Source: Benincasa hispida (taxonomy: Eukaryota; Streptophyta; Magnoliopsida; Cucurbitales; Cucurbitaceae). Taken from it: a stretch of 64,000 nucleotides of DNA. Numbering within the stretch: position 1 is the stretch's first letter; the number at the start of each line of letters is the position of its first letter. Below are positions 1 through 64,000 of this stretch, piece by piece. Both the position numbers and the translations under genes were made by a program. Location: positions 35,956,340 to 36,020,339 of the forward strand of contig NC_052350.1 in assembly GCF_009727055.1 (NCBI RefSeq), written 5' to 3'. The notes under the pieces were generated by a model. The model saw only the letters and a list, made by a program, of their open reading frames with translations, was not told the origin of the DNA and made no database searches.

Positions 1-1661
1 AGTTAGGTGCTGTCAATCCCACGAGCAATTTGAACGCCTATAAATAGGAGTTGGGATTTCATTTTCAAATCACACAAAAATCATAAAGGAAGTAGAGAGC
101 AATGAGGGTTCAGAGGAATGTGTCAAAATTTTGACGAGGAGATCTTCCAATATACCCGTGCGTTTTGGAGTGATTCCAAAGCCATCTTGAAAGCTCTGGA
201 AGTCTAGTTTTCAAGTAGGGCTTGGAGGTTGAGAAGAAGGCAGAAAGCGGTCAACACTGTCGGATCAGTCTGGGCCAGTCTTGAAGATTTTTGAGATTCC
301 GGCCAAAGCACGGAGAATTCTAAGCTAAAAGTTTAAGGTAAGATTCCTAACATTTTAGAATAAGTTTGTAGAAGGAAGTATTTCCAAATTAAGGTTTGGA
401 ACTATAAGTAATCTAAGTTGTAAGTTGAATCTAGATTCTAGGGGTGAAAAAAGGACCCGAGGAGCTACTAGAGTGAAAAGTTCCTCAGAGTTCGAGGTGA
501 GTGGCTAAAATGTTTTCGAACTAAAACGTTTTTAAACTGTTTGATTGCAACGTTTTACAGAAGCATTTTTGCGAAAATAATTCTCATGCCTACTAGTTTT
601 ATAAAGTGGTTTCCAAGCAAGTTTGAATTGTGATTTGAACGCATGCATATTGTTGAAAAACTATTTACATAATGTATATGTATTAATTTTATCCAACATA
701 CGTTACCATCTTAAGCTATTGTTGTATATGTGTTATACTGAAACATGCTTTAAGAGAAAAGTTGTTTATATATAGTTTTGGTAAAATGCGATGCCGAAGT
801 ACAAGGAGAAGGCATCCACCCAACTAGATACTGAAGTACAAGGAGAAGGTATCTATGGTACTGAAGTACATTTGAGAAGGCACCAAGCCAACGGGATATT
901 GAAGTAGTTGGAGAAGGTATCCTAGTAGCTCGATACTGAAGTACAAGGAGATGGATCTGAGCAGTAGTACCTAATGTGTGAAGGTACTTAGTGTGGCCAC
1001 AGGTGAATAAAGTCAGAGATTGAGCAAAAGGGTTCTCTCTGGACTAGTATTTAGTGTTGGGATTATTTTACCAATTATACGGTACTTTTGATTTGAGAAA
1101 TGATTTTATTGTTTTATGTTTAAAACAGTTTTATATACATTACGCTTGGAAAATATTTATGCTGCAAAAGTTTATATTTAGATAAAACTTATTTTCTAAA
1201 ATTATGCATGAGAATTTACTATGTTTTCTCAGTCACTCACTGGGCGTAAGCTCACCCCGTTTTCAAATGCTTTTGTTTCCCCCCCCCCCCAGGTAGTGGT
1301 CAAATCTCTGAAGACAGCTCAGTATCTGCTCTGCCACTAAAGGACCAAAAGACTTGTAACAGTTTTGCTAGGTGGTTACTGTTAATATTGTACACATGTT
1401 ACTATTGTTCTGTTCATATAGGGACTAGGATTTGTGGGTTTTGGGACTTGTAAATCTAATGTTAAAAATACTCTAAACATATTAAGTTTCTAAATTAATA
1501 AATTGTGGGCCTACAGCCGTCCCGTTGCATATAATTTGTATTGGTATCAGAGTTATTCCGCAAAGAGTTTTTAGGCAGTAAGTGTCAGCCTAAGGGTAGA
1601 TAACTGCTACAGTCACGCCCTTCTCTAGGCTAAGAGGGTGATCTGGAGGTGGGGTGTGACA
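1..1661 (+). mobile_element. LTR of a large LTR retrotransposon, left part outside window
   Basis: This stretch is homologous, in the opposite orientation, to the two complete solo LTRs at 35775-38197 and 53460-56305. Shared landmarks in sense order are a TATA box (CCTATAAATAGG-like, about 38-50), a block around 430-530 that matches the reverse complement of about 36390-36470, a GTACTGAAGTACAAGGAGAAGG repeat block, and the terminal GGGGTGTGACA ending at 1661. The LTR start (TGTGAAA in this family) lies beyond the left edge. No primer-binding site follows 1661, so this is a solo or 3' LTR. No coding capacity is seen. The TATA box implies rightward transcription if the LTR is still active. Confidence 0.7.
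780..965 (+). repeat. Degenerate tandem array inside LTR
   Basis: About five imperfect copies of a 25-40 bp unit with core ACTGAAGTACAAGGAGAAGG, each followed by a TATC/GTATC word. The reverse-complement version occurs at the matching place of the solo LTR at 35775-38197 (36180-36260), but the 53460-56305 copy has an unrelated repeat there. Confidence 0.7.
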
Positions 1662-2170
1662 CTCTTGCTCTCTCCAATTTCCTCTCCAATCTCGCTCTCT
1701 CCACTTTGCTCTCTCCAATTTTCTCTCCAATCTCGCTAGTTTTCACGCGTGAGTTGCCTTCACTACTTGTGGACTCCACTTCCCTTTTTAACTCTTTTCA
1801 AATTTTAAGGAGTATATGGGCAATTAATTCACCTCCAAATTCTTCCAATGAGAAATGCCCAAACAAAAAGTTACTACTACCCTTTGTCTCTTGAATTAGC
1901 TAGCGTTCAACTTCTAATTAATCTCCCTAATTCTGCCCCTTATTCATTATTTTTGGATAATTAATAAATTTCTTATTTTTTTCCAATTCTAAATTTCCAC
2001 CCGATTTCCTATTAAGTTTATACATTTTTCATTCTTAATTATATATTTTATTTGTTTTTCTGCTTTACTAAATTAAGGTTACGGTATTACATTTACCACT
2101 CCTTTAAATAAAATTTCGTCCTGCTTAACATTTGACATTTAATTTCTATAGTGTATGTGTACAAATTTGG
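1662..2170. other. Pyrimidine-rich flank and AT-rich spacer, no gene seen
   Basis: Positions 1662-1740 are built from CTCTCTCCAA and AATCTCGCT words. The rest is AT-rich with no convincing coding potential. The short open frame across 1649-1894 is a by-product of the CT-rich composition. Confidence 0.5.
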
Positions 2171-3537
2171 GTTGTTACAGCTAATTGGTTTTTAATGGAC
2201 ACATAATATATTGTAGTAAGGAGAGTTCAGCTGTGGTCTTTAGTGGAATGCCTGGCAGTTAACGGATGGTGGATCCCTGCTAAAGAGTTTAGTCAGCTTC
2301 ACGTACCGTTGGAGCTTCAGAGCACAAGTCCATGAGGTCCCTTAGTAGCTTAGATTCAGTTGAGGACCAGTTCTTGGTGTTGATTTGAAATATTCAAATT
2401 GACAAGAGGTTTTTTATTATATATGAATTAATCGGTTTGATGTATGAGATACATCTAGGGAGGATTGATGTAAATAAGATTTATATTAAGTACCATGGAA
2501 TAGAAAAGGAACTATGGTTTATATGTTTCATGAGATGAAATATTAAAACTATAGATTATAAATATAGTATGATAAGTTGGTTATCATTTATTGTTTATAA
2601 TAATATTAATTATTGGATAATTAATTCTTTTTCTTTTAAATAATCAAAGTAGTGGGTGGTTATTGGATCATGGTAACCGTGAGTTTAAAATGAAAGTGGT
2701 TTCCTATTCTCAAAATGAAGTTTTACAAAAGTTTGAAAAGGTTTTTTGAGTTTTCTCTCACGCAAAAGAAACTCACGTTAGTCATCAAGTAAATTACAAA
2801 TTTACTAAATGACGGTGGGTGAGCTAAATGATCGTGCAGGTGCGAGCTAAACAATCGTGCAGTATTTTACAAACGATCGCTGACCAAGGTAAATGATCTG
2901 TAGTGTCTGTAGACGAACATACCGAGCTAAACAATAGAGTTAAACGATCGCATAGCTTTTGCTAGATGATCACATAGCTTATCTAAACGATTGGGCATCG
3001 ACCTATGCGATAGGTCTCAGCCATCTCCCATTTGCCCAATCGTGTACGCGATCATTGTTTCCTCCGTTCGTCTTGCCTCATACCAAGTCCGAACAGAGGC
3101 CACCCTTTGGATTTTCACACCGAGAATACCAAGGTCACCTTTTGGTGGTTGTCAGACTCAACTCGACGCCGTCGAGGTTTTTCTGGAGGTCGTTCGTGGT
3201 TACTGCGGAGGAGTTCGTTCATGTTACGAAGGAGTTTGTGATCGAGGAGATCGTTGAAGACGAGCAAGAAGTGTTCGTGTTTGTGTTGCGGTTATGTAGA
3301 TCGAGCGCTCGTGGTTGCTGTTTCGATCAGAGTCGCGCAACGGAGTGTGGAGACGCATTCTCTTATGTGCGTAGAGTTTGATCTCTGTTTATTGAATTTA
3401 TTCATGTTGTAATTTCTCTGTATAATTGTATAACCGTTTGTTTTGAAGTCGACTGTAAATATATGTTCATTCATGATTGTAATTTGGAATAGTCTTGTTC
3501 CGTTGCTCATGGAAATCTCGAGTTCTGATTTCCTTCA
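2171..3537 (+). mobile_element. Copia-type LTR (5' LTR, left end eroded)
   Basis: The block 2200-2400 matches 39040-39290 and 32780-32960, all Copia-type LTR sequence in the same orientation. The right half (2963-3537) is repeated at 6165-6731. The LTR ends in TTTCCTTCA and is followed directly by a methionine-tRNA-type primer-binding site. It contains an array of ATCGTGTAG/CTAAACGAT words (2825-2990). The open frames here (2959-3381 and others) are not recognisable proteins and cover LTR sequence, so they are not called. Confidence 0.7.
2825..2995. repeat. Array of ATCGTTTAG-type words
   Basis: Degenerate 12-20 bp words such as GCTAAACAATCGTGCAG, AAACGATCG and TAAATGATC are packed without a fixed period. 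The same vocabulary is found at 3885-4260, 30575-30690 and 55080-55990. Confidence 0.7.
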
Positions 3538-3538
3538 A

Positions 3539-3552
3539 TTAGTATCAGAGCA
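3539..3552 (+). promoter_or_regulatory. Primer-binding site, initiator-Met tRNA type
   Basis: TTAGTATCAGAGCA directly follows the LTR end. It differs by one base from the common plant Copia site TTGGTATCAGAGC, which pairs with the 3' end of initiator methionine tRNA to prime minus-strand synthesis. Confidence 0.75.
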
Positions 3553-3557
3553 AGGTT

Positions 3558-6160
3558 CTCTAATATTCCAAATTACAGATCTGAATCGAAACACATTTTT
3601 CAGTCACGGTGGGTTTCTGCATTTGTGGTTAACCGTTTTCTGCATTGTGGATGAATATAATGAACGTTTCTGGTTTAAATTGCCTTTTGTAAAAGCTTTC
3701 GGTATTACAAAGTGTTAATTATAGGGTCCCTGTGTTTTTGGGCGAAATTAACTTTGCAATCGAGTCTGTAATTCGAAAAGTTTGAGTTCGTCCAGTCTTC
3801 GTGATGAAGCTTCGGCGCATGGTGATGCAGTTCTCAACGAAGAAGAAAACCAAGCGTTGGTCGGATCGTGTAGCCTCAGGTAAGCGATCGTAGGATTTTA
3901 GTAAGCAATCGTTTAGATTTTTTGTTCTTACGATCATGTAGTATTTTCTAATTGATCGTTTAGCTAATGCTAAGCGATGGGGTAAATCGTTTACCATATC
4001 ACGTAGCGTTAGTTGCAGATCGCATAGGCGATCGGTAGTGGAGCATGTGATGCTCATCGTTTAGTAGATGGCGCACGCTAGACAATTATGTAGTTAGCAA
4101 GCTTTATCGCTTAGTAAAGATACACAATCGTGTAGTAATAACTAAACGGTCGTTTGGATTTTTTCTAGACGATCGTATAGTAAATGCTAAATGATCGTTT
4201 AACTCTGGGAGCACTGGTAAGCGATATAGCAAAGAGTGTTTTTATATCGTATAGACGATTGCAGGGTGCTTAGTACAACGATGGTGGAGAAGCGATGCTT
4301 TGCCAAGCGGTTCAAGACCCGGTTCGCCTGTTTGAACCGGAGACTCCTTGTCTTTGTAATAGTTAGCTTTCCTTTTTGTGTTTTAAGGCAATTTTACCCA
4401 GTTCATCAACTTTGTTTGCTTATACATGTAATGTATGGTTCTTATATGCCAAAGTGTTTGTCATATAGTTAAAAACCCACCTTAGGTTGTTACAATTATT
4501 CATGCATCATGTATTATAAATGTATAATCTTTGAATGAAGAAATTACTTGAAAGCATGCGCATGCATCATGAAATATAAGAGTTATATTTTGCATGCATT
4601 AAGCATTATCATGCATTCATTTTTATTATAAATGTTATAGTCTAAGGGAATAAAAGCATGTTTTGCTTGTTTCATTGCGGTTTTTGTATAAGTGTCATAT
4701 AAAAGAAGTAGTAATGAATGGACAATGCATTGAGCATGACACTTAGGCTGTTTTATAGCGTTATGAATGCCTTGCATGTGTTAACTTTGCATTGTGGTGG
4801 TTATTTCCGTTTATAAGTGTTATAAAGGAAATTAGACCTAAATTCAATAATTCAGAGTTGCATGCGGACTTAGGGTGAACTCAAGTTTTAAAAGGGTTTT
4901 AAAATTGGATTGAGATAGACCTAAGTTCAAATGGTTCTAAAGAGTTTAGTAACCTATATTAATCTTTTTAAAATCGGTTTAATAGGATTAAATTGATTGA
5001 AATAAAAGATTAAATTTGTTGTAAACCTATCTATAAAGGACTTTTTGTCTAAGGCGGGTTCTGGCTAGGCTGGGGTTCTTAAGTTGATAGAAACGTAACA
5101 CCCCTACCTGGTAACCTACCTGGAAAGATGAATTAGATAGATTTTCAACAAGAATGCACGTTTTTGGTCAAAGATTCTGTTAAAGAGTTTAATGGATGAT
5201 GATCAAAAGTTGTTTAACTATCCAAGGTAAAAGTTACTCTTGGGAAAACCTAAAAGTCACTTAGTTAAAATTCTTAGCCGTGTTTTTTTCTAAGTAAGCT
5301 AAACCCTAGGTTATGAAATACTCAATGGGAGGAGGAGGCGTATCAGATATGTCTATGATTCCACTCATGTTTCTCCCTGTATGTTCACACCGTGAGATTC
5401 ATGCTTAGCCTCGAGATGCCTAGGATGCATCCCCTTGGATGGTGTTTGCATGAGTCAATATCAAGGTGGATGGAGAGAGTATTTATAGTAAGTGGGTGAA
5501 GGTGTGTGTCAACACATCCTATGGTTTCTATCATTGGTTCACACCATGAATCATTTCTGTATGCTCTCGTTGCCTCGGAGCGGCCCCCATAGATGGGTTT
5601 GTGCAGTTGGTCAATATCAAGGTGAACTCCAGAAATGGATAGGGTCGCTTTAGGTTTTGCCCAAATCGGATTTTTCCCTTCTGATTGGCCTTTTGGGACG
5701 GACCTCTAGGGCTTAAAATGGCGGGTCACACTTACGGGAGATTGTTAAGTAAGTTAATGATTTCTTGGCCAAATTAATGATGGCTAGTCATTATAGGAGC
5801 AAGATTGTTCTAGTATTAATGACTGGTTGAGATCTTCTAAATTCAGAGGAGGGATAACTGACCTCCCTTAGGCGGCTTTTGTCCTAAACCTTTGAAGCGT
5901 CATTGCGAAACTAGATGTCACACGGGGTTTATGTTAGTTTTTCTAAAATCTTATTGGATGTTGTTTTGTTTTACAATGGGTATTTGCTTAAAACCTAACG
6001 TAGGTCAATGTGTTTTTCTTTTCAGCAACTCGTTAGTATTTTCGTTTAAAGCTTTTAAAAATGACTGATTACTTACAGTGGAAAGAATCGTGTGAAACAA
6101 ATTTCGTGGCAAACGACTTTCATCCCACTACTCTCCAAAAGAGGAGATGAGACAGTAAAT
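3558..6160 (+). mobile_element. Long non-coding leader of a Copia-type element, pol missing
   Basis: This follows the primer-binding site and contains no retroviral-type domains. An ATCGTTTAG-word array fills 3885-4260. The block around 5380-5480 (GTTCACACCGTGAGATTCATG) is the sense version of blocks in the leaders at 29430-29500 and 40830-40890, so a long leader is a shared trait of these elements. A short open stretch beginning at the ATG at 6064 could be the start of gag, but it stops after about 29 codons. Everything between it and the 3' LTR remnant at 6165 is absent. Confidence 0.6.
3885..4260. repeat. Array of ATCGTTTAG-type words in leader
   Basis: Repeated words such as TAAGCGATCG, AATCGTTTAG, GATCATGTAG, TGATCGTTTAGC and ATCGTGTAG occur about every 15-30 bp. 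The array begins about 330 bp after the primer-binding site, the same relative place as the arrays at 30575-30690 and 42060-42400 in two other elements. Confidence 0.7.
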
Positions 6161-6164
6161 AGCT

Positions 6165-6731
6165 TTATCTAAATGATTGGGCATCAACCTATGCGATAAG
6201 TCTCAGCCATCTCCCATTTGCCCAGTCGTGTACGAGATCATTATTTCCTCTATTCGTCTGCCTCATACCAAGTCTGAATAGAGTCCACCTTCTGGATCCT
6301 CACATCGAGAATACTAAGGTCGCCTTGTTGGTGGTGTCAGACTCAACTCAATACCGTCGAGGTTTTCTGGATATCGTTCGTGGTACTGTGGAGGAGGAGT
6401 TCGTGTTGCAGAGGAGTTCGTGACCAAGGAGATCGTTGAGGAAGAGCGCGAAGTGTTTATGCAGTGTTCGTGCTGTGTTGCGATCGTATAGATCAAGTGC
6501 TCGTGGTTGTTGTTGTTCGATCAGAGTCGCGCAACGGAGCGTGGAGACGCATTCTCTTATGTGCGTAGAGTTTGATCCCTGTTTATTGAGTTTGTTCATG
6601 CTGTAATTTCTCTGTATAATTGTATAATCGTTTGTTTTGAAGTCGACTATAAATATATGTTCATTCCTGATTGTAATTTAGAATAGTCTTGTTCCGTTGC
6701 TCATGGAAATCTCGAGTTCCAATTTCCTTCA
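6165..6731 (+). mobile_element. LTR fragment, direct repeat of 2963-3537
   Basis: Near-identical in order and sequence to the right part of the LTR at 2171-3537, including the CATTCTCTTATGTGCGTAGAG block and the terminal TTTCCTTCA. It represents the truncated 3' LTR of the same element or a second copy. The two open frames inside it on the - strand are shadows. Confidence 0.75.
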
Positions 6732-7640
6732 AATAATTTGTTCCCTTAAGTGTTGATTCGTGGTCTTGCACAAAGGTACTTGTCCTCTTACTGTCCTAAG
6801 AGGGACTTGGTTTATGGTAGGACCATAAACAAATTGTTCATTAGAGGGATCAGTGGTACTTAAGGACTAAAAGGTAATTACATGGGTAAAATGATAATTT
6901 GATCCAACTATATTTACGAACAACTCGTGAATGATCGACTTATCTGTAATGGTTAAATTCATAGACAAAACATGTTCTATAGTGCAAAGAGTGCAACTAT
7001 GGATCTTTAGTGGAGTGACACATGGTTAATAAATGTTGGTTAATTTAATTAAACCTTGGATTATTGAAGCTTCTATTTTGTAGATCAATTAGGTGCCCTT
7101 ACTAGCTCATAACAGGTAAATAAGAACTAATAGTTTTGAAAGAATTTGAATTGTTGAAATTAATTAAGGGAATAATATTAAATATTTAATTAATTTAATT
7201 TAGTTAATTAATTTACTTAAATTAGTTTAATTAGATTAAGTTAAATAAATAAGAAATTGGGAGTTATCCCGCCATATGAGATAACATCTCCAAAGAAAAA
7301 TTTCGCCTCTCAAGGTTTTTGACACAGAAAAGTTCACTATGAAAAGTCACTCCCTCTCATAAAAAAAATGCTCTCTCTCAAGTATAGACGGAGAAAAGGG
7401 TTCTCTATAAAATTCTCCTCCTCAACAAAAATTTCGTATCTATTTTAAAACGATATTCCCACAAACAGTTCCTTGCCACAGAATAGCAAAGAAGACCCTT
7501 TGGAGACGTCACATTGCTATACATATAATTGTGAAGACTTGGAGAAGAAAGAAGGACAATTCTTCAAAAGAAATTTCTTCTCCTTTGTAATTTTTATTAT
7601 TTTGATGCTTAACCTTTAAAAATGCATAATGTATGTTATG
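6732..7640 (+). mobile_element. Diverged Copia-type LTR fragment
   Basis: The series TTGTTCCCTTAAGTG, GTTCATTAGAGGGATCAGTGG and GTGCAACTATGGATCTTTAGTG matches, in order, the central part of the solo LTR at 31921-33673 (32555-32830) and of the LTR at 38203-39262. Similarity fades into AT-rich DNA after about 7180. No coding sequence is seen. Confidence 0.55.
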
Positions 7641-8036
7641 TTTTCTTCTCTTCTATGTTGTAAATTTTAAAGCAATAAGTGATCAATCACTTCCACTGGG
7701 GATTTAATTCCTTCAAAAGGGGCATCTAGGGTCACTCTTTTTGGCCTAGTTTCCACCTTAGGGCCTCAATTGCTCTATTTAAACTCGGTTTTTGCCGTAA
7801 TGCTTGATTATGCTTCATTAGTACCCAAAACCTACAAAATCATCATGTAAATACATAGAGTATATAAACGAACTTGAATTAAATTGACCGAGATAACACA
7901 TCTTAGGTTATCAAGACTTTTATGTTTTTAATGTGAAGTTTTTATTTAGCAAGAATCGGACAAATAGGAAAAAAATAAGTTATCTATATGAGAAAAATGA
8001 GGAGATAACTTCAAAAAAATTGACTATGCTAACGAA

Positions 8037-8067
<31 letters not shown>

Positions 8068-9240
8068 TTTGTAAGCTAAGGGTATTAATGCAACTTTTGA
8101 AAGTTAGGATATTATTTAGTCTATAAAAAAATTTAGAGATATTTTTACAATAAAAAAATAACGATTTCTATCCTAAACTAATCAGAAAAATATGTTTTAA
8201 CTGTTTTTTTTAAAGCGTAAGGATACAAATTCCATTGAGAAAAAAAGTGAAAAAAATTGGAACTCAGCGTGTACATTCATATTGGCAAAGATGATCTATT
8301 AGATTTTATAGGTTAGTTAAAACTTCAAAATACTCATTTTGGATAGATATATTTAATAAACCTTTCAAATATATCTCAATAACCCATTTAATTTGTCCCT
8401 AGATCATTAATGGTGTGAAAACGATAATGTTGTAATATTCGAATTTTAACTTAAAAAATTAGGAAGATTTAACACTTTAATTATATCTTTTCCATAGAAT
8501 ATTATTGTTTTTATTAAAAAAATTATAAAGTTTTAATTCAGTAAAAATTACACTGAAAATGCTCCATTTAAAGAACAAATTACAAAAACAAGATGATGAA
8601 ATTTATACGAGGTAACCTAATTCCCATAAATTTCCAACATTTGATCACTGCAAAACCAAAGTATTTTGGAAGATGGAGACTGAAATAGAAAGTTAGGATG
8701 AGACAAGGAAGCTATCCCCACCTTACCTGTAAACATTTTTAATGACAAATATTATCATAAAAAGAAAATGTTGTATAGAAATTTAGTGTTGGCCCTAGTT
8801 GAGATCTTTTTAAAATAAATTATGAATCTCATATATTTGTGTATATTTTTAAAAATATCAAATACGTTTCTAAATAAGATATAATTTAATTGACATAGAG
8901 TGTGTTAATAACACAAGATCTATAGCTACACAAAATTTTAAAATGTGTTTATTAAATATTTTTTTAAAAAAAATCTACTAGAAATAAATATGAAAATTTA
9001 GAAAATTTGTACGATATGTATATAGTAAAGAAAGAAAAATATAGTAAAAACATCAATTTACATCAACTAATATTTTTTTTAACAAAAAAAAAAAACTTCT
9101 ACTAATAGGGTCAATTTAAATCTCGAACCACAGAGTATCGTATCTTCCATTATTTTTAATAGATATTTAATAAATATAATGTGAGATTATAATTTTATTA
9201 AGTAAATCTAAACTTTTAGAGGGTCGAAATTAATCAAAAG
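7641..9240. other. AT-rich intergenic DNA, no gene seen
   Basis: Long A/T runs, including a 28-T homopolymer at 8043-8070, and stop codons in all frames. No domains, RNA genes or clear transposon ends were recognised. Confidence 0.6.
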
Positions 9241-9322
9241 GATATTGTCCTTTTAGAAATTATTTAGGAAAATATTGTTGTTTTCAAATTATTTGTAAAA
9301 ATATATATATTTTTTTAAATAA

Positions 9323-9372
9323 GTCGAGGGTTCAAAATTCGACCAAGGTGGGTCGAATTTTGAACCCTCGAC
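9323..9372. repeat. Perfect 22-bp inverted repeat with 6-bp spacer
   Basis: Arms 9323-9344 and 9351-9372 are exact reverse complements, with spacer AAGGTG. The arms contain the words TCGAGGGTTCAAAATTCGACC. A related hairpin with 14-bp arms lies near 13180-13220. Confidence 0.9.
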
Positions 9373-9405
9373 CTTACCCTTTCACTTTTCCAAGGTTTCT
9401 ATTAT

Positions 9406-9530
9406 TATTTGAGAGAGAGCGAGATTATGAGAGAGAGCGAGATTTTGAGCGAGAGCGAGAGAGATAGCGAGATTTTGATAGAGAGTGGGAGAGATAGCGA
9501 GATTTTGATAGAGAGCGAGAGTACACATCA
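9406..9530 (+). repeat. GAGAGCGAGATTTTGA minisatellite
   Basis: Five to six degenerate copies of a roughly 20-28 bp unit made of GAGAGAGCGAGATT and TTTGATAGAGAG words. The reverse-strand vocabulary recurs on the right side of the Mutator-like element and at 42060-42400. Confidence 0.75.
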
Positions 9531-9920
9531 ATTTTTGGTCATCCGTACAAATTTCCCATTTTTTCTTTTTTAATTATTACACATTGACCTTCTTCTTCCT
9601 TCTTCCTTTTTTTTTATTTTTCATTTTATAAAAACAATTTCTAAAAATATTTTATTCTTTTATTTAAACTCTAAAAAGAATAAATTAAAAAAATAATCTC
9701 ATAAAAATAAAAGAGAGAGAGCGAGAGTACACTTCAATTTTTAGGTCATCCGTACAAATTTCCTTTTTCTTCTTTTTAATTATTACGCATTGTCCTTCTT
9801 CTTTCTATCTTCCTTTCTTTTTTTTTTTTAATTTTTCATTTTTATAAAAACATTTTCTAAAAATATTTTATTATTTATTTAAACTCTAAAAAGAATAAAT
9901 TTAAAAAAAACAATATCTCA
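9510..9920 (+). repeat. Tandem duplication, period about 205 bp
   Basis: The block starting GAGAGTACACATCAATTTTT near 9515 and running into AAACTCTAAAAAGAATAAAT is repeated from about 9720 with the same order of landmarks and a few small indels. Confidence 0.75.
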
Positions 9921-9979
9921 TAAAAATAAAAGAATGTAAATTAAATATCTCATTTATATAAAAATAATTACAAAAATCA

Positions 9980-10941
9980 ATGTGTTTCACAAGGCGGACG
10001 TCGTCGATTTCGAGCTGGTTGTCGTCGTCGACTTCGAACTTGAGGTTGCTCGGGTTCTTCTTGATGTTGCTCTGGTACCTCTGCAGACGCTTCATAATAA
10101 ATATTCATTATGCTCTCCACGACTCTAACTATGTCCATGCACATATGAAGACGAAGGACTAACCTCTGAGTCATAATGTCCTGAACCAAATGCTGGCATC
10201 ATCATCATCGGACTAACATAATCAGTTTGACTCCGCATCTGCATCATAGGGGAAATTCTTCCACATTGTGTGCAACCTCATCCTCTTCCCGAACAGGTCC
10301 TCTACGTCTAAGAGTTGGTGGAGGAACAATAGGTATATCATACATATAATGAATTTTCTCCATATAGCTTTGGTTGTCACTACATATAGCAAGAACCTGG
10401 TCCAGATCATTCGCAACCTCACGGAGTCTATTGTTGTTTAATCTCTGTGAATTATAAAATAATTGCACGTGACTTTGACTTAGTTTTGAATAAAAACATG
10501 TATGTTGCTCATCATACTTAGTGATCTCGAACAAGCCATGCAATGAAGTCTCCACTTGCAACCTTCCTCCCACATCTTACACCGAATTGTCCAAATCGTC
10601 GGTATAGATTCAACAACCTCATATGGTGCGTGACACTTTATTGCAAAACATTTGACCGCGTTTTGTAACATTTCCTTATCTTGACAAATCATCCCTTTAT
10701 ACAATTGCGTATTGTCAACGTCCACAGGAGCTACAATTGGGTCATATTCCCGAATGCTATCCAGTACATTCATATCCAAATCATTGAATGTATCTGAAAG
10801 CATCGCATGTTCACGACCATCGAAATTCAGGTTGTTAGCCGCCATATCTTCATTATCACATGGCGATGCAACTGACTCCAAATTAGGATCGATACATTGA
10901 GTTGAATCTTCAAACTGATTAAATGATGTATCAGGATCCAT
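9980..10941 (-). pseudogene. MuDR N-terminus joined to PMD-type C-terminus, frameshifted
   Basis: Sense runs right to left from an ATG at 10941. The first 110-150 residues are an acidic N-terminus followed by a plant MuDR DNA-binding region: GMICQDKEMLQNAVKCFAIK, then a VVES..TIW.IRCK.W..GCKWRL pattern. Around 10560-10575 the frame is lost; the expected continuation (GLFEITKYDEQHTC) lies in another frame. Downstream sequence does not encode the MULE DDE transposase. Instead it reads CSDNQSYMEKIHYMYDIPIV and later a basic tail (RRRQPARNRRRPPCETH, 9980-10040). Such tails are found at the C-terminus of plant-mobile-domain proteins often annotated as phosphatase 7 long-form homologues. This looks like a Mutator-like/PMD composite that has lost its catalytic middle. 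Domain naming is from memory of the families. Confidence 0.6.
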
Positions 10942-12700
10942 CCCTATCCTATTTACATTTACTTACATACAAATGCACTACATTTGACACTGGCATTGTC
11001 ATTGAGAACATCAAGTTCATAGTTTGTGCATTCGAAATAAGGAATGTCATAAACCTTATTGATCCTGATGGTTCTAGATTGGGATGTCTATATATTATTT
11101 CTATCTGATTTACTCCATATCTACACTAAGTAACATCCCAACCATTTGAATAAATTGTTCAAATACAATTCCACCGTTCACATTTATGGTAAAACTCGCA
11201 CTTGGTGGTTGGTCATACTCAACTCCATCAATACCATCAATCATATTACCATTTGTAAACAATAAAAATCCCAAGCATTTGTATGTCATTTTCTAAAAAA
11301 AAAATTGACAAACATCAATTTTTTTATTATACTTTTTATAAGAAGTATATTAAAAAATATTAAATTTTTTAGTTTATAGACATAAACTTTTTAAATTTTA
11401 TGAACATCAACTTTTTAAACATAACAATAAATTAAACTTTTTATAACTATTTTTAAACATAACAATAAATTAAACTTTTTATAACTATTTTTAAAAATAA
11501 CAACAAATTAAACTTTTCAAATTAAAATGAGGTAAACTTTTTAAAACTATTTTTTCAAATTTAATACAAAATAAAAAAAATTAAATTAAATTAAACTTTT
11601 TCAAACTATTTTAAACTATATTTTCAAAGTTAATACTAAAAAATTTAAACTTATCACAATAAACATAACAACAATAATTTTCATATGAATAAACTTAAAT
11701 TTTCAAACTATATTAAATTTTTAAAACTATACTAAACTTGTTAACTATCACAATAATTTTGTATTAAACTATAAATATCATCTTCTTAAACATAACAATA
11801 AACTAAACATTTTAACACTATAAACATCAAAGTTAATACTAAATAAATCAAATATCATAAGAATAAACTAAACTTTTCAAATATCATAAGTTCAACTCAA
11901 AGATTCGATGGTAGTTCTCTTTTTTCCTTCAAAGCGACAACGTTCATCCTTTTTTCCTGTTATTTGTTATTTGACAACAACTTAGAATAAAAAAATAATA
12001 ATATAAGAACAAAAATAAAATTTATAATTATTCTTAAAAAAAATAAAAATTTAGTAGAGTAATGAACCAGTATAGTTGTGTGAGAATAATTTGTATTAAA
12101 CAAAATACAAGAAGAGAAATGGAAATGGAAATGGGAGGAGAGAAAGATGATTTCAAAGGCTTATTTTCGAAGGCAGTGAGGGGAGAAGAGTGAGCAAAAT
12201 CAAGGGCAATGAGTCTTCAAAAATTATCGAGGGAGTGAGTGAGCAAAAATGAAGAGGATGGTGGTTTAAAAGGATGTAGGTTGAGTGTTGAACACTCGAC
12301 CCACGAGTTTGGGGTGGTTGAAAAGGCATTAAGGCTATGGCAGAGGGGCATGAATGCGTCAATGAATGCAGGGAATTGGAGTAGGGGAATTGGATCAGTC
12401 GGTCAATGAATGCAGGGAATCGGAGCAAGGGCAGCATGGTGATAGGACCTCACACCTTTTTTCAGATTTATTCAATTATAGTCAATTTTAATATATGCAC
12501 TTTCATTAAACTTACTCAATTATAGTTATTAGTTGTAACAAAATTCTGTTATTGTTGTTATTTTTTCATTAATGATTATTAGTTTTTTTTTCTCATTGAT
12601 CATATATATATATATATATATATTTCTATGAAAAGTAAATAAAGTGAAGACGATTTCTATGTGACAGACCACGTCAGCTAATTGGTTGACCATTTAATCC
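10942..12700. other. AT-rich interior of the Mutator-like element
   Basis: Mostly A/T runs with repeated words (TTAAACTTTTTATAACTATT occurs twice at 11430-11490). A G-rich patch at 12110-12430 holds a short duplication, GTCAATGAATGCAGGGAAT, at about 12357 and 12402. No coding sequence is supported. Confidence 0.5.
12602..12623. repeat. (TA)n microsatellite
   Basis: Alternating TA run. A related shorter run follows at about 12820-12832, in a partly duplicated context (TCATTAATGATTATTAG on both sides). Confidence 0.8.
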
Positions 12701-12868
12701 ATGTGGCGACTCAATCTCTCTCTCTCAGAATCTCGCTCTCTCTTACAATTCAAAATTCTGTTATTGTTGTTATTTTTTTCATTAATGATTATTAGCTTTT
12801 TTTTTCCTCATTGGTCATGTATATATATATATTTCTATGGAAAGTAAATAAAGTGAAGACAATTATGA

Positions 12869-13160
12869 GCGAGATCCTCAAGCATTTTTTAACAAACTGT
12901 TTTCCTAGCAATGCTCATATCACAAAATTAGCGAGATTTCCTTCTAGAGTGAGATCCTCAAGCATTTTTTAACGAACTGTCTAACAATGCTCACGAGATT
13001 CAGCCCACATTTCTAGCGAGATTCCTTCTAGAGTGAGATCCCCATCATAAAATTAGCGAAATTTCCTTCTAGAGTGAGATCCTCATCACAAAATTAGCTT
13101 CTCAACCTTCGACAACCTAATATACAAAATTAGCGAGATTCCCTTCTAAAGCGAGATTTC
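12869..13160 (-). repeat. Tandem TAGCGAGATTTCCTTCTAGA array
   Basis: Four to five imperfect copies of a 40-60 bp unit built from TAGCGAGATTTCCTTCTAGA, GTGAGATCCTC and ATCACAAAAT. It forms part of the right inverted end of the Mutator-like element and shares the GCGAGATT word with its left end. Confidence 0.7.
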
Positions 13161-13661
13161 CTTTTCCTTGTCAAGGGTTGAAGTTTCGACTTATGTGTAT
13201 TGAAACTTCAACCCTCGATAACCCTAATATACATATTGTTTCCAAGTTTTTCTTTGTTTGTCGAGTTCTCAACGTTCGACCTCTACATTAATCGAACCCT
13301 CAACCCTCGACTTCTAGCCTCGAACTCCTAAAACAACAATATTTCTCTAATAAATTTTAAAACAACAATATTTTTCTAATAAGTTTTGAAAACAATTAAT
13401 ATTAAAGATCCAGAAAATTTCCGAAAAATCTCAAAAATCTCAAAAATATTTATATTTTATTAAAAAAAAAAAAAAATCAAAAGTACTGTACTTCGGAGAA
13501 AAAAAAGCTTATTGCTATCGACAAATGTCAGTATTTTATTAGTCCGTTTCGCCGGCATAATTATGTATTTTTCTACCCATCGTCGCTGACATTTTTTCTT
13601 TCTTCATCTTCACTCCTTTTGTTTCAGATCGGCCGTTCCAACTCCGACCATCGACGATATC

Positions 13662-16600
13662 ATGGACGGAGGGAGCTCGTTCAATCGCATCCTCTTTCTT
13701 CTTGTCGCCGTTCTTCTGCTCTCTCCGTTCATTTTAGCCGCTGAATTTGACTATTGCGGTCAGTTTCTCTATTACACCCTTCACTTTATTCACTTTTCTT
13801 TTTCATCGGAAAAAAAAAACCTAAGGACGAATTCGCCTTCTCTGTATTGTTTAGTTTCCGATTTCTGTGATTCGAGATAAGAACGATACTCTCCTAGCAA
13901 AAGGAATTTATGACTGTTTTGCATTCTGGAATTATGTACTTTTTTTTTTTTTTTGGATAAATTGATGTCTGATTGTGAATTGGAATCAGATAGGAGAGGT
14001 AATTATCCTGTGAAAGTCGATGAACTCCAAGTATCTCCTGATCCAGTAAAGAGCGGCCAGCCTGCCACGTTTACCGTTTCAGCCTCAACTGGTAAGTGTT
14101 GGTACTTTATACGTTCCAGTTCTTTTAATTCCTTCTCCTTGCTGTTTTTCATACATAAATCTTGTTAGATTTTTTATAGAAATTTGAAGAAGTTGACTGT
14201 ATTTTAGTGAGGAAAAACACAGCTTAACTCTTGTAATGATCTAATCATCTCTACTCGGATTGGGATCCATGTTTGATCATGCATGAATATTCTCTACTCA
14301 TCCGGGGAAATTATTAACTGGTCGAACAAACCAGATATGTCTTGACCTGCTTATGGAAGCACTCTGTTATAGATCGGGTCCAACTTTGGTCCCCATATTC
14401 CTAGTGTATCTAGGAAAGATTTTCGCCCTAACAGTGCAAATCTCGCACCACTACTCATTTTCTTGATGGTTACTAGACTTCTTTGGCTATAAGAAACACT
14501 TCCTCATCTGAAGTGTGTATATTGTTAGATGATATAATATTAGAGCTTTTGGGTCCATCGGTTATTTAATATAGCTAGAGCAAGTGGTTCTAGAGTTCAT
14601 GTGTTCAAGATTTGCAATGTTATTTACTTATCAATTAATTGATGTATACTTGTTGAGTCTTCTACGTATTTCAAATCTAGAAGTGAGGGGAGGAGTGGTA
14701 GATGTTATAATATTAAATTTACCTTCACCCAACAGCTTAAGCTTTTAGGTTAGTCTATAATTTAACATATATTTTGGTAGTCTGATATACTCTCAATTTT
14801 CATACAACTAAATTTCATTCTCAGCAATGACTTCGAAATCTTAGATATAATGGCAAATGCTACTTAATGTAAGTTGATTATCTCATGCTTCCATTGCTGT
14901 CTATTATCTTACTAGTAACTGAATGTACACTCTCAATTTTGACTTTTGAGAACTCACACTTGGTTAATTTTTTGTATTTTTCTTTGATATTGTAATACAT
15001 TTCAGCCATGTTTCTTGATTTCAAATCGCCACCTTGGGTTCCGAGGAGGTGAAATCGGGATTGCTCTTCATGCATTAAAATACATTGGTTTATCCTTGTT
15101 TTCCCTCACTAAATCTTGGAGTAGTTTCTCTTGTAATCTCTCTTGTAATCACCTATGGTGTTTTGGAATTTCCCCTTAATTTCATTTATCAATCAAATGT
15201 TTCTTTATCCAAAAAAAAGAACTGAGTCTTTTGTTAATTTCTTGCTCACTCCAATGCCTGGGTTTAGCCAGGTTTGATTTTTCATTCATTCTTCCTAGTG
15301 AAAGCCCCTTTCTTAATGGGCAATTGGTTGGCATGTGATGAGGGACCAATGGCTCACTTCTTAGATGACGACAAACCACATATGAGATGCTGATGTATGC
15401 ATGTGATTTATGCTTATTATAATTTGAAATTTTACTTGAGGTGTACGTTGTATATGATTAGACTTTGATGAAGATCCAAATGATGAAACTGAAGTTGTGA
15501 TCACTAGTTTTCCTTCTGAATCATTCATAGGTGTACTATTTCGTGTTTGCATTTTTATTACATTATCGTTTAGGTTGGTATTTTGAAGTTGAATTTCTTA
15601 GTCAACCATAGGTGCATATTCTTTTCTCTAATGGGTGTGCTTGTTTCTCTTCATCTTTGTTGAAGAATTAAGCATTGTCTTTGAAGGACCTTTTGCAACA
15701 ACCCTGAATACTGAATTGATTTTAGACTCTCAGAGCAAAGGCTCTTCTTATTCCCCTCCCTTTTCTTTCCTCCCTGGTCGTGTGTGAGCCACACTTCTTC
15801 AAGGCCCTACAGGGGTCCACTGCTCTTAAAAAGCTGGAACATATCTTTCTTTCCTTTTGTCAATGCTTTGTGAATCTCAGAGACTATTATTGTTTTTGCA
15901 ACGTTGCTATGATAAATAATTAATTGGGTCAGGTACTCAAATTTTCTTTGGACGTAGGAGTCATTGATTCTTTCTCCAATAACATGTGCCATTACTTTCT
16001 CACGGTGTCAGTTTTGTGGTAATATGGAACTTAATGGGAAGTGTTAGGGCAATATGTAGTTTGACTGATATGTTCATTGGTGTTACTGTCTTATGATCAA
16101 TTTTTATCCTCATTTAGAAACTCAAGTTTGTTCAGTATCCTGATAATTGAACATGTTTATTGAAGGTTGCCTATACTATATACATTTCTCTAGTTTTTTT
16201 AGTAACAAATTTCCATTAGCCTATAATTTATTCAGAAGATTGTAACAAAATCCTGTAAATCCAAGAGAGATCACATTTTTTTTTATTTGAACGACTTAGG
16301 CGCAATTCCTCTTATGAAACTAACTGGTCTTATATAGTATCGTTCGTCATTTTTTTTCCTGTAACCAACAAGTTGAATGCTCGTTATCTTTCCACCACAA
16401 ACAAAGACGGTACCCTAACAGGGAATTTTGAATATTGCTACATGGTTGAAATTTTATTTAACAGTTGTATTGTGTTCCATACAGAGAAGAATCTCTCCGG
16501 TGGAAAGTTCGTGGTCGAGGTTTCTTTATTTGGCCTGCATATACATTCAGAAAGTCATGATCTTTGTGAAGAGACGAAGTGTCCTATTGCACCTGGAAAA

Positions 16601-16918
16601 TTCTCATTATCTCACTCCCAAAGCTTACCTCCATTTACGCCACCAGTAAGTCTTGTTTGGTAGATTAATGTTTCTCTCTTTAGTAAAAAAATTTCATGTT
16701 ACTTTACAAGTTTCAAATGTTTCTTTGTTCAAATGGTCTGTACATTATCCAATTTGATTCCGTTCTTGAATGTTGACGGAATTTTGCATTTTCTGTTACA
16801 GGGTATGTATTCCGTTAAAATAATATTGAGAGATAGCAAGAATCACCAGTTGACTTGCATCAACTTCAAGCTCAAAATTGTTTTTGGTGAAGAGGAATCC
16901 TTGGTTGCTGAGAGTTGA
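13662..16918 (+). CDS. ML-domain (MD-2-related lipid-recognition) secreted protein
   Basis: Exons are 13662-13758, 13990-14091, 16485-16645 and 16802-16918. All junctions are GT-AG and the phases join to a 158-residue protein. Residues 1-27 form a hydrophobic signal peptide ending near LSPFILAAEF. The rest is an ML domain: C32, SPDPVKSGQPATF, GGKFVVEVSLFGLHIHSESHDLC (C94), KCP (C99), FTPPGMYSVK and LTC (C139). These cysteines are the usual disulfide pairs. The length fits plant ML proteins, often annotated as putative phosphatidylglycerol/phosphatidylinositol transfer proteins, that bind lipids in the secretory pathway or apoplast. That activity is inferred from the family. Intron 2 is long (2.39 kb) and no transposon was recognised in it. 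The start is the first ATG followed by a good signal peptide. The Mutator-like element ends just upstream and may limit the promoter. Confidence 0.93.
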
Positions 16919-17565
16919 AAAATGGCCAATTTCAAGTTAAGCTTTCATGCAACCTTATCCTCTTTTTCAACTGCATCGTGTGTAATATTTATACTTGTAC
17001 TACAAGGATTGTTCTACCTTTGTTGGTGTTTATGCGTATATAAAAGCTTCTGAACAATTGTGAATTCCTCAATATTCAGCTGTTTTGGATATTCCCATTG
17101 GGTTTTACTTATGCTTTGTTTTGTAACTATTCCCTTTTTTATTTTTGGTTTTTAAAAATTAAGCTTATTTTCTCTCAATTTCTTATAGTAATTTACATCT
17201 TACTTAAGTTCTTCTAACAAATACACAAAAAATAAACCAGAACACTAAAACATAGAATTAACATCCATAAAGAAATTATGATTAACATAGAATCTTCTCC
17301 CAAATTCTCCCAAAGGAAATCCCACAAAGTCATTCATACCATCCTCTCAACTCATTCCCTCTATTTATAAATAAAAATGCAAATAAATTTACTAGTTAAT
17401 TACTAATATGCCCCCTAATAACCATATTAATATTCTACTAATAATCTTACTATTTTTCTAATTAGGGACCTTACATTATTCCACGCTTCGAAAACACTAT
17501 TCTAAAGGTATGCTTACAAAATACAAAACAAAATTTTAAATTTAAGATTTTTTTTTTTAAACATA
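16919..17565 (+). other. 3' flank of ML gene
   Basis: Contains the likely 3' UTR. The TTTATGCGTATATAAAAGC stretch near 17030 may lie near the transcript end. The rest is AT-rich with no gene seen. Confidence 0.4.
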
Positions 17566-17573
17566 GTGAAAAC
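17566..17573. repeat. 8-bp target duplication (left), GTGAAAAC
   Basis: Exact partner at 18284-18291 on the far side of the MITE. Confidence 0.85.
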
Positions 17574-18283
17574 CTATGAGGCACAAACACAGATACGGTT
17601 ACGCGATACGGATACGTTTGGATATGGCGATTCGTCAATTTCTAAAAAACTAAGATATGGATACGTCTAAGAATGCGTCATTTTTTATATATTTTTTAAT
17701 ATATATATTTCTAAAACGAGGATACTGATATGTTAAAGATACATTTTTTTTCTTTAAAAGAATCTAGGATATAGATAAATTTAGCATATAAGTTAATAAC
17801 AATAGCACAAAATAGAATACAAATACTAAAATATAATACAAAAAAAACAATATCTAAAATGTTGAAGTATAATAGTTAATAAAATGGAATAGAAAAGTGA
17901 CTCATATTGCAAAAAAATAATATTAGAGAGAAAAGTATGAAGATAAACGAATAACTCATTGTTGAAGATATTCAAATGATTTATATTTTGGTGGACTTTG
18001 TGGGGACTCAAATGTGAAGATGGAGATTAGATGATTTTAGTCTAGGGTTTGGTCCATTATTTATATTTTTCTTTTAGTTTTGGACTCGAGTAGTGAGCAA
18101 AAGTTGCCTAATTTTAGATTGGGAAAGATTAGATGAATTACTTGTCTTTTTTTAAAAAAAAATATACATAGAAATAGAAACGTCAAATCGTGTGTCAGAT
18201 ACGTATTTGAAAAGTATGTATCAGTATCCAATATGTGTCTGATACTGATTCTTTGCCTCATATGAAGTATTTGTGCTTCATAG
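17574..18283. mobile_element. Non-autonomous hAT-type MITE, 710 bp
   Basis: The ends are imperfect inverted repeats: CTATGAGGCACAAACAC on the left, and the reverse complement of the right end reads CTATGAAGCACAAATAC (15 of 17 match). The element is flanked by a perfect 8-bp duplication, GTGAAAAC, at 17566-17573 and 18284-18291, the size made by hAT transposases. Subterminal GATACGGATACG-like words occur near both ends. No transposase is encoded. Confidence 0.85.
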
Positions 18284-18291
18284 GTGAAAAC
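18284..18291. repeat. 8-bp target duplication (right), GTGAAAAC
   Basis: Exact partner of 17566-17573. Confidence 0.85.
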
Positions 18292-18574
18292 AAAGAACCA
18301 AACCAACAGCCTTCTCTTCAACCTGGACCAGAAATTGGGCTGCAATTTCTTCCTTCTGACTCAGTCTAAGTCCAATAAGCAACCCATGAGTCCATATTCT
18401 TCTTTCTTCATTTTCACTGGCATTGTTCTCCTCTAATGGACTAGGCCCATTATCATTTTTCCAACTTGTTGGCCCCACCACCTGACACATCACGTGGTTA
18501 GTGAACTCTTTACCCTTCTCTTCACGAAAATTGTATCTTCCCCAAGCTAACCATCTCCATCCATCGTAGCACAC
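18292..18574 (-). CDS. Unrecognised coding-like fragment next to the MITE
   Basis: An open - strand frame of about 94 codons with balanced, protein-like composition: YDGWRWLAWGRYNFREE near its start, then WTHGLLIGLRLSQKEEIAAQ. It begins just after a TTTGTAG in sense orientation, which could be a 3' splice site, and there is no ATG. In sense order the frame then runs into the hAT MITE at 18283. I do not recognise the family. It may be an exon of a gene cut by the MITE, or a chance open frame. No partner exon was found upstream. Confidence 0.3.
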
Positions 18575-18594
18575 CCCCTACAAATTTCAGAACC

Positions 18595-19250
18595 TTGAAT
18601 CTTTTCTTCTTCTTCCATCGCAAGCCACCGTCCTTTGCAATTATCAAGTCATGCAAACTCCAACTACTAGTGACCGTCCTTGTCTCTTCCATCTGCCCCG
18701 ACTTCTTTCCGCCTCCGACTTTTCGATCACATGGCGTCGGGGTACTTCCTTTTCTCCATTGTTTTTTTCCCTTCCCCTCAACGTTTCCTCTGTCGCCGAT
18801 TACGTTGTCATGGCCAAATAATAGTCAATGTCTTCACCACGCCTCCGCCTGCCGTCCTCTGCCGCTTCTTTCAACAACTTCTTCATTGTCTCAGACCATA
18901 TGATTCTTCTTCGTCGGCTATGATTGTCGTCGAGCATCGTCTTTTCTTCTTTTTCCCCCATGACTTCTTCTTCCTCTTTCTCGTGAAATTTTCACCACCA
19001 ACGTCGTTTCTGTCGCTGTCGCCTTCTTTTTCTTCCCTTTGGCCGACCTTCTTGTTCCTCTTCCTTTGTCCTTTTGTTTTCTTTTGTGGCTTCACGACTT
19101 AAACTCACCAACAAACGAAACTTGCATTGGCGTTTCCAGTTCCACCAAAAGCCATGGGTACGCACGATCGGGTTTGGCTTCTTTTTATCCTCTTCTTCAT
19201 GAATATTCTCCTTTCATTCCTCCTTCTTCGATTCATCGTCTTTTTCTCCT
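18595..19250. other. Pyrimidine-rich stretch, open frames not trusted
   Basis: The + strand is dominated by CTTCTTCC and TTTTCC runs, which keep several frames open on both strands. Predicted peptides are low-complexity F/L/S/P or K/E/R rich, and none matches a family I know. Confidence 0.5.
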
Positions 19251-19280
19251 TTTGCTTCCATTTCCATCCTTTGTATCTCT

Positions 19281-19691
19281 TTAGTAGTGGTCTGCAAAAA
19301 TCCAACCGCTCGCATTGTTCAATTTTCCAACATTTTGCTCATTCTCACCGACACCATTGGCCTCTAATAAGTACTTCGTTCGCTCTCTACCCTGCCTTCC
19401 AGCCAGTGTGTTTCCTTTTTCCCTTCCTCGTTCCACGTCTTCAATTTGCTCATGGAACCCATCCACGATCGAGGTTGAGTTCGTGATCTCACCCTTGGCC
19501 GTTCGTCTTGAGCGCCAATACCTATTGACTACCACTAACAACTGCTCGACTTTCTCGGCCACTTCTCGTGCCAAGGCTTTCAGCTTTAACAATCTCCCTT
19601 CTAGCACCATCCACCCTTCTTCCAATGTTTTTTTTTTAATCATTTTTTTTTCTTCTCGAGTTTCTTGCAAATTATCCTTGATTTCTCTTTC
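19281..19691 (-). CDS. Unrecognised charged, coiled-coil-like open frame
   Basis: A - strand frame of about 135 codons, open from about 19691 through an ATG at 19670 to a stop at 19281. It contains LEGRLLKLKALAREVAEKVE, a heptad-like stretch suggesting a coiled coil, then a polar region with VDGFHEQIEDVERGREKG. The overlapping + strand frames are also open, which reflects composition and weakens the call. It could be a fragment of a transposon structural protein. No function is claimed. Confidence 0.25.
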   Translation of the reverse strand, partial: EREIKDNLQETREEKKMIKKKTLEEGWMVLEGRLLKLKALAREVAEKVEQLLVVVNRYWRSRRTAKGEITNSTSIVDGFHEQIEDVERGREKGNTLAGRQGRERTKYLLEANGVGENEQNVGKLNNASGWIFADHY

Positions 19692-19699
19692 AATTCTTT

Positions 19700-20320
19700 A
19701 ACACTTGCAATCTGCCATCCATTTCTGCTAGAGACACTCATCTAGCAACGTTACTTCAACATCCATTTTTATCTTTCTTGATAGATTGGTTTAATGTGTG
19801 TGGTTATCAAAAGCTAACCACTTGTATGGTAACAATTTGATTTTTGGTTCTTGATTTTCAAAAATTAAGTCAATAAGCACTCATTTAACCTCTACCTTTC
19901 TTGTTTTTTTATCTACATTTACGAATATTTTAAAAAATGTTCTTACAATTAATTATTTTGTTTGAAATTTTCTTGGGTTTAGTATTTTATTTTTTAAAAA
20001 AATTATATAGATGTCCTCTTTTTTCATATAAATACTCTAATGGTTCTTTTATTTGTTCAATTCTTATACTAATTTTCTCCACGACTAAAATAGAAACCAA
20101 AACTTTAAGTTGGAATATAAAATCTCACAAAATTTAAAACCAAAATCTTCTTTAAATCTACCCAACTGAGCCCATTACCCAAAAAAAAAAAAAAAAACTA
20201 TTAACACATATTCAACTACTAACACACAACCATATTAAAATATTTAAGCCCTAAGATCTCCGGGTGCTTTCATTATTATTTTTCATTATTGTTTTCCTTC
20301 TTACTATAGGCTATATGTCT
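19700..20320. other. AT-rich intergenic DNA
   Basis: Contains a poly-A stretch near 20182-20197. No gene or element ends were recognised. Confidence 0.5.
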
Positions 20321-21011
20321 TACCATTTGGATTGAGGTTTTCTAAATGTCCTGGAATTAAAGATGCTTGAGAATTATATGACTGAGAATAAAATTGTTAG
20401 GAATCAACCATGTTTGGTTGTACATGGGAAGAAAATAGTATGCTTGGGAACCAGATAACTATATTTGGTTGTGTAAGAAATGTTTTGGGAATAAGTAATA
20501 CATGTGTTTGGTGTTGCATGGGAATATTATTAGATTACCCAAATAAATGTTATTTTTATTTAAATTGTGTGATCACTTTTAAAATTTTATAATTTTATGA
20601 AGCTATAAAGCATATAAGTAATAAAAAATCTTGCCTTTATTGATTTCAAATAATTAATTTATGTAGTTTTATTTTTATTATGCAATTATTAAAAATAACC
20701 TTGAGCAGTTACACTATATTTTATTCCAAAAATCAAATATAACCAATATCAAAATATAAATACCAACATACACAATAACCTTTTAGAAAATAATTTTGTT
20801 TACAAGGCAACTGAAAATGTCATGATTTAATTTTTGCATATATTAAAAGAAGATCAAATGTACGTGTTAAACAAATATTCTTATCTTTATTTATAAAACA
20901 TGATATTTAACATATACTCATCCAATACAAGAAAAGAAAAGGTAGAGAAAAATACAATCAATACAAACTCATACTTCATAACTCTATGTTAAACAAATCA
21001 ACACTCTAACT

Positions 21012-21566
21012 AGGAATGACAACGGGTCGGGGTGGGGCGGGGATGCACTCCCCATCCCCATCCCGTGGGGATTTTTAATCCCCGACCGCCCCATTCCCCG
21101 TTTTGGGAGTTGGGGTCGAAGTCGGATTCGGGTACCCGTGAAAAAATCCCTACTTTTTATTTTTTTATTTTTATTATTTAAAATTAACTCAATTTATATT
21201 TTATATTGAAATTGTAATTTATATAGAAATTACTATTATTGTTACATATATTGTTCAATTAAACCTTACATGTTTTTTTATTATAAATTTAATAAAATTA
21301 AATTTATTATATTATATTTTTAAATTTAAAAAAAAAAACTGAAACAATAACATACTGTTTCAGTTATTATTATTATTAAAAATTAAAAAAATTGGAGCGA
21401 GGATGGGGATCATGTTCGAATTGGGGACAGGGCTAGAATCCCCTCTTCGTCCCCGACAGGGACCCGATTTAAATCCCTGGTTTAACTCCCGTCCCCGGTC
21501 AAATCGAGGATTCCCTGTCCCGATCGGGTTGGAAACCCGACCCACTGGAGAATTTTACCATCCTTG
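21012..21566. mobile_element. hAT-like MITE with CCCCGTCCCC-rich ends
   Basis: Starts AGGAATGACAACGGGTCGGG. The far end, read in reverse, begins CAAGGATGGTAAAATTC. GC-rich CCCCATCCCC/GGGGCGGGG blocks lie at both sides of an AT-rich core. Flanking 8-mers CTCTAACT (21004-21011) and CTCTAAAC (21567-21574) agree at 6 of 8 positions, as expected for an old hAT duplication. Elements beginning GGGATGGCAACGGG are abundant in plants. Confidence 0.6.
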
Positions 21567-21696
21567 CTCTAAACACTTTCTTTATAAACTAAAACTAAAA
21601 TATTGAATATCTCAATATAGATAATTCATTCTAAAAACTATTATATACAACATCACCTCTTAATTTCCCTGGTAATTTTGTGTCTAATTTAAAAAA

Positions 21697-21699
21697 GGA

Positions 21700-21730
<31 letters not shown>

Positions 21731-21740
21731 ATATATATAT
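21697..21740. repeat. (TA)n microsatellite
   Basis: Two AT-alternating blocks separated by a TATTATATA interruption. Confidence 0.85.
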
Positions 21741-22129
21741 TGGTGCTCAACGGTTAGAAAAGAGGAAGTGAGGAAAATGGATTGGGGAATAGGAAATCAG
21801 AAAATTGCTGGTGGAAGGAGAAGAAGAAGTGAAAACCGACACTTCTCTAAAAGATGCTTGAAAAATGTCTTTTCTAAAATAAATAAAGAAAGTCCACAAA
21901 CCAAACATGAGTTTTATAAGCTCATTCCCATTCCCCTTCCCATCATTTTTTCCTCCAACCAGGGTCGTTTGGTTGGAAGGTTTTCTTTGGGAATTGACAC
22001 AACATCCATATCTCAATATTTGTTTTACAATTTTCAACAGAATAAGTCCAGACATTCTCATTTCTCAAGAGTTTTCTACTCTTCCAAAACTGTGAGTTTT
22101 CTCTTTTCCCTTCTTCATCTGTTTTAGTT

Positions 22130-22900
22130 TTATATATAATTTCACTTTAAATGCAGTTCATTAGTTAAGTAATTAATATTAATTAATATAAATAATATAA
22201 ATATTTCTTTTAATAAATCAATAATAATTTATTAAAATATTTACTTAACTTATTTTTATATAAAATTTTATTAAAGGAATGCAATTACTTTGTTACACAA
22301 ACTAATAATTTATTAACTAACAATATCTTAAATATATTTTGTTAGTAAATTAGAATAGTTTTAATTAGTACAAAAATTCTATTCTATAATAATAATTTAT
22401 TTCTTTATTATTTTTTTAATAACCAAGTAATTATTTATTGAGATTAATTTTAACTTGATGATTTATTATAATCATGTAATCATTATTGTTCGGTTAATTA
22501 TTTAATGTTATTAACTGTTATACTTCATTCGTTATTAGCACACCATATTTACAAAAAAAAAAGTTTAGTATTCTTTATTAATATATCGTATTGTTATCTT
22601 TTTTTTTGTTTTTACTTTTTATAAAATTATTGTATATTAAATATATAATTATTATATTATTTAATTAAAAGTTAAAATTAATAATGTTGAAATTAATTAA
22701 TTATAAAAATGATTAGGTATTAGATTATAAATAAATATGACATTCATTAAATATATTAATTGGTTAATTTTTAATTATAAAAAATATTATAATTAAAATT
22801 ATTATTGATTCATTATTAATTAATTTTGTTTCGATATAATTAAAAGATTTTCATGTTTATTTTAAAAATTAAATACAAACATAATTTTTGTTCATAAAAT
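22130..22900. other. Very AT-rich DNA, no gene seen
   Basis: Almost only TAATTAATAT-type words; stops in all frames. Confidence 0.6.
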
Positions 22901-23038
22901 TCTGATAGCATTCACATCACAATCAAACACAACTATCTTTGATTTCCAAGCATCCTATTCCCAGACGTCTTATTCCTAGGCATCATTTATTCTGAGGTTT
23001 GATTCCTTCATCTCACACTTTAATTACAATATCTTTGC

Positions 23039-23043
23039 AATAT

Positions 23044-23091
<48 letters not shown>
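23039..23091. repeat. (TA)n microsatellite
   Basis: About 50 bp of alternating TA with one AATA interruption. Confidence 0.9.
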
Positions 23092-23092
<1 letters not shown>

Positions 23093-23099
23093 TAGTTTT

Positions 23100-23650
23100 T
23101 AGATAAAGAGATGTCCAATGGTTGACAAAAAGGGGAGTAAGAAGATATTGAAAAAGAGTGGAGAGAAAAATGGGAAAACAGAGAAGTAAAAGGATATTAA
23201 CCGTTTATGTTTATAGGCTAACAATGGGGTATTTACTTTTTCTTTAAGTTAAAAGAGTGTTTTTGAAACTTTTAAAAGTTTAGGGGTATTTCTGACATAA
23301 AACACTAAAGGTTTTCATCTAAAACTAACAATAAGGGTATTTTCAAACTCTTGTTGATTAATTAGTTTTTTCAGATAAACAGATGTCAAACAGTTGACAA
23401 AATGTGGAGTAAGAGGTATTGAAGAAGAGTGGAGACAAAACGAAAAAAATAGAGAAGTAAGAAGGTATTAACGGTTTCTATTCATAGACGAACAATAAGG
23501 TATTCTTGAACCTTTTTCTAAAAAAAAGTTAAAAAAAAAAGAGTTAAAAGGGTATTTTTGAAACTTTTAAAAATTTAGGGGTATTTCTGATACAAAACAG
23601 TAATGATTTCCATTTAAAACTAACGACAATCATATTTTCAAAGGAAGTCT
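23100..23650 (+). repeat. Two copies of a 270-bp unit in tandem
   Basis: Unit 1 starts AGATAAAGAGATGTCCAATGG (about 23100) and unit 2 starts AGATAAACAGATGTCAAACAG (about 23373). Shared landmarks in order are GTTGACAAAA, GAGTGGAGA, GGTATTAACGGTTT-like, TTTTGAAACTTTTAAAA, TTTAGGGGTATTTCTGA and AAAACTAACAA. A further partial repeat of GAAACTTTTAAAGATTTA follows at 23660-23730. Confidence 0.75.
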
Positions 23651-23729
23651 AAAGAGTATTTTTGAAACTTTTAAAGATTTAAAAATATTTTTTATACAAA
23701 GTATAAAGTTTAGAAATATTTTAGTATAA

Positions 23730-25030
23730 TTTATCCTATATATAATATTTATGCTTCTCTTGCTATTATTTTGTAATTCTCACACATTAGAAGTCTTTTT
23801 GTCCCATGATTTTTAGAAACAATATCATCAACGTGGCTTTAACGAGATTTAACATCTTGTCTTATTCCTTAAAAAAAATAGATATATGAACGATACGTAA
23901 GGCCCATTAGTCTCATCTGATCCATCATGGATGATATATAGAAAAGTATTCGGTAATTACAATAAGTACCACTTTTTTAAGGTTAATGATTAAGTGTATA
24001 GAAAAACTTTTGAAGAATTGAAAATAATATAAATCTATTAGTGATAGGCTCCTATTAGCGATATGGTCTATCACCAATAAACTATGAGAATTGGATCTAA
24101 ATTTAGCTATATTTACAATTTTTTTGAATTGTGTCATATCTATAAATAATTTAGGTTTGATTGCGATATTTACAACCGTTCTTATATAGCTCATTTTTGA
24201 GATCTAATTTATACAATTTTATTATATTGTCACCTTTATCAAAGACTGAATCGCCAAAACTAGGTTTGAGGTTACATATGTGCCCATTCAATTATTTGGC
24301 AATTAATAAAAAATAAAGTGAAAAAAAAAAAAAGAAAACCCCAATTTCTTTTTGACAATATTCAGGTGGGGTGTATTAAACAACATAGGATTTCATCTCA
24401 AAATCAATAGATAAGGAGAGGAGTAGTTCATCCATCTCATAAATATTGTGCGGTCCCTTGATTTTTCAAAATGGGGTCCTCAACATGCTCCCTTAAAATG
24501 GTGTCTATTTGGATTTAACCATTCTTGAAATAAATTCCAAATTTTTTTTCCTTTTATTTTTTTACCGAATGTCTATTTAGATTTAATGAACTTTGACACC
24601 ATATTAGGTAAACAATGTCTTATATGGATACTCACATATCACTTTTTTTTTGGCAAGTTTCGTACGACTTTTTTTTTTTTAAAATTATATATATATATAT
24701 ATATATATTATTTATTTAGTTAAACAATGTCTTTTGTTAGCCTACCATAAATCTACTCTCTCACTACCTCACTACTTTGACTTTACCTTACAATGATTAT
24801 TTCTTATTCTGTCATGTTATTTAATTGTAAAACTTTAATGCTATATTTTTGTTGTATCATTTTATTGTTATCCTTCTAGATGTAATCTATAGTTTGATGT
24901 AATTAAAATCTATAACAGTAAATAGAATGTAAATATTTTGTTATGTGATAGATTAGTTAGTTATGTAAAAATATAGATATATTACTTGAACCACAAAGAA
25001 TATATATAGCCAATGTAGACTAAATCATTA
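23730..25030. other. AT-rich intergenic DNA with (AT)n run
   Basis: No gene was recognised. A short TA microsatellite lies near 24687-24709 and A/T homopolymers occur near 24318 and 24668. Confidence 0.5.
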
Positions 25031-25032
25031 CA

Positions 25033-25649
25033 CATCTCCGACAAATTAATAATTAGACTATCACTAGCTAAAGTGGGGACTGAATCACCTGCATTTTTAT
25101 TACAAATTCATGGTGATATATGTGGACATATTAACCCACCAAGTAGATCATTTAGATATTTTATGGTATTAATAGATGCATGCAGTAGATGGTCACACGT
25201 GTACTTATTATCAGGTCGAAATCTTGTATTTGCAAGATTACTTGCTCAAATAATTAAGTTAAGAGCACAATATCCCGATTATACAATTAAGATCATTCGT
25301 TTTGATAATACTAGTGAATTTACATCCCAAGCTTTTGATAATTATAGTATGCCAATTAGGATAAGTGTTGAACATCTTGTAGCTCATGTTCATACACAAA
25401 ATGGTGGTTTAACAGAATCATTTATAAAAAAATTTCAATTAATTGCAAGACCATTACTTATGAGAGCTAGACTTACTTCATTTGTATGGGGACATGTTAT
25501 TTTGCATGCAACATCATTAGTATGCATTAGGCCAGTAGCTTATCATAAGTACTCATCATTACAATTAGCTCATGGTCATGAGCCAAATATTTCCCATATG
25601 AGAATTTTTTGGTGTGCAGTATAAGTTCCAATTACTCCACCACAATGCA
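25033..25649 (+). pseudogene. Copia integrase fragment (element A, left half)
   Basis: Reads through KLIIRLSLAKVGTESPAF, then an integrase core: IHGDICGHINPPSRSFRYF, VLIDACSRWSHVYLL, KIIRFDNTSEFTSQAF and HVHTQNGGLTESFIKK. This is the rve domain of a Ty1/Copia polyprotein with its D..D..E pattern. An in-frame TAA stands at about 25622 where a tyrosine codon is expected after WCAV; the frame stays meaningful up to the CTAAG at 25650. The upstream gag and LTR are absent (5' truncated). The right half resumes at 34552 after an 8.9-kb insertion. Confidence 0.85.
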
Positions 25650-25654
25650 CTAAG
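25650..25654. repeat. 5-bp target duplication CTAAG (left)
   Basis: Repeated exactly at 34547-34551. Together they bracket element B inside Copia relic A, and the codons on each side join in frame when one copy is removed. Confidence 0.9.
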
Positions 25655-27485
25655 TGTCGGATCAACACCATCACACAATGGAAGAAATCAGGATCCATAA
25701 GCATTCTAATTCATTAATTTTGGTTGAAAAGAAACATGCTAAAAGCAGAGTATAATGGGTTTCAAGAACATACCTTGGCCGAACCAACGAAATCTCCATT
25801 TCCAGCTGCAAATTCCTCCAAATTCTTGTGTAGACCATGGCAAGATCTTTTTCACTATTCTCTTGGTGCTCTAGATTGAGTTGTGTGACTGAAAATAAGC
25901 TGGAATCAAAGAAAATATGGAGAAAGCTCACTGAACCAACCCATTGAAGAACACCTTCTTCATCCGAATTTTTCAGCAAAAATTCAGTCGGTTCTCTCCT
26001 CTTTCTTCACTCCAATCTCTTCAATATATTGCAGACTATCATGCAAAGAGATGTGTTGCATGAGATGCAATTCCTGCTTGGAGCAAACAAAAGAAGAAGG
26101 TGGGTTCCTTGTAAGCTACTTGAAAATGAACTTTGAAAAACCCATTTCAAGTTTTGTGTAATTTTCAATTTCCAAAATTTATTTTGATTTTAAAATCATA
26201 TTTTTCTAAAATCAAAATTTATTAATTTACAAATTAATTTCATAAATTAATTTTCTAATAAAATTAATAAATAAATATTTAAAAAATTTAAAAAATTCTA
26301 ATTAATTTAATATCCAATATTAAATTAATTTTTACACAAATTCATATTCATATATTTAAATTAAATTTAAATATATTATCTCCAATTCCGTTTGATTCTA
26401 ATTTGAACGTTTCAAATTAACTTATCACGCTACTCTAGAGCTAATCCATTTTCGAGCTAGTAGGGGAACCTTATGGACCTACAGATCATGGGCTCCAACG
26501 ATCCAAGATTAATCGGCTAAACTCATTAGACCGATCTAACCCCCATTCGTTAACTAATGAGTCACTCCACTAAAGCCTATAGTCGAACTCCCCTCACTGT
26601 AGATATATTATGTCCACTCGATATAACCATGATTAGTAAGTTAACCCTTCACGGGTTGTTCGTAATAAGGGCTAGGTTAAATCTCTATTTTACCCCCGAA
26701 ATTACGTCTTGTTCCTTAAGTCCCCACTGATCCCCTAATGAACAATTATTTTGTGATCCAATCACAAAACCGAATCTCTCTCATACCAAATGAGAGGGCG
26801 GGATCCCTTGTTCATGCCCCAGAATCAGCACTTAAGGGAACAACATCTCTACTATCTCTAAAGCGGGTTGGAGTGAATTCCCTCTTGCACCCTATGTCCC
26901 CAGCTATCTATCTAGTCTTATCCTGAAATGGCAGCCATATTGAGTCGGCGTTGTTGAGCCCCTCACCTATGCAAATCTAAGGGCAATTTCAGATAAATAG
27001 GAGTTCATAGTTAGCTTAGGATTAAGGTAAAGTTATGTAGGTCATCGCTTTGAAATAGTCAGTCTTAAACAGTAAACAACGTTATAAAGTAAGAGTGACT
27101 CATTTCGTGGTCTAATCTTGTACAAACTCTTTTGCATAAGGACACCCCCATTCCTCATGTCCAACATGAACGAATTAGGATCACTTCGTTTGTAGCAGTT
27201 TACAGCTCCTTGTAACAACTATAGAGTAGGTCGTATCCAATAGTGTTACCAAAATAAGGTACCCAACCTCATCCATGTACTATAGATCATTTTGACTATT
27301 TAATCGAACCTGATCCACCTTTACGTCTCCACATAAAGTTCAAGTACTCATCCAATAGTCAAGGGACTTTTAGATTTATTGGATTTCTATTCAAGCAATA
27401 GATCTATTTAATAACACCTTTATTGAATTTTCAAAATAAGCTCCATTGTTTACATACCACGAGTTTTAGGACATAAAACTCAACA
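25655..27485 (-). repeat. 3' LTR of element B
   Basis: Sense starts TGTTGAGTTTTATGTCC at 27485 and ends at 25655. It is nearly identical to 30967-31920 plus 33679-34546. Open frames inside it are not genes. Confidence 0.85.
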
Positions 27486-27500
27486 AACTCCCACTTGGAC
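27486..27500 (-). promoter_or_regulatory. Polypurine tract of element B
   Basis: Sense GTCCAAGTGGGAGTT directly precedes the 3' LTR, where plus-strand synthesis would be primed. Confidence 0.65.
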
Positions 27501-28045
27501 TAAAACTCCAGTGGTAACTTATACATCCGATATATAAGACTGAATTTCTGAGTTTTATAGAGAAGTACAATAAACTAGGGCATCCCATACCCATCTTTTA
27601 CCATTCGGTATCTCTATACCCAATATTTCTCCCACTTACCCTAGGTTATCTCGTATTCCTAGTCCTACTAGGTAATTCTCAAACACTTTAGTCGAGAGAA
27701 TTATTGTTAACATTTTAGTATACAATAGGCTTTAGATAAAACTATAAGGGGATTGCATCTTAATCTCAATAATGGCCAGTAAGCACACTTTTCTCCCACT
27801 ACATTAAGGTACTCACAACTCTTTGAGCAAGATGCATCTGACCTATCTCAACCACTCTTTGTTAACAGTCAAATCTAGAAATCTTTAAACTTTCTATACT
27901 TTGATCCAGCCATTTAGATATCTGAATATCTACAAGTGACTTTTAACAATTTGATTCTCAACAGAGGTTGCTAGAACAAACATAATTTTTCAGAATGAAC
28001 ATTTCATTTAACACAAAAATATATACAATTTGTTCTTTACAAGAT

Positions 28046-28860
28046 TTAACAGTTAAAACCAAGTAGTAACTTCTCCCACTGGATGAGCTGAGCAAATGGT
28101 CCCAGGGTCAAGTTAGTCTGGTTACCTTTTCTCTGCTCTCTTCTCGATAAGAAATTGAGGGCAGTGTCTCCTCTAGTGCCCTTCATTGTTGCAGTGGAAA
28201 TATTTCTCTTTGTAGTACTATCTTTGTCTTTCAATCCAATAGGCTTCTTCTTCCCTTCCCCTTTGTCTTTCTTCACAAGAATACTCTTACTCTTTGAAGA
28301 GGAAGCAACTTTAGGCTTGGAGGACATTCCTCACTTCTTAGCAGAAGTAACATTTACTTCTGGCATCAGACCCTTTGTTCTCAACATTATCTGGTAAGCT
28401 TATAGCTCATTAAGTAGAGTAGTCAAATTTTATTCATTAATGCATTCAAAATTTGCAGAAAACTCTTCATAAGAGATTCTAGAATAAAATCAACTTGACT
28501 TCTCTCATTCATGACAACACGTTTACTTCTGCCATATGAAAGTGGACCATCATGTCCAGGATATGTTCACAAATATAGGTTCCCACTTTGATGTGACTGT
28601 TGTAAACGTGCTTAATGGCATCCCTCAAAGAGATTCCATAATCTCTTTGGCGGTACTCATATCCTCATGCTTTTTTTGTCAACACATCAGATAAACTGAC
28701 GAGGATATAAGCATAGGCTATATCATTAGCCTTGACCCATCTGTCATATACATCTCGAACATTTCGATTTGTGTTAGAGCTAGGAATGGGAGGACAATCC
28801 TCAGTAAAGACAAACCACAAATTGTCTATCATAAGTATCGTGTTCAAATTTGATTTCTAA
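28046..28860 (-). pseudogene. Copia gag relic of element B
   Basis: The sense N-terminal part (28665-28847) reads ECPP-like EDCPPIPSSNTNRNVRDVYD, then RWVKANDIAYAYILVSLSDV, matching the UBN2/gag region of plant Copia elements. The C-terminal part (28046-28327) has a lysine-rich KSKSILVKKDKGEGKKK linker. It then shows, in a shifted frame, the remains of a CCHC zinc knuckle (FHCNNEGH..RHC). Stops and frameshifts separate the parts. Gag would form the virus-like particle; this copy cannot make it. Confidence 0.65.
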
Positions 28861-30536
28861 TTCACATAATTATCCTCAATAAATTTATTTGTTGCCAACA
28901 CTTGTATTAATGAACTTTTCATTCTGAAATTAAATATCCAATCAAGTTTTAGTAATTTTAATAATTTACCCAAGATTATTCTTTTGCAACGATACTACAT
29001 CAAGATATTCTTGACTAAATACTACCTCTAGAATAACTCATATTTCGATAGTCATTTAGGTACCGCTTTTGGTCAGACATTATTAACACTAAATAATTCT
29101 GTAAGTGTAGACCCGCCATTTTTGGATCTTATAGAACGGATGAGTATCGCTCTGAAAATAGGAAACAATACCTAGGACAGAACTATAAAACCCTATTCAT
29201 GTTACTGAAGCCTAGGTTGTTCCGAATCCTATGTTACAACCCTCTGTGGGGATAGCCGTCGTTAAACGACTAGCAAAGGGCCGCTTAAAGCTAACCAGCA
29301 GGCGCAACATAAGAATCTCACGGTTCAGACTAATGGAGGAGACCGTAGGATATGTTGACACATTTTCTTCACCTATTTTCTATGAATTACTTCCTCCGTT
29401 CACCTTGGTATTGATGCATACATCCGCTCTCCATAGGGAGGTCACTCCTAGGGTGATACGAAGCATCATATGAATCTCATGGTGTGAACTATATGGAGAC
29501 GTGGCAGTTGAAATCATACACTTGATTTCTGTTCAAACAAATTCCCCTTATTCACTCGAGTCTAAATTTAAGCTAAACATTACTCTTCGTAGGGAGGTCA
29601 CTTCCAGGGTGACACAAAGTACCGCTTAAATCCAGACTATGAACTCTTAGGGACACGAGAGCTAAGAATAACATATCGTGTATGTTATTAATCTCCTGCT
29701 GAAGTTTTCTAATAACTCTATCATATAGAAGTTATTCACTACCACTGAAGTATTCTAACGTTTGGGTAACTTTGTACTTAGGTTCTTTCCCGACTAATAA
29801 AAATAACCATAAGTCTATGTGGTTTATCCATGTATAACTTTTATAAATGGACTTAAACCTACGATGTCTAGGTGATAAATGCTTTTATTACCTCACATCT
29901 CTCACGGATACTCATAAAACTGGTTACCAACGCTCAATTATTCGGCCATAATCCCTAGGTATGAGGTGTTCTGTAGACCGTTAACTTAAATACCCCCAAC
30001 CTTCGACAGGATTATATACCGATTGAGTTTGTAACCTTAATTTTACAAGTTTAATGATCTATTTTAACTAATTAAAACAAGTGGTTAACCTAAGTGAGCA
30101 TGCAGCTGTTCTTTGTTATGGATTTTAAATGTCTAACCCAATTTTATAACAACTTATAAAACTTTAGATATGCTAAACATCCACAACATACAGGCATTCA
30201 ATATCTAATATAACACTTATATTAAATACAAGAAACCCTAACATGCATACTATATATTATAACAAATTATAAATACTTTCAATGCATGTTGCATGGTTCC
30301 TATGGTGGGATTTTAAATCTTAATGATATACTATATGCACAAACAAGATTTATTCAATTATAACATACAACCAATGCATAAATAATTAAACATGTACTGA
30401 TATGGTTTTAGTTTTGGCAAAAACAAGCAAGCAAAAGCCTAACTATTACAAAAACAGCTTCAACACCGCTCGAACCACTCCAAAACCGCTTGAACTGGAC
30501 CCGAACCATCTGAACTGGACCAGCAGAGACTAAATC

Positions 30537-30574
30537 CTGTCTCTTATACACATCTAGATGTGTATAAGAGACAG
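30537..30574. other. Tn5 mosaic-end junction adapter (assembly artefact)
   Basis: A perfect 38-bp palindrome made of CTGTCTCTTATACACATCT followed by its reverse complement AGATGTGTATAAGAGACAG. Each half is exactly the 19-bp hyperactive Tn5 mosaic end used in transposase library kits. The head-to-head pair is the circularisation junction of mate-pair libraries. It has no counterpart at the matching place of element C and is almost certainly not plant DNA. Confidence 0.95.
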
Positions 30575-30690
30575 CTTAACGATTAACGTCCGAAGCTACA
30601 TGATTGTTTAGCTTTTCCTTCATATCGTCTAACGTATGAAGCTAAACGATGATATGAACAGAGAAGCTTAACGACGATATGAACAGAGGC
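30575..30690. repeat. Array of CTAAACGAT-type words, truncated by the adapter
   Basis: Words GCTTAACGAT, GATTGTTTAGC, ATCGTCTAACG, GCTAAACGATGATATGAACAG and a second GACGATATGAACAG. They sit where element C carries the AATCTCGCT array. Confidence 0.65.
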
Positions 30691-30952
30691 CGATCATCTG
30701 GAATCTGCAATTCGGCCCCTTCGCTTGTTTCTTCGAATTACAGTTTAATTTCAATTCTAATGATTCCAAATAAATTATAGACTCTTGGGAAGATATTAAA
30801 GCTCATCAAGCAAGAGCTAATTACAAATTTAAACGGGAAATCAAAGAGAAATTAAAGGAAAACTCAGAAAACCATATCATTACAGCAGTTTCATATTTTC
30901 ATATAAAATACCCACCAAACCAGAATTAATCCGAACTAAATGCTTAGAAGAT

Positions 30953-30965
30953 GCTCTTATACCAA
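30953..30965 (-). promoter_or_regulatory. Primer-binding site of element B
   Basis: Sense TTGGTATAAGAGC, one mismatch from the initiator-Met tRNA site, next to the 5' LTR. Confidence 0.75.
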
Positions 30966-30966
30966 T

Positions 30967-31920
30967 TGTTGGATCAACACTATCATGCAGCGGAAGAAAT
31001 CAGGATCCATAAGCATTCTAATTCATTAATTTTTGTTGAAAAGAAACATGCTAAAAACAGAGTATAATGGGTTTCAAGAACATACCTTGGCCGAACCAAC
31101 GAAATCTCCATTTCCAGCTGCAAATTCCTCCAAATTCTTGTGTAGACCATGGCAAGATCTTTTTCACTATTCTCTTGGTGCTCTAGATTGAGTTGTGGGA
31201 CTCAAAATAAGCTGGAATCAAAGAAAATATGGAGAAAGCTCATTGAACCAACTCATTGAAGAATACCTTCTTCATCTAAATTTTTTAGCAAAAATTCAGT
31301 CGGTTCTCTCCTCTTTCTTCACTCCAATCTCTTTAATATATTGCAGACTATCATGCAAAGAGATGTGCTGCATGAGATGCAGCTCATGCTTGGAGTAAAC
31401 CAAAAAAGAAGGTGGGTTCCTTGTAAGCTACTTGAAAATGAACTTTGAAAAACCCATTTTCAAGTTTTGTGTAATTTTCAATTTTCAAAATTTATTTTGA
31501 TTTTAAAATCATATTTTATTTCTAAAATCAAAATTTATTAATTTTACAAATTAATTTTCTAATAAAGTTAATAAATAAATATTTAAACAATTCTAATTAA
31601 TTTAATATCCAATATTAAATTAATTTTTACACAAATTCATCTTAATATATTTAAATAATATATTTAGATCATATTTAAATATATTTTCTCCAATTCCATT
31701 TGATTCTAATTTGAATGTTTCAAATTAACTTATCACGCTATTCTAGATCTAATCCATTTTCGAGCTAGTAGGGGGACCTCATGGACCTACAGATTATGGG
31801 CTCCAACGATCCAAGATTAATCAGCTAAACTCATTAGACCGATCTAACCCCCATTCATTAACTAATGGGTCACTCCACTAAAGTCCATAGTTGAACTCCT
31901 CTCACTGTAGATATATTATG
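30967..31920 (-). repeat. 5' LTR of element B, first part
   Basis: Matches 25655-26606 with few differences. It is interrupted at 31920 by a solo LTR; the remainder is 33679-34546. Confidence 0.85.
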
Positions 31921-33673
31921 TGTTGGGTTTTATGTCCTAAAACTTGTGGTTTGTAAACATTAGAACTTATTTTGAGAATTCAATAAAGTTTTTGTTGAAT
32001 ATATTGTTTTTTAGAAATCCAATAAACCTAAGTCCTTTGACTATTATATGAGTACTTGAACTTTATGTGGAGACATACAAGTGGATCAGGTTCGAGTAAA
32101 TAGTCAAAATGATCTATAGTATATGAATAAGGTTGGGTACCTTATTCTGGTAACACTATTGGAGGCGGCCTACTTTGTAGTTGTTACAAAGAGTTGTAAA
32201 GTGCTACATATGACGTGATCCTAATTCGTGCATGTTGAGACATGAGAAGTGGGGGTGTCCTGTGCAAATGAGTTTTGTGCAAGATCAGACCACGAAACCT
32301 GTACTCTTACTTTATAACGATGTTTACTGTTTAAGACTGACTATTTCGAAGCAATGACCTAGGTAACTTAACCTTAATCCTGAGCTAACTATGAACTCCT
32401 GTTTGTTCGGGATTATCCTTTAATCTGCAAATGGTGAGAGTAGACCATTGCCTCTGCTCAATAAGCTTACCATTTTGGGGATAAGACCGGATGAATAGCT
32501 GGGAACATAGGGTGCAAGAGGGAATTCACTTCTACCTGATTAGGATTAGTAGAGAGGTTGTTCCCTTCAAGTGCTGATTCTGGGTCTTAAACAAGAGGCC
32601 TCACCCTCTCATTGGCCTGAGAGGGATTCAATTTATTGATTGGATCACAAATCAATTATTCATTAGGGGATCAGTGGAACTTAAGGAACAAGAGGTAGTT
32701 ACAGGAGTAAAACAGAGATTTGACCCAACTATTATTACGAGCAACCTGTGAAGGGTTAACTTACTAATCATGGACATAATATATCTATAGTGAGGGGAGT
32801 TCAGCTATGGGCTTTAGTGAAATCACCTATAACGAATGGGGGTTAGATCGGTCTAATGAGTTTAGCCGATTAATCTCGGATCGTTGGAGCCCATGATATG
32901 TAGGTCCGCGAGGTCCCCCTACTAGCTTGTAAATGGGTAAGCTTTAAGGTAGCTTGAGAAATTAATTTGAAATGTTCAAATTAAACGGAACAAGAGAATA
33001 AATATTTAAATATGATTTAAATATATAAAGATGATTATTGTGCAAAAATTAATTTAATATTTGGTATTAAATTAATTTAAGAAAATCAATTTTTAAATTA
33101 AAATGATTTAAAAGTCATTTTGTGTTTTAAAAAAGATTGAAAAAACGTTTTGCATGGATTGCACAAACTGGAAAAAAGAGTTTTCTCCATTATCATCATC
33201 TTTATGTTCACACACAAAGCATTTTCTTCTCTACTTTGATTCTCCAAGCATGAGCTGTAAGCCATGCACTCCATTTCTTTGCATGTTCATCTTAATATAT
33301 AAAGAAGATTGGAGTTGTTGGAGAAGAAAAAAAGAGGGATATAGAATTTTGAGAGAAATTTCGATGAAGAAGATACTGTCTTCTTCAACTTGTTGCTATG
33401 AGCTTTTCTTGTTTCTCCACATCTTCAAGCTTTTTTTGAGTCCCACAACTCTGCCTAAAGCTCCAAGATCATAGTAGGGAAGGCTTTGAGGTGATTCACG
33501 TTGATATCAAGTGAAGACAGCAGCTGAACAGACATTTTCTTGAAGAGTTCATCAAAGGTATGTTCTGAAAACCCATTTTTTATGAAGAGCATGCTTTAGT
33601 TTTTGCCAAAATTAGTGAATTAGAATGCTTATGGATCCTTGATACTTCCGCTGCATGTTGTTTAACTCTTACA
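31921..33673 (+). mobile_element. Solo LTR (1.75 kb) nested in element B's 5' LTR
   Basis: Begins TGTTGGGTTTTATGTCC and ends TTAACTCTTACA, with TTATG duplicated at 31916-31920 and 33674-33678. The host LTR sequence (GATATATTATGTCCACTC in the intact copy) is restored when the insertion and one TTATG are removed. It belongs to the same family as element B's LTRs but points the other way. The open frame at 33154-33474 lies in LTR sequence and is not a gene. Confidence 0.9.
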
Positions 33674-33678
33674 TTATG

Positions 33679-34546
33679 TCCACTCTATATAACCATGATT
33701 AGTAAGTTAACCCTTCACAGGTTGTTCGTAATAATGGCTGGGTCAAATCTCTGTTTTACCCCTGGAATTACCTCTTGTTCCTTAAGTCCCCACTGATCCC
33801 CTAATGAACAATTATTTTGTGATCCAATCACAAAACCGAGTCCCTCTCATACCAAATGAGAGGGCGGGATCCCTTGTTCAAGTTTCAGAATCAGCACTTA
33901 AGGGAACAACCTCTCTACTATCCCTAAAGCGGGTAAGAGTGAATTCCCTCTTACACCCTATGTCCCCAGCTATCTATCCAGTCTTACCTCCTGAAATTGC
34001 AGTCATATTGAGCCGGTGCTGTTGAGCCAACCCTCCCTATGAAAATCTAAGGGCAATCCCAGATAAATAGAAGTTCATAGTTAGCTCAAGATTAAGATCA
34101 AGTTACCTAGGTCATCGCTTTGAAATAGTCAGTCTTAAACAATAAACAACGTTATAAAGTAAGAGTGACTTATTTCGTGGTCTGATCTTGTACAAACTCT
34201 TTTGCACAAGGACACCCCCACTCCACATGTCCAACATGAACGAATTAGGATCACTTCATTTGTAGCACTTTACAACTCCTTGTAATAACTACAAAGCAGA
34301 CCATATTTACCAAAATAAGGTACCCAACCTTATCCATGTACTATATATCATTTTGACTATTTACTCGAACCTGATCCACCTTTATGTCTCTACATAAAGT
34401 TCAAATACTCATCCAATAGTCAAGGGACTTTTAGGTTTATTGGATTTCTATTCAAGCAATAGATCTATTCAATAACATCCTTATTGAATTTTCAGAATAA
34501 GCTTCATTGTTTACATACCATGAGTTTTAGGATATAAAACCCAACA
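33679..34546 (-). repeat. 5' LTR of element B, second part
   Basis: Matches 26607-27485 and ends with AAACCCAACA next to the CTAAG duplication. Confidence 0.85.
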
Positions 34547-34551
34547 CTAAG

Positions 34552-35650
34552 ATGGTTCCTCAAAGGAGTTTAGGAATATATGTTGGATATGATTCCCCAT
34601 CAATTATTAAATATCTTGAACCCCTGACGGGTGATATATTGACTGCACGATTTGTTGATTGTCATTTTAATGAGACAAATTTTCCAACATTAGGGAGAGG
34701 AATTAAGAAATTGGAAAAATAAATTATATGGAATACATCGTTATTGCCTCATTTAGATCCCTGTATAGGTCAATGTGAACATAAAGTTCAAAAAATAATT
34801 CATTTGCAAAATAAAATAAATCAATTATCAGATGCATTTATAGATGCAAAGAAAGTAACTAAGTCACATATACCAACTGCAAATGTTCCATAAAAAATTG
34901 ATATCCGAACCCAACAAGTTGTCACAAATGAGTCTGGAACACGCTAGAAGCATGGTAGACCAGTGAGTTTCAAAGATAAAAATCCTTGAAAATGAAAAAT
35001 AATTAATAGTGAAAAAAAATTGGTTGAGGATGTAAATATCCATGAAGAAATCCTCGACATGACTAGTGAGAAAGGTGGAATATCTAAAGATAATAATGAG
35101 ATTTCAATAAACTATATCATGACAGAAAAATGATGGAATTGAACTAATGTAATTATTGACTATATTTTTATGTATAATGTTGCTCTTAATATTATATTTG
35201 AAAATGAGGATCCTGTACCAAAATCTGTTGAAGAATGTCAACATAGAAAAAATTGGCTTCAGTGGAAAGAAGCAATCAAGGCATAATTAAACTAACTTTC
35301 AAAACGACAGGTTTTTGGACTAGTAGTCCAAACACTAGAAGGTATCAAACCTATGGGATACAAATGAGTATTTGTGAGAAAAATAAATGAAAATAATGAG
35401 GTCATAAAATACAAAGAAAGACTAGTTGCATAAAGTTTTTCATAAAACCTGGTATTGATTATCATGAGACATATACTCCAGTGGTGGATGCAATTACACT
35501 AAGATATTTAATTGACTTGACTATATACGAAGGTCTGGATATGCATCTTATGAATATAGTCACAACATATTTATATGGATCTCTTAATAATGATATTTAT
35601 ATGAGAATGCCAGAAGGATTTAATGTCAAACTCCTTCCCAAATTATCCTC
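34552..35650 (+). pseudogene. Copia relic A, right half: integrase C-terminus and RT
   Basis: Continues the frame of 25033-25649: KMVPQRSLGIYVGYDSPSII, then YLEPLTGDILTARFVDCHFN, typical of the linker after Copia integrase. Further on come degraded RT pieces: EECQHRKNWLQWKEAI, GYKWVFVRKINENNEVIKYK-like, and a stretch resembling the YTPV..A.TLRYLI block. Many stops (for example 34721 and 35286) and small indels are present. The YVDD motif and RNase H are absent; the relic ends about 35650. Confidence 0.75.
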
Positions 35651-36179
35651 TTAACCTGGAAGAGAATGTAATGGCAACAGTTACTAACCCGAGGCACTTG
35701 CTACCTAATTAACCTGTTTAGAAACCCTGGAATAACATTATTTACATTCCAGTGTTGTGACTGGTGTCTTAATTTGTCACACCCCGCCCTGAGCCCACAC
35801 TTCTGAACCCGAGGAGAGGCGTGAGGGACCGTAGATACCACCGTTTTGTGATACCTACTATCCAATTGAACCTCTTTACTACACACAGTAAACCTTAAGT
35901 CAAGGAGATAACAACCACTGATTAAGTAGGCCCATTTTATTATAACAATATAACGTTTATACGACTCCAAGTCTTAACTACAAAGTTTACAACAACAACT
36001 GTAAAACCCTCCGGGAGTGTAACTGTGGCGTGTGGCAGACCTTGACCTTAGCAGTACCCTGGAACTCCTCACCTTTCGCTACCTGGGAAGAAAAACATTT
36101 GAAAAACGGGGTAAGCTTGCTAGCCCAGTAAGTGACAAGAAAACTGATTCTTATCAAAAGAAGTGCCGCCATGCCTTAG

Positions 36180-36265
36180 GTACTTTTGCTTAGATACCTT
36201 CTCAAAACTGTGTCCTTCAGTATCGAGCTGCTCAGATACCTTCTCAACTTCCTTCGGTATCGAGT
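36180..36265 (-). repeat. Short array of GATACCTTCTCAA/TTCGGTATCGAG words
   Basis: About three copies of a roughly 33-bp unit. They match the reverse complement of the array at 780-965 and sit where the 53460 copy has an unrelated repeat (53990-54140). Confidence 0.7.
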
Positions 36266-37189
36266 TTCAAGTAAAACTAGTCATACAATGACTTTCTTTA
36301 CTAAAACATAGAAAACATGTCTTTATCTAAAAGATCTTAGAACATGGTTTCTTAAAACATTGTAAATATTTAGTCGAATATTTTAGTCACTCACCTTGAT
36401 CGTTTAGGAACCTTTCTCTCTAGAAGTTCCTTGGTCACCTCGGGCTCCCTTTTGAACCCTACGATCCAGATTCAAATTGAAGCTCAGATTGCTCATAGTT
36501 CTAGGCTTTATCTCAAGATACTTCCGTCTACAAATATGCTCTAAAATTTCTCAGGAAGCTTACCTCAAAATCTTAGCTTAGAACTCCTCGTGGTTTGGCC
36601 GAAATCATCAAAACATCAAGCTGGCTCAAGCTTACCCAATAGCTTGACCCTTCTATCTTTTTCTCAGTTTCCAGCTCGATCCCTTGGAGCCTTCGGCAGC
36701 CCTACCCTGAAAACTAGACTCGCGGAGCTTTCAGGTGGCTTTGGAATCACTCTAAACGCACGAGTATTCTGGGAGAACTCTCGTCCAAGTTGATGTTACT
36801 CCTGACTTTTCTGTCCAACAACATCTTCCCCTCTTAGAACCTCTTAACCAACGCATGGTCTTACTACCAACACATGCATTCTTCCATCAACGCATAGTCT
36901 TCTCCCAATTAGCCTTCATACACACTTCTTATGTCATTTGAAGAGAATTTGAGTTCTCATTTGAAGTCCTTGGCCTATTTATAGGATCCAAGATCTCTTT
37001 AAGGCCGACACCTCCTACTTTGCCATATGTCCAAGTGCCTTTTCCCCACACTATCAATGCAACCCTCAAATAACCGCAATTTAAGGTGTCTTCTTCTTCC
37101 TTAGCCAACACAAACTTAAATTTGCATGTCTTCTTGTGCATCCATCTCATTTTTTAAGGCTTAAGATTTCTTCCCAACAAGCCATATGT

Positions 37190-37980
37190 CTGGATGACGA
37201 CCTTGCATGCGTCTATCCAACCTCATATGCGTTCATCTAACCACACATGTCTCATCCAATTGCCGCATCGGCGCATGAGTCCATTCAATCTTACCTTGTG
37301 CATCTAATTGACGCAACTTGGTCACATATGCTAGATGTTTGCAAGGCTCATCTTTGGTTGCATATCCTTTCCTCTCGCATGGCTTACCTTTGCCTATGCG
37401 CTCAACTAGGATAATGACCAACACTCTTTCAATGCATACTACAAGCTTGTCCTATGCGCCTACATCCCCTCGGATGTCCCAATGCATAGCACATCACCAA
37501 CGTATAGTGTTGCTGCATACTACTAACGCATGGTATCGCCACATAACACCAACGCATAGCGTTGCCGCATAGCACCAATGCATAGCATCGCCGTATGCCT
37601 CTATTGCATAGTATTGTCGCATGCCATCGCGCAGTATCACCGCATGCCCTCGCATAGCATCACCGCATGCCTTCGCATTGCATACCTTTGCGTAGCATCA
37701 CTGCATGCCTCCAACGTCGCATGCCTCCATCGCGTAGCACTGCCCCTTGATCAACCAGCGCATGCACTCTAACGCCCAGCGCCCTTGTCCGCGCAACTTG
37801 AGGCTGCCACATGTGTTTTTCTAACCTCTCAAGATATAGGCTACCGCATGCTTGTCCCCGCATAGTCTTTCTTCTTGGCCATACTTTAGCCTCTTTAAAC
37901 GCCCAAATAAACTCTCAAAGGTTCATGGCCAACGCATGGCACCACACCAACACTTAGCACAAGGCCAACACATTGTTTAG
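37190..37980 (-). repeat. Array of GCATAGC / CGCATGCC words
   Basis: Dense degenerate words such as AACGCATAGC, ATCACCGCATGCC and CCAATGCATAGCA every 12-25 bp, upstream of the LTR's TATA box in sense. The homologous slot of the 53460-56305 copy holds ATCGTTTAGC words instead. Short open frames here are shadows. Confidence 0.8.
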
Positions 37981-38202
37981 TACTTAGGCCATTTCTGTCT
38001 TGACTTCCAATGCATAGTTCCTTTTTGGCATTATACTTAACCAAATTTTTACTAGTTAAGGCTTATCTCAAAGCTACTTAACAAATCTATTTAAACACTT
38101 AGAATTTTCTTTCACTTTAACATAGGATTTAACTTTCACCTAGTTAATCCTTTTTATTTCCTGCTTAAGTAGGAAAAATGGAAATCCGGATTTCACATAA
38201 TT

Positions 38203-39262
38203 CTCCTGGATTCTTGTAGTTTGTAATCATTGTACGCATTGTTATGAATAAAATAAGAGATATTATATTTTGCATTTACTCATATCCAATAAACAAATCT
38301 CTATGGTTATTGTATGTAAACTTAAGCATGTATATAAGATATACAAGTTGATCATGCCTTAAGTGATAACCTAAAAGATTTGTAGTATAAGGATTAAGGA
38401 GGGATACCTTATCCTTGTGACACTACAGATACGACCCGTTTTGTAAAGGTTTGCAAGTGTTGTGAACTACTACAGATGGTCTGATCCTAACCATTCATGT
38501 GGAGACATACGAGTAGAGGTTTCCTATACAAAGAGTTTTTATAAGACCGGACCACGAGATGATTCGTCTCTTTATATAACACCGTTGATAGTTAGGACTT
38601 ACATCTAATTTAAACGACCATAGGTGACATGACCTCAATCTTGAGTGTTTTGGGAACTCCTGCCTTTGAGGGCGGTCCTTTGATTAGTATGGGTGAGAGT
38701 GACCAGATTGCCAACTCAATAAGCCTACCTTTTTGGGGATTTGTCTGATTGGGAAGGTGGGAACTCAGTTACACAAGATGGAATTCACTCCTTCCCTGAA
38801 ATAGAGGTAAGTAGATAGATTGCTCTCTTAAGGGCTGATTCCGGGTCTTAAACATAGTGGTCACATCCTTTCTTTGGAAGAGAGGACTCAGTCATAGTAG
38901 GACTATGACTTATGTTCATTAGAGGAATCAATGGTACTTAAGGAGTAAGATGTAACTACAGGGGCACAACGGTAAATTGGCCCAACTGTACTTACGAGCA
39001 ATCTGTGAAGGGTTATCACACTGTTGATTGATTAATATGGACACAGAAATATATCTATAGTGAGGAGAGTGCAACTGTCGATCTTTAGTGGAGTGCATGA
39101 CAGTTAACGGATGGTGGATCCCGTGACTAAAGAGTTTAGTCAGTTATTCACATACTGTTGGAGCTTCAAGCTACAAGTCCATAAAGTCCCCTTAGTAGCT
39201 CAATGGATTCAAGTTGAGAATCAGTTCTTGGTGTTAGTTTGAAGTGTTCAAATTGATAAGAA
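38203..39262 (+). mobile_element. Copia-type LTR fragment, right part cut
   Basis: From TTGTAGTTTGTAATCATTG through GTGGAGACATACGAG, TTGCTCTCTTAAGGGCTGATTC and AGTGAGGAGAGTGCAACTG. These blocks occur in the same order in the solo LTR at 31921-33673. Its first bases may be at about 35752-35774, on the far side of the solo LTR at 35775. At about 39262 it passes abruptly into element C. Confidence 0.6.
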
Positions 39263-39569
39263 GAAATTCAAATGTTTCAAACTTTTGGTGTATTAGGTAA
39301 ATATGCCCATACCTAGAATAGTCATCAACGAAGTTGATGAAATATTCATACCTTCCTCTAACTCTAACATTTATAGGACCACAAAGGTCAGAATGTACGA
39401 GTTCTAAGGGTTCTTTGGCTCTAAGACCTTTTCTAGAAAAAGATCTTTTAGTCATTTTACCCTCAAGATGGGATTCACACGGTGGTAATGAACTGTCTTC
39501 TAACTTATTTAGATGACCATTCTTAAATAGTCTCTCAATCTTGTTGAGATTTATTTGACCCAGACTCAA
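39234..39569 (-). pseudogene. Copia integrase N-terminal fragment (element C)
   Basis: Sense reads ESHLEGKMTKRSFSRKG, then EPLELVHSDLCGPI, GRYEYFINFVDDYSRYGHIY and KFETFEF. This is the gag-pre-integrase/integrase junction with the first catalytic Asp (HSDLCGP). The frame ends where LTR-type DNA begins (about 39262), so the rest of pol is lost. Confidence 0.75.
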
Positions 39570-40330
39570 GTGTCAAAGATAGGCATTTGGAGAAACTTTT
39601 CTTTTCTTATGAGTCTCAACAATTTTAAACATCTCTATGTTCAAAACGACTCTAACCTCAGTTAGTTTTAACAAATACAAGTTATTTTCTAATTTTGCAG
39701 AACAAATTTAGTTTTTCTTGTATTGATGAACAATTCATCATTTTCAAAATAAATTTTATAATTTTTTTCTAACAAACAAGAGATAGATATTAGATTCCTT
39801 TTCATAGAAGGAATGTAATAAGCATTTTTTAGATAAATGTACTTATCTCCTTATAAAAAAGCTTCATATATTCGACTGCTTTAGCTGAAACAACCTCCCC
39901 GGTCCCTACCTTAAAAATTGTTTCGCCTTCTGTCAACTATCTCTAGAAACTTGTTTCCTGTGAGAAAGTATAGACGTGATCAGCGACACCTGATCAATTA
40001 TCCAGGTTTTATCGTTTTCCACTAAACATGCTTCGATAACAAGTAAATCATATTTATCTTGTTGTACGAATTTTGCATTCTCATCTATATTATTCAAAAT
40101 TTTAGATAAGTTGGGAGATAGAGGACAATCCTCTGTTAAAACTCTTTTGGTATTATCAACTGCTAGTAATTTGTTTGTTGATTCGATTTTACCGTTATCT
40201 AATTCGGAAATGAGTTTTTTTAGAAGAATTTGACATGCTGAAAAATTTAAACAAATTCTAATTAGCAAATTGCAACTAAATATAAAATCAAGCTTTAGCA
40301 AAACAAGTAATAATGTATCCATAACCATTA
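39570..40330 (-). pseudogene. Gag and gag-pre-integrase remnants of element C
   Basis: An open stretch (39933-40328) contains LLAVDNTKRVLTEDCPLSP, comparable to the EDCPP block of element B's gag. It also contains TWIIDQVSL, resembling the protease-proximal W.IDSGAS block but without the DSGA residues. The parts are in different frames. Confidence 0.45.
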
Positions 40331-42664
40331 TTTATTTTCAACGATACTATAGTGAGTCAGAATACGTGCTGCCGAGGGGCAGTCAGATACTCCTTCACTA
40401 AAACAAACAATTTTGACCAAACACTATCTCCATAATAACTCTTATTCCTATAGACGTTTAGTTACCATTTTCGGTAAGAAATTACTAATACTTTAATAAT
40501 TCTGTAAGTGTAACCCTCCGTTTTCAGACATCAGAGGTCGGCCCCAACTATGCTACCGAAATGGAGAGTCAAGGTTGGGAATGGACCTAAGAAATTCTAT
40601 CTATTTCTAAAGTTTGAGTTGTTCCGAATCCTGTTACAACCCTTCGAAGGGATAGCTGTCGTTAAACGGCTAGCAAGGGTTGCTTAAAGCAAACCACCAG
40701 ACGCAACATAGGAATCTCATGGTCCAAACTAACGAAGAGACCGCAGAACATATTGACACAAATCCTTTAACCACTTACTATGAACTACTTCCCATGTTCA
40801 CCTTGTTATTAACTCATACAAACACTTTCCGTATGGAGGTCACTTCTAGGGTGACACGAAGCGTCATATGAATCTCATGGTGTGAACTATGTGGAGACGT
40901 GGCGGTTGAAATCTTTTTATCATATATATCTGATTTATGTTCGGACGACTTTCCCTTATTCACCAGAATCTAGGTTTATGCAAATACTTTCCGTATGGAG
41001 GTTACTCCCAGGGTGACACGAAGTACCACTTAAACCTCGATTGTGAACTTTTAGGGACGTGAGAGCTAAAAATAATGTATCGTATATGTTATTAATCTCC
41101 ACTGAAGTGTTCTAATAACTTTATCATATATAAGTTATTAGACTCCCACTGAAGTGTTCTATTGATATGGGTAAAATTATACTTAGGTTCTTTTCAGCTA
41201 ATTAAAACAACCCTAAGTCTAAGTGGTTTATCCAAGTATAACACTTTATAATTGGATTTTAACCTACAATGTCTAGGTGATAAACTGTTTTATTACCTCA
41301 CACCACTCACGTACGCTTATAAAATCGGTTAACAACACTCAATTATTTGGCCATAATCCCCAGGTAGGAGGTGTTCCGTACAACATCTACCCCTATCCTT
41401 AGACAGGATTATCTACCGATTGAGTTTGTAATCAGGTTTTACAAGATGTCGACCTATTTTAACTTATTAAAACAGGTGATTAACTTACGTGAGCATGCAG
41501 CTTATCTTCGTTATGGATTTTAATGTCTAATGCAATTTTATAACAACTTATAAAAATGGACATGCTTTTACATCCACAATATGCATCAAAGGCATTCAAA
41601 TTAACATAACAGTTATAGTATATAACAGAAAACCCTAAACATGCATTCTATACATTATAACAGATTATAACATATACATAATGTATGTAACATGCTTCCT
41701 ATGGTGGGATTTTAAATCTACATGGCATACTGTATGCACATACAAGATTTATTAATTATAACATATATCACATGCATAAATAATTAAACACATACTGATA
41801 TAGAGTTAGTTTTGGCATAAACAAGCAAACAAAGGCCTAAGAAATACAAAACAGCAAGAAACAATTCCAAACTGCTTCCGGACCACACGAACCGCTCCAA
41901 ACCGGATCCAAACAGCTTGAATTAGATGTGAACCACCTGAACCGGACCAATCAAAATCCTTTTGAAGGTGAACCGAGTCAAGTTTGAAGAAAACTGGCCA
42001 AACCAGTCAATCCTTGATGGTCCCTGCTTAGTCAACGGGTCAAACTCGTTCAAACCGATTCAAAATTTTGCTCAAACTCGATCTCTCGCTCCTAGCTCAA
42101 AATCTCGCTCGAACTCAATTCAAAATCTTGCTCGAACTAGAAATCTCGCTCAAACTTGATTCAAAATCTCACTTGAACTAGAAATCTCGCTCGAAAATTC
42201 CATCAGAATCTCGCTTGAAACGAAATCTCGCTGCTTGTACATGGAATCTCGCTGGAATTGTGAAAATCTTGCTCTCGCTTGAATGGAAATCTCGCTCTTG
42301 CTTGAACTTCAAATGGTAATCTCGCTGGAATTTTGAAGATCTCGCTCTCGCTTGAGAGTAATCTCGCTAACTTTGTACAACGAGATTTGAGCAGATGCTG
42401 AAGAACTGGTTTCTGCTGCTCGACCTTCTTCATTTCTTTCTTCAATTACAACTTCAATTCAACTCTAATGACTCCAAATAAATTACAGACTCTTTATCAC
42501 ACATATAAGCACATCAAACAAGAGCCAATTATAAATTTAATCAAGGAATCAAGGAGAAATTAAATGCCAAATCTCAGAAAACCATATCAGTGCACCATTT
42601 TCATATATGTCATGAAAAAACACCCACCACACCAAAATTAAACTAAATCGAATGCTTAAATGAT
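40331..42664 (-). mobile_element. Long conserved leader of element C
   Basis: Co-linear with the leader of element B (28900-30950). It contains an AATCTCGCT array at 42060-42400 and ends at the primer-binding site. No coding sequence. Confidence 0.65.
42060..42400 (-). repeat. Array of AATCTCGCT(C/T)GAA words
   Basis: Around 15 occurrences of ATCTCGCT/ATCTTGCT joined to CGAACTxxAA or TGGAATTTT. Spacing is irregular, 15-30 bp. The element B counterpart of this slot holds CTAAACGAT words. Confidence 0.8.
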
Positions 42665-42677
42665 GCTCTGATACCAA
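42665..42677 (-). promoter_or_regulatory. Primer-binding site of element C
   Basis: Sense TTGGTATCAGAGC, a perfect plant Copia initiator-Met site. The 5' LTR that should follow at 42679 is absent; unrelated GC-rich DNA begins there. Confidence 0.8.
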
Positions 42678-42678
42678 T

Positions 42679-43020
42679 ATGACAACGGCTAAAGGTGCGC
42701 ACAGCTGATGGTCGGCGGCACTCGATGGACTCTGGTGAGGCGAATGCCGACTGATGTGCGATAGGCAACACGAATGGAGAAGGCGAGCGGATATATGGCG
42801 GTGGGGGGCTCGGTCTGGCGGCGGACGCTCATAAATGGAGGCGAGGGTTGACAGCTTCGAGCGACGACGCGAAGGAGGGGGGGGGGGTGAAGGGACTGTG
42901 CTTGCATGTGAAAGAGAGGGGGAGGGAAATATTTTTTTAAAGAAAATGAAAAAAATAAAATAAAATAAAATTTGATTTAGTTTTACTTTATTTTATTTTA
43001 TTTCCTTTTATTCTTTCCTT
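42679..43020. other. GC-rich stretch of unknown origin
   Basis: Unlike its AT-rich neighbours, 42679-42910 is GC-rich with GGCGGC, GCGACGACG and a long G run at 42876-42886. A - strand open frame (42689-42907) gives a proline/arginine-rich peptide I cannot place. The purine- and A-rich tail at 42910-42970 follows. Confidence 0.4.
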
Positions 43021-43045
43021 CTTGACACCCATAGCTATAGTTGTG

Positions 43046-43053
43046 TATAAATA
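43046..43053 (+). promoter_or_regulatory. Possible TATA box for choline monooxygenase
   Basis: TATAAATA about 440 bp before the ATG. Plausible only by position; no transcript evidence. Confidence 0.3.
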
Positions 43054-43493
43054 TGAAATCCTTTCCTCTTCCTCTTTGAAACCAAATTCCAAAATTAAAA
43101 ATCAATTCCCCAATTTAAATTAAATCTCAATAATCAAAATTGAATTTTCAAAATTCCAAAAATGTCATAAAATATTACAAGATACTGAACTTACATTAGG
43201 AAGAAAATTTTAGATGTTAGACAAAAATTCAGATTGATTTGATTGACAATCGAAATGACTTAAAAAAAAAAAAAAATCTCTAACCTAACCCAATCAGATA
43301 TATACTTTATTAAGTCCCGTATTTACTTGGGCGCCTATTGTTAGCCTAAGTAAGATCTCTTAAGTCTGGGGGTGGGTAGAAAAACATAGGCAGCCGATAA
43401 CAGGTGATCCGTAGAAGGATTCGCTCATGATGCTATTGCCAACCAAAAGTGTAGAATATAGTAAGTTGGAGGGCAAGTTTGAGGATTGTTTCA

Positions 43494-46400
43494 ATGGCAA
43501 CGTTGACGAAGCATATCCATACTCACTTCTTCCAACCTCCTTCCATTTCCTTCAATTTGCATTCCTGCAATCATCGTTCTCCCTCACGAATCTCGGCGGC
43601 TTTATCCTTTCGAAACTCTGATTCTCACTTTATTGAAGCTCAGAAACTCGTTGATGAATTCGACCCTGAAATTCCCTTGGAGAAGGCCGTCACTCCACCC
43701 AGCTCTTGGTATATAGACCCTTCATTTTATGCTCTCGAGCTCGATCGTGTCTTCTACAGAGGATGGCAGGCTGTAGGTTCGCTTCCATCTCTAAATTTTT
43801 TATTTTCTTCTTTTCGCGACACTATTTAATTGTAGCTGCATACCGAGGAGATTAATTGCTAGATTTCGATGTGACTGTAATTTATGATCTATGATTATAA
43901 TGAAGATTCTTTAGCTGGGGTTGGACATTGGAGTTCCCGAATTCTAAATCTCTCCCAGTCAAGCCATTTTCGTGGATTTTAAGCTTTCACAAACCATCTA
44001 TCACACGGCCATCATGGGTTGGTTTAGTAGTAAACAGGCACATGGTCAGTCATAGGTTCAATATATAATGGACGCCTACCTAGAATTTAATATCCTACGA
44101 GTTGGGTTAGGCGGCTTGTCTTATTAGACTAATCGTCTACCTTAGATTAAGAGCTTGTTTAGAGTGACTTGAGTAAAATATATTTTCTAAAAAAATTATT
44201 TTCATAAAAACGGTTTAAAATATACTTTAATTTTTTCTAAAATAACTCATTTCAAATTAAACACTTGAAAAATTAAACCAAATATAATAATGAAAAAAAA
44301 AAAAAAAAGAATGACCATGGTTTGATGACGGCCCTTCATGTGCAGTTTAGGGTATTTTTTGAGTTGACATATTTACATTTCATTCCATTGAGTGGTAAGA
44401 ATTACTCACCAGAGTCTCTCGCGTGTGAAAGAGAAAGAAGGAAAATTACCTATGACCATTAGTATCGGCCTTCCATTAACTGAGAACTTAGAAGTTCTTG
44501 GTGTTTGACAGAGTACAAAGCAGGTCAATCCCATTGATTTTGTGTACTCTTCTTTGTTGTACAGCTAATGCAATCTGCTCCTTGTTTTTCCTCTTTAGAT
44601 TATAACTATGACAATAAAGGCATGGATCATTAACTTTTTGTGCCATTCGCTTGTCAGGATATGTTGAACAGTTAAAAGATCCCCATGACTTTTTCACAGG
44701 CAGGTGTGATTAATTGTCACTTACCATTTATTACTGATAGTATAAAATTTACAGAGCAGTAATAAAACTATTTCTATAACCAGAATGATGAATATATTTC
44801 TCACAGGGTAATTTAACCAAATATGGAGTTGAATCACTTGACCTTTTTAATGCCTTGAGTCTAAGATATGGGATGCCAGAGATTTGTGTTCTTCCCCCAG
44901 CATGGCTTGTCCTTGAAATTTGTTTGCTCTTTGTCTCCTTGACCATGGCAGGTTGGGAAATGTAGAGTATGTGGTATGCAAAGATAATAACAGGAAGGTT
45001 CGTGCATTTCACAACGTTTGTCGTCATCATGCCTCACTTCTCGCATCTGGATGTGGGAAGAGGTCATGCTTTGTATGCCCATATCATGTGAGTTCACTTG
45101 CATATCTTCTTGTGGGTTCCTTGGGAACTTTTTGTTTTTCTATTTCCTAGTTGTTTCTTGACGGCCAGATTAAGGTTTTAGTCCACAACTTTTTCTTTGA
45201 AAGGAACGGTAATTTCCATTGAAGAAAAAAGAGATCATTGTTAAAGATGAAAAATGGAAATCTCCAAGCTATGCTCTGATCTTATGAAAAATACTTGAGA
45301 TGTAATTAGGAGGTAAGATTCTGAGATATTACGAGGTGTATCTATATGGGTTGTTCCATAATTTTTGCAGGGATGGACATATGGGTTGGATGGAGTATTG
45401 CTTAAGGCGACTAGAATAAATGGGATACAGAACTTTGATGAAAATGTATGTAATTATATCATTTTGATACCAGTTTCCATAACCATTTTAATATAACATT
45501 TCTTAATGGCTTAGCAATTGGTTAATTTATTTAATGATGGAGATTAGAATTTTGGGCTCATACCATTACCAGTAGCTACATGGGGGCCTTTCGTTCTTCT
45601 CAATCTGGATGGAAAATTATCATCTGAGCTCGATGTCGATGAAGATAAAGTGCCAGGTGAATGGCTTGGAAGCTGTGCAGATTTGCTGAGTTTAAATGGG
45701 GTTGATGCTTCCTTAAGTTATGTCTGTCGACGTGAATACACTATCGAATGTAACTGGAAGGTATAGTCCTTGCATTCTTCTTGCAAACTGGTCATATACT
45801 GTTACCATAATCCTGATGGGTTTTTGGAATGTGTTTTATTGGTTTTTCTTTTTAGGTTTTTTGTGACAATTACTTAGATGGAGGATATCACGTCCCCTAT
45901 GCACATAAAGGGCTTGCGTCTAATCTCAAGCTTGACTCTTATTCTACAGAAGTACGTTGGCTGTTTATTTTAAATTTAGGTTAAAAATCACTTTTACTCC
46001 CAGAACTTTCACAAAAGTAACAATTTAATTCCTGAATTTTGATTTCTAATGAATTCAATTTAGTCTTTAATCAACTTTACTTTGTAACAATCTGATCATT
46101 GTATTTTAAAATTTGTAATGATTTAATCCCTGTTGTAGAAATTAATATTAAAGTTTAATGAGATTTCTTGCATAAATAAATTGATAAACTAATTTGAGAC
46201 TCAAGTTTTTTACAAAATACAAAGTCTACATCATAAAATAATAAAAATTGAAATCTATTTTGATGAATCGTTGTATGTTGATTGTTAGGGACTGAATTGT
46301 TACAAATTTGAAAGTACTAGGACTAAATTATTACATATTAAAGTTTAGAGACTAAATTGTTACAAAATTGGAAGTACATTAGACGAAATCTTACAAACTA

Positions 46401-47482
46401 AAGTTCAGGGACTAAATTGTTACTTTCATGGAAGTTCGGAGACCAATAGTGTTTTTTAACCTAAAATTTATTACCAAACTACTGTTTCAATATTATGCTT
46501 TCATACAATTTTGTTGTTTCAGGGTTCGTTTACTTCAGTATTTAAGCAATTGAACCTTCATATGAAATAAGAAGGCATATTTACAGTAATCAATTATTCG
46601 CAGTAAATTATCAATGTTATGTAACTATAACTTGTGATGTAGATATTTGAAACTGTTAGCATTCAAAGTTGTAAGGGTGGGGGAGAAGCAAAAGGCAATG
46701 ATTATGGTCGACTTGGACCAGAAGCACTATATGCTTTCATATACCCAAATTTCATGATAAATAGGTAAGTTCCTGAATCCTGGCTATATCAACGTAGCTC
46801 TTTGGCTCTTTATGTTTCGAGATGTTTTGTCGTAATATTCGTGTCATCATTTTTTGGCTTGTGTAATAGGTATGGACCTTGGATGGACACTAATCTAGTA
46901 CTCCCACTTGGAGCTCGAAAATGTCTTGTAGTTTTCGATTATTTTCTTGAAGCTTCTTTTAAGGTAATTTCGAGTCCTTTGGCCTGATGGATATGCAATA
47001 AGTCCTTTTTGTTTGTGCACAAGTTCTCACTCGTGTTCTTGATTTATTGAAAAGAATGCTCGGCTAACACGAAAACTCAGCAAAAACTGGTCTTTTGTAG
47101 TATTGAAGTCTTTCAGTTCATTTGGTTTTTTTCCCTTTTCTATTCCTCTCTTTCTTTCTTTCTTTTTTGGGGATAAACCTTTTCGCTTCCTTGATTTCAT
47201 GTTCAGAATGACGGCCCTTTTATACAACGAAGTTTAGAAGACAGTGAAAGTGTACAGGTATTACAAACAAATCCACCTCTTTCCAGTTTCATGTGTGCAC
47301 TGTCTGTTCATTTTCTCTTACAAATTGGTCCAAATAATTTTCAGAAGGAAGACATTATTCTGTGTGAAGGTGTTCAAAAGGGTCTTGAGTCGCCAGCTTA
47401 CAAGTTTGGCCGGTATGCTCCTTCGGTCGAGAATGCCATGCACCATTTCCATCGTCTTCTTCATCTTAACCTCACAAAATAA
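43494..47482 (+). CDS. CMO: Choline monooxygenase, chloroplastic (Rieske iron-sulfur oxygenase)
   Basis: Ten exons: 43494-43776, 44658-44703, 44952-45087, 45371-45445, 45548-45760, 45856-45951, 46643-46764, 46870-46963, 47207-47257 and 47345-47482. All junctions are GT-AG and phases join to 417 residues, close to plant CMO lengths. Residues 1 to about 40 are Ser/His-rich with no acidic residues, as in a chloroplast transit peptide. The Rieske centre is CxHx16CxxH (C133, H135, C152, H155). The mononuclear iron site has DNYLDGGYHVPYAH (H263, H268), preceded by NWK. The C-terminus SPAYKFGRYAPSVENAMHHF is typical. The enzyme oxidises choline to betaine aldehyde with ferredoxin and O2, the first step to glycine betaine. 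A TTG codon upstream at 43479 is in frame, but the ATG at 43494 starts the transit peptide. No inactivating change was seen; activity in a given species is not guaranteed, since some plant CMO-like proteins do not make betaine. Confidence 0.93.
45978..46463. mobile_element. MITE in intron 6 of choline monooxygenase
   Basis: Long inverted ends. The left end starts AGGTTAAAAATCACTTTTAC and the right end, reversed, starts TAGGTTAAAAAACACTATTG. Both continue into GTAACAATTTARTYCCTGAA. Interior GGACTAAATTGTTAC words recur. Flanks show AAATTT on both sides, a partial target duplication. The length of about 490 bp and AGGTTAAAA ends fit a Mutator-type plant MITE. It lies wholly in the intron and does not touch splice sites. 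Confidence 0.7.
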
Positions 47483-48050
47483 AAATAAATTAAAGAAGTT
47501 TGTTTCTTATAAAAAAGAAGAAAAAAGTTTGGAAATAGTGAACTTTGGCGTTTTTGTACAACAGATGAAAAGATGTTTCTTTTAGGTTTAGATAGTTTAT
47601 CCTGGAAATGGTTTGTAATAAGTTGCGTTTGCCAAGTGTCTACGTTGTAAAAGTTTCTAATTCTTAAATTTTTTATCCGAAGGGGTAATAAACAAAAGCA
47701 CTAAAAGAACAAGATCATTCTCCCACCTAGGGCTACAATTTCCGTTTATGTTGCTATTCGTGTAGAAGAATTCTTCAAAGATTTATTTCTTTGTCTTAAA
47801 GACGTGCCACAACCATTTTAAAATCCGATTTTTTAAACTTTTAGCTGAACTCGAGAATTGGCCATAGATAAAGGGCTATAGAGTGAATATTTGTTTTCTC
47901 TACATACATGGAAGAGAAGGTTACTTATGAATACTTTCTTGAATGAGATCATAATTTTATTTATTGGTAATTCTACATCGAATGAATAGATGTTGTTCAA
48001 ATAAAACTTACCCAAAAGTGGCATTTTTAAAAGGAAAAAAAGGAGTAAAG
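47483..48050. other. Intergenic space between convergent genes
   Basis: Holds the 3' ends of choline monooxygenase (+) and the DUF4220 pseudogene (-). No additional gene seen. Confidence 0.5.
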
Positions 48051-49757
48051 TTACGGTTGACTGATAGTAACTCCACTTGATCCACCATCCCTACAATGTT
48101 TTAAAACCCTATGAAATTCTTGGATTTGTTCATCTTGTCTTGGAGTAACATCATAAGCTTGTTTTGTATAGCCAATATGATGCATCAAAAGCCAAACACG
48201 AGTGAGCAATTCCCCTCCATGTCCAAGTTGCTCAATATGATCATAAAATTTACTTTCACAAGCAACCTTAGCAAGCAACTCCACCCATTCATGGCTTATT
48301 ATCTCCCACTCTTTGAAGCTCCTTAGCCAACAACAAGCCATGGTTGAGCAATGACCCAACTCCCAATTCTTTAACCTCTTCCACACCCAACCCTCAACTC
48401 CAAATCTTCCAATACATAGTCAAAAGAATCCTCAATTGTTCCCAAGAATCTTGGAACATGTCGTCATAGAAAATCCTTAATGTCGGTAACATTGCTTCGA
48501 ATCTTGTTCGTCCCATTCCATTCGAGAATAAAGATTGATGATGCGCTAAAAGATATGTGAGATAATTAGACAACAATTTAGTATCTTGAAGAAGAGAGAT
48601 TGAATTCTTCAAAGCCTTGGTTTTGTGATCCGTAGTGATGTGCCAAAGGAGTATACTTTGAACAGAATCCAATTCCTTGCTCCAACCAATATGATCATAA
48701 AATCTTCTCTTTCTTACTGCCCAATCAGCCTCCTCCCAACTATTGATTTCCACCATCTTATTTAACTGTTCAAAAATTGGTTTCTTAAGTTCATTAGAGA
48801 TTGGTTTTGAAATACTGATCAACGACTTGCCGTGTCTGTAACTGTTTATTTCTTCAAAGCAAGTAGTAATTAGATTGTATTGTGGAATAGAATTGGACCA
48901 TCTTTTCATCTCAAGAGACCATCCAAAGGCATAGATGGCTTTCAAGATCAACCGAGCAAGAAAATTGTCGAATTGGCTCAACCAAATTACACACCAATCC
49001 GAGCAGAGCAACAAAAAAAAACAAGAGTAAATCTCAACTCCTAAAGCTCCAAAAGGATATAAGGGAAATACACATCTTGTAAAGGGTATCTCTGCTTATT
49101 GATCATGATGAAGGCAATGATAGCAGCAAGAATGGAAAAGGAAGTAATAAAGTGAAGAAGAGCACCAAAGAAGAAGGGAGAATTGAAAATGAGAGATGCT
49201 TTTGTGTAGAGTGAATCATGTAAGAATCCAAGCTCGAGCTCGACAACTTTGAAAGCAGTTTGGAAATCAAAATCAACATAGTAAAGACTTTGTTTCAGAT
49301 CGTTATAACTAAGAATCAAATCTAGAAAAACCCATTTGTTTCTCTCAAAGAAGCAACGAGCAATGTGGAGGATGTGGAGATCATTGTGGTGGTGATGATT
49401 TATTGAAATGGGGAATTTGAAATCATGAATGCTATTCAATGGGATCATTTTGAAAGGAATGTCTTGATCTTTTAAATGTTGGGAAGAAGCGGATCTCAAA
49501 GCCCAAGTTCTTTCACCATATTTGATAATCCCAGCAGCAAAAACAGGAACGGCAACAAAGTCCATAGCTGTGGGTTGCAAAGCTTGCAAGAAGATGTAAA
49601 ATGAAAGGGCGGATTGAATGAGTAAGCCAAGAAATTGTCTGTGCCACATGTCATTGTCTTGCATTGAGTAGACCGTGATGGTGTCGGGCCGCTGAGGTTG
49701 AAGAGGAAGAGTGTTTTCTGTTGTGGCCCATTGGAATGAGGAGGAGTTGAAGAAATA
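48051..49757 (-). pseudogene. DUF4220/DUF594 membrane-protein gene, broken
   Basis: Sense N-to-C pieces: 49041-49757 reads PDTITVYSMQDNDMWHRQ, a membrane-like stretch, AAGIIKYGERTWALRSA and a later hydrophobic segment (DUF4220). 48394-49046 continues with FGALGVEIYS-like, LLCSDWCVIWL and ILLWHITTDHK (DUF594). 48051-48386 carries EIISHEWVELLAKVA and GGELLTRVWLLMHH, the conserved end of the family. Lesions: a one-base loss near 49050, an in-frame TGA at 48394-48396, and a further frame change near 48311-48320. This family is usually a single exon of 600-800 residues; here the N-terminal membrane region is missing, and homology stops within 15 bp of the LTR at 49771. The function of intact members is unknown to me. 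Confidence 0.8.
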
Positions 49758-49770
49758 AACTCAACAAACG

Positions 49771-49981
49771 GTTGAAATATGGTGCATTAGCCCTAAGGCA
49801 TATTTGTTTTTTCCTTTATGCCTATTAAATTAGGGTTTCCCCTCATTCTATTGATATATGAGGCTGGGGTCTCTTGTATGTATGACTAAAATAATAAGAA
49901 ACTTCTCTATCGTGGTTTTTTCTCCCTGTATTAAGGTTTTCCACGCAAACCTTGTGTTATTTATTTTCTTCTTTACTTTCA
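49771..49981 (+). repeat. 5' LTR of Copia element F
   Basis: Starts (TG)TTGAAATATGGTGC and ends CTTTACTTTCA, 211 bp, followed by a primer-binding-like ATGATATCAGAGC. It is matched in inverted orientation by 50727-50879. The terminal TG is mutated to GG here. Confidence 0.8.
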
Positions 49982-49983
49982 AT

Positions 49984-49996
49984 ATGATATCAGAGC
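49984..49996 (+). promoter_or_regulatory. Primer-binding site of element F
   Basis: ATGATATCAGAGC, close to the initiator-Met site TTGGTATCAGAGC, right after the LTR. Confidence 0.65.
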
Positions 49997-50727
49997 ATGG
50001 TGATGAAACCCTAGTCCCGATAGAAGAAATTCAGTCATCAAGCATGGTTGGTGATGGAGCAATAGCTGACGCAACTAATATAGCCATGATCCAAGCGGCC
50101 GTGGATCGGTATCTCCAGACAATCTTGAACCTAGCACAGCAACAACCGATTAGGGAGCAACCGCCGATGGTCCTTAACTCTACGGTCGTTGGAGCCACGG
50201 ACGACCCAGATGGCAGGCGATCGAATCCCAGTGGACGTGTCGTTTTTCGCGCAGCAATAGTAGACGTCAAGTGGGTTCGCTCCAGCGTCCGGGTCGGGTC
50301 AGCCGTTCGTGCATCTGTCCAGCAACCAGCCGATCGCGTCCAAGCAGCTCTCGCACTAGTCGATTCCTCCCGAGCCGTTCTCGCACCAGCCAGTTGTGTA
50401 CCCTTCAGCAGCAGCAGTACCTGATTGCACATCTTCCAGCAATAGTGCCGAGGTGTTTGGGCAATACTCGATTGAAGCGTTCAAACAATTCTTCTATTCC
50501 TTCCAGCAACAAGGGTCCCTCCCGAACATGTATCCGGTTCAGTCTTGGTATCGAGTGGGTGACTTTATAGGAGAGAATTCCATTCTCATCTCCTATGGGT
50601 GGAAACATTCGAGATCAGAGTCCCATGGGGAACTCCAACATCAATTGGCAAGTCTCCAACAACAGATGACGATTCTTGGGGCAAAACTGAATGGCCATGA
50701 GCCTTCCAGTCTTCCAATCTATTCAGA
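49985..50727 (+). pseudogene. 5' part of gag of Copia element F (+ oriented)
   Basis: A + strand reading begins MISEHGDETLVPIEEIQSSS and runs with frame changes through Gln-rich text to ASLQQQMTILGAKLNGHE near 50700. Position after the LTR and primer site identifies it as the gag start. It is cut at about 50727 by an inverted LTR. It has higher GC than its neighbours at 50160-50420. Confidence 0.55.
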
Positions 50728-50879
50728 AAACCACGTTAGAGAAGTTTCTTATTATTTTAATGTCATACATACAAGAGACCCCAACCTCAGATATAAATAG
50801 AATGAGGGGAAACCCTAATTTAGTAGGCATAAAGGAAAAGACAAATATGCCCTTAGGGTTAATGCACCATATTTCAACA
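50727..50879 (-). repeat. 3' LTR of Copia element F, inverted and truncated
   Basis: The reverse complement of 49771-49920 with few differences. Sense starts TGTTGAAATATGG at 50879. The last 60 bp or so of the 211-bp LTR is missing at the 50727 junction. Confidence 0.85.
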
Positions 50880-50891
50880 CTCCCCCTCAAG
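50880..50891 (-). promoter_or_regulatory. Polypurine tract of element F
   Basis: Sense CTTGAGGGGGAG immediately before the 3' LTR. Confidence 0.8.
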
Positions 50892-53454
50892 TTAGGGCAT
50901 AGATATCGACAAGACCCGACTTGCTAACACAAGCTTCAAACGTCTATCTTGGTAATCCTTTGGTAAGAACATCTGCAACCTGTTAGATTGAAGGGACATA
51001 GGGAATACAGATACCCCGTTGGTCTAACTTCTCTTTAATAAAGTGTCTGTCAATTTCAATGTGCTTGGTTCTATCATGTTGTACTGGATTATTGGAAATA
51101 CTAATGACAGCCTTATTATCATAATAAAATATCATGGGACTCGGACTGTCTTAGTAAAGATCAGATAAAACTTTCTGTAACCATATTTCTTCACACACTC
51201 CCAGGCTCATAGCTCTTTTTGCCTCAGCACTGCTTCTAGTAACTACATCCTGTTTTTTACTCGGCTAGGTCACCAAGTTTCCCTATACAAAGATATAATA
51301 TCCCGAGGTTGACTTTCTATTGGTCACTGATCCTGCCCAATCTGAGTCAGTATATGCTTCAATGCTCCATGTGTCATATTTTTTGAAAACTAAGCCCTTC
51401 CCTGGGGTGGACTTTAGATATCTCAAAATTCGAGTCACTACTTCCATATGCTCCTCATACGGACTCTGCATGAACCGACTTACCACACTCACATCATAGG
51501 AGATGTCATTCCTTATATGAGATAGGTAAATCAGTTTTCCTACAAGGCGTTGTTACATTTCTTTATTTATAGGAACTCCTTCCGTAATGTTTTTAAGTTT
51601 TCCATTGACCTCAAAGGGAATGTCCATGGGTTTGCATCCTCTCATTCATGTTTCCTTTAACAAATCCAGAGTGTATTTCCATTGAGACATGGATATTCCT
51701 ACTTCCGATCTTGCCACTTCCATCCCAAGAAAATACCTCAAACTACCAAGGTCTTTTATCTCAAATTCACATGCCATCCTTTGTTTTAGCTTAACAATTT
51801 CTACCGTATCATCTTCTGGTAAAATGATATCATCGACATAAACCACCAAAACAACAATCTTCTTTGAAAGTGATTTTTTGGTGAACAATGTATGATCAGA
51901 ATACCCTTGGGCTTTAATAAACACTGTGAACCTATTGAACCACGCTCTAGAAGACTATTTCAACCTATATAAGGATTTTCTGAGTGTAAACATGGTTCCC
52001 AAATTTAGCTTCGAAACCTGGAGGAGGACTCATGTAAACCTCCTCTTCTAACTCACCATTCAGGAAGGCATTTTTTACATCCAGTTGATGCCAATCTTTA
52101 TTCACGGCAACAGACAGAAGAACTCGGATCGTGTTGAACTTAGCCATGGGGAAAAAGTTTCTGAATAGTCAATCCCATAAGTTTGAGTTAACCCTTTAGC
52201 AATGAACCTGGCCTTATATCTCTCGAGCGTTCCATCAGACCTATACTTCACTGTGAACACCCATTTGCAACCAACTGTCTTGTGACCTCTAGAAAGGGCT
52301 ACTAAATCCAAAGTCTTGTTCGCCTCGAGAGCTCTCATTTCTTCCATTACTGCTGCTCTCCACTCGGGAACTTCCATGGCTGCATGTACACTGATAAGTA
52401 TTGCTAGAGCATCCAGTTGGGTAGTGAAAGCCTTAAAAACAGAAGACAAGTTACTATAGGTTAGAAAACTGTGCATAGGGTACTTTGTACATGACCTGGT
52501 TTCTTTCCTCAGAGAAATTGGCATATCAAGAGTGGTATCATAATTGCCAGTTTTTGTCGGCCTCTCTCCAATATTAGACTTTCGAGACAATTCTTCATCG
52601 CCTTGAGGATCTTCCAGCATCTCATTACCTCTTGTAATTTCAACCTTCTCTGAGCTCGTCTCACCATTTTCTATGTGCCCAGACTTCTCTTCAAGGACTT
52701 TCTCTGAAACAATAGGATCTTGAACCTGAGCTGGTTTTGATGCTTGGACACTTTCTGATGGAACAATAGGGGTTTCCTGGGTTTCCTTTCTGAGATTCTT
52801 CCTATAGTATGTAACCCAGGGCACTTGTCTAGTAGAGAGGACAGACACTAGAATAGCACGACCAGGTTCGGGACTAGGTAAACTCGGTTCAGGAAAGGAC
52901 TAGGCTCAAGATTGAAACTAATAGGAACCTCAGGGATAAGACGCGTAGATTGGCAAGAGTCTTTAAAGCACTCAAGGGATTTTTGAAACTTTAGAACACG
53001 TGAAGGCATCCTATTAATGAGATGGATTGCAGTAATGACCACATCACCCCATAGGTACGATGGGAGAGATACTAGAATCATCAAGGAACGAGCAACTTCA
53101 ATGAGATGGCGATTTTTTTGTTCAGCCACCCTTGTTTTGTTACAGAGTATAAGCACAAGAGTTTTGATGGATAATCCATTTTGACGTTAGGAATTCTCGG
53201 AGGGTGTGATTGACAAACTCACATCCATTGTCACCTTGAAGAATGGCAATCTTCGTATTAAATTGAGTTAAGATAGTGGTATTGAATTGTTAGAAGTTAG
53301 ATAGGACCTCGAACTTATCAGCAATGAGATATACCCATATAAGCCGGGTATAATCATCGATGAACGTGACAAACCATTGCTTACTGGAAAGGATAGAGAC
53401 GTTTGAAGGACCCCAAACATTACTGTGGATTAAGTGGAAAGGCTGGGTAGGTTT
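50892..53454 (-). pseudogene. Copia pol of element F: RNase H, RT and integrase (minus-oriented)
   Basis: Sense order right to left. The integrase core lies at 53160-53450 (PTQPFHLIHSNVWGPSNV, FVTFIDDYTRLIWVYLI) and continues at 52848-53156 (EQKNRHLIEVARSLM, YLWGDVVITAIHLINRMPS). RT N-part at 52102-52848 reads [18 protein letters not shown] and [22 protein letters not shown] catalytic part at 51646-52147 has [18 protein letters not shown] and YVDDI. RNase H at 51283-51492 has EAYTDSDWAGS and RKSTSGY. The end at about 50945-50985 reads ADVLTKGLPR. Stops and frameshifts split it into at least five pieces, so it is inactive, though domains remain clear. The gag-pre-integrase end continues at 56306-56482, beyond a solo LTR. 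Confidence 0.88.
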
Positions 53455-53459
53455 ATAAG
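53455..53459. repeat. Target duplication ATAAG (left)
   Basis: Exact partner at 56306-56310. Confidence 0.9.
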
Positions 53460-53989
53460 TGTCACACCCTGCCCCGAGCCTGCCTCCTGAGTCTGAGGGG
53501 AGGCGTGAGGGACTGCAGATACCACCCTTTTCTGATACCTACTGCCCATCTGAACCTCAGTACACTCAGTAAACTTTAAGTCAAGGAGATAAACAATAAT
53601 TTATTAAGTAGGCCAATTTTATTACAACAGAGTAACATTTATACAACTCCAAGACTTAACTACAAAGTTTATATCAGCAACTCTACAACCCCGGAAGTGT
53701 GATTGTGGCTTGTGGCAGACCTTGGCCTTAGCAGCACCCTGGAAATAAAAACATGAAAGAAAAGAATGAGATTCACAAAGCTCAGTGAGTGGTAAGCAAC
53801 TTCTAGAGTCTATTTCAACTCATAAAAAAAAGCATATTATATATACGAGGTTAATACTCAATCCTCAGCTTTAAATGAGTATGTTCTCAACTCTATCTAC
53901 ACGCATGGTAGATAGTTGACTGTTACTAATCTAAACGTTTGTTCATTTGCGTTCCCTTTTGTTCCCTATGTGCACATAGCTCCTCGCTC

Positions 53990-54140
53990 ATGGCCTCAGA
54001 AGCTAGGCCCGTCGGCCCTCTGACCATCCCATACGAGGTTCCTCCCACAGGCTCAGGAACTAGACCTCTCGGTCCCCTGACCATCCCGTGAGGTTTCATT
54101 TGGGCTCAGGAACTAGGTCTATTGACCCCCTGACCATCCC
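53990..54140 (-). repeat. Three copies of a CTGACCATCCC unit
   Basis: A roughly 50-bp unit (GGCTCAGGAACTAG, then TCGGCCCCTGACCATCCC with variation), three times. The homologous place in the 35775 copy has GATACCTTCTCAA units instead. Confidence 0.8.
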
Positions 54141-55079
54141 AATCACATAATCTCATTCTCTAGCTATTTACTCATTCATAACATAAGCATATAAAATTTA
54201 CTCTAAAATATATGCTTAAGACTTCAAGGAAAATACCACTCGCCTTGGTAAGGATAGGAATCTTCCTCTTTAGAAGTTTCTTGATCACCCCGGGCTCCCT
54301 TTTAAACCCTAAGATCCAGATTCAAATTAAAGCTCAGATTACTCATAATTCTAAGCTTTATCTCGAGATACTTCCTTATACACAAATTCTCTAGAATGTC
54401 TCAAGAAGCTTTCTGTAGAATGTCTCAAGAAGCTTACCTTAAAATCTTAGCTCAGAATTATTCGTGGTTTGGCCGGAATCATCAAAACATCAAGACTGGC
54501 TCAAGCTTACGTGACAGCTCAACCCTTTTGTCTTTTCTTCACTCTCCAGCCCGATTCCTTGGAGCTTTTTCTTCGGGAGCCCTACCCTGAAAACTAGACT
54601 CTCAGAGCTTTCAGGTGGCTTTGGAATTACTCAAAACTCACGAGTATTCTAGGAGAAATCCTCATCCCAAGTTGATACTACTTCCAGACTTCACTATCCG
54701 ACAACACCTCCTCCTCTTGGAACTTCATGACCGACGCATGGTCTTCTCCAAATCCACTTTCTCACACTCTTACTTACACTCTTTGAAGAGGATTTAGCTT
54801 ATGAATGGAAGAGGCATCTTGTGGTGGTATTTATAGGCTAAAGGAAATGATCCTTATCATCTTTACCAAGCCTCCAATGCATTACACTTCCTACTTTGGG
54901 GTGTTTGCACCATGTTTTACCACTGCCTACTCTCTTGACATTCACCTACTCTCATGCCACACACCTACTTGAGTTGTCTTCCTCATGCGTAAGACTTTCT
55001 TTTCATGAAACTTCATTCGTCCAACACCTACTAACTCAAGTCTAACCATCTCTCAGTACAACCATTTGTCCGAGTGAGC

Positions 55080-55990
55080 TCATCAGCCTTGCGTAACGCA
55101 AGCCTTAGTACCGCTCCATCGCTTAGTTCCTGCATCTATTGCTTAGCTCCAACTCCCCATCGTTTAGTCCATCGTGCAGCTTTTTCACAGCATCGCTTAG
55201 TTCCATCGCTTAATGAATCTCTCGCTGTCTCTCGCTATAATCGTTTAGTACCTACGTCCATCGCTTAACACCAACGCCTGATCGTGTAGCTCAATAATTT
55301 AGTAAACAATCTCCCTCTCAACAATCTCGCGCATAACCTATCACTTAGCTATCACCCCCATTGTTTATCTCATCGTGTAGCGCTGACGCCTTATCGCCCA
55401 ACGTATCCGCTCATCGCTTAGCGTCATCGCCCAGCATCTGCGTCTATCTGCTAACGCCATCGTTTAGTATTCCACCTATCGTATAGCACGTCCACTCATC
55501 GTCTAGCGCAACACGACTATCGTCTAGTGCCCACGCCCATCGCGTAGCGCCATCGTGTAGTCCATCGCTTAGAGTTTGCGCATCGTTTAACGCTTGATGC
55601 TATCGTATAGCACGTCCACTTATCGTCTAGCACAACACGACTATCATCTAGTGCCCATGCCTATCGCGTAGCGCCATCGTGTAGTCCATCGCTTAGCGTC
55701 TGTGCATCGTTTAACGTTTGACGCTATTGTATAGTGCTATCGTTTAGCGCTATCGCCTAGCTTCTACACTTATCGTCTAGCGCTTACACTAATCGTGTAG
55801 TACTTACTGCCTATCGTATAGCCCGATCGTCTAACACGTCACTTCTCATAGTTTAACGCCACGCGCATCTTCACCATCGTCTAGCCCGTCGCTGAGCTCT
55901 ATGCATTTTCTATATGATCGCCCACCTCATAGCTATACGCTCGCCTACCTTGCTGCTTATTTGCTACACAATCGCCTACCTCATCATGTA
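55080..55990 (-). repeat. Array of ATCG(T/C)NTAGC words
   Basis: More than 40 degenerate words: ATCGTTTAG, ATCGCTTAG, ATCGTCTAGC, ATCGTGTAG, ATCGCGTAGC and ATCGTATAGC, about 12-25 bp apart. A larger internal duplication of roughly 128 bp is visible (55478-55608 and 55609-55735). The array lies upstream of the LTR's TATA box in sense. Spacers are not unique and of no fixed length, so this is not a CRISPR array. Open frames inside are shadows. Confidence 0.85.
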
Positions 55991-56305
55991 GTTTCGCTCA
56001 TTTGCTACACGATCATCTGCTTAGCACTCAACATCTCACTTTCTCTACTCTCGCTCATACAAACTCAACGCATGAGTAGCTCTTGGTAACGGCTCATACG
56101 ACACTTAGCCTCATCTCATGTGTTAACACCAAATGCATGGTTCCTTTTGACTCCACACTAAGCGAAATTTCACTAAATAAGGCTTATCTCCAAACTTTTC
56201 AAGGAAAATCTCTTCAACACTTAGTTAATTCCCTTAATTACTTTCACTTAGTTAATTCCCTTAATTACTTACTTAAATAGGGAAAATGGATATCCAGGTT
56301 TCACA

Positions 56306-56482
56306 ATAAGGTTGAGAAACAAAAGAAACACGAGGTTGTTTAACACGTATACAGACATCACAAGACAAAGAAGAAATATTAACATTATGGAATAAATGGG
56401 GAAACAAATATCTCATATATTGAAAACTTGGATGTCCAAGTGATGCGATGTTTTATTAGGTGGAAATATGAATTATATGAGT
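56306..56482 (-). pseudogene. Gag-pre-integrase end of Copia element F
   Basis: Sense reads LGHPSFQYMRYLFPHLFH and later CDVCIRVKQPRVSFVSQP, the HHCC zinc-binding region before Copia integrase, in frame with 53454 once the solo LTR is removed. It is cut at 56482/56483 by the Ty3/Gypsy LTR. Confidence 0.85.
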
Positions 56483-58091
56483 TGATGGATTGCGTTGTGC
56501 ACTCAAGTTTCCCCAGAGGAATCCAAGTATAAATTCCTCTGAGTTTCCTGGTAAGTCCAGGGTCGAACACAGGGACTTGTGAAAATAGTTGCGTTGGAGA
56601 TTTTTATGAAAACTTACGGTAACCAGTTGAATAAATAAGTGTTGGGCTGTTGTTGCGTTAATGAAAATAATAACGAATGCAGCATAGTTCGAAAAGAGTT
56701 GGTAAACGGGAAATACGATGAATATGCGGTGAACGGGTTGAGAAGGGTTTCGGCTAACACTCCCTAGGATGCGTTCATGCCTTGCGATCATGCAACATGC
56801 ATACAATAGTAAACCACCTCTTGGCGTGAATGCCACGACTTCTAAGGCTAGAACGCATGCGATAAATATGTGATAGGTCAACAGGGTTTACACATAAACC
56901 TCTATCTCTATTTATGCGATGATAACATGACATTCACAGAAATTTGCGACCACATAGTATCATTCCTATTCCTAGGATACATGCGATGCAAGTTGACAAA
57001 CAGAGCTTATCTCTAAGTCCCCATCTCTTGTTTATGCAAGCCTAATCTTGCTCTTTCGAGTCCAGATTCTAACCTAGCTCTCTTGAAACATTAGGTTCTT
57101 TCTTTAGATTTTCTCCTCGAGTAACTCTAAAGGGGTATTTTGCACAACATAAAACAAGACAATCGCAAGCAATGAACTACCTAGATCATGTTAGCTTAGT
57201 TCTTCTCAACCCATTCAACTAGTTTAGCTACTCATGCGTATTAAGAGAGTGAGCAGATGTAGAAATAAAACTTCCATTGAATAGATATAAGATGAAGTAC
57301 AGAATAACAATGCAAGTATATTAAAGAGCCTGGAACAATTTCTTGCTGCCAGGCGTTACACTGTTTCTACTCGTGCTCTAAAGATATTCTCGCTTTCGTA
57401 AGAGTCGGCCCACTCTCTGCTCTTACGCCCCAAGGTTCTCTCTCGAGCTGCCTTGGACGATCTCCGACGTCACCACTCTTCTCTTGCTCCACCGTAAAAT
57501 GGAAAAGAAAACTATGAACAGAGGTATGAACTTGTAATGGTGATGAGGTAATCGACTGCTTAACCCCTTCTCTAAAGAATGCACTTAGTATTTATAGGGC
57601 ATCAAGGTGAAAGGCGGCTTCTCTCTCCTTGTTGTACAGATAGGACAACTTTAATTCCTGACTGATGCGACGGATAATTGTCACCGATAAAGCTAGATGT
57701 ACTTTGTGACCGTTATCGGCTGTCAACTTAATTTGGATCCAACTGCCGCCAGCTTTCTGTCCCATCGATCTTAATTGTCCTTTTGTCCGGATGCGTCCAC
57801 CATGTTGCGGTGATTCTTCTTGCGTGAATGTTTGCGAGCACGATCAACGCAAAGTCTTGCGGTGAAGTTGCGCTCGACCAATGTATTCCTATGATCACAT
57901 TTTTTGCATTGCTTTAACGCATTATTCTGTACAAAAATATAAAGATCAACTGCTCTAATGCGTTAGACGCATGCGACCATAATATTACAGAATTTATGCT
58001 TAATGGATGCAATTTAACATATTTCATCAACGCAATCCAACATTGTTTAAGGATTTAGCACTATGATAACGTGCATTTCTGCCCATTATCA
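56483..58091 (-). repeat. 3' LTR of Ty3/Gypsy element G
   Basis: On the + strand it runs TGATGGATTGCG to CCCATTATCA (1609 bp), giving TGAT...ATCA ends. A polypurine tract adjoins on the internal side and the Gypsy pol follows in the same orientation. A TATA box (CCCTATAAATAC in sense, about 57587-57602) suggests the U3/R boundary. The LTR is rich in ATGCG/CGCAT words. Short open frames are shadows. Confidence 0.8.
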
Positions 58092-58106
58092 CACCCCCAA
58101 ATTTAA
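58092..58106 (-). promoter_or_regulatory. Polypurine tract of Ty3/Gypsy element G
   Basis: Sense AAATTTGGGGGTG abuts the LTR start. Two similar tracts occur inside the element at about 58743-58755 and 59102-59114, perhaps extra plus-strand primers or decayed copies. Confidence 0.65.
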
Positions 58107-59610
58107 ACAATGCTTGTCCTCAAGCATAAGCTAAAGATTCCTTTAGCAAGTTAGCCACAAAGTTCTTTCCCTAGATTTCTCAAGGATACTTCGTTCAAAT
58201 TCTATATGCCAAAATTTCCTTAAGTCTTATTCAAATCTCTTCCTAAAATACTTCTAAGACTTAAGGATTACAAGCTTAACTTTCAACAGGACTTTACTGA
58301 ATTCTGGAACATCGCATGATTTATTTCAAAAAGAAATTTTTTCACCGGGGTGTCAAATGATTTATCCTTGCACAAAAAATTTTCTTCATTGCTATTTTTT
58401 CTGACCTTGCGCCGATCCGAGTGCCTTTCCTTCGTTTTGGCTTGCCCCCACGGTCCTTTGTTTTGGCTTGCCCCCACAGATGTCATACGGACATCCAACT
58501 ACGAGCAATGCACTCTTTCTCAGACTAAACTCATACCAACTTGGTAGTGGAGTTGCGGTCATTTATTTATGCGTTGATCCTAGTTACTTTCATTTTGGCT
58601 TGCCCCCACATGTGTCATCGGACATCCAACTGCGGGTAAGTGCCTTTCACAACTTAACTCTTATCAACATGGGTTTCCCATTGCGTTGACAGTGGAGTTG
58701 TTATTCAATTTTTTTTTGTAGCAAGGTCGGAAACAAATACACCACCCCCAAATTTAAAATACGGCAATGTCCACATTGCCAAAAGTTAAAATAAGTCATG
58801 CGATGGTCATAGAATGCGTTGTAAGGAAAATTTGAAACGAAAGCTAGCAAACCCCTAACTTCGAGAAATATTTCATGAGGTGACTATCCTAAGAATTACG
58901 TTGACTCTAGTATATACAAAAGAGATAGAAGCATATTTTTCATCATTGAAATCATACTTGGCAAGAATACATGCGGTAAACTACTAAAGTTATCTACTTG
59001 TGATATGTTTGTGGTAGTCAAGGAGGATGTGGTGATAAAATTTTGAAAAGTAATATGCAATGTGTTAGCGCAAAAATTGAAGTAAGGATAAGGAAGAGTA
59101 CTCCCCCAAATTTAGCGCTGTCGCCTGCATTGTATTGACGCATCCATCTTGCAGCAATCATTTTTCGTTGGGTTGCGGTGATGGAATAAGATAAGTGCTG
59201 CTTCGCGAAACATTTTCGCAATCCAGCACCTCGATCGTTGTAAGGAAATAAAAGTATTTTTTTTTATAGAAATAGAAGTGACAAATGAAAAGATAATAAA
59301 GTAAGGATAATTCTGAGTAGTGGAGAAAAGAGTTGAAGACTTGAGATTTTCCAAAACTTTGCATCCCTGATAAATTGCGATCATCTGATAATGCAGGGAA
59401 CACCTACTTCCTTCTTCATTCAAGGTTTCTTAATTCCATGGAGTCAACTTGGCGATGTCAGTCTTCTCCATGGTATGCGTTTACTCGCTGCCCATTGACT
59501 TTGAATATGTTGGTTCCGTTGTTATTTGATAATTCCACTGCGACATGCGAAAGTACTTGTTGAATTATGAACGGTCCGGACCAACGAGACTTTAGCTTTC
59601 CGAGGAAGAG
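58107..59610 (-). mobile_element. 3' untranslated region of Ty3/Gypsy element G
   Basis: Non-coding stretch between pol and LTR. TTTTGGCTTGCCCCCACA occurs three times (about 58435, 58463 and 58593), the later ones with GTCATACGGACATCCAACT-like companions. Open frames here match no family. Confidence 0.5.
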
Positions 59611-60307
59611 TCACAGACGTGAATTGAAAAGCAAGACTTTCTGCCCTACTTGGAGGTTCTTACTGCATATGTGCTGATTATGCCAGCGCTTGGAGCGCTT
59701 TTTATAAATTTTCGCATTTTCATATGCGTTGTTCCTCCATTCTTCTAGCTCGACCAGTTGCACTTTCCGCGCTTCCCCTGCTTTCTTCAAATAGAAATTC
59801 AGTTTTTTGACTGCCCACAATGCTTTATATTCCAGCTCGAAAGGCAAGTGACACGCTGTGCCGAATACCAACGCATAAGGGGACATACCTATAGGTGTTT
59901 TAAATGCAGTTCGGTATGCCCATAATGCTTCATCAAGCTTCATTGCCCAATCCTTTCGCAAAGGTTTGACTAACTTCTCAAGTATCAATTTAATTTCTCG
60001 ATTGGACACTTCAGCTTGGCCATTTGTTTGCGGATGGTATGGGTGGCCACTTTGTAGAGGATATTGTACTTGCGCAGCAGCTCCTTTATATTGTAGTTGA
60101 CAAAGTGTAATCCTTCATCATTTATTATGGCACGGGGAGTTCCAAAATGCATGAAAATATTTTTCTTCAGGAATTGGGAGACTACTACCGCATCACTTTC
60201 GGCGCATGCAATTGCCTCTACCCACTTGGAGACATAGTCAACGGCTAATAGAATATAGTGCTTATCGTTTGAAAGAGGAAATGGTCCCATGAAATCAATC
60301 CCCCATA
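59611..60307 (-). pseudogene. Ty3/Gypsy integrase of element G
   Basis: Sense reads [53 protein letters not shown], then a one-base loss near 60041-60045. It continues in the next frame with [40 protein letters not shown] and the C-terminal [13 protein letters not shown]. The catalytic D, D, E positions are recognisable (D in GIDF, D in INDEG, E in the post-frameshift segment). The frameshift removes the third catalytic residue from the product. Confidence 0.82.
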
Positions 60308-62564
60308 CGTCAAAGTTCCAACTCTAAGATAGTATTCATTGGCATTACGTTCTTCCATGAAATGTTGCTGGTGCGTTGACACCGATCACATTTCATTGTG
60401 TAGTCAGCAACATCCTTAAATAATGAAGGCCAGAAGAATCCACTTTGTAAAACTTTGGCTGCAGTACGTTGTCCTCCAAAGTGCCCTCCATATGGCAAAT
60501 CGTGGCACTGCGATAATATGCGTTGTTGAGCAGCATCTGGGACGCATAGTCGAATGATTTGGTCTGCGCCTCTTTTATATAGATTCGATTCATCCCAATA
60601 ATAGTGTCTGCATTCATTCTTGAGCTTCTTCTGTTAATGGTAGGTGTGATCTTCAAGAACGTATTCACAAACCAAATAATTAACGATGTCTGTATACCAG
60701 GGCAATTCTTCTATGCGAAACAGCTGCTCGTCCGGGAACACGACACTCACTTCAGATTCATTGCTGCCAACCTCAGGATTTTCTAATCTGGACAAGTGAT
60801 CCGCAACTTGATTCTCTGTCCCCTTCCGATCAATTATCTCGATATCAAATTCTTGAAGGAGGATAACCCATCTGATCAGCCTTGGCTTTGCATCCTTCTT
60901 TGTCATCAAATATTTGATTTCCGAGTGATTAGTGTGAATGAGTACCTTAGTTCCCAATAGATATGCCCGGAATTTTTCCAACGCAAAAATTACAGCCAGG
61001 AGCTCTTTTTCAGTGGTGGTATAATTAAGTTGAGCAGGGTTCAGAGTTTTACTCGCATATGCGATGGGGTGCAAAATAGTTTTCTTCTTTTGCACTAATG
61101 CAGCTCCCATCGCATACCCGCTTGGGAGTGTCCAATCTGGCTCAATCAGAACGGGTGCGGTAATCAGCACATCTTTTAAAATTTTGAATGCGTTGAGGCA
61201 ATTGTTGTCAAATTCAAACTTTCTGTCTACCTCTAACAATGCACTTAGTGGTCTTGCTATTTTAGAAAAGTCCTTGATGAATCGTCTATAGAATCCGACA
61301 TGCCCTAAGAAGCTTCGCACAGCCTTCACGTTGGTTGGAGGTGGAAGCTTTTCAATTTTATCAATCTTTGCTTTGTCCACCTCCAACCCTTCTCGGGAGA
61401 CCTTATGTCCCAACACTATTCCCTCCTTCACCATGAAGTGACATTTTTCCCAATTGAGCACCAGGTTCGTCTCTTCACATCTTTTCAAAATTTTCTCCAA
61501 GTTGGCCAGGCAGAATTCATAAGTGTTCCCATAAATGGAGAAGTCATCCATAAATATTTCTACTGAGTTCTCGAGATAATCTGAAAAGATCACCATCATG
61601 CACCTCTAGAACGTGCTTGGCGCATTGCAGAGGCCAAACGGCATGCGGCGAAAAGAAAATGTCCCATATGGGCAGGTGAATGTGGTCTTGTCTTGGTCTT
61701 CAGGAGCTATCATGAACTAATTATACCCAGCATATCCATCCAAGAAGCAATAAAAATCGTTCCCTGCTAATCTGTCCAGCATTTGATCGATGAATGGCAA
61801 AGGGAAGTAATCTTTTTTTGTGGTCGCATTCAATTTGCGGTAGTTCATGCAGATGCGCCATCTAGTGATGGTCTTTTACGGTATTAATTCATTATTCTCA
61901 TTTGGGACTACCGTCATTCCTCCCTTCTTCACAACACATTGCACGGGGCTGACCCACATGCTATCTGCAATGGGATAGATAATGCCTGCATCCAGCCACT
62001 TGAAATCTCCTTTTTTACGACCTCCTTCATCGCAGGGTTAAGTCTGCGTTGATTTTCAATGGTTGCTTTGTGGTCGTCCTCAAGACGAATGTGGTGCATG
62101 TAGTACGCAGAACTAATTCCTCTCATATCAACAAGCGTCCAACCGATTGCTCGTACATGCTTCTTGAGAATTATCATCAACGCATTCTCTTGATCTGTGT
62201 TAAGTGTGGAGGAAATTATCACTGGCAACTTCTCATTCTGCCCCAGGAATGCGTACTTCAAATGTGTTGGTAGAGTTTTTAATTCAAGGGTTGGTGGTTC
62301 CACGAGAGAAGGTTGCATTATTTTTCTTTCTTCTTTCGGCTCTACTTTTTGCATTGCCATCAATCCTTCTTCTTTGTTTGTTTTTGCTACGATCGCATTA
62401 TAGGCAGCTACGGATGCATTGGCATCCTCTTCTTCACATTCTTCATCAGACTTTTCTTCTTCAATCAAATTTAGGTCATCATCAGAATCTTGCAGGTCTT
62501 TCTCATTAGGAAATTTCATGGCACGAATTATATTAAACTTGGGCTTCTGTCTATTTATGCTCAA
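60308..62564 (-). pseudogene. Ty3/Gypsy RT and RNase H of element G, with stops
   Basis: From 62564: an acidic region (EEEKSDEECEEEDANASVAA), then the RT entry LEDDHKATIENQRRLNPAMK. A one-base loss near 61998-62010 shifts the frame. RT continues with in-frame stops at 61876-61878, 61717-61719 (YN*F, normally YNQF) and 61606-61608 (TF*R, normally TFQR). The YxDD box is intact as FMDDFSIYG. RNase H follows ([20 protein letters not shown]) to DHLSRLENP. The integrase zinc finger region is GGHFGGQRTAAKVLQSGFFW...CDRCQR at 60310-60498. Another frame change lies near 60310. Clearly inactive. Confidence 0.85.
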
Positions 62565-62570
62565 AGTGAT

Positions 62571-63077
62571 TTATCCCTTGTGCACATCAATTTGAGCATG
62601 ACTCGTTGATAGGAAAGATCGTCCCAAAATGATGGGCACATCTTTGTCGGCCTCATAGTCTAGGATGATTAAGTCAGCTGACAAAATAAATTTATCAATC
62701 GTGATCAACACGTCCTTCACCTTACCCTCTGGATGAACTAGAGATCTGTCGGCCAATTGGAGAGTCACGGATGTGGGCATAAGTTTCCCCATATTTAATT
62801 GTCGAAAGATTGACAGCGGCATCAAATTTATGCTGGCCCTCAAGTTACACAGGGCTTGCCCAATATAGAGTTCTCCTATGGAGCAAGGAATAGTGAAGCT
62901 CCCAGGATCGCTCATCTTCGGTGGGATAATAGATTTGGAACTTTGCATTAGTGCCACCGTGGCAAATTTTCCAGTGCCTCTCTTCTTAGTTACCATGTCC
63001 TTCAGAAACTTGGCGTAGGCAGACATTTCCTCAATCACTTCACTGAAAGGAATATTAACATGTAATTGTTTTAACAT
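62571..63077 (-). pseudogene. Ty3/Gypsy aspartic protease domain with lost active site
   Basis: Sense reads GSFTIPCSIGELYIGQALCN, then NLRASINLMPLSIFRQL, LADRSLVHPEGKVKDVLITI and DVPIILGRSFLSTSHAQIDV. The family consensus at the active site is DLGAS; this copy has NLRAS, so the catalytic aspartate and the glycine two residues after it are both replaced. The stop at 62571 separates it from RT. In intact elements this domain cleaves the polyprotein. Confidence 0.85.
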
Positions 63078-63079
63078 AG

Positions 63080-64000
63080 ATAAGAAGTGTTGGTATTGTA
63101 CCTCTTCGTTTTTCTTCTTTCTTAACCTCTGAGGGAAAGGTGGTAACTAGACTTTCACAGTTTCTGTTTCATTTGACTTTGAGGTCGACGCAGCCTCAGG
63201 TTCCACTACTTCATTCTCTTTTTCTTCTTCTTGCGTTACCACAATCTCGAGTTCAGTTGCGATGGAAGTTGTTCTACTCTGATCCTTCTTTTCTCCCTTC
63301 ACAGTTTTTCCACTACGCAATGTCACAACCTGACATTGCTTCTTACCTGATCCCCCTGGGTTTCGTGGAAGCTCGGCTGAACTTGGCAACACCCATTGCG
63401 GTCTACTTTTGAGCTCATTCGAAATCTGGCCCATTTGCAATTCAAGGTTGCAGATGGACGTTGCATGACTTTGAAGCACTGTCTCGTTTTTCTCTATGTA
63501 TTGCTTCAATAGACTTTCTAGAGAAAAAGATTGCGGTGGTTGTTGTGAGCTACTTGCTTGGTTGCTTTGTTGACCGTTACTGCGTTGAAAGAATCCTTGT
63601 GGCCCTTTTTTTTGCTCCATAGATTGAAAATTTTGTTGTTGATTCTTCCAAGAAAAATTGGGGTGGTTTTTCCACCCGGGATTGTAGGTGTTTGAAAAGG
63701 GGTTGTTCTTTACAAAATATACAGATTGTGGATTTTGCGAGCAATCTTCCATTGCATGTCCATCACCGCAAGTCGCACACCTTGCGATGTTTTGACTTAT
63801 TGTGTTAATCTACCTACCTTCCGGTGTTGGGCTACTGATCGTCATTCCTTGAATCAAATTCATCATTGCGGTCATTTGGTTTTGCAATGAGACAATAACA
63901 CCGTTATTTGCGTCAGAATCCTTGAGTCTTAACCTCTAGTCACTTTCCCTTCAATCTTCATGATTCTTGGAGATGCTGTCCAGGATATTCTTAGCCTCAT
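63080..64000 (-). pseudogene. Ty3/Gypsy gag C-terminus with zinc knuckle, continues off window
   Basis: Sense includes CATCGDGHAMEDC (about 63740-63785), a CX2CX3HX4C knuckle typical of this Gypsy lineage. Then come NPFSNTYNPGWKNHPNFSWK and a Gln-rich region, ending with a charged EKENEVVEPEAASTSKSNET stretch. The frame breaks near 63147. The capsid part, 5' leader and 5' LTR lie beyond the right edge. Confidence 0.8.

What the first reader, a model, noticed from the sequence alone, without database searches (positions are those of the whole stretch)
30537..30574. Sequencing-library adapter embedded in the assembly
The 38-bp perfect palindrome is two 19-bp Tn5 mosaic ends head to head (CTGTCTCTTATACACATCT and its complement), the exact junction of transposase-based mate-pair libraries. 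It lies inside element B's leader, where element C has no such sequence. The flanks may have been joined artificially, so distances and the truncated word array next to it should not be trusted, and true sequence is probably missing.
Basis: partly seen in the sequence, partly recalled or inferred. Interest (0 to 1): 0.9.

Follow-up and report, generated by a model that had tools for sequence, protein, structure and literature searches.

The report
Mate-pair junction adapter left in assembly
A 38-letter string identical to a synthetic adapter used to circularise DNA for mate-pair sequencing sits inside what is likely a plant retrotransposon; it was likely left there by an untrimmed sequencing read, so it is a laboratory artefact and the join around it should not be trusted.

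Summary
Bases 30537-30574 are a perfect 38-bp palindrome, two 19-bp Tn5 mosaic ends head to head. The identical string is printed as the ring adapter of a mate-pair-type library (PMC7357533, passage). At those bacterial and viral sites the bases before it are often repeated directly after it, as reading round a circle would give: 23 of 134 sites against 1 of 630 control points. In the window neither flank has another copy and there is no 9-bp target repeat. It is a library adapter, not biology. Transposase-based library is not proved, because the same 38-mer is also ligated to sonicated DNA. Missing sequence is plausible but not shown: relative C has 429 bp where B has 109 bp plus the adapter, in a region that differs between elements. 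The whole-assembly search did not complete.

The parts
30537..30574 (.). 38-bp mate-pair junction / ring adapter, perfect palindrome
   Evidence: identical string in PMC7357533 (passage)
30537..30555 (+). first 19-bp Tn5 mosaic end
   Evidence: 0 mismatches
30556..30574 (-). second 19-bp Tn5 mosaic end
   Evidence: 0 mismatches
30300..30536 (.). left flank: aligns to relative C up to 30522; last 14 bp unaligned and without another copy
30575..30669 (.). right flank, 95 bp not aligned to C; holds most of a two-copy 25-bp word array (30638-30688)
30953..30964 (-). primer-binding-like motif of element B (initiator tRNA type, motif recalled), 1 mismatch; C has the exact motif at 42665-42676

Best explanation
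The 38 bp at 30537-30574 are letter for letter the synthetic junction adapter of a mate-pair-type library, likely carried into the assembly by an untrimmed read that bridged a break in the leader of a likely plant LTR retrotransposon. In such a library each long fragment gets a 19-bp half-adapter on both ends, or a whole ring adapter by ligation, and is closed into a circle, so a junction read runs from one fragment end through the 38-mer into the other end (protocol passages). A read of that kind given untrimmed to an assembler or gap-filler would write the adapter into the contig (inferred). The break probably arose because this leader holds a short-word tandem array that short reads resolve badly (inferred). 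Whether genomic sequence is missing, and how much, is not determined.
For: Exact 38-mer, no extension. Identical string in print as a ring adapter; the 19-nt half named as the Nextera mate-pair adapter in PMC4675938 (passage). Exact recurrence in at least 120 stretches of 19 bacterial genomes, 7 stretches of 6 viral contigs, 4 of the 7 within 10 bp of a contig end, and 5 plasmid records; none in complete E. coli genomes or phages. The opposite arrangement of the two ends gives 0 viral stretches. X-adapter-X at 23 of 134 sites against 1 of 630 control points. No 9-bp target repeat in the window. The site lies at the edge of a tandem array.
Against: The window itself shows no duplicated flank, though 76 of 144 sites in other assemblies lack one too. 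No second copy of the adapter and no other adapter stub was found in this 64 kb. The library used for this assembly is unknown, the whole assembly could not be searched, and no N run marks a scaffold gap in the window.
Confidence: 0.96

Rival explanations
1. The same adapter artefact, but the join is chimeric: the left and right flanks come from two different retrotransposon copies, so element B's leader as written does not exist in the plant.
For: The last 14 bp of the left flank and the first 95 bp of the right flank do not align to C, and the words differ: GAAC-type words like C's on the left, a 25-bp word found nowhere else in the window on the right. Beyond that stretch both flanks align to C, but separately. 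In other assemblies extra copies of the flanks are common, 68 of 134 sites against 23 of 630 control points.
Against: A change of words along a leader can be natural. No source copy of either flank was found in the 64 kb. The parts that do align lie in the expected order and orientation relative to C.
Confidence: 0.2
2. A real insertion in the plant DNA: a cargo-less mini-Tn5 made of two mosaic ends.
For: The ends are in the orientation that a Tn5-derived element would have (recalled).
Against: No 9-bp target repeat: the 9 bp on the two sides differ. No cargo between the ends. The mosaic end is an engineered hybrid sequence (recalled).
Confidence: 0.01
3. A natural palindrome of the retrotransposon that resembles the adapter by chance.
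For: None beyond its position in an AT-rich repeat region.
Against: 0.01 matches to one half expected at up to 3 mismatches, 2 exact ones found; longest palindrome in 40 Markov resamples 22 bp.
Confidence: 0.003

Closest known systems
Nextera Mate Pair junction adapter (tagmentation, then circularisation)
   Same: The 19-nt half is named as that library's adapter in PMC4675938 (passage); two halves head to head make the 38-mer seen here
   Different: Nothing differs in sequence; that this library was made for this genome is not known
Biotin-labelled ring adapter ligated to sonicated fragments (PMC7357533)
   Same: All 38 letters identical (passage)
   Different: No transposase step; cannot be told apart from the Nextera case by sequence
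IS50/Tn5 ends
   Same: The mosaic end derives from them (recalled)
   Different: 3 mismatches to the outside end and no match at up to 3 to the inside end (sequences recalled); no cargo, no 9-bp target repeat

Membership tests
Mate-pair junction adapter artefact | Exact 38-mer, two mosaic ends head to head | tested here: met
Mate-pair junction adapter artefact | Recurs in unrelated assemblies independent of organism | tested here: met
   none in complete E. coli genomes or phages
Mate-pair junction adapter artefact | Flank duplication or wrap-around at the site | tested here: not met
   none in the window; not required, since 76 of 144 other sites also lack it
Mate-pair junction adapter artefact | Absent from the real DNA (independent reads or PCR) | not testable with these tools
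   no reads or independent assembly of this plant held
Mate-pair junction adapter artefact | Further copies in the same assembly | not tested
   The genome search 'own' unanswered; none elsewhere in the window
Tn5-type transposon insertion | 9-bp target-site repeat | tested here: not met
Tn5-type transposon insertion | Cargo or transposase between the ends | tested here: not met
   the ends abut at 30555/30556

The most novel reading that the evidence does not exclude
The adapter marks a chimeric join: element B's leader as written is made of two different retrotransposon copies, so its short, odd word array is an assembly product and not a natural variant.
Probability: 0.2. Interest if true: 0.1.

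Novelty: not a real feature. Interest (0 to 1): 0.05.

Why it matters
It has no biological meaning, but it warns against reading element B's leader (array length, word order, distances) as natural. The 38-mer is also a simple flag for unreliable joins in public assemblies, including three records titled as chromosomes (L025, L101, L115/L120).

Tried and rejected
Mini-Tn5 insertion: rejected for lack of a 9-bp repeat and of cargo. Wrap-around signature in the window: looked for, not found. Directional signal at bacterial and viral sites: single extra copies of the left flank lie downstream in 21 of 29 and of the right flank upstream in 23 of 32 (p about 0.02 each, weak, and the sites are not independent). 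Other adapters in the window: TruSeq stub, two Nextera read overhangs and a loxP half gave no hit at up to 1 mismatch. N runs lie within 1 kb of 48 of 147 sites in other assemblies, for which I made no control. Species identification: two protein searches gave plant relatives, none close enough to name the species. Literature: five searches; in their listings I saw no paper about this site, but the species is unknown, so this says little.

Site counts differ by filter: 154 copies of the 38-mer in 127 loci; 7 lie within 60 bp of a locus end, leaving 147; one search drops 3 with low-complexity flanks (144); one search drops 13 of the 147 with N within 20 bp (134).

Full report
Observation. Window 30537-30574 reads as a perfect 38-bp palindrome that does not extend on either side. 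Its halves are the 19-bp Tn5 mosaic end in opposite orientation, 0 mismatches each, the only matches in 64 kb at up to 3 mismatches against 0.01 expected. It is the longest perfect palindrome of the window; the next is a 36-bp AT run, and 40 Markov resamples reached at most 22 bp.

Identity. PMC7357533 prints the identical 38-mer as the biotin-labelled ring adapter that circularises fragments of about 4 kb made by ultrasound (passage). PMC4675938 names the 19-nt half as the Nextera mate-pair adapter (passage). PMC4074385 describes tagmentation with junction adapters, circularisation, and why trimming is essential (passages); PMC6298255 describes tagmentation with junction adapters and their trimming (passages); PMC5053417 is an example from a plant genome (passage). 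A circularisation library is therefore well supported as the source of the string; which of the two chemistries was used cannot be told from the sequence.

Distribution. By record titles I count 19 genomes, among them cyanobacteria, enterococci, streptomycetes, a Bacillus and metagenome bins; one Enterococcus assembly (10A9_DIV0425) supplies 39 of the 120. Viral contigs give 7 stretches on 6 contigs; in 4 of the 7 the adapter lies within 10 bp of a contig end. Plasmids give 5 of 72,556 records. The 5,426 complete E. coli genomes and the 50,697 phage records give none. The opposite arrangement of the two ends gives 0 viral stretches. This pattern follows the way an assembly was made rather than the organism (inference). 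Records near the window's own genome may be left out of these collections, as the tools say.

Calibration. At 134 of the bacterial and viral sites with usable flanks, the bases just before the adapter are repeated directly after it in 23 (8 to 770 bp; 18 of them 20 bp or longer; 7 genomes by titles), against 1 of 630 random control points in the same loci; any extra copy of a flank is seen at 68 of 134 against 23 of 630. X-adapter-X is what reading round a small circle would give (inference). With a slightly different filter 76 of 144 sites have no extra copy, so its absence in the window is ordinary. Many sites share an assembly and are not independent.

Setting. The window looks like plant DNA. 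Of 46 listed ORFs I scanned 10 against Pfam, and 7 had matches: gypsy-type and copia-type reverse transcriptase, retroviral protease, integrase, MuDR-type and DUF4220, one of the DUF4220 matches below its cut-off. Named relatives are mostly plants (only the best 120 of 7,986 are listed). The species is not identified. Element B is read on the - strand: a primer-binding-like motif lies at 30953-30964 beside a repeat unit at 30961-31921 that matches 25649-26613 at 91%; the unit continues at 33670-34546 (matching 26604-27485 at 91%) after an inverted related copy. These boundaries, and that B is an LTR retrotransposon, are inferred. The adapter lies about 380 bp from the motif. Relative C aligns to B up to 30522 / 41949 and again from 30670 / 42379. 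Between those points C has 429 bp with a word array, and B has 147 bp, 38 of them adapter.

How it got there. Shown: the sequence, its identity in print, its recurrence elsewhere, and the disturbed flanks at a share of the other sites. Inferred: that an untrimmed junction read bridged a break caused by the tandem words in B's leader. Not determined: whether sequence is missing, whether both flanks come from one element copy, and how often the 38-mer occurs in this assembly (searches did not complete).

Verdict.

Noticed in passing
30638-30688, 37495-37676, 42097-42368, 55476-55734: Short-word tandem arrays with different words, two of them (30638-30688 and 42097-42368) in the leaders of the related elements B and C and the others elsewhere in the window. 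The words differ between B and C although the sequence on both sides of the arrays is related.
   Followed up: partly
60634-61599: A protein labelled reverse transcriptase of Shigella flexneri (P0102, on a 1,297-base contig) is 61% identical to this plant gypsy-type protein; that record is probably plant contamination (inference).
   Followed up: no
L025, L101, L115, L120: Bacterial records titled as chromosomes (one as 'complete sequence') hold the exact 38-mer, so adapter remnants persist in records presented as finished.
   Followed up: no
31921-33669: A copy related to the repeat unit of element B, in inverted orientation, interrupts that unit (25669-27485 matches 33660-31921 on the minus strand at 75%), which looks like a nested insertion.
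   Followed up: no
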